Assembly (NCBI GenBank): GCA_949740535.1 | Contig: CATJHO010000090.1 | Span: 1-44,151, forward strand | DNA from: an uncultured Lachnospiraceae bacterium | GTDB taxonomy: Bacteria > Bacillota > Clostridia > Lachnospirales > Lachnospiraceae | Direction: 5' to 3' | DNA: 44,151 nucleotides | Shown here: positions 1-44,151 of the stretch, in pieces | How the letters are laid out: each line of letters opens with the position of its first letter | How positions within the stretch are numbered: position 1 is the first letter of the stretch | Position numbers and translations under genes: made by a program | The notes under the pieces: generated by a model | What the model saw: the letters and a program-made list of their open reading frames with translations, nothing else | The model's database searches: none | What the model was told of the DNA's origin: nothing

Positions 1-119
1 CCTTGAGCGAAATTCTGGGACACTCCAGTGTAAATATTACGTTAGATCGTTATGTGCACTCGTCGATGGAGCAGAAGAGACGGCATATGGAGAAAGCAGC
101 GGGGCTTACTCTGCTGTAA
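1..119 (+). CDS. Tyrosine-type site-specific integrase, C-terminal end (partial)
   Basis: Only the last 38 codons are in the window, read in the frame beginning at base 3 and ending with TAA at 117-119. The translation contains LGHSSVNITLDRYVH, the LGH box followed by the RY region that carries the nucleophilic tyrosine of phage and ICE tyrosine recombinases. The tail SSMEQKRRHMEK is also typical of the family. The gene therefore keeps an intact catalytic C-terminus, but whether the rest is intact cannot be seen. The stop codon lies about 105 bases from the 3' end of a tRNA-Ala gene on the opposite strand, the usual position for an integrase beside its attachment site. I infer that an integrative element extends to the left of the window. 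Confidence 0.85.
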   Translation, partial: LSEILGHSSVNITLDRYVHSSMEQKRRHMEKAAGLTLL

Positions 120-126
120 TAAATAG

Positions 127-167
127 AGCAGACGCATTGGTACGAACTTTGTTCGTGAGCGTCTGCT
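127..167 (+). terminator. Hairpin downstream of the integrase gene
   Basis: AGCAGACGC at 127-135 pairs perfectly with GCGTCTGCT at 159-167. Inside it, ACGAAC at 142-147 pairs with GTTCGT at 151-156 around a TTT loop. A second small hairpin (CCCGC, TTT, GCGGG) follows at 185-197. Neither is followed by a clear T tract, so intrinsic termination is likely but not proven. Recombination-site function is an alternative, given the nearby tRNA junction. Confidence 0.45.
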
Positions 168-224
168 TGAACATGAGGAATCCTCCCGCTTTGCGGGTCC
201 CTCCTTATTACAAATCACAAAAAA

Positions 225-245
225 TGGAGCATACGGGATTCGAAC
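225..245 (-). other. Candidate attachment site (tRNA-Ala 3' end)
   Basis: The 3' part of the tRNA (acceptor strand and part of the T arm) is the usual crossover region for integrases found beside tRNA genes. The integrase 3' end lies on that side. The second att copy would lie outside the window to the left, so the repeat that would prove this cannot be seen. The interval given is a guess at the core, not a measured repeat. Confidence 0.3.
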
Positions 246-297
246 CCGTGACCTCCACACTGCCAGTGTGGCGCGCTCCCAGCTGCGCCAATGCCCC
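225..297 (-). tRNA. tRNA-Ala (anticodon GGC)
   Basis: The reverse complement folds as a complete 73-nt cloverleaf. The acceptor stem is GGGGCAT/ATGCTCC, the D stem GCGC/GCGC, the anticodon stem CCACA/TGTGG with loop CTGGCAG giving anticodon GGC, and the T stem ACGGG/CCCGT with loop TTCGAAT. The acceptor stem contains the G3-U70 pair that is the main alanine identity element. The discriminator base is A and CCA is not encoded. Its 3' end faces a partial integrase gene, which suggests it serves as an integration target. Confidence 0.96.
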
Positions 298-306
298 ATT
301 GGAGAT

Positions 307-335
307 AGTATAGCACAAAAAACAGTGAAGCACAA
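307..335 (-). promoter_or_regulatory. Sigma-A promoter for tRNA-Ala
   Basis: On the minus strand a -35 box TTGTGC (330-335) is followed after exactly 17 nt by a -10 box TATACT (307-312). The predicted start falls within a few bases of the first tRNA nucleotide at 297, as expected for a stable RNA gene. It is divergent from the ddh promoter. Confidence 0.7.
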
Positions 336-355
336 GAGAAATTTCAGCAACTAAC

Positions 356-384
356 TTGCACAAAGGGGAACCTGCGTTTATAAT
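356..384 (+). promoter_or_regulatory. Sigma-A promoter for ddh
   Basis: The -35 box TTGCAC (356-361) and the perfect -10 box TATAAT (379-384) are separated by 17 nt. The expected start near 391 gives a leader of about 90 nt ahead of the ddh ATG at 480. Confidence 0.75.
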
Positions 385-392
385 GATAACAT

Positions 393-422
393 TGGCAAAA
401 GCATGATTTCGATGCTTTGCTA
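393..422 (+). other. 5'-terminal hairpin in the ddh leader
   Basis: TTGGC-A-AAAGCAT pairs with ATGCTTTGCTAA around a 7-nt loop, with one bulged A and one G-U pair, about 11 pairs in all. It would sit at the very 5' end of the ddh transcript, where such hairpins often stabilise mRNA. The leader is too short for a lysine riboswitch, and I see no riboswitch consensus. Confidence 0.4.
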
Positions 423-479
423 AGGTGCAGTGCAGTGGAATTTTCCAGCCTGATTTTATATAAAAAGGAGAGAAAGATT

Positions 480-1466
480 ATGAATATTCGAATTGGCATT
501 TTAGGTTATGGAAATCTGGGCAGAGGCGTGGAATGCGCGGTGCGCCAGAATCCGGATATGGAGCTTCGGGCAGTTTTTACCAGAAGGGATCCCAAGCAGC
601 TGCAGATTCTGACTGATACGGCCAGGGTATGCTCTGCAGAAGCTCTTAAGGAATGGCAGAAGGAGCTGGATGTGTTGATTCTCTGCGGCGGAAGCGCAAC
701 GGACCTTCCGGTACAGACGCCGGAATATGCAAAGTTTTTTAATGTGGTAGACAGCTTTGATACCCATGCGCGGATTCCTGAACACTTTGCGGCCGTGGAT
801 GCAGCAGCAAAGGAGGGCGGTAAAACAGCTGTTATTTCTGCAGGCTGGGATCCCGGTATGTTCTCCCTGAACCGGATGTACGCCAATGCGATTCTTCCGG
901 AAGGGAAGGATTATACCTTTTGGGGCAGGGGGGTCAGCCAGGGGCATTCCGATGCAGTACGGCGGATTTCGGGAGTAAAGGATGCGAAGCAGTATACGAT
1001 TCCGGTTGAAAAGGCCCTGGCGTCTGTGCGTGCAGGAGAGAACCCGGATTTGACAACCAGAGAAAAGCATACCAGGGAGTGTTTTGTGGTATTGGAAGAG
1101 GGGGCTGACGCGGCCCAGGTAGAGAATGCCATTAAAACCATGCCAAATTATTTTGCAGATTATGATACAACGGTACATTTTATCAGTGAGGAAGAGATGA
1201 AGCGGGATCACAATCGGATTCCTCATGGCGGCTTTGTACTGCGAAGCGGCGTGACAGGCTGGGAGAAAGAGAACCGTCACCTGATCGAGTACAGCTTGAA
1301 ACTGGATTCCAACCCGGAGTTTACGTCCAGCGTCATTGCAGCCTATGCCCGTGCGGCATATCGGCTCGCGTCAGAAGGGGTTCATGGATGTAAGACAGTA
1401 TTTGATATTGCTCCCGCATATTTAAGTTCCAAGAGCGGGGAAGAGCTTCGGGCGTCAATGCTTTAA
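480..1466 (+). CDS. ddh: meso-Diaminopimelate D-dehydrogenase
   Basis: This enzyme catalyses the NADPH-dependent one-step reductive amination of tetrahydrodipicolinate to meso-diaminopimelate, bypassing the acylated branches of lysine and peptidoglycan precursor synthesis in the cytoplasm. The 328-residue product matches the family length (about 320-330). The N-terminal Rossmann loop is GYGNLG (residues about 8-13). Family landmarks follow: CGGSATDLPVQ, DSFDTHARIPEH, SAGWDPGMFS and WGRGVSQGHSDAVR. The ATG at 480 was chosen over an in-frame ATG at 417 because AAGGAG lies just upstream and the family begins at this point. The promoter at 356-384 drives it. A DUF2284 gene follows after 59 bases and may be co-transcribed. 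Confidence 0.96.
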   Translation: MNIRIGILGYGNLGRGVECAVRQNPDMELRAVFTRRDPKQLQILTDTARVCSAEALKEWQKELDVLILCGGSATDLPVQTPEYAKFFNVVDSFDTHARIPEHFAAVDAAAKEGGKTAVISAGWDPGMFSLNRMYANAILPEGKDYTFWGRGVSQGHSDAVRRISGVKDAKQYTIPVEKALASVRAGENPDLTTREKHTRECFVVLEEGADAAQVENAIKTMPNYFADYDTTVHFISEEEMKRDHNRIPHGGFVLRSGVTGWEKENRHLIEYSLKLDSNPEFTSSVIAAYARAAYRLASEGVHGCKTVFDIAPAYLSSKSGEELRASML

Positions 1467-1525
1467 ATTACAGCAGCACTTCCGTCAGAAGAGGCGTTTG
1501 TAGGAAATTCAGCAGGAGGTTTTTC

Positions 1526-2074
1526 ATGAACCAGGAAAGCATCGAAGCAGCCATTACAAGTCTGCCCATCTGTGATTACGCATTTTTAGAAATAAAAGAT
1601 ATCCCTTTTCGGGAGGAAGTGCGCCATATCTGCCGTACGGAATGTTCCCGATACGGAAAATCCTGGTCCTGTCCGCCGGCAGTAGGGACGGTGGAAGCGT
1701 GCAGAGAACGCTGTGAAGCCTATCAGGGCGGCTTTCTGTTTACTTCCATGGCAGAAGTGCCGGATCTGGAAGCTCTGGAAGGGACGCTGGCTGCCCGGAC
1801 AGAGCATGAGCAGATCACCCGTCAGGTGCGGGACATGTTTCTGGGAGAAGGCCAGGAGGTACTGGTTCTCTCCACGGAATCCTGCGCAATATGTGAACAC
1901 TGCACCTATCCGGACGCTCCCTGCCGCTGTCCGGACAGAATGTTTCCCTGCTTAGAGGGATTCGGGATTCTGGTAACAGGACTGGCAGAGCATTGTGGAA
2001 TCGCCTTTCTGAGCGGAAATAATCTGGTTACCTGGTTCAGCCTTATCCTGTATCGGGACAGGACTCTCTCTTGA
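1526..2074 (+). CDS. DUF2284 cysteine-rich metal-binding protein
   Basis: The 182-residue cytosolic protein belongs to the DUF2284 family of predicted metal-binding proteins, whose biochemical role is unknown. It has the characteristic cysteine clusters: an N-terminal CRTEC...SWSCPP stretch (residues about 32-52) and a C-terminal CAICEHC...CRCPDRMFPC stretch (about 121-144). These are followed by a glycine-rich segment. The spacing of cysteines suggests an Fe-S cluster or zinc, which is inference. The start has a strong ribosome-binding site (CAGGAGG, 8 nt upstream). It lies 59 nt downstream of ddh, on the same strand. I see no link between its function and diaminopimelate synthesis. Confidence 0.85.
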   Translation: MNQESIEAAITSLPICDYAFLEIKDIPFREEVRHICRTECSRYGKSWSCPPAVGTVEACRERCEAYQGGFLFTSMAEVPDLEALEGTLAARTEHEQITRQVRDMFLGEGQEVLVLSTESCAICEHCTYPDAPCRCPDRMFPCLEGFGILVTGLAEHCGIAFLSGNNLVTWFSLILYRDRTLS

Positions 2075-2182
2075 CAAGGGCATAGATAACGAATGCGAAA
2101 CGCAGCGCCTCCGTTCCTGTGCGAAGTATTCACAAACTTAATGGGCGCAGCAAAGAGATGATCGAAACGAAAGGAGCCCCCA

Positions 2183-3400
2183 ATGAAAACCATTTATTTT
2201 GAAAAAGATATCCCACGTATTCTGGCCACAAAGCTTGCAGCCAAATGCTGTAAGCCTCTGCTCTACACAGGCCTGAACGCGGTAAAATACAACCGAAGGC
2301 TCCCCAATCCGCCCCTGCCGGGTCCTAACTGGCTGAGAGTCAAAAATCTCGCCTGCGGCCTGTGCGGGACAGATGTAAGCTTCTTTCAGGCAACCACCGG
2401 AACAAGCTCCGCCTTCGAGCCCATTCCCGGCTCTGCCAGGACCTATCTGGGTCATGAAAATGTAGGCGTGGTGGTGGAAACGGGCCCGGCAGTGACAAAG
2501 TTCAAAAAAGGAGACCGGGTAACCATCCGTGAATACATGTCCGGCTGCGGCAACAAGGATATCCAGCCTCCCTGTAAGTACTGTGCAGAAGGAAACTATA
2601 ACCTCTGTCTGAACTATGGGGAGCCAAGTCCCTTACAGCTGCCCGATACAGGAGCAGGCTTTGGAGATATGTTTCTGGCGCCGGAGCAGCAGCTGACCCG
2701 GATCTTGGATGAACTGACAGAAGACCAGGCCGTGCTTCTGGAGCCTTCCTGTGTCTCAGTTCATTCGGTACTCATCGATCCGCCCAAGCCGGGAGAGAAG
2801 ATTCTTGTTTATGGATGCGGCATGATCGGCCTGGGAATTGTGCAGGCCCTGAAAATCATCCAGCCCCAGTGCCAGGTCTGGGTAACTACCCGCAAGAAGG
2901 CAAGACAGCAGATGGCAAAGCGTCTGGGAGCCGATCACATTCTGAAGGGAGATCCCTACGAGGAGACCTCCAAAGCTGTAAAAGGAAGCCGGGTCTATGT
3001 GGGAATGAATAAAAACAAAATGATCTTCGGCGGCTTTGACCGGATTTATGACTGTGCCGGAGGAGGCAGAGCCAATACCTTGTGCTGCCGCCTGCTGCGT
3101 CCCAGGGGAACTCTGGTAAAAGTAGGCCATCACATGACGGCTATTACCTTTGACGAAACACCCGTCTGGTGGCATGAGCTCAGACTCATCGGCGTAGATG
3201 CCCACGGCATGGAAGAGTGGCAGGGCCGTAAGCTCTATACCTTTGATCTGGTACAGGAGTGGATGCGCGACGGCATCTACAAAACCGACGGCTTCATCAC
3301 CCACCGCTTCCCCCTGTCCCGCTACAAAGATGCCATGCGCCTGGCCATCGAAAGTCCCTCCGATATGATCAAAATCGTTCTGGACTGCCGAAACGCCTGA
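2183..3400 (+). CDS. Zinc-dependent alcohol dehydrogenase family protein (MDR)
   Basis: This 405-residue medium-chain dehydrogenase probably oxidises an alcohol or polyol with NAD(P). A catalytic zinc site is indicated by CGLCGTD (about residues 59-65) and GHE (about 89-91). A structural zinc lobe is indicated by PPCKYC...NYNLC around residues 125-140, plus one earlier cysteine. The nucleotide-binding loop GCGMIG lies near residue 212. An insert of about 20 residues before the NAD domain makes it longer than typical members (340-360). The start follows AAAGGAG. The substrate cannot be told from the sequence. The gene is separated from the DUF2284 gene by 108 bases without a clear promoter. 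Confidence 0.85.
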   Translation: MKTIYFEKDIPRILATKLAAKCCKPLLYTGLNAVKYNRRLPNPPLPGPNWLRVKNLACGLCGTDVSFFQATTGTSSAFEPIPGSARTYLGHENVGVVVETGPAVTKFKKGDRVTIREYMSGCGNKDIQPPCKYCAEGNYNLCLNYGEPSPLQLPDTGAGFGDMFLAPEQQLTRILDELTEDQAVLLEPSCVSVHSVLIDPPKPGEKILVYGCGMIGLGIVQALKIIQPQCQVWVTTRKKARQQMAKRLGADHILKGDPYEETSKAVKGSRVYVGMNKNKMIFGGFDRIYDCAGGGRANTLCCRLLRPRGTLVKVGHHMTAITFDETPVWWHELRLIGVDAHGMEEWQGRKLYTFDLVQEWMRDGIYKTDGFITHRFPLSRYKDAMRLAIESPSDMIKIVLDCRNA

Positions 3401-3411
3401 TCGGCAGTCCA
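3381..3411 (+). terminator. 11-bp inverted repeat at the end of the alcohol dehydrogenase gene
   Basis: TGGACTGCCGA (3381-3391) and TCGGCAGTCCA (3401-3411) form a perfect 11-bp stem whose 9-nt loop contains the stop codon. There is no following T tract, so it may be a weak or factor-assisted terminator, or a stabilising 3' hairpin. It separates this gene from the sporulation operon that follows. Confidence 0.5.
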
Positions 3412-3424
3412 TCCGTATCCCCCT

Positions 3425-3454
3425 ATCATAGAACCTGCACCCCAAGCATATAGT
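3425..3454 (+). promoter_or_regulatory. Candidate sigma-E promoter for yqfC-yqfD
   Basis: ATCATAGA (3425-3432), resembling the sigma-E -35 element, is followed after 14 nt by CATATAGT (3447-3454), which matches six of eight positions of the CATACAMT -10 consensus. The yqfC operon of Bacillus subtilis is sigma-E controlled, which supports the reading. The match is imperfect, so this is a prediction. Confidence 0.4.
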
Positions 3455-3484
3455 AAAAATAAGGAACACACAAGGCCGGTACCA

Positions 3485-3745
3485 ATGAACTGGAAAGAAG
3501 AAATGACAGACGCATTAAATCTGCCCAAGGATTTGATGCTTGGCGCAGTGATTATAACCATTACCGGAAAACATGAGGCTTATGTGGAGAACTACATGAG
3601 CCTCATTGAATATACCGAAGAGCTGATCCGCATCCAGACAAAGACCTGCAAGCTGGAAATCCATGGGCTCAAGCTGGATATCTCCTACTACACCAATGAT
3701 GAAATGAAGATCACCGGAGAGATTCAGGAGGTGAAATATTGCTGA
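3485..3745 (+). CDS. yqfC: Sporulation protein YqfC (YabP family)
   Basis: This small (86 residues) YabP/YqfC-family protein is made in the mother cell during sporulation; its molecular role is not known. The family pattern is a beta-rich core with LPKDLMLGAVIITITG near the N-terminus, then ENYMSLIEYTEELIRIQT and LKLDISYYTNDEMKITGEI toward the end. The ribosome-binding site is poor: the nearest AAGGA lies about 20 nt upstream. Its stop overlaps the start of yqfD by 7 nt, so the two are translationally coupled. The gene order yqfC-yqfD-phoH-ybeY is as in other Firmicutes, without the pgpH gene that often lies between the last two. Confidence 0.92.
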   Translation: MNWKEEMTDALNLPKDLMLGAVIITITGKHEAYVENYMSLIEYTEELIRIQTKTCKLEIHGLKLDISYYTNDEMKITGEIQEVKYC

Positions 3746-4977
3746 CTTCATTTTTTCGTTATCTCTATGGATATGTGCGCGTCCGCCTGACCGGCTATTC
3801 GCCGGAGCGGTTTCTGAACCTCTGCAAAGGGCATCATATTGAGATCTGGGATCTGCAGAACAGCGGCGGTTATTATGAAATGAATGTAAGTATCCGGGAT
3901 TTTCGGAGGCTGAAGCCCTTAAGGAGGAAGACGAGAGCCCATCTTCTGGTCACAGAGCGGCATGGGCTTCCCTTTTTTCTGCATCACTACCGCAATCGGA
4001 AAATGTTTGTGGTGGGGATTCTTCTGTGCATATCTTTTTTATATGTAATGTCTCTCTATATATGGAACATCCACATCGAAGGCAACTATTCCAGAACCAC
4101 CAATGTGATACTGGATTATCTGGAATCGGAACACATTGTACACGGTATGCGGAAAAAAGACGTGGACTGTAAAGAAATCCAGTCCATGATCCGCATTCAG
4201 TTTCCGGATATTATCTGGGTTTCCGCAGAGATCCGGGGGACACGGCTGCTGATCCGGATCCGGGAAAATATGGACAGTATGCCCATGGAAGAGCAGCCGG
4301 AAACAACACAGCCCAGGGATATCGCGGCGGCAAAAGAGGGAATCATCACCAGTGTCCTTGTTCGAAGCGGTGTATCCCAGATTCAGGTGGGAGATGAGGT
4401 GGCAGAGGGACAGCTTCTGGTTCTGGGCCGCATTGATATTCAAAATGACAGCGGAGAAGTGGCGGATTATCAGTATACAGCTGCGGATGCAGATGTGTAT
4501 GCCAGAACCACCTATACCTATTACAATGAATTTGTGCTGTCTCATGAGGTCCGTCATCCCACGGGAAAAAAACGTTACGGTGTCTATGCCAGACTGGGCG
4601 GCAAAACAGTTTCTGTAGACTTGAAACCCAAGTTTGAACGGTTCAGCGCTCTCAATACGGAATACCCGCTGAAGCTTACGGAAAACTTCTATCTTCCGCT
4701 GGCTTTTGGCACAACCTGCTATGAGGAGTATGAAATATATACAGAATCTTACAGTAAAGAAGAGGCCAGAGCGCTTGCAGAGGCAGATTTAGATGAGTTT
4801 TTGCAAAATTTAATGCAAAAGGGGGTTCAAATTATCGAAAATAATGTTAAAATAGAAGTCGGCACAAATACCTGTATTGCTGCAGGGTCGATTACAGCAG
4901 TGGAGGAGATTGGAAGCTACAGGCCTACGGAGATTCTGGAGACTGCGCCAGAGGTTCCGGAGGATGAGGAGAAATGA
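3739..4977 (+). CDS. yqfD: Sporulation membrane protein YqfD
   Basis: The 412-residue product is a YqfD-family protein required for efficient sporulation in Bacillus, acting at the mother-cell membrane. An N-terminal domain (1-85) carries VRVRLTGYSPERFLNLC. A single membrane segment follows (about 89-109), then a long extracytoplasmic part with LLIRIREN and VGDEVAEGQ-type beta segments. The start is TTG at 3739, chosen because AGGAGGTG lies 6-7 nt upstream and no in-frame ATG fits. It overlaps the yqfC stop by 7 nt. The C-terminal 20 residues are rich in proline and glutamate. phoH follows after 21 nt in what looks like the same transcript. Confidence 0.93.
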   Translation: MLTSFFRYLYGYVRVRLTGYSPERFLNLCKGHHIEIWDLQNSGGYYEMNVSIRDFRRLKPLRRKTRAHLLVTERHGLPFFLHHYRNRKMFVVGILLCISFLYVMSLYIWNIHIEGNYSRTTNVILDYLESEHIVHGMRKKDVDCKEIQSMIRIQFPDIIWVSAEIRGTRLLIRIRENMDSMPMEEQPETTQPRDIAAAKEGIITSVLVRSGVSQIQVGDEVAEGQLLVLGRIDIQNDSGEVADYQYTAADADVYARTTYTYYNEFVLSHEVRHPTGKKRYGVYARLGGKTVSVDLKPKFERFSALNTEYPLKLTENFYLPLAFGTTCYEEYEIYTESYSKEEARALAEADLDEFLQNLMQKGVQIIENNVKIEVGTNTCIAAGSITAVEEIGSYRPTEILETAPEVPEDEEK

Positions 4978-4998
4978 AAAAGACAGGAGCAGCAGAAT

Positions 4999-5979
4999 TT
5001 GAATATTGCAGAAACCATCATCGATATTCCGGCAGAGCATGAACGTAATGTATTTGGACAGTTTGATGCCTATGTAAAAAAGATTGAAAAGACCTTAAAG
5101 GTCTCTGTGATTGCCAGAGACGGCAGGGTGAAGATCTTGGGTTCTTTGGAGCGTGGAGAACAGGCTGCCAGGGTACTGGAGCAGCTGCTGGTGCTTTCCA
5201 GACGGGGAAACACCATACAGGAGCAGAACGTAGATTATGCCCTGGCCCTCTCTATGGAAGGAAAGGAAGATGCTCTCTTGGAGATCGATCGGGATCTCAT
5301 CTGCCATACCGTAAGCGGAAAGCCGGTGAAGCCGAAAACCCTTGGGCAGAAGCAGTATGTAGATCTGATCCGGGATCGAATGATTGTATTTGGCACAGGT
5401 CCGGCAGGAACGGGAAAGACCTATCTTGCTATGGCCATGGCAGTGACAGCGTTTAAAAGTAATGAAGTCAGCCGGATTATTCTGACCCGGCCGGCCATAG
5501 AAGCGGGGGAGAAATTAGGCTTTCTTCCGGGGGATCTTCAGAGTAAAGTGGATCCCTATCTGCGTCCCCTCTATGATGCTTTGTATGAGATTTTGGGAGC
5601 AGACAGTTTTTTGAAAAATATGGAGCGGGGACTGATTGAGGTGGCTCCGCTGGCCTATATGCGGGGGCGGACCCTGGACAATGCTTTTATTATTCTGGAC
5701 GAGGCCCAGAATACAACCCCTGCTCAGATGAAGATGTTTTTAACAAGGATAGGGTTTGGCTCCAAGGTGATTGTCACCGGAGACAACAGCCAGAAAGATC
5801 TGCCCTCAGATACCCGCTCCGGGCTGGAAACGGCTATGCGGGTGCTGGCGAAGGTGGACGGGATCGGTTTCTGCGCGCTGACCAGCAAGGATGTAGTGCG
5901 CCATCCCCTGGTTCAGAAGATTGTACAGGCTTATGAGAATTATGAGCAGAACCAGAACCGGCATAAGGTGAGAAAGTAA
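4999..5979 (+). CDS. phoH: PhoH-family ATPase
   Basis: This 326-residue cytosolic P-loop ATPase is a PhoH-like protein linked to RNA metabolism, commonly encoded beside ybeY, with which it is thought to cooperate in rRNA processing. The N-terminal KH-like region (1-110) is followed by the Walker A motif GPAGTGKT (134-141) and Walker B IILDEAQN (231-238), then TGDNSQKDLP. The start is TTG at 4999 with AGGAG about 9 nt upstream. An ATG at 4974 is out of frame and closes after 22 codons. The residue length is normal. It is co-directional with yqfD (21-nt gap) and ybeY (34-nt gap). Confidence 0.95.
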   Translation: MNIAETIIDIPAEHERNVFGQFDAYVKKIEKTLKVSVIARDGRVKILGSLERGEQAARVLEQLLVLSRRGNTIQEQNVDYALALSMEGKEDALLEIDRDLICHTVSGKPVKPKTLGQKQYVDLIRDRMIVFGTGPAGTGKTYLAMAMAVTAFKSNEVSRIILTRPAIEAGEKLGFLPGDLQSKVDPYLRPLYDALYEILGADSFLKNMERGLIEVAPLAYMRGRTLDNAFIILDEAQNTTPAQMKMFLTRIGFGSKVIVTGDNSQKDLPSDTRSGLETAMRVLAKVDGIGFCALTSKDVVRHPLVQKIVQAYENYEQNQNRHKVRK

Positions 5980-6013
5980 GGGTTCTCACAGACCTGATAC
6001 AGAAAGGATATAT

Positions 6014-6514
6014 ATGACCATTCACATAGAAAATGAGAGCCGGATCCGGCTCTTAAAAGTCAACCTTGAAGAGCTGGCAGAACGGGTCATTGAGGCGGCT
6101 CTGGATTATGAGGGCTGTCCCTACGAAGTGGAAGTCAGCCTCCTTTTGACGGACAATACCGGGATCCGGGAAATTAACCGGGACCATCGAAACATTGATC
6201 GGGCTACAGATGTATTGTCCTTTCCCATGCTGGAATACGACATCCCCTCTGATTTTTCCTGTGCAGAGACGGAAATTCAGGGATGTTTTCATCCGGAAAC
6301 AGGAGAACTGCTTTTGGGGGATATTATTATTTCCCTGGAAAAGGTCCGGGAACAGGCAAAAAAGTACGGACACAGTGAGGAGCGGGAAGCTGCCTTCCTG
6401 ATTACCCACAGCATGCTGCACTTATTTGGATACGATCACATGGAAGCTTTGGAAGCAAGAGAAATGGAGGACAGGCAGGAAGCCATACTCCGCTCTTTAA
6501 ACATATTGCGGTAG
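6014..6514 (+). CDS. ybeY: rRNA maturation endoribonuclease YbeY
   Basis: YbeY is a single-strand endoribonuclease needed for maturation of the 16S rRNA 3' end and for ribosome quality control. The 166-residue protein contains the zinc-binding motif HSMLHLFGYDH (residues 132-142, HxxxHxxxxxH) preceded by GDIIIS and RATDVLSFP, all family hallmarks. The length is normal. AAAGGA upstream supports the ATG at 6014. It follows phoH directly, the conserved arrangement. Confidence 0.96.
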   Translation: MTIHIENESRIRLLKVNLEELAERVIEAALDYEGCPYEVEVSLLLTDNTGIREINRDHRNIDRATDVLSFPMLEYDIPSDFSCAETEIQGCFHPETGELLLGDIIISLEKVREQAKKYGHSEEREAAFLITHSMLHLFGYDHMEALEAREMEDRQEAILRSLNILR

Positions 6515-6553
6515 ACGATTGAGAAGTGCCAAAATTATGAGAGGATGAAGAAC

Positions 6554-7717
6554 ATGAGAGAAAAAATGCTGTTTTTTCTGCTGCTGCTTTCCATGACCAT
6601 TCTTGCAGGCTGTAATCAGGCAGAGGGAGTGGAAGAAGGAGAGAACGGGGAATATGTGTTTAACACCGAGGATGAGATCCTGGAAGGATCTCTGGAGGCG
6701 GAATCCGAGCCCATTGTGGGAAACGAGCGGAAGGTACGGGAAGTGGTGGACGGTAAAGTCCGCAGTTACCTGACGGGAGAATGGATTGACGTGGAGCTTG
6801 GAACCAGGCGGCCTCTGGCCATTATGCTCAATAACCGGGCGGAAGCCCTTCCCATGTCCGGTCTTGCAGGAGCTGAGGTGATCTATGAATGTCCGGTGGA
6901 AGGACGGATTACCCGGTGGCTGGCTTTCTATGAGGACTGGGAAGATCTGGAGCGGATCGGATCTGTCCGCAGCTGCCGCCAGTATTTTCTGGATTTTGCA
7001 CAGGAATTTGACGCAGTTTACGCCCATTACGGGCAGGCAGTCTATGTGCTGGAGGATTTGAACAGCGGGAAGTATGATGTGCTTTCCGGGGGAACCAAGG
7101 GAATTAAGCACCCGGTTGGCGCTATGTACGATCGGATTTCCCGTCCTGGCAAGGCTACAGAGCATACCTTGTATGCATTTCCAGGCGGAATCAAGAAGGA
7201 TATTGAGAAAAAGGGATACAATATGGAGCTTTCCGAGGATTTCTCCAGAAAGTTTAAATTTGCCCAGGAAGGGGAAACTGCGTCCTACGAAGGTTATCCT
7301 GACGCCGTACTTCTTCAGCCGGGAGGCACTGGCGGACAGAACGGCTTTGGCGGTGTAAAGGCTGTTTTTGAGTATCATGCTTCCGATCAGAAGTATTACC
7401 GTTCTACATACGGTAATCCACATACGGATGAGCTGACAGGAGAACAGCTGGCAGTAACCAATGTGATTTTTCAGTATTGTGACGGCACGGTTCTGGATGC
7501 CAAAGACTATCTGCAGTTTGCAACTCAGTCATACAACAATGACTGTATTGTGTTCACCAATGGAAAAATGATTGAGGGTTACTGGAACAATCCAGGAGAA
7601 CCGGGAACGCCTGCCCGGTATTATCAGAAGGATAACAGTGAGATTGTGCTGAATCCTGGGAAAACCTTCGTGTGCATTATCTGGAATGACTATGCAGGCG
7701 ACGTGGTTATTCAATAG
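6554..7717 (+). CDS. DUF3048 lipoprotein (YerB-like)
   Basis: The product (387 residues) is a predicted cell-envelope lipoprotein. A short hydrophobic signal ends in the lipobox LAGC with Cys20 as the lipidation site. The body matches the DUF3048 domain: RRPLAIMLNNRAEALPMSGLAGAEVIYE, the SVRSCRQYFLDFA region, and the C-terminal PGKTFVCIIW. Function is unknown for the family. An in-frame ATG at 6545 sits only 2 nt from the GAGG sequence, so the second ATG at 6554 (9 nt spacing) is the likelier start. It follows ybeY by 39 nt and may be read from the same transcript. Confidence 0.88.
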   Translation: MREKMLFFLLLLSMTILAGCNQAEGVEEGENGEYVFNTEDEILEGSLEAESEPIVGNERKVREVVDGKVRSYLTGEWIDVELGTRRPLAIMLNNRAEALPMSGLAGAEVIYECPVEGRITRWLAFYEDWEDLERIGSVRSCRQYFLDFAQEFDAVYAHYGQAVYVLEDLNSGKYDVLSGGTKGIKHPVGAMYDRISRPGKATEHTLYAFPGGIKKDIEKKGYNMELSEDFSRKFKFAQEGETASYEGYPDAVLLQPGGTGGQNGFGGVKAVFEYHASDQKYYRSTYGNPHTDELTGEQLAVTNVIFQYCDGTVLDAKDYLQFATQSYNNDCIVFTNGKMIEGYWNNPGEPGTPARYYQKDNSEIVLNPGKTFVCIIWNDYAGDVVIQ

Positions 7718-7752
7718 ATTCAAAAAGTATACAGGCTGATGGAAAGGCTGAT

Positions 7753-9417
7753 ATGAGCAATCGGAAAAGATCCAATAACCGTTCCAACTATATAATGCAG
7801 GGAAGTATTCTGGCGGCAGCCTCAATTGTAAGCCGGCTGATTGGAATGCTTTACCGGCTTCCGGTTACCAATATCATTACGGACCATGGAAACGATTACT
7901 ATTCCGCAGCCTATGAGATTTACAATATTATTCTTTTGATTTCTTCCTACAGCCTGCCGCTGGCCGTGTCGAAGCTGGTGTCGGCCAAAGCGGCTCTGGG
8001 ACAGTACCGGAATGCGTATCGGATCTTCCGGGGGGCTTTATACATGGCCTTTTTGGTGGGGCTTTTAGGCTCTCTTTTGACGTATTTTGGGGCTGGCTTC
8101 TTCACGGGCAGTCTTTTGAACACTCCGGAGAGTGAGCTGAGCCTGAAGGTGCTGGCGCTGGCTGTGTTTTTTTTGGCGGTTATGGGCGTGCTTCGGGGAT
8201 TTTTCCAGGGCATGGGCAGTATGATGCCTACGGCTGTATCCCAGATTATTGAACAAATCTTTAATGCGGTTGTGAGTATTGCAGCCGCCAGCTTCCTCTT
8301 TCAGTATGGTGTTTCGCTGGATCAGAAAGCAGGGATTACGGATGGACGGAGCGGCCCCATCTATGGAGCTGCGGGAAGTACGCTGGGAACCAGCATAGGA
8401 GCTTTGGCAGGCCTTCTGTTTCTGATAGTGGTTATGCTCATGTATAACCGGGTGATTCAGCGCCAGATGCGCCGGGACCGTTCCGGCAGAAGAGACAGTT
8501 ATGGAACCATTCTGAAGATTCTGGTTCTGACTATCGTGCCGGTGATCTTAAGTACGGCTGTGTACAATGTAAGCAGCGTGCTGGATCAGGGGGTCTTCAA
8601 ATATCTGATGCTGGATGTGCAGAAGGTGGATAAATCCATGGTAGAGGTCTACTGGGGCATCTATGTGGGAAAATACAAGCTGCTGACCAATGTACCGATT
8701 GCAGTGGCTTCCGCACTGTCTGCATCTACCATTCCTGCCTTAACCAGAGCGCGTATGGAGAAGAACCGCAGGGAAATGAAGCGGAAGACGGAAGGGGCTA
8801 TCCGTATGGTGATGCTGATCTGTATTCCCAGCGCCTTTGGACTTACGGCTCTGGCAGAGCCGATTCTGAAGCTGCTTTCCTGGAATACGGACCCCATTGC
8901 GCCAAAGCTTTTTATAGCTGGTTCCGCGGCTGTGGTTTTTTACGGCCTTTCCACCCTGACCAACGGAATTCTGCAGGGAATTGATCGGATGCACATTCCT
9001 GTGCGCAATGCCGTGATTTCCCTGGTTCTTCATCTGGCGCTGCTGGTAGTGCTGGTTCAGGTGTTTAAGCTTCATATTTTTGGAGTTGTGATTTCGTATC
9101 TCTTCTTTGCAGTTATGATGTGTATCCTTAACGGGCTGGCCATACGGAAATACCTTCGTTACCGGCAGGAGATGGTACGGACCTTTCTGATTCCCATTAC
9201 AGCCTCTGCTATTATGGGTCTTTCCTGCTGGCTGCTTTATCCTTATCTGGAAGAGCTGCTGGGCGTCCGGGTATCGGCTCTGCTCTGTATTGTGCTGGCG
9301 GTCCTGATCTACGGCTTCTTTATTCTGCTTCTAAGGGGGATCACCGAAGAGGAGCTGCGCTCCTTCCCCAAGGGGTATCTGCTTGTGCGGATCCTTAGAA
9401 AACTTCACCTTCTCTAA
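7753..9417 (+). CDS. Polysaccharide/lipid-linked precursor flippase (SpoVB/YtgP type)
   Basis: The 554-residue protein is a polytopic membrane protein of the MOP exporter superfamily. The N-terminal pattern GSILAAASIVSRLIGMLYRLPVTNIITD and the run of about 14 hydrophobic segments fit the SpoVB/YtgP branch. Members translocate lipid-linked cell-wall or spore-cortex precursors. SpoVB is needed for cortex formation and YtgP (MurJ-like) for vegetative wall synthesis. I cannot decide between these two from sequence, and Lachnospiraceae often have several copies. GGAAAGG precedes the ATG. The gene ends 14 nt before a strong terminator-like stem. Confidence 0.85.
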   Translation: MSNRKRSNNRSNYIMQGSILAAASIVSRLIGMLYRLPVTNIITDHGNDYYSAAYEIYNIILLISSYSLPLAVSKLVSAKAALGQYRNAYRIFRGALYMAFLVGLLGSLLTYFGAGFFTGSLLNTPESELSLKVLALAVFFLAVMGVLRGFFQGMGSMMPTAVSQIIEQIFNAVVSIAAASFLFQYGVSLDQKAGITDGRSGPIYGAAGSTLGTSIGALAGLLFLIVVMLMYNRVIQRQMRRDRSGRRDSYGTILKILVLTIVPVILSTAVYNVSSVLDQGVFKYLMLDVQKVDKSMVEVYWGIYVGKYKLLTNVPIAVASALSASTIPALTRARMEKNRREMKRKTEGAIRMVMLICIPSAFGLTALAEPILKLLSWNTDPIAPKLFIAGSAAVVFYGLSTLTNGILQGIDRMHIPVRNAVISLVLHLALLVVLVQVFKLHIFGVVISYLFFAVMMCILNGLAIRKYLRYRQEMVRTFLIPITASAIMGLSCWLLYPYLEELLGVRVSALLCIVLAVLIYGFFILLLRGITEEELRSFPKGYLLVRILRKLHLL

Positions 9418-9431
9418 AGAGCTTTATAAGA

Positions 9432-9473
9432 TCCTCCTTTTTTGTCCATACTAGACAAAAAGGAGGACTTTTT
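9432..9473 (+). terminator. Intrinsic terminator whose 3' arm is the next gene's ribosome-binding site
   Basis: TCCTCCTTTTT (9432-9442) pairs with AAAAAGGAGGA (9457-9467), and GTC (9444-9446) with GAC (9454-9456), with one bulged T at 9443 and a 7-nt loop. The stem is followed by C and TTTTT (9469-9473), giving a textbook intrinsic terminator of the flippase gene. The 3' arm AGGAGGA is at the same time a perfect Shine-Dalgarno sequence for the ATG at 9474, which begins right after the T tract. A read-through transcript would hide this site in the stem. Confidence 0.8.
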
Positions 9474-9929
9474 ATGATAAAGAAAATTGCTGCCTGTGTT
9501 TTTACAGTGGGAATCTTAGGAGGACTGGCTTATTATTCCGGTTCTCTGTACTCGGAAAAGGCTGTGAATGAGGATCCTGCAAGTCTGAGAGCTCCGATCA
9601 GCGCCTCCCTTCAGCGTGAAATTAGGGAAAGCGCCGACAGAGATCGGGAGCTTCTGGTACCGGAACAAGAACAGAAGATGGACGAAAGCCGCCAGGAGGC
9701 GTCCACAGAGGCAGAAGCCGTTCAGGCAGAGGCTGAGCCTTACCTCTATTATCTGGAAGAAGAAGGCGGGTATGTGCGGATTTATGAGGCTGACAGAGAA
9801 ACGATTTATGAGGAGACAGAGATTACAATGGATATGCTTCCGGAAGAGCTGCAGTCAGAAATCCGGGAGGGCCGGGGGCTTCGAAGTATAGGGGAGCTTT
9901 ATGATTTCCTGGAGAATTACTCCAGTTAA
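9474..9929 (+). CDS. Membrane-anchored protein with BofC C-terminal-like domain
   Basis: The 151-residue product has an N-terminal membrane anchor or signal segment (about 4-22), a charged, glutamate-rich linker (45-88), and a compact C-terminal domain (about 89-149). That domain, with VRIYEADRETIYEETEI, MLPEELQSEI and RSIGELYDFLENYSS, resembles the C-terminal domain of BofC. In Bacillus, BofC restrains the SpoIVB protease during sigma-K checkpoint signalling. The assignment is by pattern memory and is moderate. Function as a checkpoint inhibitor here is unproven. Expression would depend on how the ribosome-binding site overlapped by the terminator at 9432-9473 is exposed. Confidence 0.65.
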   Translation: MIKKIAACVFTVGILGGLAYYSGSLYSEKAVNEDPASLRAPISASLQREIRESADRDRELLVPEQEQKMDESRQEASTEAEAVQAEAEPYLYYLEEEGGYVRIYEADRETIYEETEITMDMLPEELQSEIREGRGLRSIGELYDFLENYSS

Positions 9930-9932
9930 AAC

Positions 9933-9961
9933 TTGCTATTCTTGGATGAATGAGGTATCAT
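9933..9961 (+). promoter_or_regulatory. Candidate promoter for the patatin gene
   Basis: TTGCTA (9933-9938), 17 nt, TATCAT (9956-9961). Spacing is ideal and each box has one or two mismatches to the sigma-A consensus. It lies immediately after the stop of the BofC-like gene. Confidence 0.45.
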
Positions 9962-10010
9962 AAGAAAGATCAGGCCGGACCTGGCGCAAGATTTGGGAGG
10001 CATAAGTTTG

Positions 10011-10889
10011 ATGAAAAAAGCGGGAATGATACTGGAAGGCGGTGGAACCAGAGGGGTGTTTACAGCAGGCGTGCTGGATTATTTTATGGAACAGAACCTG
10101 TATCTGCCTTATGTGATTGGCGTATCTGCGGGGGCCTGCAATGCAGTGAATTATGTATCCTGCCAGCCGGGACGCATGAAAACCTGTACCATTGATTTTC
10201 TGGAAGCCGGAAGCTATGTGGGGTTGAAATATCTGGTTCGGAATCACAGCCTGTTTAATATGGACTTGATTTTTGATGTATTTCCCAACAAAATAATTCC
10301 CTTTGCGTATGACACTTATTTTTCGTCCGGGCGGACCTGTATCCTGACGGCTACCAACTGCCTGACCGGGAAGGCGGCATATCTTACGGAAAACAAAGAC
10401 CGCTTAAGGCTTATGAGTGCCTGCCGGGCATCTTCCAGTCTGCCTGTGGTTTCCCCCATGGTGGAGGTAGACGGGATTCCCATGCTGGACGGAGGTGTGG
10501 CAGATTCCGTGCCTATCCGAAAGGCGCTTCACGATGGGATCCGCAAGAATATCGTGATTCTTACCCGCCAGAAAGGTTACCGGAAGCCGCCTGCGAGAAA
10601 GTCCTTACAGATGGCGAGGATTATGTACAAGAAGTACCCGTATTTAATTCGGGCTATCAAGAACCGGGCTTATTATTATAACCGGACCATGGAGCTTTTA
10701 GAGGAACTGGAACAGCGGGGGCATGTGTTTGTTATCCGTCCGCAGATCCCGGTTGTGAAAAATACAGAAGATGACGTGGCGGTTCTGACCGCATTTTATG
10801 ACCACGGCTATGCATATGCCAGGGATATCTTTGAGCAGGCAGTAAGGTATTTAAGGTGGGAACCGGACAAAAAGGAGATACGTGGATGA
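10011..10889 (+). CDS. Patatin-like phospholipase
   Basis: The 292-residue protein is a predicted cytosolic lipid acyl hydrolase of the bacterial patatin (RssA/YjjU-like) family. The oxyanion motif GGGTRG (10-15), the nucleophile elbow GVSAG with Ser39 and the catalytic DGG with Asp160 are all present, so the Ser-Asp dyad is intact. The substrate is unknown. The Shine-Dalgarno GGGAGG at 9995-10000 would suit either the ATG at 10011 or a TTG at 10008. The conserved family start supports the ATG. Its TGA overlaps the ATG of the next gene, a coupled arrangement. Confidence 0.9.
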
Positions 10890-11107
10890 TAGACGACAAG
10901 AAAATTGCGCGGATCAATGAGCTGTACCACCGATCCAAGGCGGAAGGACTGACAGAGGCGGAGAAACAGGAGCAGGCAAAGCTTAGACGGGAATACATTG
11001 AGGCAGTCCGCATGAATCTGCGGGGACAGCTGGACCGTATTGATGTACAGGAAGCAGATGGAACCATTACCAATCTGGGTGAAAAACGAGCAAAAAAAGG
11101 ACATTAA
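10886..11107 (+). CDS. DUF896 small protein (YnzC-like)
   Basis: This 73-residue protein matches the DUF896 family (YnzC of Bacillus): a two-helix N-terminal hairpin [25 protein letters not shown] followed by [18 protein letters not shown]. The family has been linked loosely to the SOS operon in Bacillus, but its function is unknown. Its ATG overlaps the stop of the patatin gene (ATGA), with AAAGGAG upstream. Confidence 0.88.
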
Positions 11108-11115
11108 AGAGCCAT

Positions 11116-11682
11116 ATGGATAAAAAACAGCAGAAAAAAGAACTTCGAAAAGAGATACAGGGATTAAGGAAGGCCCATACGGATCAGGAGATACATGAAA
11201 TGAGCCTTAAGATTCTGGAACGCGTGCAGGAACTTCCCGTATATCAGGAAGCAGAAGTCCTCTATGCCTATATGGACTGCCGGCATGAGGTGGAAACACG
11301 GGATCTCATCCGTACAGCCTGGAAAGCGGGAAAACGTGTAGCGGTCCCCAAGATCGCAGGACAGGAAATGCAGTTTTACTACATCACTTCCTTTGAGGAA
11401 GATCTGGAGGCGGGAAGCTTCGGCATACAGGAACCAAAAGAGACGAATCCTGCCAGCGAAGAGCGCGCCCTGCTTCTGATGCCGGGAGTAGCCTTTGATG
11501 AGGCGTGCCGCCGGGTAGGCTACGGCGGTGGTTTTTACGATCGGTTTCTGGAAGCCCATCCTCAGCTTGCCACTCTGGCACTGGCCTTTGAGTTTCAGGT
11601 GAAAGAGGCCGTGCCCTATGAGGCATTTGATATCCGGCCCGCCCGGATAGTGACTGAGAAACGGGTAATTGAGCGTATATGA
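11116..11682 (+). CDS. 5-Formyltetrahydrofolate cyclo-ligase
   Basis: The enzyme converts 5-formyl-tetrahydrofolate to 5,10-methenyl-tetrahydrofolate using ATP, returning a storage folate to one-carbon metabolism. The 188-residue length is typical. The N-terminal basic segment KKELRKEIQGLRK contacts substrate in relatives, and the C-terminal signature RVGYGGGFYDRFL (about residues 133-145) is diagnostic. It starts 8 nt after the DUF896 gene. A structured repeat element fills the gap up to proA. Confidence 0.94.
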   Translation: MDKKQQKKELRKEIQGLRKAHTDQEIHEMSLKILERVQELPVYQEAEVLYAYMDCRHEVETRDLIRTAWKAGKRVAVPKIAGQEMQFYYITSFEEDLEAGSFGIQEPKETNPASEERALLLMPGVAFDEACRRVGYGGGFYDRFLEAHPQLATLALAFEFQVKEAVPYEAFDIRPARIVTEKRVIERI

Positions 11683-11822
11683 AACTGCAGTCAGGGGACT
11701 GCGGAACTGGAAAAACAGCAGAGCCCGGACAGCACCTAGAAGGATTTACGGACGGCATTGAACGGCCGGAAATGCTTCTGTTACAGAGGTGCGGTCAGGG
11801 GACTGCGGAACTGGAATAGGAG
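11681..11822 (+). repeat. Structured intergenic element, copy A (before proA)
   Basis: This stretch of about 142 nt runs from the stop codon of the previous gene to the Shine-Dalgarno of proA. It contains a direct repeat of 23 nt (11690-11712 and 11794-11816, core CAGGGGACTGCGGAACTGG). The first repeat makes an 8-bp hairpin, CTGCAGTC-AGGG-GACTGCGG (11685-11704). Between the repeats a 14-position stem (11738-11751 with 11766-11779; 12 pairs, two mismatches) closes a loop beginning and ending in ACGG. A second copy with compensatory base changes lies at 13633-13782. Confidence 0.75.
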
Positions 11823-11828
11823 TTTTCA

Positions 11829-13073
11829 ATGAATGTATTAGAGCACATTGGAAAAGAGGCAAAGAAGGCAGCGCCTGTGCTTGGCACCTTGTCCACGGAG
11901 AAAAAAAATCAGGTTTTACTTAAGGCTGCCAGCAATCTGACTGCCGGCATGGATCGGATTCTTGCTGCAAATGAAAAGGATATGGAACAGGGACGGGCAA
12001 AGGGTATGAAGGCCGGTCTTTTGGATCGTCTTAAGCTGACGCCGGAGCGCATTGAGGGAATGGCGGAAGGGCTTAGACAGATTGCCGGTCTTGCGGACCC
12101 CATCGGTCAGGTGATCGAAGAACACAGGCCGCCAAACGGCCTTAGGATCCGTCAGGTACGGGTGCCTCTGGGTGTCGTTGGCATTATCTATGAGGCCAGA
12201 CCCAATGTGACAGCCGATGCCTTTGGTCTCTGCTTTAAGACCGGCAATGTGGCAATTCTGCGGGGTGGAAGCGATGCCATACATTCCAATCACACGATTG
12301 TAGAGATACTTCAGGAGACGCTGGCAGCACAAGGCTGTCCGGTTTCCGCCATTTCTCTGCTGGAGGATACCAGCCGTGAGACGGCTGCGGCTTTTATGCG
12401 GCTGAACTCCTATATTGATGTACTGATTCCCAGAGGAAGCGCCGGGCTGATTGCGGCGGTGGTAAAGAACAGCACTGTGCCGGTAATTGAGACGGGTTCC
12501 GGAAACTGCCATATTTATGTGGATGAGGCAGCGGATCTTTCCATGGCAGTGGAGATTGTATACAACGCCAAGACCCAGCGCATCGGTGTGTGCAATGCCT
12601 GTGAATCCCTGGTGGTACATGAGAAGGTGAGAAATGCCTTTCTGCCCCTGCTGGCGGAGCGGCTGTCTGAAAAACAGGTAGAGCTTCGGGGGGATGCGAG
12701 GGCCAGAGAAGCCGTCCCTATGAAAGAGGCTTCCCAGGAGGACTGGGGAATGGAGTATCTGGATTATATTCTCTCTGTGAAGGTGGTAGACAGCCTTTCA
12801 GAGGCGGTTTCTCATATTAACCAATACAATACAGGGCATTCCGAAGCAATTATTACAGAGGATAAAGCCCACGCAGAGCAGTTTCTGCGGGAAGTGGACG
12901 CCGCTGCCGTCTATGTGAATGCATCCACCCGGTTTACGGACGGTTTTGAGTTTGGTTTCGGGGCGGAGATCGGAATCAGTACCCAGAAGCTTCATGCAAG
13001 AGGCCCTATGGGACTTTTGGCCCTGACTTCTTACAAATACAAGATTTACGGAAAGGGACAGGTAAGAAAATAG
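11829..13073 (+). CDS. proA: Glutamate-5-semialdehyde dehydrogenase
   Basis: ProA reduces gamma-glutamyl phosphate to glutamate 5-semialdehyde with NADPH, the second step of proline synthesis in the cytoplasm. The 414-residue length is normal. The catalytic cysteine lies in [14 protein letters not shown] (Cys255), and [20 protein letters not shown] and [10 protein letters not shown] are family motifs. proB, the usual partner, is not in the window. AGGAG at 11818-11822 belongs to the end of the structured element upstream, so any folding there could affect translation. rsmD starts one base after the stop. Confidence 0.96.
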
Positions 13074-13074
13074 C

Positions 13075-13632
13075 ATGAGAGTCATTGCCGGAACAGCCAG
13101 GAGCCTTCCCCTGAAATGCATCGAGGGGCTGGAGACGCGTCCCACCACAGATCGGATTAAGGAAACACTTTTTAATATGCTTCAACAGGAGATTCCGGGC
13201 TGCCGTTTTCTGGATTTGTTTGCAGGCAGCGGATCCATTGGAATTGAAGCTTTAAGCCGGGGGGCCAGGGAAGCGTTTTTTGTGGAACATCAGCAGAAAG
13301 CCGCAGCCTGCATTCAGGAAAATCTGCGTTTTACAAAGCTTTCCGATCGGGCCAGAGTTCTCACAGGCGACGCGGCAGGAGCCATCTATCAGCTGGCAGG
13401 AGAAGGGAAGTTTGATATTATTTTTATGGATCCGCCCTACAATCTGGGTCTGGAGGAGCCGGTGCTGGCTGCTCTTCGCAATTCCCCTCTGGCAGATTCA
13501 GATACCCTTGTAATTCTGGAGAATGCGAAAAACAGCAATCTCAGCTGGATAGAGGAGAGCGGTTTTTCCATCGAGAAAATCAAAACGTACAAAACAAACC
13601 GGCATCTGTTTCTTCGCCGGGAGGATCTATAA
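13075..13632 (+). CDS. rsmD: 16S rRNA (guanine966-N2)-methyltransferase
   Basis: RsmD methylates G966 of 16S rRNA using S-adenosylmethionine. The 185-residue protein starts with the family sequence MRVIAGTARS and carries RPTTDRIKETLFNML, the SAM-binding LDLFAGSGSIGIEALSRGA (about residues 44-62) and the catalytic DPPY motif. It begins 2 nt after proA with a weak AGG as ribosome-binding site, so it is probably translated by coupling with proA. In Firmicutes rsmD is typically next to coaD, as here, but a structured repeat separates them. Confidence 0.95.
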   Translation: MRVIAGTARSLPLKCIEGLETRPTTDRIKETLFNMLQQEIPGCRFLDLFAGSGSIGIEALSRGAREAFFVEHQQKAAACIQENLRFTKLSDRARVLTGDAAGAIYQLAGEGKFDIIFMDPPYNLGLEEPVLAALRNSPLADSDTLVILENAKNSNLSWIEESGFSIEKIKTYKTNRHLFLRREDL

Positions 13633-13782
13633 GAAACAGCCGCAGGGGCTGCGGAACTTAAGATTTGTTTTGACAGCAGTCCCCGGAGCCAGACACAGAT
13701 GAATTTACAGACGGGATTTTAACGGCTGGGAATTCATCTCCACTTGTGGCGGGCATAGGGGCTGCGGAACTTAAAATAGGAG
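13633..13782 (+). repeat. Structured intergenic element, copy B (before coaD)
   Basis: This 150-nt relative of the element at 11681-11822 is in the same orientation and the same setting: from a stop codon to the next Shine-Dalgarno. Its own direct repeat (18 nt, AGGGGCTGCGGAACTTAA) lies at 13644-13661 and 13757-13774. CCGCAG-GGG-CTGCGG (13640-13654) forms the first hairpin. The central stem pairs 13697-13710 with 13726-13739 around a loop bounded by ACGG, as in copy A. Differences in the stem are largely compensated. Confidence 0.75.
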
Positions 13783-13789
13783 ACGAAGG

Positions 13790-14281
13790 ATGATAAGAGC
13801 CATTTATGCAGGAAGTTTTGATCCGGTAACCTATGGACATCTGGACATTATTGTCCGCTCTTCCCGGATCGTGGATGAGCTGGTAGTGGGTGTTTTGAAT
13901 AATCGGACAAAATCTCCGTTGTTTTCTGTAGAAGAACGTGTTAGAATGTTAGAAGAAGTTACCAGAGAGTATTCCAACGTGAAGATCCGATCCTTTACCG
14001 GTCTTCTGGTAGAATTTGCAAAAGAGTGCGGGGCTCATATTATTGTCCGGGGACTGCGGGCAATTACGGATTTTGATTATGAGCTTCAGATGGCGCAGAC
14101 CAACCGGATTATGAGTCCAAAACTGGATACTATGTTTCTGACTACCAGCTTGGAGTATGCATACTTAAGTTCTACGACTGTAAAAGAGGTGGCAGGATTC
14201 GGAGGCGATATTTCTGCCTTTGTTCCGCCTTATGTTCAACAGAGAATGAAGGAGCGTATGGAAAAGCAGGTGAACGGGTAA
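13790..14281 (+). CDS. coaD: Phosphopantetheine adenylyltransferase
   Basis: CoaD transfers AMP to 4'-phosphopantetheine to form dephospho-CoA, the penultimate step of coenzyme A synthesis. The 163-residue protein has the nucleotidyltransferase motif [15 protein letters not shown] (residues 5-19, containing T/HxGH) and the C-terminal [10 protein letters not shown]-like [16 protein letters not shown] with FVPPYV. The length is normal. The Shine-Dalgarno AGGAG is the last part of the upstream structured element. Confidence 0.97.
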
Positions 14282-14309
14282 GCTGGATTTTAAGAAGGAG
14301 AGCGTAAGA

Positions 14310-14882
14310 ATGAGCAGCAAAATTGAACAGATTATTGAAGAAATTGAAGAATACATTGATGGCTGCAAGCCTCAGACGCTGTCAAAGACAAATATCATTG
14401 TAAATAAAGAGGAGATAGAGGAGCTTCTTCGGGAGCTTCGGATGAAGACACCAGAGGAAATCAAGCGTTACCAGAAGGTCCTGGCCAATCGGGATGCCAT
14501 TCTTGCAGATGCCCAGGCAAAAGCAGATGCCATCATTAAAGAGGCCAATATACATACGACAGAACTCATTAATGAACATGAGATCATGCAGCAGGCTTAT
14601 ATTCAGGCCAATGAAATTATGGCAGCTGCAGAGGCGGAGGCTCAGCAGCGCCTGGACGCTGCGACGATTGAAGCCAATAATTTCCGGATGCAGGCCATGC
14701 GGTATACCGATGATATGCTGGGCAATCTGCAGAATCTGATTCATAAGACCATGGAGAGTCATATGGTCAAATATGAGAATATGATGGGATCTCTGCGCAG
14801 TTTCAGTGAGATTCTGGCCAATAACCGGGCAGAACTGGCTCCTGCCTTGAATGAAGAGGATCTTACAGATTTGGGAGAATAA
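14310..14882 (+). CDS. Coiled-coil protein resembling ATPase stalk subunits
   Basis: The 190-residue cytosolic protein is mostly alpha-helical. An N-terminal segment with IEQIIEEIEEYIDGCK leads into a long heptad-rich region (about 35-130), alanine- and glutamate-rich (ILADAQAKADAIIKEA, MAAAEAEAQQRLDAATIEAN), that resembles the peripheral stalk subunits of F/V-type ATPases. Homologues beside coaD in Lachnospiraceae are usually called ATPase on this ground. I see no nucleotide-binding motif, so that name is doubtful. A DivIVA-like scaffold role is possible but unsupported. AAGGAG lies upstream. Its 3' end overlaps the convergent ylbJ by 20 nt. Confidence 0.75.
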   Translation: MSSKIEQIIEEIEEYIDGCKPQTLSKTNIIVNKEEIEELLRELRMKTPEEIKRYQKVLANRDAILADAQAKADAIIKEANIHTTELINEHEIMQQAYIQANEIMAAAEAEAQQRLDAATIEANNFRMQAMRYTDDMLGNLQNLIHKTMESHMVKYENMMGSLRSFSEILANNRAELAPALNEEDLTDLGE

Positions 14883-15807
14883 GACTGCAGGCAGTCAGCA
14901 GAGCAGCAAGGCAGACTGTCAGAACAGCTGTACAGAGCTTGGCTTTCAGATAAGATAGAAAGGACAGGCCGCTGCCCAGAATCATGCTTTGGGCCTGAGC
15001 GGCGCCGGACAAGCCGCCGAATGAGAGAAATCCCAGCACAAAGAGATATTTTTGTGCAATCGGAAGAGACAGATCCGCTGCTGCCAGGGTGATTCCGTTG
15101 GTCATTTCCAGAAAGCCCACACTTCCATAGGTCACATAAGAAGACGGACAGGGAAGCCGTATCAGAAGTCTTGCCAAGATGGAAAACAGAATGATATAAC
15201 ACCCAAGCTTCAAAATACTCTCCAGTCCGTTCATCATACAGACATCTACAATTTTGAAGCTGATTTGAGATTGGGATGTCTTTTTTTCTATGGGCAGGTC
15301 CTCAAACCTTCTCCCGCGGCGGAGAATGAGGGCCAGCAGAAGGGGAACCCCATAGATAAGCCCCAGAGTGGGAAGCAGAAGCTCCGGGCATTTGAGGGTG
15401 TCGGTGAGGCAGTAACCGATGAGGAAGGCAGGACTTGGATTGTTGCAGAATGCCAGAAGATAATTGCCCTCTTCCAGCGTAATACGCTTTTCACGTACCA
15501 GATCTCCGGCCAGCTTGGCGCCTACCGGGTATCCGCAGAGAAACCCGGCTGCCAGACAGAAACAGCCGCCCTGGGAGCAGCCAAACAGCCGGTGGGCAAT
15601 CGGATAGAGAACTCCGGTCAGATAAGAGATCCCGTCGATGGCAATGAGCAGATTGGACAGAATCAAAAAGGGCAGTAATGTGGGAACCAGTGAATGGAAC
15701 CACAGCATCAGCCCGTCCTTGGAGGCATCTATGGCGTGAACGGGATCTGCCAGCAGAAAGGCCAGCAGTATAACGGTTACGGAAAAATAGAGCATTTTCT
15801 TCATCAT
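14863..15807 (-). CDS. ylbJ: Sporulation integral membrane protein YlbJ
   Basis: YlbJ is a multi-pass membrane protein of the nucleoside-recognition (Gate) domain family. In Bacillus it is made in the mother cell under sigma-E and is needed for spore heat resistance. The 314-residue product has about eight hydrophobic segments and family motifs VPTLLPFLILSNLLI, GFLCGYPVGAKLAGDL and NNPSPAF. Two consecutive ATGs (15807, 15804) stand behind AGGA, and the second has better spacing. In Bacillus it follows rsmD-coaD on the same strand. Here it is inverted and runs convergent into the coiled-coil gene, and its 5' end is only 33 nt from pepD. Confidence 0.92.
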   Translation of the reverse strand: MMKKMLYFSVTVILLAFLLADPVHAIDASKDGLMLWFHSLVPTLLPFLILSNLLIAIDGISYLTGVLYPIAHRLFGCSQGGCFCLAAGFLCGYPVGAKLAGDLVREKRITLEEGNYLLAFCNNPSPAFLIGYCLTDTLKCPELLLPTLGLIYGVPLLLALILRRGRRFEDLPIEKKTSQSQISFKIVDVCMMNGLESILKLGCYIILFSILARLLIRLPCPSSYVTYGSVGFLEMTNGITLAAADLSLPIAQKYLFVLGFLSFGGLSGAAQAQSMILGSGLSFLSYLKAKLCTAVLTVCLAALLTACSLILPNL

Positions 15808-15840
15808 GTTCCTATATATATGAGAAACAGGAGGCAGGTT

Positions 15841-17295
15841 ATGAGCAAATCATTAAATCTAAAACCAGAGCGTGTATTTCAGTATTTTCAGGATCTGTGT
15901 GCCATTCCCCACGGATCCGGCAATACAGAGGGAGTCAGCGGTTACTGCATGGAGTTTGCCAGGGCGCATGGGCTGGAAGCATGGCAGGACGAGGCTTTTA
16001 ATGTGGTGATTGTGAAAGAAGCATCCAAAGGCTGTGAGAATGCGCCCACGGTGATTCTGCAGGGCCATCTGGATATGGTCTGCGAGAAAGAGGCAGACAG
16101 TCCCATTGATTTCGAGAAGGACGGTCTGGAGCTTGTGGCCAAGGGAGATATGCTTTCAGCCAATAAGACGACCCTGGGCGGTGACAACGGCATTGCTGTT
16201 GCAATGGCGCTTGGAATTCTGGATGATGATTCTCTGACCCATCCCCGCCTGGAGTGTGTTTTTACCACTGATGAAGAGATTGGGCTTCTGGGGGCAGAGG
16301 CGCTCAATATGGACAGACTTCAGGGAAAACGTCTGATTAACATAGATTCAGAAGAAGAAGGTATTTTTACCGTAAGCTGTGCGGGAGGAATGCGCAGTGA
16401 CTGCGTCCTGCCGGTGGAGTATGAAAAGATCCGGGGACTTTGCTGTGAAATTGCAGTGGAGGGTCTGCTGGGAGGGCATTCCGGTATAGAGATTCATAAG
16501 GAACACGCCAATTCGAACATACTAATGGGGCGCCTGCTCTGTGCCCTTTCGGAAGAGTTTTCATTTGGCATCGGTTCTTTGAGCGGAGGTCTGATGGACA
16601 ATGCCATTCCCAGAAAGACGGAGGCACAGATTTATATCCGGGAGGAAGAGGCCGGTGCTTTGGAAGCTGTTCTGGGAGCGTGGGATCGGATTTTCAAAAA
16701 TGAATTTTCCGCCAGCGATTCGGGAGTTACCGTTTCCTTTACAATACATGGACCAAAGGAAGGGAAGGCGCTGACCTGTAAGAGTGCATCCTCGCTTCTT
16801 TATCTGCTCCACATGGTTCCAAACGGCGTGATGAAGAACAGTATGGAGATTCCGGGACTGGTACAGACTTCCCTGAATCTGGGAATCCTGAAGCTTCAGG
16901 AGCAGGAAGCCCATGTGATATTCAGTGTGCGGAGCTCTGTAGAGTCGGAAAAAGAAGCCCTTGGCAGCCGCCTTAAGCACGCGGTGGAGTTCCTGGGCGG
17001 AACCTATGAGGAAAGCGGCTCCTATCCGGGCTGGGAGTATAAGAAGGATTCCGTTCTCCGGGATACCATGATCCGGGTTTATGAGAAAATGTACCAAGAG
17101 AAACCCAAGGTAGAGGCTATTCACGCAGGACTGGAGTGCGGGATTTTCAGCGGAAAGATCGACGGTCTGGACTGTATCTCCATAGGACCCAACCTCTATG
17201 ATGTCCATTCACCCAAGGAGCGCTTAAGCATTTCTTCCGTTGGGCGTGTTTATGAATTTATACTGGAGGTTCTAAAAGAGCTTTCAAAAGCATAA
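15841..17295 (+). CDS. pepD: Aminoacyl-histidine dipeptidase (peptidase M20C)
   Basis: The 484-residue protein is a cytosolic di-zinc dipeptidase of the PepD (beta-Ala-His dipeptidase) family, releasing amino acids from short peptides. Metal-binding and catalytic motifs are present: GHLDMVCE (about residues 77-84), GGDNGI and TDEEIGLLGAE. The C-terminal segment AIHAGLECGIFSGKIDGLDCISIGPN is also conserved. AGGAGG 6 nt ahead of the ATG at 15841 decides the start; the open frame extends upstream through ylbJ antisense sequence. It is the first gene of a closely spaced run reaching 26249. No convincing promoter is visible in the 33-nt gap to ylbJ. Confidence 0.94.
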   Translation: MSKSLNLKPERVFQYFQDLCAIPHGSGNTEGVSGYCMEFARAHGLEAWQDEAFNVVIVKEASKGCENAPTVILQGHLDMVCEKEADSPIDFEKDGLELVAKGDMLSANKTTLGGDNGIAVAMALGILDDDSLTHPRLECVFTTDEEIGLLGAEALNMDRLQGKRLINIDSEEEGIFTVSCAGGMRSDCVLPVEYEKIRGLCCEIAVEGLLGGHSGIEIHKEHANSNILMGRLLCALSEEFSFGIGSLSGGLMDNAIPRKTEAQIYIREEEAGALEAVLGAWDRIFKNEFSASDSGVTVSFTIHGPKEGKALTCKSASSLLYLLHMVPNGVMKNSMEIPGLVQTSLNLGILKLQEQEAHVIFSVRSSVESEKEALGSRLKHAVEFLGGTYEESGSYPGWEYKKDSVLRDTMIRVYEKMYQEKPKVEAIHAGLECGIFSGKIDGLDCISIGPNLYDVHSPKERLSISSVGRVYEFILEVLKELSKA

Positions 17296-17332
17296 AATAA
17301 TGGATAAGATCATTTGAGCAGGGAAGTAATTC

Positions 17333-17992
17333 ATGCGGCTTTCAGTGGTTTCCTATCTGTTATTGATTATCAGCATCTGTTTTCTGATTCAATTTGAGCT
17401 TGCTCATATTGAGGAGGGAATTCATCTGGCAGAGGACAGTACGGATGCAGAAGCTCAGGCGCGGGGATACTATGAACTGTACGAAAATATCTGGAAGGAT
17501 CTGGTTTATTTTCCGATACCGGCATCTGAGAGCAATGAGGAAGCTGTGACCACCTATGAGAACAGCTGGATGTTTGAGCGGACTTACGGCGGTTCCTATG
17601 GCCATGAGGGGACAGATATTATGGCGGGAATCCAAACCCCCGGTTATTATCCGGTAGTCAGCATCAGCGACGGGGTGGTGGAGAAAGTGGGCTGGCTGGA
17701 AAAGGGCGGCTGGCGGATTGGAATCCGAAGCCCCCATGATGTATACTTCTATTATGCTCATCTGGACTCCTACGGAGAAGACTTTCATCCGGGAGATGTG
17801 ATCAAAGCAGGACAGCTTCTGGGATATATGGGAGATACCGGTTACGGAGTGCAGGAGGGAACCAGAGGGAAATTTGATGTGCATCTGCATATGGGAATTT
17901 ACATACGGACGGAAGAGATACCGGAGCTGGCTGTAAATCCTTACTGGTTTCTGAAATATCTGGAGCAGAACAGGCTGTCTTATAACTATTAG
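17333..17992 (+). CDS. Membrane-anchored M23 metallopeptidase
   Basis: The 219-residue protein has an N-terminal membrane anchor (about 4-20) and an extracytoplasmic LytM/M23 peptidase domain (about 85-195). Zinc ligands of the family are in place: HEGTD (His91, Asp95), His143 in YYAHLD, and HLH (184-186). It is therefore probably an active peptidoglycan endopeptidase, unlike SpoIIQ-type degenerate forms. The GGSYGHEGTDIMAG and GDVIKAGQLLGYMGDTG segments are conserved. It may be a cell-wall or spore-cortex remodelling enzyme. GGGAAG precedes the ATG. It lies between pepD and the alarmone synthetase gene. Confidence 0.9.
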   Translation: MRLSVVSYLLLIISICFLIQFELAHIEEGIHLAEDSTDAEAQARGYYELYENIWKDLVYFPIPASESNEEAVTTYENSWMFERTYGGSYGHEGTDIMAGIQTPGYYPVVSISDGVVEKVGWLEKGGWRIGIRSPHDVYFYYAHLDSYGEDFHPGDVIKAGQLLGYMGDTGYGVQEGTRGKFDVHLHMGIYIRTEEIPELAVNPYWFLKYLEQNRLSYNY

Positions 17993-18041
17993 CCTGTCTG
18001 CGGGATTGTTCAAAAGAATACCTTATAAGCAGGAGATTTTT

Positions 18042-18851
18042 ATGGAAATACAATTGTGGCGGGAGATTTTAAATCCTTATGAGCTTGCCGTCAAGGAAGT
18101 GACAACCAAGTTTAACCATCTGATAAAAGAACACAGGGACAAAGGAATTTACTGCCCTATTGAGCGGGTAGAGGGAAGAGTAAAAACCATTGCCAGTATC
18201 CTGGATAAATGCCAGAAAAAAAAGATTTCGCCGGAGCGGATTGAGGAGCGGATCGTGGATCTGGCGGGTATCCGCATTATCTGCCAGTTTGTGGAGGATA
18301 TTGACAGGGTTGTGGATCTTATCCGCAGCCGAAAGGATATGGAGGTTAAACAGGAGCGGGATTACATCCGCCAGATGAAGACTTCCGGGTACCGCAGCTA
18401 TCATATGATTATCTACTACATGGTGGATACGCTGGAAGGATCCAAGCGGCTGCAGATGGAAGTCCAGATCCGGACCATGGCCATGAATTTCTGGGCTACG
18501 GTGGAACATTCTCTGCAGTACAAATACAAGCGGAATATTCCAGACCATATCCGGGAACGGCTGTTGAACGCTGCGGATGCCATTATTGTTCTGGACAATG
18601 AGATGTCCAATGTGCGCAGTGAAATTATGGATGCCCAGATCTCCTTCCAGATTCAGGCCAATATTGTGGCTGATATTCTGAATAATATTCAGAACCTTTA
18701 CAATGTGGCTAACAAGCGGGAAATTCTGAAGATTCAGGATGAGTTTTACCGCATTTACGCTATGAATGATATTGAGAAACTGGAGCGTTTTGACAAGCAG
18801 CTGGATATGATTGCGGAGGGCTACAGAGCCCAGGCATTGTCCGGGAACTAG
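18042..18851 (+). CDS. Small alarmone synthetase (GTP pyrophosphokinase, RelQ/YjbM type)
   Basis: The 269-residue protein contains only the RelA/SpoT synthetase domain and lacks hydrolase, TGS and ACT domains. It should make (p)ppGpp from ATP and GTP or GDP as a stand-alone small alarmone synthetase. Diagnostic segments are RVEGRVKTIASI, DLAGIRIICQFVEDIDRV, MKTSGYRSYHMIIYYMV and VQIRTMAMNFWATVEHSLQYK. AGGAG 6-7 nt ahead of the ATG at 18042 decides the start over an ATG at 18006. It is followed 37 nt later by an rRNA methyltransferase gene. RelQ-like proteins are usually transcriptionally induced; no control site is visible here. Confidence 0.92.
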   Translation: MEIQLWREILNPYELAVKEVTTKFNHLIKEHRDKGIYCPIERVEGRVKTIASILDKCQKKKISPERIEERIVDLAGIRIICQFVEDIDRVVDLIRSRKDMEVKQERDYIRQMKTSGYRSYHMIIYYMVDTLEGSKRLQMEVQIRTMAMNFWATVEHSLQYKYKRNIPDHIRERLLNAADAIIVLDNEMSNVRSEIMDAQISFQIQANIVADILNNIQNLYNVANKREILKIQDEFYRIYAMNDIEKLERFDKQLDMIAEGYRAQALSGN

Positions 18852-18888
18852 AAACCCTTATCAGAAGAGGACCAAAGAAGGTACAGTT

Positions 18889-20376
18889 ATGGGATTACCA
18901 GAAGCGTTTCTGGAACAAATGAAAGATTTGCTGGGAGAGGAATATGAGGCCTTCAGGGAAGCAGAAAATTCCAGGAGCTTCCGGGGTCTGCGGGTGAATA
19001 CTTCCAGGGTGGAGGCGGAGAAATTTGAAGAAATTTCTCCTTTTCCTTTGGAACGGATTCCCTGGATTTCCAATGGTTATTACCTGGAGGAGGAGAGCCG
19101 GGCGTCCAGACACCCTTATTACGCCGGAGGGCTTTATTATCTTCAGGAGCCAAGCGCTATGACGCCTGCGGCCTGTCTTCCGGTGGAAAAAGGGGATCGG
19201 GTCCTGGATCTTTGTGCCGCTCCAGGAGGAAAGGCCACGGAGCTTGCCGCAAGACTTCAGGGGACGGGGCTTCTGGCAGCGAATGATATCAGCAATTCCA
19301 GAGCCAAAGGGCTTCTTAAAAATCTGGAGCTTTTTGGAGCAGGAAACATTCTGACAGTCAGTGAGGAGCCAAAACGTCTGAGCACTTATTTTCCGGAGTT
19401 TTTTGACAAAATTCTTGTAGACGCTCCCTGTTCCGGTGAGGGAATGTTCCGCCGGGATCCTGCCATGGTAAAGGACTGGCTGAAGCGGGGGCCTTCCTGG
19501 TATGCACCCATTCAACGGGAGATCTTAAAGCAGGCGGCCGTAATGCTGCGCCCCGGCGGGATGATGCTGTATTCCACCTGCACCTTTTCCCTGGAAGAAA
19601 ATGAGGGAAACATAGGGCGCTTTCTTCTGGAAAATCCGGCGTTCTGCCTCTGTCCCCTGCCGGAGTACGAAGGATTTTCCCCAGGAAGACCGGAAAAACT
19701 TCCAGAACAGGTAAGAGAAGAGCTTACGAAAGATGTTCTGAGACAGCTGCAGTACTGTGTGCGCATTTATCCTCATCGGATGAAGGGAGAAGGGCATTTC
19801 CTGGCCCTGCTGCAAAAAAGGGAAGGGAGCACTTCCCTGGAACATAGAAGCAGTAACAGAGAGGAAAAAGGAGCCAGAGGAAAGAAGGGTGTAAGGAGAG
19901 AGGCAGGTTCTGGGAAACAGGGTGCTCCAAAAACAGTCTGCCCGGAATGGGAAGCCTTTGCCGGACCTTTGGGAATTGCAGTTCCGGAAGAAGGACTGCG
20001 CCTTTATGATCAGAAGCTCTATGTTCTGCCAAAGCCTCTCTGGCAGCATTCCATCCGGGGGCTGCGCTTCCTGCGCACAGGCCTCTATCTGGGGGATGTG
20101 GAGAAAAAACGGTTTACGCCCAGTCAGGCGCTGGCCATGACCCTTGGAAGAGATACCTGCCAAAACTGCGTGGATTTTCCGCTGTCCGATTCCCGCGTGA
20201 TCCGGTATTTGAAAGGGGAAAGCCTTTATCTGGATGAATGCTCCCAAAACCTTCCGGATTCCGGATGGTGTCTGGTCTGTGTGGACGGATTTCCGCTGGG
20301 CTGGGGAAAGCTGGTAAACGGACAGCTGCGCAATAAATATTATACCGGATGGAGGCAGCAGTATGAGACTGGATAA
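18889..20376 (+). CDS. rsmF: RsmB/NOP-family 16S rRNA m5C methyltransferase (RsmF-like)
   Basis: This S-adenosylmethionine-dependent RNA cytosine-C5 methyltransferase has 495 residues. The SAM-binding motif DLCAAPGGKA is at 107-116, the catalytic pair is Cys181 in DAPCSGEG and Cys231 in YSTCTFSLEENEG, and an N-terminal region (RVNTSR) binds RNA. The C-terminal part (about 350-495) corresponds to the RsmF ferredoxin-like/PUA portion. A basic low-complexity linker (about 310-350, rich in Lys, Arg, Gly, Ser) joins the two. AAGAAGG precedes the chosen ATG. The gene overlaps rsuA by 14 nt, so translation is coupled. Confidence 0.9.
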   Translation: MGLPEAFLEQMKDLLGEEYEAFREAENSRSFRGLRVNTSRVEAEKFEEISPFPLERIPWISNGYYLEEESRASRHPYYAGGLYYLQEPSAMTPAACLPVEKGDRVLDLCAAPGGKATELAARLQGTGLLAANDISNSRAKGLLKNLELFGAGNILTVSEEPKRLSTYFPEFFDKILVDAPCSGEGMFRRDPAMVKDWLKRGPSWYAPIQREILKQAAVMLRPGGMMLYSTCTFSLEENEGNIGRFLLENPAFCLCPLPEYEGFSPGRPEKLPEQVREELTKDVLRQLQYCVRIYPHRMKGEGHFLALLQKREGSTSLEHRSSNREEKGARGKKGVRREAGSGKQGAPKTVCPEWEAFAGPLGIAVPEEGLRLYDQKLYVLPKPLWQHSIRGLRFLRTGLYLGDVEKKRFTPSQALAMTLGRDTCQNCVDFPLSDSRVIRYLKGESLYLDECSQNLPDSGWCLVCVDGFPLGWGKLVNGQLRNKYYTGWRQQYETG

Positions 20377-21079
20377 GTTTCTTTGTGATATGGGGATGGG
20401 AACCAGATCCCAGGTCAAGCAGAAGATTCGAAAGGGTCAGGTTACTCTGGAAGGAGCCGCGGTACTGAGGCCGGAATTCAAAGTTGAACCGGGACAGCAG
20501 ATCTGTGTGGATGGAGAATCTATTCTCTATCAGGAAATGGAATATTACATGCTGAACAAACCCGCAGGCTGTATCTGTGCCCGGACGGACCGTCAGTTTC
20601 CCACAGTGATGGAACTGCTTCCTGCCAGGAAGCGGACGGATCTCTCCCCTGTGGGCCGCCTTGATAAGGATACAGAAGGTCTGCTGCTGATCACCAACGA
20701 CGGCCAGCTGTCCCACCGGCTGCTGTCCCCCAGGTATCACGTGGATAAGACTTACTATGCCCGGATTCAGGGCTGTGTGACAAAGGACCACATAAAGGCT
20801 TTTGAAGAAGGGCTGGAGATCGGTGAGGACAGGCCCACCCTTCCGGCCCGCCTGGAGATCCTGGAAGCCGGGGAATGCTCCCAGGTCCGGGTAACCATCC
20901 AGGAAGGAAAATACCATCAGATTAAGCGGATGTTTCACACGGCAGGCTGTGAAGTTCTGTACTTAAAGCGGCTTTCCATGGGGAGCCTTGTATTGGACGA
21001 GAGTCTGAAGCCGGGGGCATACCGGCTGCTGACTCAGGAAGAGATCGACGCGCTCAAAGGGCGTGCAGAAGAAACATAA
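20363..21079 (+). CDS. rsuA: 16S rRNA pseudouridine synthase (RsuA family)
   Basis: The 238-residue protein has an N-terminal S4 RNA-binding domain (MRLDKFLCDMGMGTRSQVKQ..., 1-55) and the RsuA/RluB catalytic domain with GRLDKDTEGLLLITNDG, in which Asp101 is the catalytic aspartate. It should isomerise U516 of 16S rRNA, though RluB/E/F specificity cannot be excluded by reading alone. It overlaps the upstream methyltransferase gene and is followed by a HAD phosphatase gene. Confidence 0.9.
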   Translation: MRLDKFLCDMGMGTRSQVKQKIRKGQVTLEGAAVLRPEFKVEPGQQICVDGESILYQEMEYYMLNKPAGCICARTDRQFPTVMELLPARKRTDLSPVGRLDKDTEGLLLITNDGQLSHRLLSPRYHVDKTYYARIQGCVTKDHIKAFEEGLEIGEDRPTLPARLEILEAGECSQVRVTIQEGKYHQIKRMFHTAGCEVLYLKRLSMGSLVLDESLKPGAYRLLTQEEIDALKGRAEET

Positions 21080-21129
21080 AACAGCAGTCCCCATAGACTG
21101 TTGCAAAACGCAGACAGGAGGCACAAAAG

Positions 21130-21804
21130 ATGCTGCATAATATTAAAGCCGTTCTCTTTGATATGGACGGCACACTGGTAGACTCTCTGTGGATGTGGGG
21201 AGCCATCGATATCGAATATCTGGGAAAGCACGGGTACGCAGTGCCTGCGGATCTGCACCATGCAGTGGAGGGGATGAGTTTTTCAGAATGCGCCGTCTAC
21301 TTCAAAGAACGCTTTGGGCTTCCCTCGAAAGTCCAGGAAATCAAGGCGGAATGGGTGGAGATGGCCAGGGACAAATATACCCATGAGGTGTCCATGAAGC
21401 AGGGAGCTGTCCGTTTTCTGAAGTACCTGAAAAACCGGGGGATCCGTATGGGAATCGGAACTAGCAACAGCCGGGAGCTTCTGGAGGCAGCCATGGGTTC
21501 TCTGCATCTTTTTGACTATATGGACTACTGGATGACTTCCTGTGAGGTGGGAGCCGGAAAGCCGTCGCCGGATATTTATCTGAAGGTGGCAGAGAAGCTC
21601 AAAGTTCTGCCAGAGGAGTGCCTGGTATTTGAAGATACCCTTGCAGGGGTGCAGGCAGGCATCAATGCGGGAAGCCGTGTGTGCGCGGTGGCAGATTCCC
21701 ACTCCAAAGCATGGAAGCCGCAGATCTGCCGGCTGGCGGATTATTACATAGAGAATTTTGATGAAATTCTGGATGGAACCTATCAGTCTCTGAAACGAAT
21801 CTGA
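21130..21804 (+). CDS. HAD-family phosphatase (beta-phosphoglucomutase-like subfamily)
   Basis: The 224-residue cytosolic hydrolase contains all four HAD motifs: FDMDGTLVDS (nucleophile Asp11, acid Asp13), TSNSRELLE, the lysine in GKPSPDIYLK, and the acidic EDTLAGVQAG. A helical cap with W- and M-rich sequence follows motif I, typical of the beta-PGM/phosphatase subgroup. The substrate is unknown, likely a sugar phosphate or nucleotide. AGGAGG lies 9 nt ahead of the ATG. It sits 50 nt after rsuA in the same run of genes. Confidence 0.88.
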   Translation: MLHNIKAVLFDMDGTLVDSLWMWGAIDIEYLGKHGYAVPADLHHAVEGMSFSECAVYFKERFGLPSKVQEIKAEWVEMARDKYTHEVSMKQGAVRFLKYLKNRGIRMGIGTSNSRELLEAAMGSLHLFDYMDYWMTSCEVGAGKPSPDIYLKVAEKLKVLPEECLVFEDTLAGVQAGINAGSRVCAVADSHSKAWKPQICRLADYYIENFDEILDGTYQSLKRI

Positions 21805-21848
21805 GGATACCAGCACGCCCAATAACAGCAGGAAGAACGGAGCACAGT

Positions 21849-23768
21849 ATGGAAAGAAGCGGATTTCTGCCGGTTACAAGAGAAGAATGGGACAGTCAGT
21901 ATGGCGGACAGCCGGACTTTGTCTATGTGACAGGGGATGCCTATGTAGATCATCCTTCGTTTGGTCCGGCCATCATTGGACGGGTTCTGGAGAGCAGGGG
22001 CTATCGGGTTGCTTTTATTTCCCAGCCGGACTGGAAGCAGCCAAAGAGTATTCAGCTCTATGGGGAGCCGCGCCTTGGGTTTCTGGTTTCTTCCGGTAAT
22101 ATGGATTCCATGGTCAATCACTATACCGTATCCAGGAAGCACAGAAGCAGGGACGCCTATACCCCTGGCGGCCTTATGGGAAGGCGGCCGGACCGGGCTG
22201 TGATTGTATACAGCAATCTTATAAGGCAGACTTACAAAAAAACACCGATCATTTTAGGGGGAATAGAAGCCAGCCTGCGCAGGCTGGCCCACTATGATTA
22301 CTGGTCAGACAGCTTCCGGCGTTCCATTCTTCTGGACAGCGGAGCCGATCTGATTTCGTATGGAATGGGAGAGCGCTCCATTGTGGAGATTGCAGATGCG
22401 CTGGCAGGCGGAATGCCGGTAGAAGACCTGACTTTTATTGAGGGAACGGTTTACCGTACCAGCCGTCCGGAAATCCTCTACGACACCATATATCTGCCAG
22501 ACTTTGAAGCAATGCTGGAGGAGAAAAAGGAGTATGCCAGAAGCTTTGCCATCCAGTATCAGAATACAGATCCCTTTCGTGGAAAGCGCCTGGCCGAGCG
22601 GTATGGAGAGCGTCTTTACGTGGTGCAGAATCCCCCTGCTAAGCCTTTGTCACAGATGGAAATGGACGATATCTATGGACTGCCCTTTAAGCGGGCCTGT
22701 CATCCGGCCCTTCTTCGTCAGGGCGGGGTTCCGGCGGTTTCGGAGGTTAAATACAGCCTGACCAGCTGCAGGGGATGCTTCGGAGCCTGTTCGTTTTGCG
22801 CTCTGACCTTTCATCAGGGACGGATCATCCAGTCCCGAAGTCACAAATCGCTTCTTAAGGAGGCCGAAGCGATGACAAAAGAGCCGGAATTTAAGGGATA
22901 TATTCACGATGTAGGCGGACCGACAGCCAATTTCCGTCATCCGGCCTGTAAAAAACAGGAGCAGTATGGGGCCTGTAAGGACCGTCAATGCCTGTATCCC
23001 AGGCCCTGCCGGAATCTTACGGCAGATCACCGGGATTACCGGGAACTGCTGAAAAAACTGCGGGAGCTTCCTGGGGTCAAGAAGGTCTTTGTGCGCTCCG
23101 GTATCCGGTTTGACTATCTGCTGGCAGATCCGGATCCGTCCTTTCTGCGGGAGCTGTGCCAGTACCATGTGAGCGGACAGCTGAAGGTGGCGCCGGAGCA
23201 TGTGTCAGATTCAGTCCTTGCCCGGATGGGGAAGCCTGAGCGGGCCGTTTATGACAGATTCTGCCGGCAGTATCAGCGGATGAATGAGCAGCTGGGGAAG
23301 AAACAGTATCTGGTCCCCTATCTCATGTCTTCTCATCCGGGCTCCACCTTAAAGGAGGCCGTGGAACTGGCAGAATACTGCCGGGATCTGGGGTATATGC
23401 CAGAACAGGTGCAGGATTTCTATCCCACGCCCTCTACCCTTTCCACCTGCATGTATTACACAGGCCTGGATCCAAGAACCATGGAGAAGGTCTATGTGCC
23501 CAGAGATCCCCACGAAAAGGCCATGCAGAGGGCTTTGATTCAGTATCGGGATCCCAGGAATTATGCACTGGTAAAGGAAGCGCTGGAAAAGGCGCATCGA
23601 ACGGATTTGATTGGCTTTGGGCCCAGGTGCCTGATCCGGCCGGAAAGAGGAACGCCTTCAAAGGCTTCTGCTTCGAAAGAAAAAGGGAAGCCCAAAGAGA
23701 AGGAGGGACGAAGCCGGAGGGGAAAAACCATTCGAAATGTCCACAAGTCTTCCAGAAAGCACCAATAG
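21849..23768 (+). CDS. YgiQ-family radical SAM protein
   Basis: The 639-residue protein is a radical SAM enzyme of the YgiQ (UPF0313) family, whose reaction is unknown. The radical cluster motif CFGACSFC region has Cys310, Cys314 and Cys317 in the CxxxCxxC spacing, with an additional Cys307. The N-terminal part resembles a B12-binding-type fold with the GGIEASLRRLAHYDYWSD signature. The C-terminal DUF3362-type region ends in a lysine/arginine-rich tail of about 35 residues, which may be flexible or nucleic-acid binding. It starts behind ACGGAG. Confidence 0.92.
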   Translation: MERSGFLPVTREEWDSQYGGQPDFVYVTGDAYVDHPSFGPAIIGRVLESRGYRVAFISQPDWKQPKSIQLYGEPRLGFLVSSGNMDSMVNHYTVSRKHRSRDAYTPGGLMGRRPDRAVIVYSNLIRQTYKKTPIILGGIEASLRRLAHYDYWSDSFRRSILLDSGADLISYGMGERSIVEIADALAGGMPVEDLTFIEGTVYRTSRPEILYDTIYLPDFEAMLEEKKEYARSFAIQYQNTDPFRGKRLAERYGERLYVVQNPPAKPLSQMEMDDIYGLPFKRACHPALLRQGGVPAVSEVKYSLTSCRGCFGACSFCALTFHQGRIIQSRSHKSLLKEAEAMTKEPEFKGYIHDVGGPTANFRHPACKKQEQYGACKDRQCLYPRPCRNLTADHRDYRELLKKLRELPGVKKVFVRSGIRFDYLLADPDPSFLRELCQYHVSGQLKVAPEHVSDSVLARMGKPERAVYDRFCRQYQRMNEQLGKKQYLVPYLMSSHPGSTLKEAVELAEYCRDLGYMPEQVQDFYPTPSTLSTCMYYTGLDPRTMEKVYVPRDPHEKAMQRALIQYRDPRNYALVKEALEKAHRTDLIGFGPRCLIRPERGTPSKASASKEKGKPKEKEGRSRRGKTIRNVHKSSRKHQ

Positions 23769-23805
23769 AGGCTGAGGGCTGCAGGAGAAAGGAAGCAGAA
23801 ATCCT

Positions 23806-24570
23806 ATGAAGTACATTGCACTTATTACAGGCGCATCCGCCGGAATCGGAAGAGCCTTTGCCCGGCAGATTGCGGACAGTTATCCCTCTTTGGATGAAAT
23901 CTGGGTGCTGGCAAGAAGACGGGAAGCCCTTAAAGAGCTTACGCGTGAGCGGCCGGGAATTGTTTTCCGCATCTTTGCGCTGGATTTGTCCAGGGAAGAG
24001 CAGCTGGAGTCTCTGGAAAGAAAGCTTAGAAAAGAGCGGCCCTGTATCCGTCTTCTGGTGAACAGCGCAGGCTGTGGGAAAAGCGGCCCTGTGGAAAGCC
24101 AGGATTGGAGGGACGCCTGCCGGATGCTGGATGTAAACTGCCGGGCGCTTACGGCGGTCACCATGATCTGTCTGCCTTATCTTAAGCCGGGAAGCCGCCT
24201 GCTCCAGGTGGGTTCCGGTTCCGCCTTTCTGCCGCAGCCAGGCTTCGCCGTCTATGCGGCTTCCAAGTCCTATGTGCTTTCCTTTGACCGGGCCCTGGAA
24301 ATGGAGCTGAAGCACAGAAACATTACCGTTACCTCCGTATGCCCCGGACCGGTAGACACAGATTTTTTCCGGATGGGGGGAATCACTTTAAGTCCGATAA
24401 AAAAGCTGTTTCTGGTAAAGCCTGAAAAAGTAACGCGAAAGGCTCTTTTGGACGCAGAGGCGGGAAAGTCCCTGTCTATCTGCAGTCTGTCCATCCGTAT
24501 GGTCCGGCTGGCGGCGAAACTCCTTCCCCAGAGACTGCTTCTGGAGCTGATGCGGGCGGTTCTGCTCTGA
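23806..24570 (+). CDS. Short-chain dehydrogenase/reductase
   Basis: The 254-residue protein is a classical NAD(P)-dependent SDR. It shows the cofactor motif TGASAGIG (8-15), NSAG, the catalytic Ser region VGSGSAF and the YxxxK pair in YAASK. The substrate is not predictable. The C-terminal LSICSLSIRMVRLAAKLLPQRLLLELM stretch is hydrophobic, suggesting membrane association as in some ketoreductases of lipid metabolism. It follows the ygiQ-type gene by 37 nt. Confidence 0.9.
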   Translation: MKYIALITGASAGIGRAFARQIADSYPSLDEIWVLARRREALKELTRERPGIVFRIFALDLSREEQLESLERKLRKERPCIRLLVNSAGCGKSGPVESQDWRDACRMLDVNCRALTAVTMICLPYLKPGSRLLQVGSGSAFLPQPGFAVYAASKSYVLSFDRALEMELKHRNITVTSVCPGPVDTDFFRMGGITLSPIKKLFLVKPEKVTRKALLDAEAGKSLSICSLSIRMVRLAAKLLPQRLLLELMRAVLL

Positions 24571-24622
24571 CAGGATTTACCCTAAAACTGAATGAAAAAC
24601 AGGAAAGGATACGGAAATTTCA

Positions 24623-25225
24623 ATGAAAGAGATACCAAAGGGAGCTTTTGGATATACGGATTTTCATAAGAAGCGGCAAGTGTTAAAGACCTTCCTCTTT
24701 TTTCTTCTGCCCATAGCTGTTTTTACGGTGGGTTATCTCACTACCCGGACAAAAGAGAATTATTTTACCATTGTGGCTGTTGTAGGCGCGCTTCCGGCCT
24801 GCAAGGAGCTGGTGAATGTGTGCCTGTTCTGGAAGCGCAGTTCCATGCCGGAGGCGCTTTATAAAACCATACAGGAACATGCGGGGAATATGGAAACAGC
24901 CTATGAGCTGGTGCTGACCACCTACGAGAAGTCTTACCCTGTTACAGCCCTTGTGATCCACGGAAAAGAAGCGGCAGGCTATGCACAGAGCCTGCAGGAT
25001 CCGGACCTTCGAAAAGCAGAGAGCCATATTCAGACAGTATTCAGAAATAATGGCATTTCCAAAACCCAGATACACCTTTACCGGGATTTGGAGAAATTTC
25101 TGGAACAGGTGGATGCCCTGGCCTTAAAGAAAGAGGCTGAGCCTTCCTTCGTGTCCGATGAACGTTATCCGGGCTTTAGCCGGGAACAGGTGATGCGGGA
25201 AGTGATTCTGGCCATTTCCTTATAA
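24623..25225 (+). CDS. Membrane protein of unknown function
   Basis: I do not recognise the family. The 200-residue product has a short N-terminal tail, two hydrophobic segments (about 20-41 and 47-67) forming a hairpin, and a soluble C-terminal domain (about 75-200) of mixed alpha/beta character. The latter contains YELVLTTYEKSYPVTALVIHG and QTVFRNNGISKTQIHLYRDLEKFLEQ. No catalytic motif is visible. It is flanked closely by the SDR and pseudouridine synthase genes and likely shares their transcript. AGGAAAGG lies upstream. Confidence 0.75.
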   Translation: MKEIPKGAFGYTDFHKKRQVLKTFLFFLLPIAVFTVGYLTTRTKENYFTIVAVVGALPACKELVNVCLFWKRSSMPEALYKTIQEHAGNMETAYELVLTTYEKSYPVTALVIHGKEAAGYAQSLQDPDLRKAESHIQTVFRNNGISKTQIHLYRDLEKFLEQVDALALKKEAEPSFVSDERYPGFSREQVMREVILAISL

Positions 25226-25262
25226 ACCGGCCGGCTGAAAAGCGGACACCAGGAGGAGTTTT

Positions 25263-26249
25263 ATGAAGGTCATTACAGTCAGGGAAAATGAAGCAGGACA
25301 GCGGCTGGACAAGCTTCTGGCCAAATACATGGACAAAGCGCCCAAGAGCTTTTTCTATAAAATGCTCCGTAAAAAAAATATTACGCTGAATAAGAAAAAA
25401 GCGGACGGAAGTGAGCGTCTGGTTCTGGGGGATGAGATCCGGCTGTTTCTCTCAGAGGAGACGATAGAGAACTTTTCCACTCCCCGTGTTTCCTGTAATT
25501 TGGCGGTATCCGGCAGGAAGCTGGAGATTCTCTATGAGGATGCCCATGTCCTTCTTCTCAACAAACCGGCCGGTCTTTTGTCTCAGAAGGCCAGGCCTGA
25601 GGATGTGTCTTTGGTGGAGCAGCTGACGGCATACCTTCTGGAGTCAGGACAGCTGGCCACGGAAGATCTGAAGAGCTTCCGTCCGGGGATCTGCAGCCGT
25701 CTGGATCGCAATACCAGCGGTTTGGCTGCGGCAGGGAAGAGCCTGGCCGGGCTGCAGGCCATGAATGAGCTGATCCGCAGCCACAGTCTGGATAAGTTTT
25801 ACCGGTGTATTGCGGCAGGGGCCGTGGCTCAGGAAGCACGGATCGAAGGGTGGCTTAAGAAGGATGGAAAGGCCAATCAGGTAAGGATTTATGAACAGGA
25901 GCAGCCGGACAGCCAGTATATCTGTACGGAATATATGCCGCTTGGACAGCTTGTACTCAATCAAACTGTCTGCACCTATCTGGAGGTCCGGCTGATTACC
26001 GGGCGTTCACATCAGATCCGGGCCCATCTTTCCAGTATGGGGTATCCCCTTCTAGGAGATCCCAAGTACGGAGATGCTGCCATGAACCGCTGGGTGCAGA
26101 AGACCTTTGGCCTTCATGCCCAGCTGCTCCATGCATTCCGCTTGGAGTTCCCCAGGCTTTCCGGGACGCTTTCAGCCTTGTCCGGCAGGACCTTTACCGC
26201 GCCTCTTCCAGAGATCTTTGTCAATATTTTGAATGGAAGACAGGGATAA
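25263..26249 (+). CDS. RluA-family pseudouridine synthase with S4 domain
   Basis: The 328-residue protein has an N-terminal S4 domain (GQRLDKLLAKYMDKAPKSFF..., about 10-75) and an RluA-type catalytic domain. The catalytic motif is SRLDRNTSG with Asp148. The usual His before RLD is replaced by Ser. ITGRSHQIRAHLSSMGYPLLGDPKYG near the C-terminus is diagnostic. Target RNA positions are likely in 23S rRNA (RluC/RluD-like), which is inference. CAGGAGGAG ahead of the ATG is strong. It is the last gene of the run that starts with pepD. Confidence 0.9.
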   Translation: MKVITVRENEAGQRLDKLLAKYMDKAPKSFFYKMLRKKNITLNKKKADGSERLVLGDEIRLFLSEETIENFSTPRVSCNLAVSGRKLEILYEDAHVLLLNKPAGLLSQKARPEDVSLVEQLTAYLLESGQLATEDLKSFRPGICSRLDRNTSGLAAAGKSLAGLQAMNELIRSHSLDKFYRCIAAGAVAQEARIEGWLKKDGKANQVRIYEQEQPDSQYICTEYMPLGQLVLNQTVCTYLEVRLITGRSHQIRAHLSSMGYPLLGDPKYGDAAMNRWVQKTFGLHAQLLHAFRLEFPRLSGTLSALSGRTFTAPLPEIFVNILNGRQG

Positions 26250-26255
26250 TCTTCA

Positions 26256-26284
26256 TTGCGTTTCTTCTTAAATTCAGATATAAT
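26256..26284 (+). promoter_or_regulatory. Sigma-A promoter for the TPR-metalloprotease-recU genes
   Basis: TTGCGT (26256-26261), 17 nt, and a perfect TATAAT (26279-26284). The start near 26291 gives a leader of about 65 nt before the ATG at 26358. Confidence 0.7.
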
Positions 26285-26357
26285 TTTTAAAGAGTTCAAA
26301 CGAATTCAACAAACAGAATTTTTTGTACAGAATATGCATAAGAGAGGAAGCAGGATT

Positions 26358-27377
26358 ATGGAATATCAAAATCAATACAGTTCTCTGGGACCGGGATTTG
26401 AGATGAACAATCCCAAGCCTAAAAAAGGAATTCCCATTCCGATTTTTATCTTTCTCATTGTTTCCGTTCTGCTGGCAGGTGTTTCCATGGGGCTTTTCCC
26501 CCAAAGCTTTTCGGACTATAAGATTTACAGTGAGGCGGAGGAACGGACTTATCAGGGAGAGACTTCCCAGGCCCTTGAGGATCTCTTTTCCATTCAGGAA
26601 GCCCACCCAGACTCTCTTCCTGTGACGATCAGACTGCTTGATCTTTCCATGAAAAACGGATACTATGATCTGGCGGCCTATGTGTTCAATGAATATCTGG
26701 TGGGAAAAGAATTGAGTGACAGCCAGTATGCCAGAATGATGGAATATTCCAGAAAGCTGGACAGCTATTATCTTACCTGTGATGCTATAGACAGCCTTTT
26801 TGCAGTGATTGAAGCAGACAATGATGACAGTGCGGAAGCTCTGGAGCGCCATACAGAGTGGCTGCGGGAAGAGATTGGAAAGCTTCACCAGGATCGGGAA
26901 CAGTATGCGGCAGTTCTCTATTATTATGACGCGATGCTGTGTCCAGACCGGGATACTCAGTATGAATATCTCTTAGAGGCATATCGGGAAGATCCGGAGC
27001 TCTACGATGTGCGCGTACTTCTTGGAAATGCAGAGAGAAGCCGTGGAAATATGGCGGAGGCCTATGGATATCTGAACACGGCTGTCCGGAAAGAGGCCAG
27101 GGATGCCGGAGCCCTAAGGGGACTGGCAGTCATGGCAATGCTGGACGGCCGGCCGGAAGAGGGGCTTGAGAAAGCCCGGCAGGCGTATGAGTCGGATCCG
27201 GACAGCCTTTATGTGCGGGAGACGTATCTTATTGCCCTTCATGTAAACGGGCAGAATGAGAAGAGAGAGCAGGAAATCATTGCAGAGATTGAAGCCATTC
27301 AGGGTTCTCTGGAGGAAGATACCCAGCAGTTCCTGGACGGACAGCTGACCCTTGAGGACTATTATATAACCGGCTAG
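26358..27377 (+). CDS. Membrane-anchored tetratricopeptide-repeat protein
   Basis: The 339-residue protein has a single membrane segment (about 25-47) after a polar N-terminus with a proline- and lysine-rich stretch. An extracytoplasmic alpha-helical domain carries TPR-like repeats, for example DLAAYVFNEYLVGKELSDSQYARMM and the paired MAEAYGYLNTAVRKEARDAGALRGLAVM and PEEGLEKARQAYESDPDS. Function is unknown; TPR domains usually mediate protein contacts. GAGGAAG precedes the ATG at 26358. An in-frame ATG at 26334 lacks a ribosome-binding site. The following metalloprotease starts 17 nt later, so the two are probably co-expressed. Confidence 0.75.
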   Translation: MEYQNQYSSLGPGFEMNNPKPKKGIPIPIFIFLIVSVLLAGVSMGLFPQSFSDYKIYSEAEERTYQGETSQALEDLFSIQEAHPDSLPVTIRLLDLSMKNGYYDLAAYVFNEYLVGKELSDSQYARMMEYSRKLDSYYLTCDAIDSLFAVIEADNDDSAEALERHTEWLREEIGKLHQDREQYAAVLYYYDAMLCPDRDTQYEYLLEAYREDPELYDVRVLLGNAERSRGNMAEAYGYLNTAVRKEARDAGALRGLAVMAMLDGRPEEGLEKARQAYESDPDSLYVRETYLIALHVNGQNEKREQEIIAEIEAIQGSLEEDTQQFLDGQLTLEDYYITG

Positions 27378-27394
27378 GAAAAGGAGGCGTTTTT

Positions 27395-27928
27395 ATGATT
27401 ATACCTGGCGTTTTGATTTCGCTGGTGACATTTCCGGGTGTGGTGATTCATGAGCTGGCCCATCAAATTTTCTGTATGCTCTGCAACCTGGAGGTTTATG
27501 AAGTAAAATATTTTCAAATGGGAAACCCCAACGGATATGTGATCCATGAGGCTGCGGACCGTCCCTGGAAGATATTTTTTACTTGTATGGGGCCTTTCTT
27601 TATCAACAGTGTTCTGGGAATGGTCATTCTGCTTCCGGCATCCATTGAACTGCTGGTTTTTCATGAATTCAGCAATCCACTGCAGCTGTTCCTTGGGTGG
27701 CTTGGCTTCTCTATCTTGATGCATGCCTTTCCCAGCCGGGGAGATGCAAAAGTCATGATTCGTAGAATTTTGAAGAGTCCGGACGTGAGTTTTGTATGGA
27801 AGGTGATTGCCGCCCCCTTTGTAGGGCTGATTTATATCTGTTCTGTGGGAAGTATTTTCTGGCTGGACCTGGTGTATTCCGCTGCTCTGGCTATGCTGAT
27901 TCCCTGGATTCTGGTACATATTCTGTAG
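27395..27928 (+). CDS. Integral membrane metalloprotease
   Basis: The 177-residue protein has about four membrane segments. Residues 19-23 read HELAH, the HExxH zinc motif embedded in the first segment, as in intramembrane or membrane-associated metalloproteases (DUF3267/M50-like). The second signature, around residues 90-120, contains LGFSILMHAFPSRGDAK, which may supply the third ligand. The substrate is unknown. A strong AAAGGAGG precedes the ATG. It lies between a membrane TPR gene and recU. Confidence 0.8.
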   Translation: MIIPGVLISLVTFPGVVIHELAHQIFCMLCNLEVYEVKYFQMGNPNGYVIHEAADRPWKIFFTCMGPFFINSVLGMVILLPASIELLVFHEFSNPLQLFLGWLGFSILMHAFPSRGDAKVMIRRILKSPDVSFVWKVIAAPFVGLIYICSVGSIFWLDLVYSAALAMLIPWILVHIL

Positions 27929-27944
27929 AAAGCAGGAGAGACAA

Positions 27945-28478
27945 ATGGCAACTTGGAATTCCAGAGGCCTGCGGGGTTCCACCCTGGAAGAGCTGGTAAA
28001 CCGGACCAATGAAAAATACAGGGAACAGGGGCTGGCACTGATTCAAAAGGTGCCTACCCCCATTACCCCCATAAAAATTGACAAAGAACACCGTCACATT
28101 ACCCTTGCTTATTTTGGGGAAAAGAGTACTGTGGATTATATTGGAGCTGTTCAGGGGATTCCGGTATGCTTTGACGCCAAGGAGTGCGACGGCGATACCT
28201 TTCCCCTTCAAAATATCCATGCCCATCAGGTGAAATTCATGGAGGATTTTGAGAAACAGGAGGGAATTGCCTTTCTGGTTCTTCTGTTTTCCCATAGAAA
28301 TGAGCTGTACTTTCTGACGTACCAGCAGATGCGCAGATTCTGGGACCGGGCGGAAGCGGGAGGACGCAAAAGTTTCCGGCATGAGGAACTGGATCCGGAT
28401 TTCGTGCTTCATCCCCATGGGGGATATCTGGTTCCCTATCTGGACGGAATTCAGAAGGCGATTGACAGCCGGGAGTAA
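27945..28478 (+). CDS. recU: Holliday junction resolvase RecU
   Basis: RecU cleaves four-way junctions in recombination and chromosome segregation in Firmicutes. The 177-residue product shows RGSTLEELVNRTNEKYREQGLALIQKVPTPI near the N-terminus, and the catalytic stretch STVDYIG...CFDAKEC with metal ligands Asp and Asp/Glu-x-Lys. The usual FEAKE reads FDAKE here, a conservative change seen in the motif type. The fold is completed by FPLQNIHAHQVKFM and LHPHGGYLVPYLDGI. The 3' end of the gene contains the -35 box of the his operon promoter. Confidence 0.93.
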   Translation: MATWNSRGLRGSTLEELVNRTNEKYREQGLALIQKVPTPITPIKIDKEHRHITLAYFGEKSTVDYIGAVQGIPVCFDAKECDGDTFPLQNIHAHQVKFMEDFEKQEGIAFLVLLFSHRNELYFLTYQQMRRFWDRAEAGGRKSFRHEELDPDFVLHPHGGYLVPYLDGIQKAIDSRE

Positions 28479-28490
28479 TTGTTTTATAAT
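28462..28490 (+). promoter_or_regulatory. Consensus sigma-A promoter of the his genes
   Basis: A perfect TTGACA (28462-28467), 17-nt spacer and perfect TATAAT (28485-28490). The -35 box lies inside the last codons of recU. The start near 28497 leaves a leader of about 65 nt, which contains a 7-bp hairpin CTTTATT/AATAAAG (28502-28508 with 28519-28525). No T-box or attenuator signature is visible. Confidence 0.8.
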
Positions 28491-28562
28491 AGCAGACAGC
28501 GCTTTATTATATTAGCAGAATAAAGTGAAAGTGAAATACAGAGCACAGAAAGGTTGACCCCC

Positions 28563-30236
28563 ATGAAGAAGCAGGAACAGATTTTGCACACACCGGAGGG
28601 TGTCCGGGATATCTATGGAAGTGAGTTTGTACAGAAGTTTGAATTGCAGCAGCAATTGTACCGGCTTCTGGCAGGACAGGGGTATCAGGGTATCGAGACA
28701 CCTACCTTTGAATATTTTGACGTGTTTTCCAGGGAGGTTGGTACGGTTCCTTCCAGAGAATTGTATAAGTTTTTTGACCGTGAGGGCAATACGCTGGCAC
28801 TCCGTCCGGATATGACGCCCTCCATCGCCAGAGCGGTGTCCAAGTACTTTTATGAGGAGACGCCTATCCGTCTCTGCTATATGGGCAGTACCTTTATCAA
28901 CTATGATCAGTACCTGGGGCGCTTAAAGGAGAGCACACAGCTGGGTGCGGAGCTGATGGGAGATGGAAGCACGGATGCAGATGTGGAGATTCTGTTTCTC
29001 TTGATTCAGGCATTGAAGGAGACGGGACTGAAGGAATTTCAGGTAAGTATCGGACAGGTGATGTTTTTCAAGAGCCTCCTGAAGGAAGCGGGAATTGACA
29101 GTGCAACAGAAGAGAAGCTGCGGCAGCTGATTTCGGATAAAAACCAATTTGGAGCGGAGGATCTGCTCTCCGGCTGTGAACTGCCCAATGATCTCCGGCA
29201 GATTTTTCTGGAGATGACGGCTCTATCCGGGGGGCCTGAGGTGCTTGTAAAGGCAGAGGAGATGACCGGCAACCTGGAAGCTTTAGAAGCCCTTGCGCGC
29301 TTAAAGGCGATCTATGAGGGATTAAAGGAAAAAGGATGCGGGGCGTATATCAGCTTTGACTTGGGGATGCTCAGTAAGTATAATTATTACACGGGGATTA
29401 TTTTCCGGGCCTATTCCTATGGCTTCGGTGAGCCGGTTGTGAAGGGAGGCCGTTACGACAGCCTGCTGTCTCATTTTGGAAGACAGCTTCCGGCGGTGGG
29501 ATTTGCCATTGTGATCGATCAGCTCTTAAGGGCAGTCAGCCAGAGCGGAATCACCCGCGGGGATACGGCGGTGCCAAAGGAGCGCTATCTGACCATTGCC
29601 CTCACCAAGGGACGGCTTGCCAGAAAGACCCTGGAGCTTCTGGAGAAGGCCGGTATCACCTGTGAGGAGATGAAGGATCCAAACAGCCGGAAGCTGATTT
29701 TTGTTAATGAGGACTTAAAGCTTCGGTTTTTCCTGGCCAAGGGGCCGGATGTGCCTACTTATGTGGAGTATGGCGCAGCGGATATAGGCGTCGTGGGAAA
29801 AGACACGCTGGTGGAAGAGGGCCGGAAGATGTATGAGGTTCTGGATCTGGGATTTGGCAGATGCCGGATGTGCGTCTGCGGTCCGGCGTCTGCCAGGGAA
29901 AAGCTTCAGTCGCAGGAGCAGATCCGGGCAGCAACCAAATATCCCGATATTGCCAAGGACTATTTTTATAACCAGAAGCACCAGACGGTAGAGATCATCA
30001 AGCTGAACGGGTCCATTGAGCTGGCTCCGCTGGTGGGGCTTTCGGAGGTAATCGTGGACATTGTAGAGACAGGATCTACCTTGCGGGAAAACGGCCTGGA
30101 GGTTTTGGAGGAAATCATGCCTCTTTCCGCCCGTATGGTGGTGAACCAGGTGAGCATGAAAATGGAGCATGAGCGGATCAGCCGGCTGATCCGGAACCTG
30201 AAAACCGTACTGGCAGATCCATCGTTCAAACCGTGA
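28563..30236 (+). CDS. hisZG: ATP phosphoribosyltransferase: HisZ-HisG fusion
   Basis: This 557-residue protein fuses the regulatory subunit HisZ (about 1-330, a class II His-tRNA synthetase-like fold) to the short-form catalytic HisG (about 341-557), the first enzyme of histidine synthesis. HisZ landmarks are [29 protein letters not shown] and [11 protein letters not shown]. HisG landmarks are [35 protein letters not shown] and the PRPP loop [13 protein letters not shown]. The two normally separate proteins are joined in frame through VPKE with no stop and no start codon at the junction. The start is ATG 28563 (AAAGG 9 nt upstream) rather than TTG 28554. Confidence 0.9.
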
Positions 30237-30254
30237 TTGTCTGAGGAGGAGCTT

Positions 30255-31556
30255 ATGAGAATTGTGAAATTAAATGCATCCAGCCGGAAAAACCTGCTGG
30301 ATGAGCTGTTGAAGCGAAGCCCCAGCCACTATGGAGCTTATGCAGAACAGGTAAATACCATATTGGAGGAAGTGAAGGGGAAGGGGGATGAAGCCCTGTT
30401 CGCTTACACGGAACGTTTTGACGGAGCCAGAATTACCAAAGATACAATTCAGGTTACAGAGGAGGAGATTGAGGAAGCTTACCGGCAGATCGATCCGGAG
30501 CTTCTGCAGGTGATCCGGAAGGCTCTTGTGAATATCCGAAGCTTCCATGAAAAGCAGAAGCGCAGCAGCTGGTTTGACAGTCAGCCGGACGGAACCCTTC
30601 TGGGGCAGAAGATCACGCCCCTGGCCTCTGTAGGAGTCTATGTGCCGGGAGGAAAGGCGGTATATCCTTCTTCCGTGCTGATGAATATTGTTCCGGCAAA
30701 GACAGCCGGGGTGGAACGCATTGTGATGACCACACCGCCGGGAAAGGATGGAAAGATCTGTCCCAACACTCTGGCCGCAGCCAGGGAGGCCGGGGTGGAT
30801 GTTATCTACAAAGCGGGAGGCGCCCAGGCCATTGGCGCGCTGGCTTACGGTACAGAGAGCATCCCAAAGGTGGATAAGATCGTGGGTCCGGGCAATATCT
30901 ATGTGGCTCTGGCCAAGAAAGCAGTCTACGGTTTTGTAAGCATTGATTCCATTGCGGGCCCAAGTGAGATTCTGGTGCTGGCGGACGAGACGGCTAATCC
31001 CAGATTTGTGGCAGCGGATCTTCTCTCTCAGGCGGAGCATGATGAGATGGCAAGCGCCATTCTGGTGACGACCAGCCAGACGCTTGCGCAAAAAGTCTCA
31101 GAAGAGGTGGACAGATTGCTCCAACAGCTTTCCCGGAGGGATATTTTAACGAAATCTCTGGAAAACTATGGGTGGATTCTGACAGCGGATACCATGGAGG
31201 AGGCCATTGAAACGGCCAATGCGATCGCCTCGGAGCATCTGGAGATTGTCACAAGGGATCCCTTCCAGGTGATGACAAAGATCCGCAATGCAGGCGCCAT
31301 CTTTATCGGGGAGTATGCCAGCGAGCCCCTGGGGGATTACTTTGCAGGCCCCAATCATGTACTGCCCACCAACGGCACGGCCAAGTTCTTTTCTCCCTTG
31401 GGTGTGGACGATTTTTTAAAGAAATCCAGCCTTGTATATTATTCCAGAGAGGCTCTGGGAGCGGTACAGGAAGATATCATCCGTTTTGCAAAGGCGGAAG
31501 GATTGACGGCACATGCCAATTCCATTGCCGTGCGCTTTGAACAGGAAGGGGAGTGA
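30255..31556 (+). CDS. hisD: Histidinol dehydrogenase
   Basis: HisD oxidises histidinol to histidine in two NAD-dependent steps, the end of the pathway. The 433-residue zinc enzyme has the signature VPGGKAVYPSSVLMN, VGPGNIYVALAKKAVYG and DLLSQAEHDEMASAIL, holding zinc ligands Gln and His, and HVLPTNGTAKFFSPLGVDDFLK. AGGAGGAG lies ahead of the ATG at 30255, which is preferred to an upstream TTG. It is 18 nt after the hisZG stop and 6 nt before hisB, clearly one transcript. Confidence 0.97.
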   Translation: MRIVKLNASSRKNLLDELLKRSPSHYGAYAEQVNTILEEVKGKGDEALFAYTERFDGARITKDTIQVTEEEIEEAYRQIDPELLQVIRKALVNIRSFHEKQKRSSWFDSQPDGTLLGQKITPLASVGVYVPGGKAVYPSSVLMNIVPAKTAGVERIVMTTPPGKDGKICPNTLAAAREAGVDVIYKAGGAQAIGALAYGTESIPKVDKIVGPGNIYVALAKKAVYGFVSIDSIAGPSEILVLADETANPRFVAADLLSQAEHDEMASAILVTTSQTLAQKVSEEVDRLLQQLSRRDILTKSLENYGWILTADTMEEAIETANAIASEHLEIVTRDPFQVMTKIRNAGAIFIGEYASEPLGDYFAGPNHVLPTNGTAKFFSPLGVDDFLKKSSLVYYSREALGAVQEDIIRFAKAEGLTAHANSIAVRFEQEGE

Positions 31557-31562
31557 GAAAAG

Positions 31563-32150
31563 ATGGCTCGGACAGCATCCATTACCAGAAATACAAAAGA
31601 AACCAGGATTGCGCTTTCACTGAATCTGGATGGTTCAGGAACAGCGAAGACGTCCACGGGGGTGGGATTTTTTGATCATATGCTGAACGGCTTTGCCAGA
31701 CACGGCCTTTTTGATCTCACCTGTCAGGTGGAAGGCGATCTGGAGGTGGACTGCCACCATACCATTGAGGATACAGGCATTGTACTGGGGACAGCCATCC
31801 GGGAGGCCATAGGAGACAAGAAGGGTATGGTGCGCTTTGGCAGCTGCATCCTTCCTATGGATGAGGCGCTGGTGCTCTGTTCTCTGGATCTGTCAGGAAG
31901 ACCTTACTATGTATCCGATGCGGTTTTTCCTGCCGGGCAGGTGGGAACCATGGATACCCAGATGGTCCGGGAGTTTTTCTATGCCGTTTCCTACAGCGCC
32001 GGAATGAATCTCCATTTTAAAATGCTTTCCGGTGAGAACAGCCACCATATGATTGAAGGGATGTTCAAGGCTTTTGCCAAGGCTCTGGATATGGCCGTTA
32101 CATTGGATCCCAGAATTGTCGATGTGTTATCAACGAAAGGAAGTCTGTAA
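31563..32150 (+). CDS. hisB: Imidazoleglycerol-phosphate dehydratase
   Basis: HisB removes water from imidazoleglycerol phosphate to give imidazoleacetol phosphate. The 195-residue protein is the monofunctional form without a histidinol-phosphatase domain. Metal-binding motifs [29 protein letters not shown] and [20 protein letters not shown] are present. It follows hisD by 6 nt and precedes hisIE by 1 nt. Confidence 0.97.
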
Positions 32151-32151
32151 T

Positions 32152-33240
32152 ATGAGTGAAAAGAACCGCGGAATAATCCGCTTAACGAAGGAATGGGAAC
32201 AGGAGGGCATAAATCCCGGAGAGCTGGCTTGTTACTACAGTGATAACGGGGCGGATGAGATTCTGATCTTTGACTGTTCGGACACAGAAGAAGACCATGA
32301 GCGTTTCCTGGGGATTATTAAGGAAATCTGCCGGGCCTCGGAAGTTCCCGTGAAAGCCGGAGGCCGCATTGAGCGTCCGGAGGATGTCAAGAAGCTTCTC
32401 TATGCCGGCTGTGACAAGGTGGTGCTCAACTATGCCAAGCAGAGCAATATTGATCTCACGGAAGAGGTATCCAGGCGCTTTGGAAAGGAAAAGATCGCAG
32501 CTTCTGTGGACAGCTCCGATGTGGTCAGCGCACCGGCTGCGCTGGCGGAGGAATACGTCAGCGAGCTGATTTCCATGGAGGAATTAAGGCCCTTTCAGGA
32601 GAAGCTTAAACCCTTAAACTGCAATATGGAGTGGGCAGAGTTCAAGCTGGGCCCTGACGGACTGGTTCCGGTGGTGGTTCAGGATTACCGGACTGATGAG
32701 GTGCTTATGGCGGCCTATATGAATGAGGAGGCCTTTCACAAAACCATAGAGACCGGGAAAATGAATTATTACAGCCGCAGCCGCAAAACGCTCTGGCTGA
32801 AGGGAGAGACCAGCGGACATTTCCAGTATGTGAAGGAGCTGCGGGTGGACTGTGACTGCGATACCATTCTGGCAAAGGTATCCCAGACGGGAGCAGCCTG
32901 CCACACGGGGAATTATTCCTGCTTTTTCCATGAGATTGCAAAGACGGATTACAAAAATACCAATCCTCTGAAGGTCTTTGAGGATGTCTACGGGGTGATT
33001 TTAGATCGGAAGATCCATCCTAAGGAAGGCTCCTACACCAACTATCTTTTTGACAAGGGCATTGATAAAATTCTGAAAAAGATTGGCGAGGAGGCGGCAG
33101 AGCTGATTATTGCGGCCAAGAATCCGGATCCGGAAGAGATCCGATACGAACTGTCAGATCTTCTCTACCATGCAATGGTGCTTATGGCAGAGCGGGGCGT
33201 AACCTGGGAGGATATTACGAGAGAACTGGCCAACCGCTGA
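32152..33240 (+). CDS. hisIE: Phosphoribosyl-AMP cyclohydrolase/phosphoribosyl-ATP diphosphatase with extra HisA/HisF-like half-barrel
   Basis: The 362-residue protein has three parts. Residues about 20-125 resemble the first half of a HisF/HisA beta-alpha barrel: [55 protein letters not shown]. Residues about 160-262 are HisI, with the metal-binding DCDCD (233-237) and ACHTG (249-253). Residues about 270-360 are HisE, with [14 protein letters not shown]. Together HisI and HisE hydrolyse PR-ATP and open the PR-AMP ring. The half-barrel lacks the second half and the N-terminal strand with the catalytic Asp of HisF, so it is unlikely to be an active cyclase by itself. The start is 1 nt after hisB, translated by coupling. 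Confidence 0.88.
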
Positions 33241-33370
33241 GAGGCCGGAGGGCTCATACTTTTTTCCTTTTCCTCATAAAATAGTAGCAGAATTGTACAT
33301 TGATTCGTTTTATGAATCTGCCCTTGTCAAGAGAGGGTATATACAATGGATGGGGAAGGGAAGGATATGT

Positions 33371-33679
33371 ATGGCAAAGGCGCCTAAAATGGGCGGTCAG
33401 TACCGCCAGATGCTGCTTGCACAGCAGGGACATCATTCTGTGGCAGATACGGAAGAACCGGTGAGTTTTTTCCGTATCCGTTTCTACATCTGTCTCTGCC
33501 TGTTTCTCGCTTATGTGATTCTGGATTATACCAAGGCATCCTTCTATGAAGTAGACAGCGCCCGGATAGCGGAAGAGGTACAAAAGGATCTGACAGAGGA
33601 TCTGAATCTGCAGGAGACGCTGGCAAAGGCTTTGGATGGAATCTGGGTCTCCGGGGAAGGAACCGGAGAGCTTCAGTAA
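33371..33679 (+). CDS. Small single-pass membrane protein
   Basis: The 102-residue product is not recognised. A polar N-terminus (AKAPKMGGQYRQMLL) is followed by one membrane segment (about 34-53) and a short extracytoplasmic, acidic helix (EVDSARIAEEVQKDLTEDLN). GGGAAGG at about 6-8 nt supports the ATG at 33371; ATGs further upstream in frame (33293) lack a ribosome-binding site. The next gene, a large membrane protein, starts 27 nt downstream, so the two may work together. The gap before it (33241-33370) holds only a weak hairpin with a T-rich tract near 33242-33265. Confidence 0.6.
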   Translation: MAKAPKMGGQYRQMLLAQQGHHSVADTEEPVSFFRIRFYICLCLFLAYVILDYTKASFYEVDSARIAEEVQKDLTEDLNLQETLAKALDGIWVSGEGTGELQ

Positions 33680-33706
33680 GCAGGCAGAGGAAGTTTGGGA
33701 AAACCT

Positions 33707-35629
33707 ATGAAAAATTTTTGGCAGAACCATTGGAAAAAACAAAATAAATACATCCTGGCCGCTCTGCTGCTCTGGTTTTTGTTGTGTATCTTTTTGACGC
33801 CTGTCTACACTACGGTAACCATGGAGCTGAAAGAGGATCCAAGCGGCGAGTTTGTCACTACCGTCTACGCAGGGCCCAGGCAGCATGTCCGGCCTTCCGA
33901 TGCCAGAAGCAGGGTAATCAACTACGGAACCGCCCGGATTTCCTTCTGGGATGTGCGTTATGGGAAGCACTGTTCCCTGAAGCGGATCGATCCCGTGGAT
34001 CAGCTGTGCGGGGAGAATCTGACCATTCAGAGTCTGACCGTGCGTCAGAATGGGATTCTTACCATACAGCTTAAGGGGGAAGAACTGCGGCAGTACTTTA
34101 CGGGAAACGAGCAGGTTTTATTTACGGATGACAAAGAATTTACGTTTGCAGCTGCCGGTGAGGATCCCCAGCTGCTTCCCACCAAAGCCTTCTGTTCCCG
34201 TTACCGGCAGTTTCATTTGGGCGTGCTGCTGATCGGCTTTCTGGTGACGGGTACCACAGGAATGCTCCTCTTTTTCCTGTGCAGATGGCTGTATGGGAAG
34301 ACCAGGGATCTTTCCCGGTTTCAGAGAATTACGGTATACCTTTTTGCCGCCGGCCTTTTGGGGGCTGTCTGTATGTGTATCTATACAGGACTTCGCAGTC
34401 CCTTCTGGCTGAATCCCGATGAGTATGACGTGAAGGCAGCGGTGAATTATTATTTTACGCACTGGATGCCGCCGGATATCCGCAGCGACGCTATCAGCGA
34501 CAGCTTTCCGGTGTATGGAACCTCCCGGCATTTTGAGTGGAATCTCTTTTATTTTTATACGGCCAAGCTGGGGCAGTTTTTTCAGGATCCGGCTATGCAG
34601 ATGCGGCTCTTCAGCCTGATTCTGTTCTCTGTGATGGCAGGAATTACACTGAAGCATATTCGAAAGCACTATGCCCTTCTGCTTGTACTGCTTCTGACCC
34701 CGCAGGTGTGGTATATATTCAGCTACTCCACCTCCGATGCACTGGACTTTTTTGCAGGCTTCCTAAGCCTTTATGAACTGCTGGAGGAGGAAAGTATGCT
34801 GAACCGGCTTCTGCGGGAACCTTACCGCAGACGGCATCTTTTGTATTACGGACTGCTGAGCATCCTGTTTATTCATTTGATGTGGGCAAAGGCGTCCTTT
34901 TATCCCATTCTGGTGTTCCTGTTCCTGATTCTGCTTATCCGGCTTCTGCATCAGAAGAAGGAGGAGCGGGGCGTGCTGCTTCGAAAGTATCTGATTCTTG
35001 CAGGGCTGACCCTGGGGATCTTTGTGGTTCGTTATCTGATTACAGATTACCCCTATTACGGCTTTAACAAGCTGGGAGTTGTGATTCAGGTGACAGAGCA
35101 GCGGGCTGAATATGGCTACAAACCATCGACGCCGCCCATTCTGCAGGCTTATTCCATGAGTTTTTTTGGAAAGGGCATTACGCTGGGAGAGCTCCTGACT
35201 CAGTACGAATTCCACAAGAATCTCTTCCGTACCTTTGCGGGATTTTTTGGCAGCTATGCTTTTGGAGAAGGAGACTGGTACTATCTTTTGATGGGGATTT
35301 TGTATCTGACGCTCTGGGGACGGATTACCTGGCGGTTTATCCGCATGAAAAACCGGCAGAAGTGGCTGGAATACGGGGCGGTTGTCTTCTGCTGCTTTCT
35401 TCAGTACGCACTGATTGTATTTAATTCCTGGTTTATTGACTTCCAGCCCCAGGGCCGCTACCTGCTGCCCATTCTGTTCTTTATTTCCTATCTGGCCGGA
35501 CGGATGGGGCAGCCGGAGCAGGATAAGGTTCTGCGGGGAATTCTGGTATGTACCTGTCTGCTGTCCCTCTTCGCGTTCTGGCACGTGGGAATTCCCAATC
35601 TGGTTCCGGATCGGGTGGTTCTGCCATAA
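33707..35629 (+). CDS. Polytopic membrane protein, DUF2142/GT-C glycosyltransferase-like
   Basis: The 640-residue protein has a membrane segment at 15-32, a beta-rich extracytoplasmic region of about 130 residues, and about ten further membrane segments. NPDEYD (236-241) in the first loop after the second segment group and FQPQGRYLLPILFF near the C-terminus resemble DUF2142 proteins, which are thought to be GT-C-type glycosyltransferases using lipid-linked sugars. The DE pair would be the catalytic acid site, which is inference. Substrate and product are unknown. The start is ATG 33707; a TTG at 33695 is possible. Confidence 0.65.
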   Translation: MKNFWQNHWKKQNKYILAALLLWFLLCIFLTPVYTTVTMELKEDPSGEFVTTVYAGPRQHVRPSDARSRVINYGTARISFWDVRYGKHCSLKRIDPVDQLCGENLTIQSLTVRQNGILTIQLKGEELRQYFTGNEQVLFTDDKEFTFAAAGEDPQLLPTKAFCSRYRQFHLGVLLIGFLVTGTTGMLLFFLCRWLYGKTRDLSRFQRITVYLFAAGLLGAVCMCIYTGLRSPFWLNPDEYDVKAAVNYYFTHWMPPDIRSDAISDSFPVYGTSRHFEWNLFYFYTAKLGQFFQDPAMQMRLFSLILFSVMAGITLKHIRKHYALLLVLLLTPQVWYIFSYSTSDALDFFAGFLSLYELLEEESMLNRLLREPYRRRHLLYYGLLSILFIHLMWAKASFYPILVFLFLILLIRLLHQKKEERGVLLRKYLILAGLTLGIFVVRYLITDYPYYGFNKLGVVIQVTEQRAEYGYKPSTPPILQAYSMSFFGKGITLGELLTQYEFHKNLFRTFAGFFGSYAFGEGDWYYLLMGILYLTLWGRITWRFIRMKNRQKWLEYGAVVFCCFLQYALIVFNSWFIDFQPQGRYLLPILFFISYLAGRMGQPEQDKVLRGILVCTCLLSLFAFWHVGIPNLVPDRVVLP

Positions 35630-35702
35630 GCACAAATTTGCAGTGCCCTTGTCAGGAGCGGGTATGAATGATGTGAAACAATTGACGAAAAGGATGATTA
35701 CC

Positions 35703-37601
35703 ATGAGAAAACTGGCATTAGATGACCGTATCTTACTGAAAATAGAAAAGCCTGCCCGCTATATCGGAAATGAGATCAATGCTGTTTATAAGGACAAGTC
35801 TTCCATAGATATCCGGTTCTGTATGTGCTTTCCGGATCTGTATGAGATCGGTATGTCCCATCTGGGAATTCAGATTCTCTATGATATGTTTAACAGGAGA
35901 GAAGATGTATGGTGTGAGCGGGTCTACTCCCCCTGGGTGGACCTGGACGGGATTCTTCGAGAGCAGAGGATTCCCCTCTTTGCCCTTGAGTCGCAGGATC
36001 CGGTGAAGGATTTTGACTTTCTGGGCATCACCCTTCAATATGAAATGTGTTATACCAATGTGCTGCAGATTCTGGATTTGAGCGGCATTCCTCTGCTGGC
36101 TGAAAACCGCAGTGAGGAAGATCCCCTTGTGATTGGAGGCGGGCCCTGTGCCTGCAATCCGGAGCCTCTGGCGGATTTCTTTGATTTGTTTTATGTGGGT
36201 GAGGGAGAAACATCCTACGACGCTCTTTTGGATCTTTACAAGGAACACAAAAGAGCAGGCGGCACCAGAAAGGCTTTTCTGGTGCAGGCCGCCGGGATTC
36301 CGGGGATTTATGTCCCCTCACTCTATCAGATAACCTATCATGCGGATGGAACCATTGCATCTAGGAAGCCCCAAAGCCCACAGGTGCCCCAAAAGGTAAA
36401 ACGGCAGGCCGTGCCGGAGCTTGCGGATGCAGTATACCCGGATAAGCCTCTGGTTCCCTTTATCAAGATTACCCAGGACCGGGTGGTACTGGAGATTCAG
36501 CGGGGCTGTATCCGGGGCTGCAGGTTCTGCCAGGCGGGAATGCTGTACCGGCCCACAAGAGAACGTAAGCTTTCCATGCTGAAAGATTCTGCCAGGAAGA
36601 TGCTTACAGCTACCGGCCATGAAGAGATTTCCCTGAGTTCCCTAAGCTCCAGCGACTATTCCGGGCTTCCGGAGCTGGTTACTTATCTGATGGAAACTTT
36701 TCGGGAACGGGGCGTGAATATTTCCCTTCCCTCCCTTCGTATCGATGCGTTTTCTCTGGATGTGATGAGCAAGATTCAGGATATCCGCAAAAGCAGTCTC
36801 ACCTTTGCCCCGGAGGCCGGTTCCCAGCGGCTGCGGGATGTGATCAACAAGGGACTTACAGAGGAGGTGATTCTGGAAGGGGCAGGAGAGGCCTTCCAGG
36901 GCGGCTGGAATAAGGTAAAGCTTTACTTTATGCTGGGACTTCCCACCGAACAGGAGGAGGACGAGAAGTATATTGCCTGGCTGGCGGACAAGATTGCCCG
37001 GCGTTACTATGAGATTCCCAAAGACCAGCGCAACGGAAAATGCCAGATAACTGTGAGTACTTCTTTCTTTGTGCCCAAACCGTTTACCCCTTTCCAATGG
37101 GCTCCAATGTGTACCAAGGAAGAATTTTTAGACAAGGCTCATACAGTCAATCAGGAGATCAAGGAACAGCTGAACCGCAAGAGCATCAAGTACAACTGGC
37201 ATGAGGCGGATGTCACTGTGCTGGAAGGGGTTCTGGCCAGAGGAGACCGGCGGCTGTCCCAGGTACTGTTGCGGGCCTATGAGAAGGGCTGTCTCTTTGA
37301 TTCCTGGACAGAATGCTTTGACAATGAACGGTGGATGGAAGCTTTTCAGGAGACGGGAACAGATCTTCTGTTCTACACCACAAGAATCCGCGGGAAGGAT
37401 GAAATTTTCCCCTGGGATTTTATTGACAGCGGCGTTACCAGGCAGTTCCTGTACCGGGAGTGGGAGCGGGCCATGGAAGGCATCGTTACGCCCAACTGCC
37501 GCAGGCAGTGCCAGGGATGCGGAGCGAATGCTTACAACAGCGGGGTCTGTCTGGAACAAAGGATGGGACATGAAAAAGAAACAAAGAGGGAGACCGTATG
37601 A
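35703..37601 (+). CDS. Radical SAM protein, TIGR03960 family
   Basis: The 632-residue protein has an N-terminal region with B12-binding-like features (CFPDLYEIGMSHLGIQILYDM and VIGGGPCACNPEPLADFFD). Its radical SAM domain carries CIRGCRFC (Cys269, 273, 276). It is the TIGR03960 family, always paired with a DUF2344 protein; the reaction is unknown. The start chosen is ATG 35703 (AAAGGA upstream). An in-frame ATG at 35664, behind AGGAGCGG, would add 13 residues and is a real alternative. The stop overlaps the start of the DUF2344 gene (ATGA). Confidence 0.92.
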   Translation: MRKLALDDRILLKIEKPARYIGNEINAVYKDKSSIDIRFCMCFPDLYEIGMSHLGIQILYDMFNRREDVWCERVYSPWVDLDGILREQRIPLFALESQDPVKDFDFLGITLQYEMCYTNVLQILDLSGIPLLAENRSEEDPLVIGGGPCACNPEPLADFFDLFYVGEGETSYDALLDLYKEHKRAGGTRKAFLVQAAGIPGIYVPSLYQITYHADGTIASRKPQSPQVPQKVKRQAVPELADAVYPDKPLVPFIKITQDRVVLEIQRGCIRGCRFCQAGMLYRPTRERKLSMLKDSARKMLTATGHEEISLSSLSSSDYSGLPELVTYLMETFRERGVNISLPSLRIDAFSLDVMSKIQDIRKSSLTFAPEAGSQRLRDVINKGLTEEVILEGAGEAFQGGWNKVKLYFMLGLPTEQEEDEKYIAWLADKIARRYYEIPKDQRNGKCQITVSTSFFVPKPFTPFQWAPMCTKEEFLDKAHTVNQEIKEQLNRKSIKYNWHEADVTVLEGVLARGDRRLSQVLLRAYEKGCLFDSWTECFDNERWMEAFQETGTDLLFYTTRIRGKDEIFPWDFIDSGVTRQFLYREWERAMEGIVTPNCRRQCQGCGANAYNSGVCLEQRMGHEKETKRETV

Positions 37602-38326
37602 AGATCCGAATCAAATTCCGCAAATATGGAGAGATGAAATTCATTGGCCATCTGGATATGATGCGTTATTTTCAGAAAGCCATGCGCAGAGCTGGTATTG
37701 ATATCTGTTATTCCGAAGGGTTCAGCCCTCATATGATTATGTCCTTTGCCTCGCCTTTAGGCGTGGGTCTTACCAGTGACGGCGAATATCTGGACATAGA
37801 GGTGGGAGAGACTCTTTCCTCCGCAGAGTCTGTAAAACGGCTGAATGCGGTTATGGCAGAAGGCGTGGAGGTGGTTTCTTTTCGGAAAATTCCGGAAGGA
37901 AAGGCTTCCAATGCCATGGCTCTTTTAGCCGCCGCCGATTATATGGTCCGGTTCCGGGAAGGCATGGAGCCGGCTGCCGGGTGGGAGGGAATGTTTGACG
38001 CCTTTTGTACCCAGAGCCGGATTTTGGTTGTTAAGAAAACAAAAAAGGGAGAGCGGGAGATTGATATCCGTCCGCTTCTGTATCAGGCTGTGCGCCGGGA
38101 AGATGGTGTTTTTTTTCAGCTGGCAGCCAAAAGTTCGGAGAATCTGAAGCCGGAGCTGGTCATGGAAGCCTTTGGCATTTATGCTGGAATTACATTTCTT
38201 GAATATGCGTTTATGATTCACCGCCTGGAACTGTATGCTGATACAGGAACAGAAGGAGAACGGAAGCTGACAGCCCTGGAGGATTTGGGGGAAGAGATCC
38301 AATGGAACAAAACGGAAGACTTCTGA
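37598..38326 (+). CDS. DUF2344/TIGR03936 radical SAM-associated protein
   Basis: The 242-residue protein belongs to the family that partners TIGR03960 radical SAM enzymes, in some lineages fused to them. The signature is KFRKYGEMKFIGHLDMMRYFQKAMRRAGI followed by YSEGFSPHMIMSFASPLGVG. The role is unknown; RNA binding is suggested by its invariable place beside RNase G and ribosomal protein genes. It overlaps the upstream gene by 4 nt and the downstream RNase gene by 25 nt. Confidence 0.92.
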   Translation: MKIRIKFRKYGEMKFIGHLDMMRYFQKAMRRAGIDICYSEGFSPHMIMSFASPLGVGLTSDGEYLDIEVGETLSSAESVKRLNAVMAEGVEVVSFRKIPEGKASNAMALLAAADYMVRFREGMEPAAGWEGMFDAFCTQSRILVVKKTKKGEREIDIRPLLYQAVRREDGVFFQLAAKSSENLKPELVMEAFGIYAGITFLEYAFMIHRLELYADTGTEGERKLTALEDLGEEIQWNKTEDF

Positions 38327-39501
38327 TTACGAGACAGGAAGAACAGGGGCGGGAACGGATTCTTTCTGCTTTTTATGAAGATCGAAAGGCGGTGGAGCTG
38401 TCCTGCTTTCCGGCCGGGGAAGAGCAGCTGCTGGGAAGCATCTACATCGGCAAGGTGAAAAATATTGTAAAGAATATTGAAGCCGCTTTCATTGAAATTG
38501 CTGACGGCAGGCTCTGTTATTATTCACTTCTTGAGAAAGAGGCGCCTCTCTATGTAAAGAATAAGAAGGGGACAAAGCTGGCAGAAGGGGACGAGCTTCT
38601 GGTACAGGTAAACCGGGAGCCGGTGAAGACAAAGGCGCCCACAGTTACCTGTAATCTAAATTTTCCCGGTAAATATCTGGCTCTTACTACGGGAAAAAAG
38701 CAGCTGGGTCTTTCGGCCAAGCTTCCCCCGGAGGAGAAGGAGCGTCTGCGCCGGATCGCTGAACCCTTTGCTGCAGAGGAATTTGGCGTGGTTGTGCGGA
38801 CCAATGCAGCCCAGGCAGAGGCAGATACCCTTAAGGAAGAGTTTGAACGGCTCAGTCAGATCTGCCGCAGAGTTTTGACAGTGGGACGTCATCAAAGCTG
38901 TTTTTCCAGGGTGTATCAGGAACCTCCGGCTTACGCTGCCGGAATCCGCAATTATAATCAGGAGCAGCTTCTGGAAATTGTGACCGATGATTCCAGGATT
39001 TACGATACACTGGCTGCCTATCTTTCGGAGTATCAGCCGGAGGATCGGGAGAAGCTTCGGCTGTATGAGGGGGCTCCGCCGAATCTTGACCAGCTGTATG
39101 GAATCAGCAATGCCCTGGAGCAGGCTCTTCGGGAACGGGTCTGGCTCAAATCCGGCGCTTATCTGGTGATTCAGCCCACGGAGGCCCTGACTGTAATTGA
39201 TGTGAATACAGGAAAATATACCGGACGCAAGAAGCTTCGAGAGACCTTCCTTCAGATCAATCTGGAGGCTGCCAGGGAGATTGCCCGGCAGCTTCGGCTT
39301 CGGAATCTGTCGGGAATCATTCTGGCAGACTTTATCGATATGGAGCGGCCGGAGGATCGGGAACAGCTGATGAATGTTCTGGGACAGGCCTTAAAGCAGG
39401 ATCCGGTCAAGACAAATCTCATTGATATGACACCTCTGGGTCTGGTGGAGATTACCCGGAAAAAAGTCCGTAAACCTTTAAAAGAACAGGTGGCAGAATG
39501 A
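38302..39501 (+). CDS. rng: Ribonuclease E/G family protein, lacking the Zn-link
   Basis: The 399-residue protein has an S1-type RNA-binding domain (about 40-120) and an RNase E/G catalytic domain. The DVNTGK motif (Asp300) and the aspartate in LADFIDM (Asp343) are the magnesium ligands. It should cut single-stranded RNA and take part in rRNA maturation and mRNA turnover. It ends with TRKKVRKPLKEQVAE, just where family members such as E. coli RNase G continue into the cysteine Zn-link and small domain. No such cysteines are present. It overlaps the DUF2344 gene by 25 nt and the PRD regulator gene by 4 nt. Confidence 0.9.
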   Translation: MEQNGRLLITRQEEQGRERILSAFYEDRKAVELSCFPAGEEQLLGSIYIGKVKNIVKNIEAAFIEIADGRLCYYSLLEKEAPLYVKNKKGTKLAEGDELLVQVNREPVKTKAPTVTCNLNFPGKYLALTTGKKQLGLSAKLPPEEKERLRRIAEPFAAEEFGVVVRTNAAQAEADTLKEEFERLSQICRRVLTVGRHQSCFSRVYQEPPAYAAGIRNYNQEQLLEIVTDDSRIYDTLAAYLSEYQPEDREKLRLYEGAPPNLDQLYGISNALEQALRERVWLKSGAYLVIQPTEALTVIDVNTGKYTGRKKLRETFLQINLEAAREIARQLRLRNLSGIILADFIDMERPEDREQLMNVLGQALKQDPVKTNLIDMTPLGLVEITRKKVRKPLKEQVAE

Positions 39502-41534
39502 ATCAAAATGAAATTGCATTGACAAAAAGTACGCGAAAGGTATTAAAGTTTCTTCTGGGAGAAACGGCGCCGGTGGGAATTGAACAGATTATCCGGGGTT
39601 CCGGCACCTCCAAGCGCAGCGTGTACTACGATTTGAATCATATCCGCCATCTTTTGAAGCTTTTGGAGGCCGGAGTACTGGAAGGAGAAGAGGGCTCCTA
39701 TGTGCTTACGAAGAAGCAGAAACAGCTTTTGAAGGAGTACTTAAATACGGCCGGCCATTCCTTTGAAAAAAGCGATCGGATTGCCTACATTATCTGTGCA
39801 TCCATCTGCTCCCAGAAGGAAGTGCGTCTGGAAACTCTGATTACAGATTTCGGTGTATCGAGAAATGCGGTGCTCTATGATCTGGCAGAGGCTAAAAAGA
39901 TTTTGTCCGGATATCAGCTGACGCTGGTAAATACCAAGAAACGGGGGTATTATGTAAATGGAGATGTATTCCGCCAGCGTTCGGTATTTCTGCTCTATGT
40001 AACGGAACTCCTGGATCGATTGGGTGCTTCATCCGGGCTGTCCCTGTTTGAAGCAGAAACCGTAAATTCCTATCTCTGCATTCTCCAGCAGATTGTAGAG
40101 GAGCTGAATCTGACGCTGGAAGAGAGCAGTATGCTGGAGATGGTGTATCTGATTCTTGTGGTGCGCAATACGCCTGCCGAGTATAAGATCCAGCTGCTTG
40201 ATATTGAATATGTCCGGGGTACCAGGGAGTTTCAGCTGGCAGATCATTTTTTCTGTGAAATGAAAATGCATGAAAAGCTGTACCTGGCCATCTGTCTTCT
40301 GGGGTACAGCAATAACCACCGCTATATGCAGGAGAGCCCCAAAGAAGAGTTAAAGCTTCAGGACTGTGCCGTCAGGCTGGTGGAAACCTTTGAGCGGATT
40401 GCCTGTGTGGATTTTGACCGCAGAGAGGAGCTGACTGCTTCCCTGTATCTTCATATGAAGCTGTCTTATTTTAATTACTGCTATCTGGTGCCCAACAACA
40501 ATCCTCTGTACCGGGAGATCCGGGAGGACTATGCAGCCCTTTACCAGATGACAAAGGCCAGCTGCGAGGCTCTTAAAGAGGAACTGCCCTATCTTCTGGA
40601 TGAGAATGAAATTTCTTACCTGACTATCCATTTCGGGGTCTACATGCATAAGGCCAAAAAGGAGGTTCAAAGAGCGCGGGTTCTTATTACCTGCTTGAAT
40701 ATTACCACCAGCTCTCTGCTTTTAAAGAGTGAAATTGAGCAGCAGTTTGATAATATTGAAATTGTGGATATGGTGCGTCCTCAGGAGGTGGAAGCGTATA
40801 CCGAAGCCGAGAAAATAGATTTTATCATCTCTACGGTTCATTTTGACTGCTCTATGCCGTTGATTCTTGTCCATCCGATTTTAACCCAGGAGGATAAGGC
40901 CAATATTGCCTCTCTGATGATGCTGCTGAATTTAAGCTCCAGAACTGACAACCAGCAGTTTAAGGCTCTGCTCAGGATTGTACAGAGCCACGTGGATGAG
41001 GAGACCTATCAGCTGATCTGCCAGGATTTGAACAGCTATCTGAATTCCGGCGGCGCGCTGGTAACCATTCCGGAGGACAAATATATTACCCTGCCGGATA
41101 TACTGGCCAGGTGCGGAATCCGGATTGTGCCTCATACCTATGGAAATTGGGAAAAGGCAGTCCGGGAGGCGGCTCTGCCCCTTCTGGAGCAGGAATGCAT
41201 CCGGGAGGAATATGTGGATGCTATGATTGCCATGGGGCATATGAACGGGCCCTGGTTTGTCATCAATGATGAAATGGCCATTGCCCACGCTCATGCAGAA
41301 AATGGGGTGGATGCGCTGGGAATGACTCTGTCTATCTTCCAGGAGGGCTTGAATATTATGGGAAAGTCCTCCATTCATTTCCTGTTTGTGCTGGCTACGC
41401 CCAACAATCAGGACCACCTGCATATTCTGCAGGATATTATGGAATTAAGCGGCAGCCAGGAAATGCAGAGGGAGCTTTTGAATGCCCAGTGTGAGGAGGA
41501 TGCACTTGTTATTTTGAGCAGACTGCTGGAGTAA
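39498..41534 (+). CDS. PRD-domain transcriptional regulator with EIIB- and EIIA-like domains
   Basis: The 678-residue protein is a LicR/MtlR-type activator. Winged-helix regions lie at the N-terminus (12-55 and about 90-135). PTS regulation domains cover about 190-290 and 300-390 (His378 and His384 in the second). An EIIB-like segment follows at about 393-480 (Cys399), then an EIIA (mannitol/ascorbate-type) domain at about 530-675 with IAHAHAENGV (His597/His599). Phosphorylation by the PTS would tune its activity. Its ATG overlaps the RNase G stop (ATGA). The adjacent EIIC-EIIB-EIIA genes are its probable targets. Confidence 0.88.
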   Translation: MNQNEIALTKSTRKVLKFLLGETAPVGIEQIIRGSGTSKRSVYYDLNHIRHLLKLLEAGVLEGEEGSYVLTKKQKQLLKEYLNTAGHSFEKSDRIAYIICASICSQKEVRLETLITDFGVSRNAVLYDLAEAKKILSGYQLTLVNTKKRGYYVNGDVFRQRSVFLLYVTELLDRLGASSGLSLFEAETVNSYLCILQQIVEELNLTLEESSMLEMVYLILVVRNTPAEYKIQLLDIEYVRGTREFQLADHFFCEMKMHEKLYLAICLLGYSNNHRYMQESPKEELKLQDCAVRLVETFERIACVDFDRREELTASLYLHMKLSYFNYCYLVPNNNPLYREIREDYAALYQMTKASCEALKEELPYLLDENEISYLTIHFGVYMHKAKKEVQRARVLITCLNITTSSLLLKSEIEQQFDNIEIVDMVRPQEVEAYTEAEKIDFIISTVHFDCSMPLILVHPILTQEDKANIASLMMLLNLSSRTDNQQFKALLRIVQSHVDEETYQLICQDLNSYLNSGGALVTIPEDKYITLPDILARCGIRIVPHTYGNWEKAVREAALPLLEQECIREEYVDAMIAMGHMNGPWFVINDEMAIAHAHAENGVDALGMTLSIFQEGLNIMGKSSIHFLFVLATPNNQDHLHILQDIMELSGSQEMQRELLNAQCEEDALVILSRLLE

Positions 41535-41589
41535 AATATTGGGTACAGTTTCTGCACTTGTCTATTGTGAATAAAGTTGGTCTTTTTCT

Positions 41590-41617
41590 TTGAGATTCTT
41601 TTGTGTATAGTTACAGT
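41590..41617 (+). promoter_or_regulatory. Candidate promoter of the PTS permease genes
   Basis: TTGAGA (41590-41595), 16 nt, TACAGT (41612-41617), giving a leader of about 95 nt to the ATG at 41717. A dyad TATT-GTG-AATA at 41563-41573, about 20 nt upstream of the -35 box, would be well placed as an operator for the PRD activator. Both are predictions by eye. Confidence 0.45.
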
Positions 41618-41716
41618 ATCAAGAAGCTCGTTGATCCAAAAACTGTTCGAAATTTTGCTGTAAATGGAAACAGATTAACTTTGAACAGACGCAAAAGAAG
41701 AAAAGGAGAGAAAGTT

Positions 41717-43105
41717 ATGTTTGTTATCGAGGCAATTTTGGGATTTATTGTACAGTTTATCTCGAATCCCACCATCCTGATTGCGCTGATTGTGCTGATT
41801 GGTCTGCTTATTCAGAAGAAGAAATGGAATGACCTTCTGCGTGGTACGGTAAAAACTATTGTAGGATTTACCCTTATCAGCAGCGGTGCCAGTATTGTTA
41901 TCGGATCTGTTACCCCTATGAGCGATATGATGCAGGGTATCTTCGGATTTACCGGCACCCTTCCGGTAAATGAATCCTGCTTTGCCGTGGCTTCCGCACA
42001 GTTTGGAACAGCTCTGTCCGGCATTATGGCCATTGCTCTGGTTGTAAATCTTGTGCTGGCCCGGTTTTCCAAGTTTAAGTTCATTTACCTGACCGGTCAT
42101 GAAATAATGTGGATTTCCACCGTATGTGCCATTTCCCTGGGCGCTCTTGGATTCCCTACCTGGCAGGTACTTATCTGCGGCGGTCTGATTACCGGAACGT
42201 ATATGGCAGTTTTCCCGGCACTGATTTACAAATCCGTATGTAAGGTTACCGGAACCAAGGATCTGGCAGTCGGCCATTCCGGAATCGTGTACTACTGGAT
42301 CGGCGGCCTGATTGCAAAGGTTACCGGAAATAAAGAAAAGGATGCAGAGAAAATCAATATGTCCAAGTCTCTGAATGTACTTCGTGACCTGACCATTTCT
42401 CTGTCTCTGGCAATGACCCTGGTTTATATTTTGATTTCCGTTATCTGCATGGTTCAGCAGCCGGATCTGGCAGACGCAACCTTTGGCGGAACCAACTTTA
42501 TCATTTTCTCTATCACCTATGGTGTGCAGTTCGCAGTATCCATCTACGTTATTCAGTCTGGTGTGCGTATGATCGTGGCAGAGCTGATTCCGGCTTTCAA
42601 GGGCGTAGCAGAAAAATTTATCAAGAATGCAGTTCCTGCACTTGATATTCCGATTCTGTATCCCTACCAGCCAAATTCCGTACTGATCGGCTTCCTGTGC
42701 GCGGCTGTCGGCGGCGTGCTGGCGTTCTTCCTGCAGCTGGCATTGGCCGGAACTGCTTTGGAGCTTCCGCTGATTCTGCCATCCCTGTTTACTGCATTCT
42801 TCTATGGCGCAACCGTAGGCTGTGTGGCCAACAAAGAAGGTGGTCTGCGCGGTGTAATTATCAGCTCTTTGATTACCGGCTTTACCATTGCACTGTTCCC
42901 GGCTCTGTTAATTAAGTTCGGCGGTGTTAATGTGGAGGGAACTACTTTCGGCGGAGCAGACGCAACCGTAGTGGGTATGTTCAATACACAGGCTGGCGCA
43001 TTGGGAAGCATTGGATTCCTGATTGCCTCTGTTCTGGTATTCCTGGCACCGATTGTTTACAGTGTGCTGACCAAAAATAAAGCGGGCATGACTGAGCAGG
43101 CCTGA
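41717..43105 (+). CDS. PTS ascorbate-type transporter subunit IIC (UlaA-like)
   Basis: The 462-residue membrane protein is an ascorbate-family PTS permease with about ten membrane segments. Conserved features include LISSGASIVIGSVTPMSDM, the GHEIMWIS segment and AVGHSGIVYYWIGG. It would carry and phosphorylate a sugar acid or related compound together with EIIB and EIIA. The substrate is not certain: no ulaD/E/F or ulaG gene is present. AAAGGAGAG lies ahead of the ATG at 41717. Confidence 0.93.
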   Translation: MFVIEAILGFIVQFISNPTILIALIVLIGLLIQKKKWNDLLRGTVKTIVGFTLISSGASIVIGSVTPMSDMMQGIFGFTGTLPVNESCFAVASAQFGTALSGIMAIALVVNLVLARFSKFKFIYLTGHEIMWISTVCAISLGALGFPTWQVLICGGLITGTYMAVFPALIYKSVCKVTGTKDLAVGHSGIVYYWIGGLIAKVTGNKEKDAEKINMSKSLNVLRDLTISLSLAMTLVYILISVICMVQQPDLADATFGGTNFIIFSITYGVQFAVSIYVIQSGVRMIVAELIPAFKGVAEKFIKNAVPALDIPILYPYQPNSVLIGFLCAAVGGVLAFFLQLALAGTALELPLILPSLFTAFFYGATVGCVANKEGGLRGVIISSLITGFTIALFPALLIKFGGVNVEGTTFGGADATVVGMFNTQAGALGSIGFLIASVLVFLAPIVYSVLTKNKAGMTEQA

Positions 43106-43150
43106 ACGCAATAAGTTTCCCGTACCAAGCGGGAGGAAAGGAGTAATACA

Positions 43151-43432
43151 ATGAAAGAAATTAACAGTATTTTATGTTGCTGCATGACAGGAATGGGTTC
43201 CTCTTTCCTGGTAGCCATGAATGTAAAGAAGGTTATGGAGAGTCTTGGGATGGATGATGTGCTGGTAGAGCATGCAGGAACCTATGACGCCGTTCCCGGT
43301 GCAGCGGATCTCTTTGTCTGTTCTGCAGATATCTACGAAGAGTGTGCCCGTGCAGGAGATGCAATTCCTCTGGAGCATTTGACAGATTACGAAGAAATCG
43401 AATCAAAGATTAAAGCTTATTTAAACAGCTAG
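43151..43432 (+). CDS. PTS ascorbate-type subunit IIB (UlaB-like)
   Basis: The 93-residue cytosolic protein belongs to the lactose/cellobiose-ascorbate EIIB type. The phosphocysteine loop reads CCCMTGMGSS (residues 9-18). By alignment with C-x-x-G-x-G-S-S, Cys11 is the active residue, and two extra cysteines precede it. It receives phosphate from EIIA and passes it to the substrate bound by EIIC. GGAGGAAAGGAG supports the start. Confidence 0.9.
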   Translation: MKEINSILCCCMTGMGSSFLVAMNVKKVMESLGMDDVLVEHAGTYDAVPGAADLFVCSADIYEECARAGDAIPLEHLTDYEEIESKIKAYLNS

Positions 43433-43445
43433 ATGGGAAAATATT

Positions 43446-43886
43446 ATGATAACTGAAATGTTAAAGCCAGAGAATGTCCGCATTGTGGAGGAAGCCTGTG
43501 ACTGGGAGAAGGCAATTGAGGTCTGTACCCAGGCACTGGTGGAGCAGGGGTATATCACAGAGCAGTATCCCAAAACCATCATTGAAACAACCAAAAAGCA
43601 TGGCGCTTACTATGTGCTGTGCCCGGATGTGGCCCTTGCCCATGCCAGGCCTGAAGATGGTGTGATAAAAAAGCAGCTTGCGCTTACCCTGTTTCGTCAC
43701 CCCATATCCTTCCCCAACAAGAAGGACACGGTCCGCCTGATTATTACCCTGGCGGCCGAGGATTCCAACAGTCATCTGGATGTGCTGGCCCAGCTGGCAG
43801 AGCTTCTGAATGATGACAGCCGTATAAAGCTTTGTGTGAATATGAATTCAGCTCTGGAGCTCTATGAGGAATTTATCCGCAGTTAA
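43446..43886 (+). CDS. PTS EIIA (mannitol/fructose/ascorbate type)
   Basis: The 146-residue protein is a single EIIA domain. LAHARPEDGV places the phospho-histidine at His66. It takes phosphate from HPr and hands it to EIIB, and may also phosphorylate the PRD regulator. The ribosome-binding site is weak (GGGAAA). Its start is 13 nt after the EIIB stop, so coupling is likely. It ends the PTS cluster; a hairpin and the rplU promoter follow. Confidence 0.92.
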   Translation: MITEMLKPENVRIVEEACDWEKAIEVCTQALVEQGYITEQYPKTIIETTKKHGAYYVLCPDVALAHARPEDGVIKKQLALTLFRHPISFPNKKDTVRLIITLAAEDSNSHLDVLAQLAELLNDDSRIKLCVNMNSALELYEEFIRS

Positions 43887-43921
43887 CAGACGGCATACAG
43901 CAGCAAGCTAAATAAGATACC

Positions 43922-43955
43922 AGCAGTTTCCGGACCGGCAGGCCCGGAAACTGCT
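43922..43955 (+). terminator. 12-bp hairpin after the PTS genes
   Basis: AGCAGTTTCCGG (43922-43933) pairs perfectly with CCGGAAACTGCT (43944-43955) around a 10-nt loop. It is the only strong stem between the PTS cluster and rplU and so the probable terminator. A true T tract does not follow directly, only an A/T-rich stretch after about 15 nt. Confidence 0.6.
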
Positions 43956-43977
43956 ATGTGCTATGTTAAAATATTTC

Positions 43978-44006
43978 TTGACATTTCCTGGGATACATGC
44001 TATTCT
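43978..44006 (+). promoter_or_regulatory. Sigma-A promoter of rplU
   Basis: A perfect TTGACA (43978-43983), 17 nt, and TATTCT (44001-44006). The start near 44013 begins just at the L21 leader RNA. Confidence 0.8.
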
Positions 44007-44091
44007 ATTACGGATGCCGCACAGTGGGGTAGAAGTATGTGTTTTTGACACATCACCGAAGCTGGCGAGTAATGATAATAGGAGGTGCCAT
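44007..44091 (+). promoter_or_regulatory. Ribosomal protein L21 leader RNA
   Basis: The untranslated region has the recognisable Firmicute L21-leader pattern: GCCGCACAG at 44016-44024, GGGGTAGAAG, an ATGTGT/ACACAT hairpin with a T-rich loop, then CACCGAAGCTGGCGAG, followed by AGGAGG and the rplU ATG. Such leaders are thought to be bound by L21 for feedback control. The precise ends are approximate. Confidence 0.85.
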
Positions 44092-44151
44092 ATGTACGCA
44101 ATTATTGCAACAGGTGGTAAACAGTACAAAGTATCTGAGGGCGATGTTATC
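44092..44151 (+). CDS. rplU: 50S ribosomal protein L21 (partial, 5' end)
   Basis: The first 20 codons encode MYAIIATGGKQYKVSEGDVI, which is the unmistakable N-terminus of L21, a 23S rRNA-binding protein of the large subunit. The gene runs off the right edge. GGAGG lies just upstream of the ATG, behind an L21 leader. In related genomes it is preceded directly by rng; here the PTS cluster intervenes. Confidence 0.96.
   Translation, partial: MYAIIATGGKQYKVSEGDVI

Follow-up and report, generated by a model that had tools for sequence, protein, structure and literature searches.

Two intergenic gaps in a 44,151-nucleotide stretch of DNA from an uncultured Lachnospiraceae bacterium (the window) raise the question of what element occupies both of them and why it should end at the Shine-Dalgarno (SD) of the following gene. 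The first gap lies between a 5-formyltetrahydrofolate cyclo-ligase gene (11116..11682, NCBIfam TIGR02727) and proA, encoding glutamate-5-semialdehyde dehydrogenase (11829..13073, NCBIfam NF001221 / TIGR00407), and the second between rsmD, encoding a 16S rRNA methyltransferase (13075..13632, NCBIfam TIGR00095), and coaD, encoding pantetheine-phosphate adenylyltransferase (13790..14281, NCBIfam TIGR01510), all on the plus strand. The limits of the gaps were as an earlier note had described them, each beginning with GAAAC at the stop codon of the preceding gene (TGA at 11680-11682; TAA at 13630-13632) and ending in AGGAG (11818-11822; 13778-13782). That note had also claimed one element in both gaps, and both do contain plus-strand copies of the same family, here termed F1, but the repeated core is narrower than the claimed span, occupying 11713..11817 before proA (R1 match, 105.6 bits) and 13671..13776 before coaD (R1 match, 86.6 bits). 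Direct reading and the family-wide pattern place the proA SD (11818..11822, plus strand) immediately against its unit, and the coaD SD (13778..13782, plus strand) was likewise read directly; a related version of the spacer between the coaD SD and start codon is present in element-free congeners. The "internal direct repeat" described for each gap does exist, but it represents a short stretch of the core's 3' end copied just upstream of the core (S1, at ~11687..11712 and ~13643..13660, plus strand, by direct reading).

The host genome (G000; 3.0 Mb, 84% complete) contains at least 101 full-length F1 matches. The two elements that had been described as bracketing proA and rsmD are merely two of these ~100 copies with no special connection to those genes, and a regulatory link to proA or coaD was rejected because the ~100 sites carrying F1 are unrelated. 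Among 15 congener proA loci, with the coaD junction read in 10, there was a single R1 match to F1, in G002, which lay ~1 kb upstream of proA and at neither window junction. As the earlier note had supposed, no Rfam family matched F1 at gathering score, and a known Rfam RNA was rejected as its identity: the only match in the whole window was a tRNA at 225-297, and a search of 11640-13830 returned a single chance snoRNA match (E 9.2).

F1 is a folded RNA repeat of ~105 bases, present in some gut bacteria, that forms a single long and irregular hairpin marked by strong covariation. Units in the alignment measure 102-111 nt and have the ends AAACAGCAG and GGAACTGGAAT, and the unit at 11713..11817 is a single long irregular hairpin with unpaired tails of AAACA (5') and GGAACTGGAAT (3'). 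The predicted folds of 11713-11822 (-42.7 kcal/mol) and 13671-13782 (-38.9 kcal/mol) leave AGGAG unpaired; in folds that take in S1 and the flanks, part of the SD region is paired. In the consensus, the outermost pairing (GCAG with CTGC) is subterminal, and neither there nor in the unit folds are the tails paired. Two of the compensated pairs proposed from the window copies recur across 55 aligned copies, 11741/11776 (column pair 31/69) being A-U in 42, U-A in 12 and other in 1, and 11750/11767 (column pair 40/59) being G-C in 42 and A-U in 13, but the third, G-G at 11743/11774, is no consensus pair. Chance does not account for the element: in addition to the 101 or more copies, two-sided compensated cells numbered 85, where shuffles gave 21.7 +/- 3.8, and the paired share of cells was 96.0%, which fell to 88.8% on shuffling and to 33-51% in slid controls. 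The sense-strand fold was more stable than the opposite one in 98 of 101 copies. G-U was counted 41 times and A-C 9 times, which indicates that the folding molecule is the sense single strand. The proposed selection for RNA structure is thus supported by sense-strand covariation, and the two observations on which it had been made to depend, further copies and covariation above shuffles, were both obtained.

The position of F1 relative to genes is as distinctive as its fold. Among array-terminal copies, 57 of 86 had AGGAG or GGAGG at an offset of no more than 2 nt and, 5-20 nt downstream, a start codon, in comparison to 179 of 20000 draws satisfying both in a control of positions away from units (196 of 20000 in a looser control in which units were not excluded). 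Adjacency was weaker outside G000, where 20 of 43 copies were at an offset of no more than 3 nt and 32 of 43 had any SD-like word. In the gene-dense window, 13 of the 15 non-coding sense AGGAG words are SDs, and therefore any AGGAG-guided process combined with purging would appear SD-specific. On the upstream side, 70 of 89 copies lie no more than 60 nt after a same-strand stop codon; since most copies shortly follow a stop codon, F1 is not a classical 5' leader. Related downstream functions, as expected of a riboswitch-like leader, were not found either, as the 18 genes named by NCBIfam among 84 downstream proteins are functionally unrelated.

F1 further forms tandem arrays of near-identical copies; partial copies on the 5' side and isolated 3' tails are found as well. 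Array mates had identities of 0.89-0.98 in 10 of 12 pairs, against a background of 0.61. S1 was detectable in 53 of 89 first-of-array units, at lengths of 9-39 nt, and undetected in 36; it was more similar to the 3' end of its own unit than to those of others in 63 of 89 (mean score 27.5 versus 19.3). Within the 60 nt examined, no S1 in G000 exceeded 39 nt, which is shorter than expected from random drop-off and weighs against the copying model set out below; longer partial copies are present in G002 (L209, L210). Tail-only remnants were seen by eye, and these and the arrays could alternatively have originated by recombination between S1 and the 3' end. Extra tails consisting of CTGGAATA repeats adjoin some F1 units.

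Some F1 junctions are empty in sister species with the SD in place. The leuD junction reads GGATTATAGGAGG in G001, G010 and G015, and in G000 it holds S1-like sequence and an F1 unit between GGATTA and AGGAGG; the junction of V-ATPase subunit B reads GCATAAGGGGAGG in G001, contains an F1 unit after TAA in G000, and in G005 carries there a unit with a central deletion. The mutS junction is a poor empty-site case because its upstream gene differs between species. Element-poor congeners gave no R1 match in 26 junction reads. With one genome sampled per species, no very recent insertion between near-identical genomes was caught, and this weighs against the mobile reading. Fast turnover of all F1 positions is wrong, as congeners share junctions: F1 occupied the matching junction in 6 of 20 regions in one comparison and in 7 of 26 junctions in another. 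At four of six shared junctions the congener copy was in the top 10 of 101 G000 units by similarity (ranks 1, 3, 9, 10, 32 and 35), and same-junction copies (aspS, hisS, ispG, gyrA and mutS) keep their pairing with differing arms. The shared junctions and similarity ranks imply that part of the F1 set was inherited with its fold retained on site, a pattern open to a functional reading.

Within the Lachnospiraceae, F1 was detected in 9 of the 334 genera sampled. In a class sample of 391 genomes, some of them family members, the sole match was to its own genome, under strict filters, with 10 scored candidates per genome and R2 sensitivity uncalibrated there. A phage or plasmid origin was rejected, as the first F1 unit had no match in 50,697 phage and 72,556 plasmid records and one exact F1 pattern had none in viral contigs. 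The suggestion of an old mobile unit gains support from F1 being dispersed, arrayed in tandem, missing from some orthologous sites and patchily distributed, but the hallmarks of a MITE were not found: terminal inverted repeats are absent from the F1 ends, which do not pair, visual inspection of empty and filled junctions, whose flanks have diverged, showed no target duplication, and neither Y1 nor Y2 was matched in G000.

A second structured family, F2, is unrelated to F1, occurs in the same clade of the genus and also abuts AGGAG. All 47 of the listed F2 pieces, the query's own locus included, end at 162-171 of 171, while their starts vary (13 at 1, 17 at 42-50, 12 at 72-137 and 5 others). 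The two families are stacked in the orders F1, F2, SD (L352, L354), F1 tail, F2 partial, F2, F2, SD (L339), and F2 partial, F1, SD (L318), and G002 has F2 at the proA and coaD junctions, where G000 has F1. Within the genus the F1-rich genomes are also F2-rich, except for G000, with only 4 F2 matches. Rich genomes are G000, G002, G004-6 and G011-13, while G001, G003, G007-10, G014 and G015 have few or no elements. In G011, F2 copies are up to 95% identical to the probe.

On the basis of the copy number, sense covariation, SD adjacency, empty orthologous sites, arrays, partial copies, tail remnants and the habits of F2, we lean, with slight conviction, toward F1 being a self-spreading, noncoding repeat with a conserved hairpin fold on the sense strand, new copies of which are added so that the 3' end is anchored where the SD begins. 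We speculate that copying begins at the AGGAG side and proceeds toward the 5' end, on a template that may often be circular or multimeric; the product would be either an incomplete last lap followed by n units and AGGAG, or one copy truncated at its 5' end. Such a mover would work in trans and serve both F1 and F2. Counting against this reading are the lack of any Y1, Y2 or RVT_1 match in G000 and of some of these in other element-bearing genomes, the SD pairing in folds that take in S1 and the flanks, and the weaker SD adjacency outside G000. Insertion would probably be tolerated in that the unit's own hairpin stops ~11 nt before AGGAG and the downstream gene retains its SD, and the hairpin, occupying the gap after the upstream stop, might have a secondary effect on coupling or mRNA decay. 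More tentatively, F1 and F2 may represent a class of SD-homing noncoding elements, in which a folded RNA (or single-stranded DNA) of circular or multimeric form is copied, always beginning on the 3' side at AGGAG, through trans-acting machinery common to unrelated families. Multi-lap arrays and copies truncated at the 5' end would result, and the host ribosome-binding site would be preserved.

The rival that survives best, although we consider it doubtful, is that F1 is an intercistronic cis-regulatory RNA whose hairpin governs translation coupling, mRNA processing or decay between neighboring cistrons, possibly as a ribosome-dependent switch in which S1 and the 3' strand compete for the 5' strand, and whose copies are retained for function. 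The compensated changes in the sense-strand fold, the same-junction copies that keep pairing despite differing arms, the inherited look of four of six shared-junction copies, the closeness of 70 of 89 copies to a same-strand stop, and the occurrence of F2 at the G002 junctions that have F1 in G000 all agree with it, and the ERIC / RNase E processing described in passages of PMC2229807 is a precedent. Conversely, the 18 named downstream genes lack a functional relation, sister species have the same junctions without F1, tail-only remnants are present, and S1 was undetected in 36 of 89 units. A simple switch between S1 and the 5' strand is unsupported by the folds of the window copies: when S1 and the 5' strand of copy 1 are folded together, a hairpin inside S1 is favored, and S1 pairs with the 5' strand of copy 2 in the short fold only, this pairing being absent from the full fold.

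Target-primed reverse transcription (TPRT) by a group II-like or other reverse transcriptase would explain the constant 3' end and 5' truncation of F2 (47 of 47 listed pieces), to which F1 corresponds through its tails (by eye) and S1, as well as the folded sense strand of F1. It is improbable given that there was no RVT_1 match in the incomplete genomes G000, G011, G044 and G204, even though the F2 copies of G011 reach 95% identity; with G000 84% complete, a divergent enzyme may escape. Transposition of single strands by an HUH enzyme (IS200/IS605, RAYT or IS91-like), with the complement of the SD (CTCCT) serving as the target site, is a poorer candidate still, and we regard it as very unlikely. 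The target of IS200/IS605 elements lies 5' of the element, a geometry matched by the bottom-strand target 5' of F1, and one end fixed at a short target, the lack of a clear target duplication, and the tandem and one-ended products also suit such a process. Against it, Y1 was found in 11 of 24 genomes and in none of seven F1-bearing ones (G000, G004, G006, G044, G276, G311 and G401), the Y2 transposase expected of IS91-type rolling-circle movement was in 4 of 24, G000 not among them, and the G-U excess is on the top strand, the opposite of what a bottom-strand substrate predicts. Neither Y1, Y2 nor reverse transcriptase was retained as the F1 mover, owing to the misfit of their distributions and because no F1 lay beside such genes in the 65 loci (~3 kb each) fetched for 79 matches. 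Least credible of all is that there is no dedicated mover and that microhomology or template-switch errors occur at the purine-rich SD with selection sparing only stop-to-SD copies, which accords with 13 of 15 AGGAG words in the window being SDs and with the CTGGAATA-repeat tails, but not with two unrelated families amplified in one clade, a constant F2 3' end and near-identical F1 array mates.

Small dispersed bacterial repeats have long been known, and the movers and targets of many are not. F1 and F2 make the movement of noncoding repeats directly testable: two unrelated families in one clade have a common target as informative as the SD, and their constant 3' ends, truncated 5' ends, arrays and stacked insertions place constraints on the copying chemistry. 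About 100 genes per such genome have a strong hairpin just 5' of the SD, often right after an upstream stop, and these hairpins should matter for operon expression and gene annotation.

We know of no transposition system that targets the ribosome-binding site in the manner of F1 and F2. In non-LTR/TPRT retroelements and in one-ended rolling-circle transposition of the IS91 type, a constant end lies at the target, the other end varies and tandem copies occur, all of which F1 resembles, but neither enzyme family tracks F1. The bcr repeats of the Bacillus cereus group are, like F1, structured RNA-like dispersed chromosomal repeats; they differ in having a target described as TTTAT-like, that of F1 being the SD. 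F1 is also a small dispersed repeat in the manner of ERIC (~127 bp) and YPAL, which come from other taxa. YPAL is 168 bp with target duplications of 3-26 bp, and ERIC RNA influences the processing of adjacent transcripts, with a link to RNase E, in the passages of PMC2229807 describing them, which do not report SD anchoring. REP elements, as portrayed in parts of PMC3733652, are palindromic, occur as single units and arrays, and in the CGTC group apparently have no dedicated transposase, in all of which F1 is similar; however, they are 20-40 bp with GTAG or CGTC tags, whereas F1 is ~105 nt (units of 102-111 nt) and untagged, and Y1 was not found in G000. No account of an SD-anchored repeat or of F1 was found in the literature searched, although the F1 fold may be present unnamed among the thousands of candidate RNAs reported from the gut in the sections of PMC8040213 that we drew on. 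The BOX, SPRITE and RUP repeats of Streptococcus pneumoniae are, in the relevant sections of PMC3049150, short and high-copy with predicted RNA structures, as is F1, and have spread within the species with cotranscription possible. In those sections BOX and RUP have terminal inverted repeats and target duplications, and all three are enriched between convergent genes, whereas F1 is polar and lies at gene starts, against the SD.

The earlier note had claimed that the gaps before proA and coaD are related elements, and both, read directly, hold copies of a folded repeat of about 105 nt, termed F1 (11713-11817 before proA and 13671-13776 before coaD). A copy count by DNA search, which it had also proposed, gave at least 51 matches in the host genome (G000) for the first gap and at least 31 for the second, with 40 candidates scored in each search. 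Sixty-eight anchors in the loci read yielded 62 complete and six incomplete units, and a model (R1) built from an alignment of 55 of the complete units returned at least 105 matches in G000, comprising at least 101 full-length copies and four short ones on the opposite strand; these are lower bounds, with 150 of 2282 candidates scored in an assembly (3.03 Mb) that is 84% complete. The unit is laid out as AAACAGCAG...(arm)...AGAAGGATTTACGGACGG-loop-ACGGCCGGAAATGCTTCT...(arm)...CTGCGGAACTGGAAT. Extra CTGGAATA-like repeats occur in some copies (C39, C145:16417, C85), and the 3' tail carries GGA every 6 nt (GGAACT-GGAATA-GGAG at 11804-11822), possibly an extended Shine-Dalgarno sequence (SD) or protein-binding repeats. 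Elsewhere in the window, a tRNA gene (Rfam RF00005) lies on the minus strand at 225-297.

Of the 101 full-length G000 copies, 89 are the last of their array and 86 of those have sufficient 3' flank; among these 86, AGGAG or GGAGG lies at an offset of at most 2 in 59, some SD-like word in 77, and an ORF start codon within 40 nt downstream in 83. The combination of AGGAG/GGAGG at that offset with a start 5-20 nt further on was found in 57 of 86, compared to 179 of 20,000 control positions drawn from those loci outside the units. Most of the 27 copies without a close AGGAG/GGAGG carry a similar purine-rich word (GGAGA, AAGAGG or AAAGGAG, for instance), and a few have none at the expected place (C78:12353, C78:21558, C102, C75:4661). 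On the other side, the stop of a same-strand upstream ORF lies within 60 nt of 70 of 89 first-of-array copies (within 100 nt of 75 and 300 nt of 83), so most copies are intercistronic; by eye, terminator-like sequence precedes a few. The downstream genes are functionally unrelated: the 18 of 84 proteins named by NCBIfam are proA, coaD, leuD, hisS, ftsY, purine nucleoside phosphorylase, purB, rsmE, aspS, rmlD, ilvD, acetolactate synthase small subunit, an FtsW/RodA-type protein, ispG, V-type ATP synthase subunit B, glmS, trpS and gyrB. Since 13 of the 15 non-coding sense AGGAG words in the window are SDs, an AGGAG-directed process whose harmful insertions were then lost would give the appearance of SD specificity.

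Directly upstream of 53 of 89 first units is S1, a 9-39 nt partial copy of the unit's own 3' end, and the own unit matched S1 better than other units did in 63 of 89. In simple ORF calls at L009 (C133:1053) and similar loci, the upstream ORF enters S1 and stops at a linker TAA; insertion may thus have given the upstream protein a new C-terminus in some copies. Tandem neighbors were 0.89-0.98 identical in 10 of 12 pairs and 0.61-0.63 in two, the all-pairs median being 0.61. In the congener G002, longer partial copies precede units (L209, L210), and tail-only remnants (AACTGGAATAGGAG and similar) were seen by eye at congener junctions (for example leuD in G013, mutS in G002, purB and aspS in G005).

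Compensated stem changes, claimed earlier from the two window copies, were also found among the aligned copies. The RNAalifold consensus has 22 pairs, 12 with two-sided changes. A manually set 22-pair structure that closely follows this consensus had 96.0% of its cells paired, versus 88.8% when shuffled and 33-51% when slid, and 11 pairs had two-sided changes, in 85 cells versus a shuffled mean of 21.7 (0 of 500 shuffles as high), cells that are not independent events because the copies are paralogues. G-U cells outnumbered A-C cells (41 versus 9) and in 98 of 101 units the sense strand had the more stable predicted fold of the two strands, which indicates that the predicted folded species is the sense single strand, as RNA or single-stranded DNA. 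The predicted fold of a single unit is one long, irregular hairpin that carries an asymmetric bulge on its 3' side. When the folded sequence stops at the SD, both window units leave their last ~11 nt and AGGAG unpaired, and in longer folds including S1 and flanks the SD region is partly paired.

Eight genomes of the genus are rich in F1 (G000, G002, G004, G005, G006, G011, G012 and G013), at between at least 44 and at least 96 matches each with at most 96 candidates scored. F1 is scarce in three (one to four matches; G003, G010, G015), and no match was found in G001, G007, G008, G009 and G014; the same search found it in none of 25 genomes from other genera. A family survey scoring the best nine candidates per genome found it in 10 of 397 genomes and 9 of 334 genera. 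The further copies whose absence would have refuted the earlier note occur in the host genome, in congeners and in a few other genera of the family. When 391 genomes sampled from the class were searched with a 69-unit model (R2), under strict filters and with 10 candidates scored per genome, the sole match was G000 itself. In 20 regions from six other genera (G044, G311, G215, G302, G204, G401) the layout resembles that in G000. The SD pattern is weaker outside G000: of 43 last-of-array units from congeners and other genera, 20 had AGGAG/GGAGG at an offset of at most 3, 32 an SD-like word and 37 a start within 45 nt.

We read nine F1-bearing G000 junctions in six congeners (52 reads). R1 found F1 in 7 of 26 reads from F1-rich G002, G005 and G013, one copy having its center deleted, and in none of 26 from F1-poor G001, G010 and G015. 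The cleanest empty site is leuD, where all three poor species have GGATTATAGGAGG and G000 has S1-like sequence and a unit between GGATTA and AGGAGG. At gyrB, G000 has a weak copy (35.2 bits) and G013 no R1 match; ATAGGAGGTTATATATGAGT is common to both, so the SD and spacer are native. By eye, long gaps with inverted repeats precede the SD at aspS (L321) and mutS (L307) in G015, perhaps further repeat families. No congener examined had F1 at the proA or coaD junctions. Among 20 congener regions picked for F1 copies, six shared a junction with a G000 copy, as judged by blastp of flanking proteins, and their best ranks among the 101 G000 units were 1, 3, 9, 10, 32 and 35. Some copies therefore descend from a common ancestor and have kept their fold through changes in the arms; others cannot be told from independent insertions. 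Copies at shared junctions whose pairing is intact, some of them inherited, lend support to the less probable alternative that F1 is an intercistronic cis-regulatory RNA kept for host function.

A second structured family, F2 (171 nt, predicted fold -68.0 kcal/mol), is unrelated to F1 in sequence and resembles it in SD anchoring, 5' truncations, tandem arrays and clade. It was first seen in G002 upstream of both proA and coaD (L180), occupying both junctions; further sites are L317:418-562 and L339-L370. Eight of the 16 genomes searched in the genus had matches, 20-69 per genome in the F1-rich clade (lower bounds, 40 candidates scored in most) and four in G000, and the other eight had none. 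Among 47 distinct pieces in the loci in hand, all ended at 162-171, and starts fell at 1 (13), 42-50 (17), 72-137 (12) or elsewhere (5), some of these starts being cut by a contig end or a run of Ns. The 5' hairpin is missing from units within arrays, and several arrays open with a 3' fragment. Single SDs carry F1 and F2 one behind the other, in either order (L352, L354, L339, L318), a pattern that would follow if every new copy were placed beside AGGAG. Another repeat (CAGACAGCGTGTRCGCGAA.AGCCGGACACCGGATAT...) was seen by eye upstream of F2 copies at L357 and L350, in G002 and G012.

The common product is an optional 3' fragment, n units and AGGAG, or a single full or 5'-truncated copy. From this layout, we infer that copying of F1 and F2 would start on the AGGAG side and may go beyond one lap on a circular or multimeric template; recombination between short direct repeats could also yield the arrays and tail-only remnants. 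Among 24 genomes, Y1_Tnp was found in 11 and was absent from the F1 bearers G000, G004, G006, G044, G276, G311 and G401; RVT_1 was found in 16, with no match in G000, G011, G044 and G204 among others, and Y2_Tnp in just four. F1 was at none of 65 loci (~3 kb each) from 79 matches to these three.

Our literature search found no description of an SD-anchored repeat family. We place F1 among the small dispersed bacterial repeats. ERIC (PMC2229807) offers a precedent for an intercistronic repeat that alters mRNA processing.
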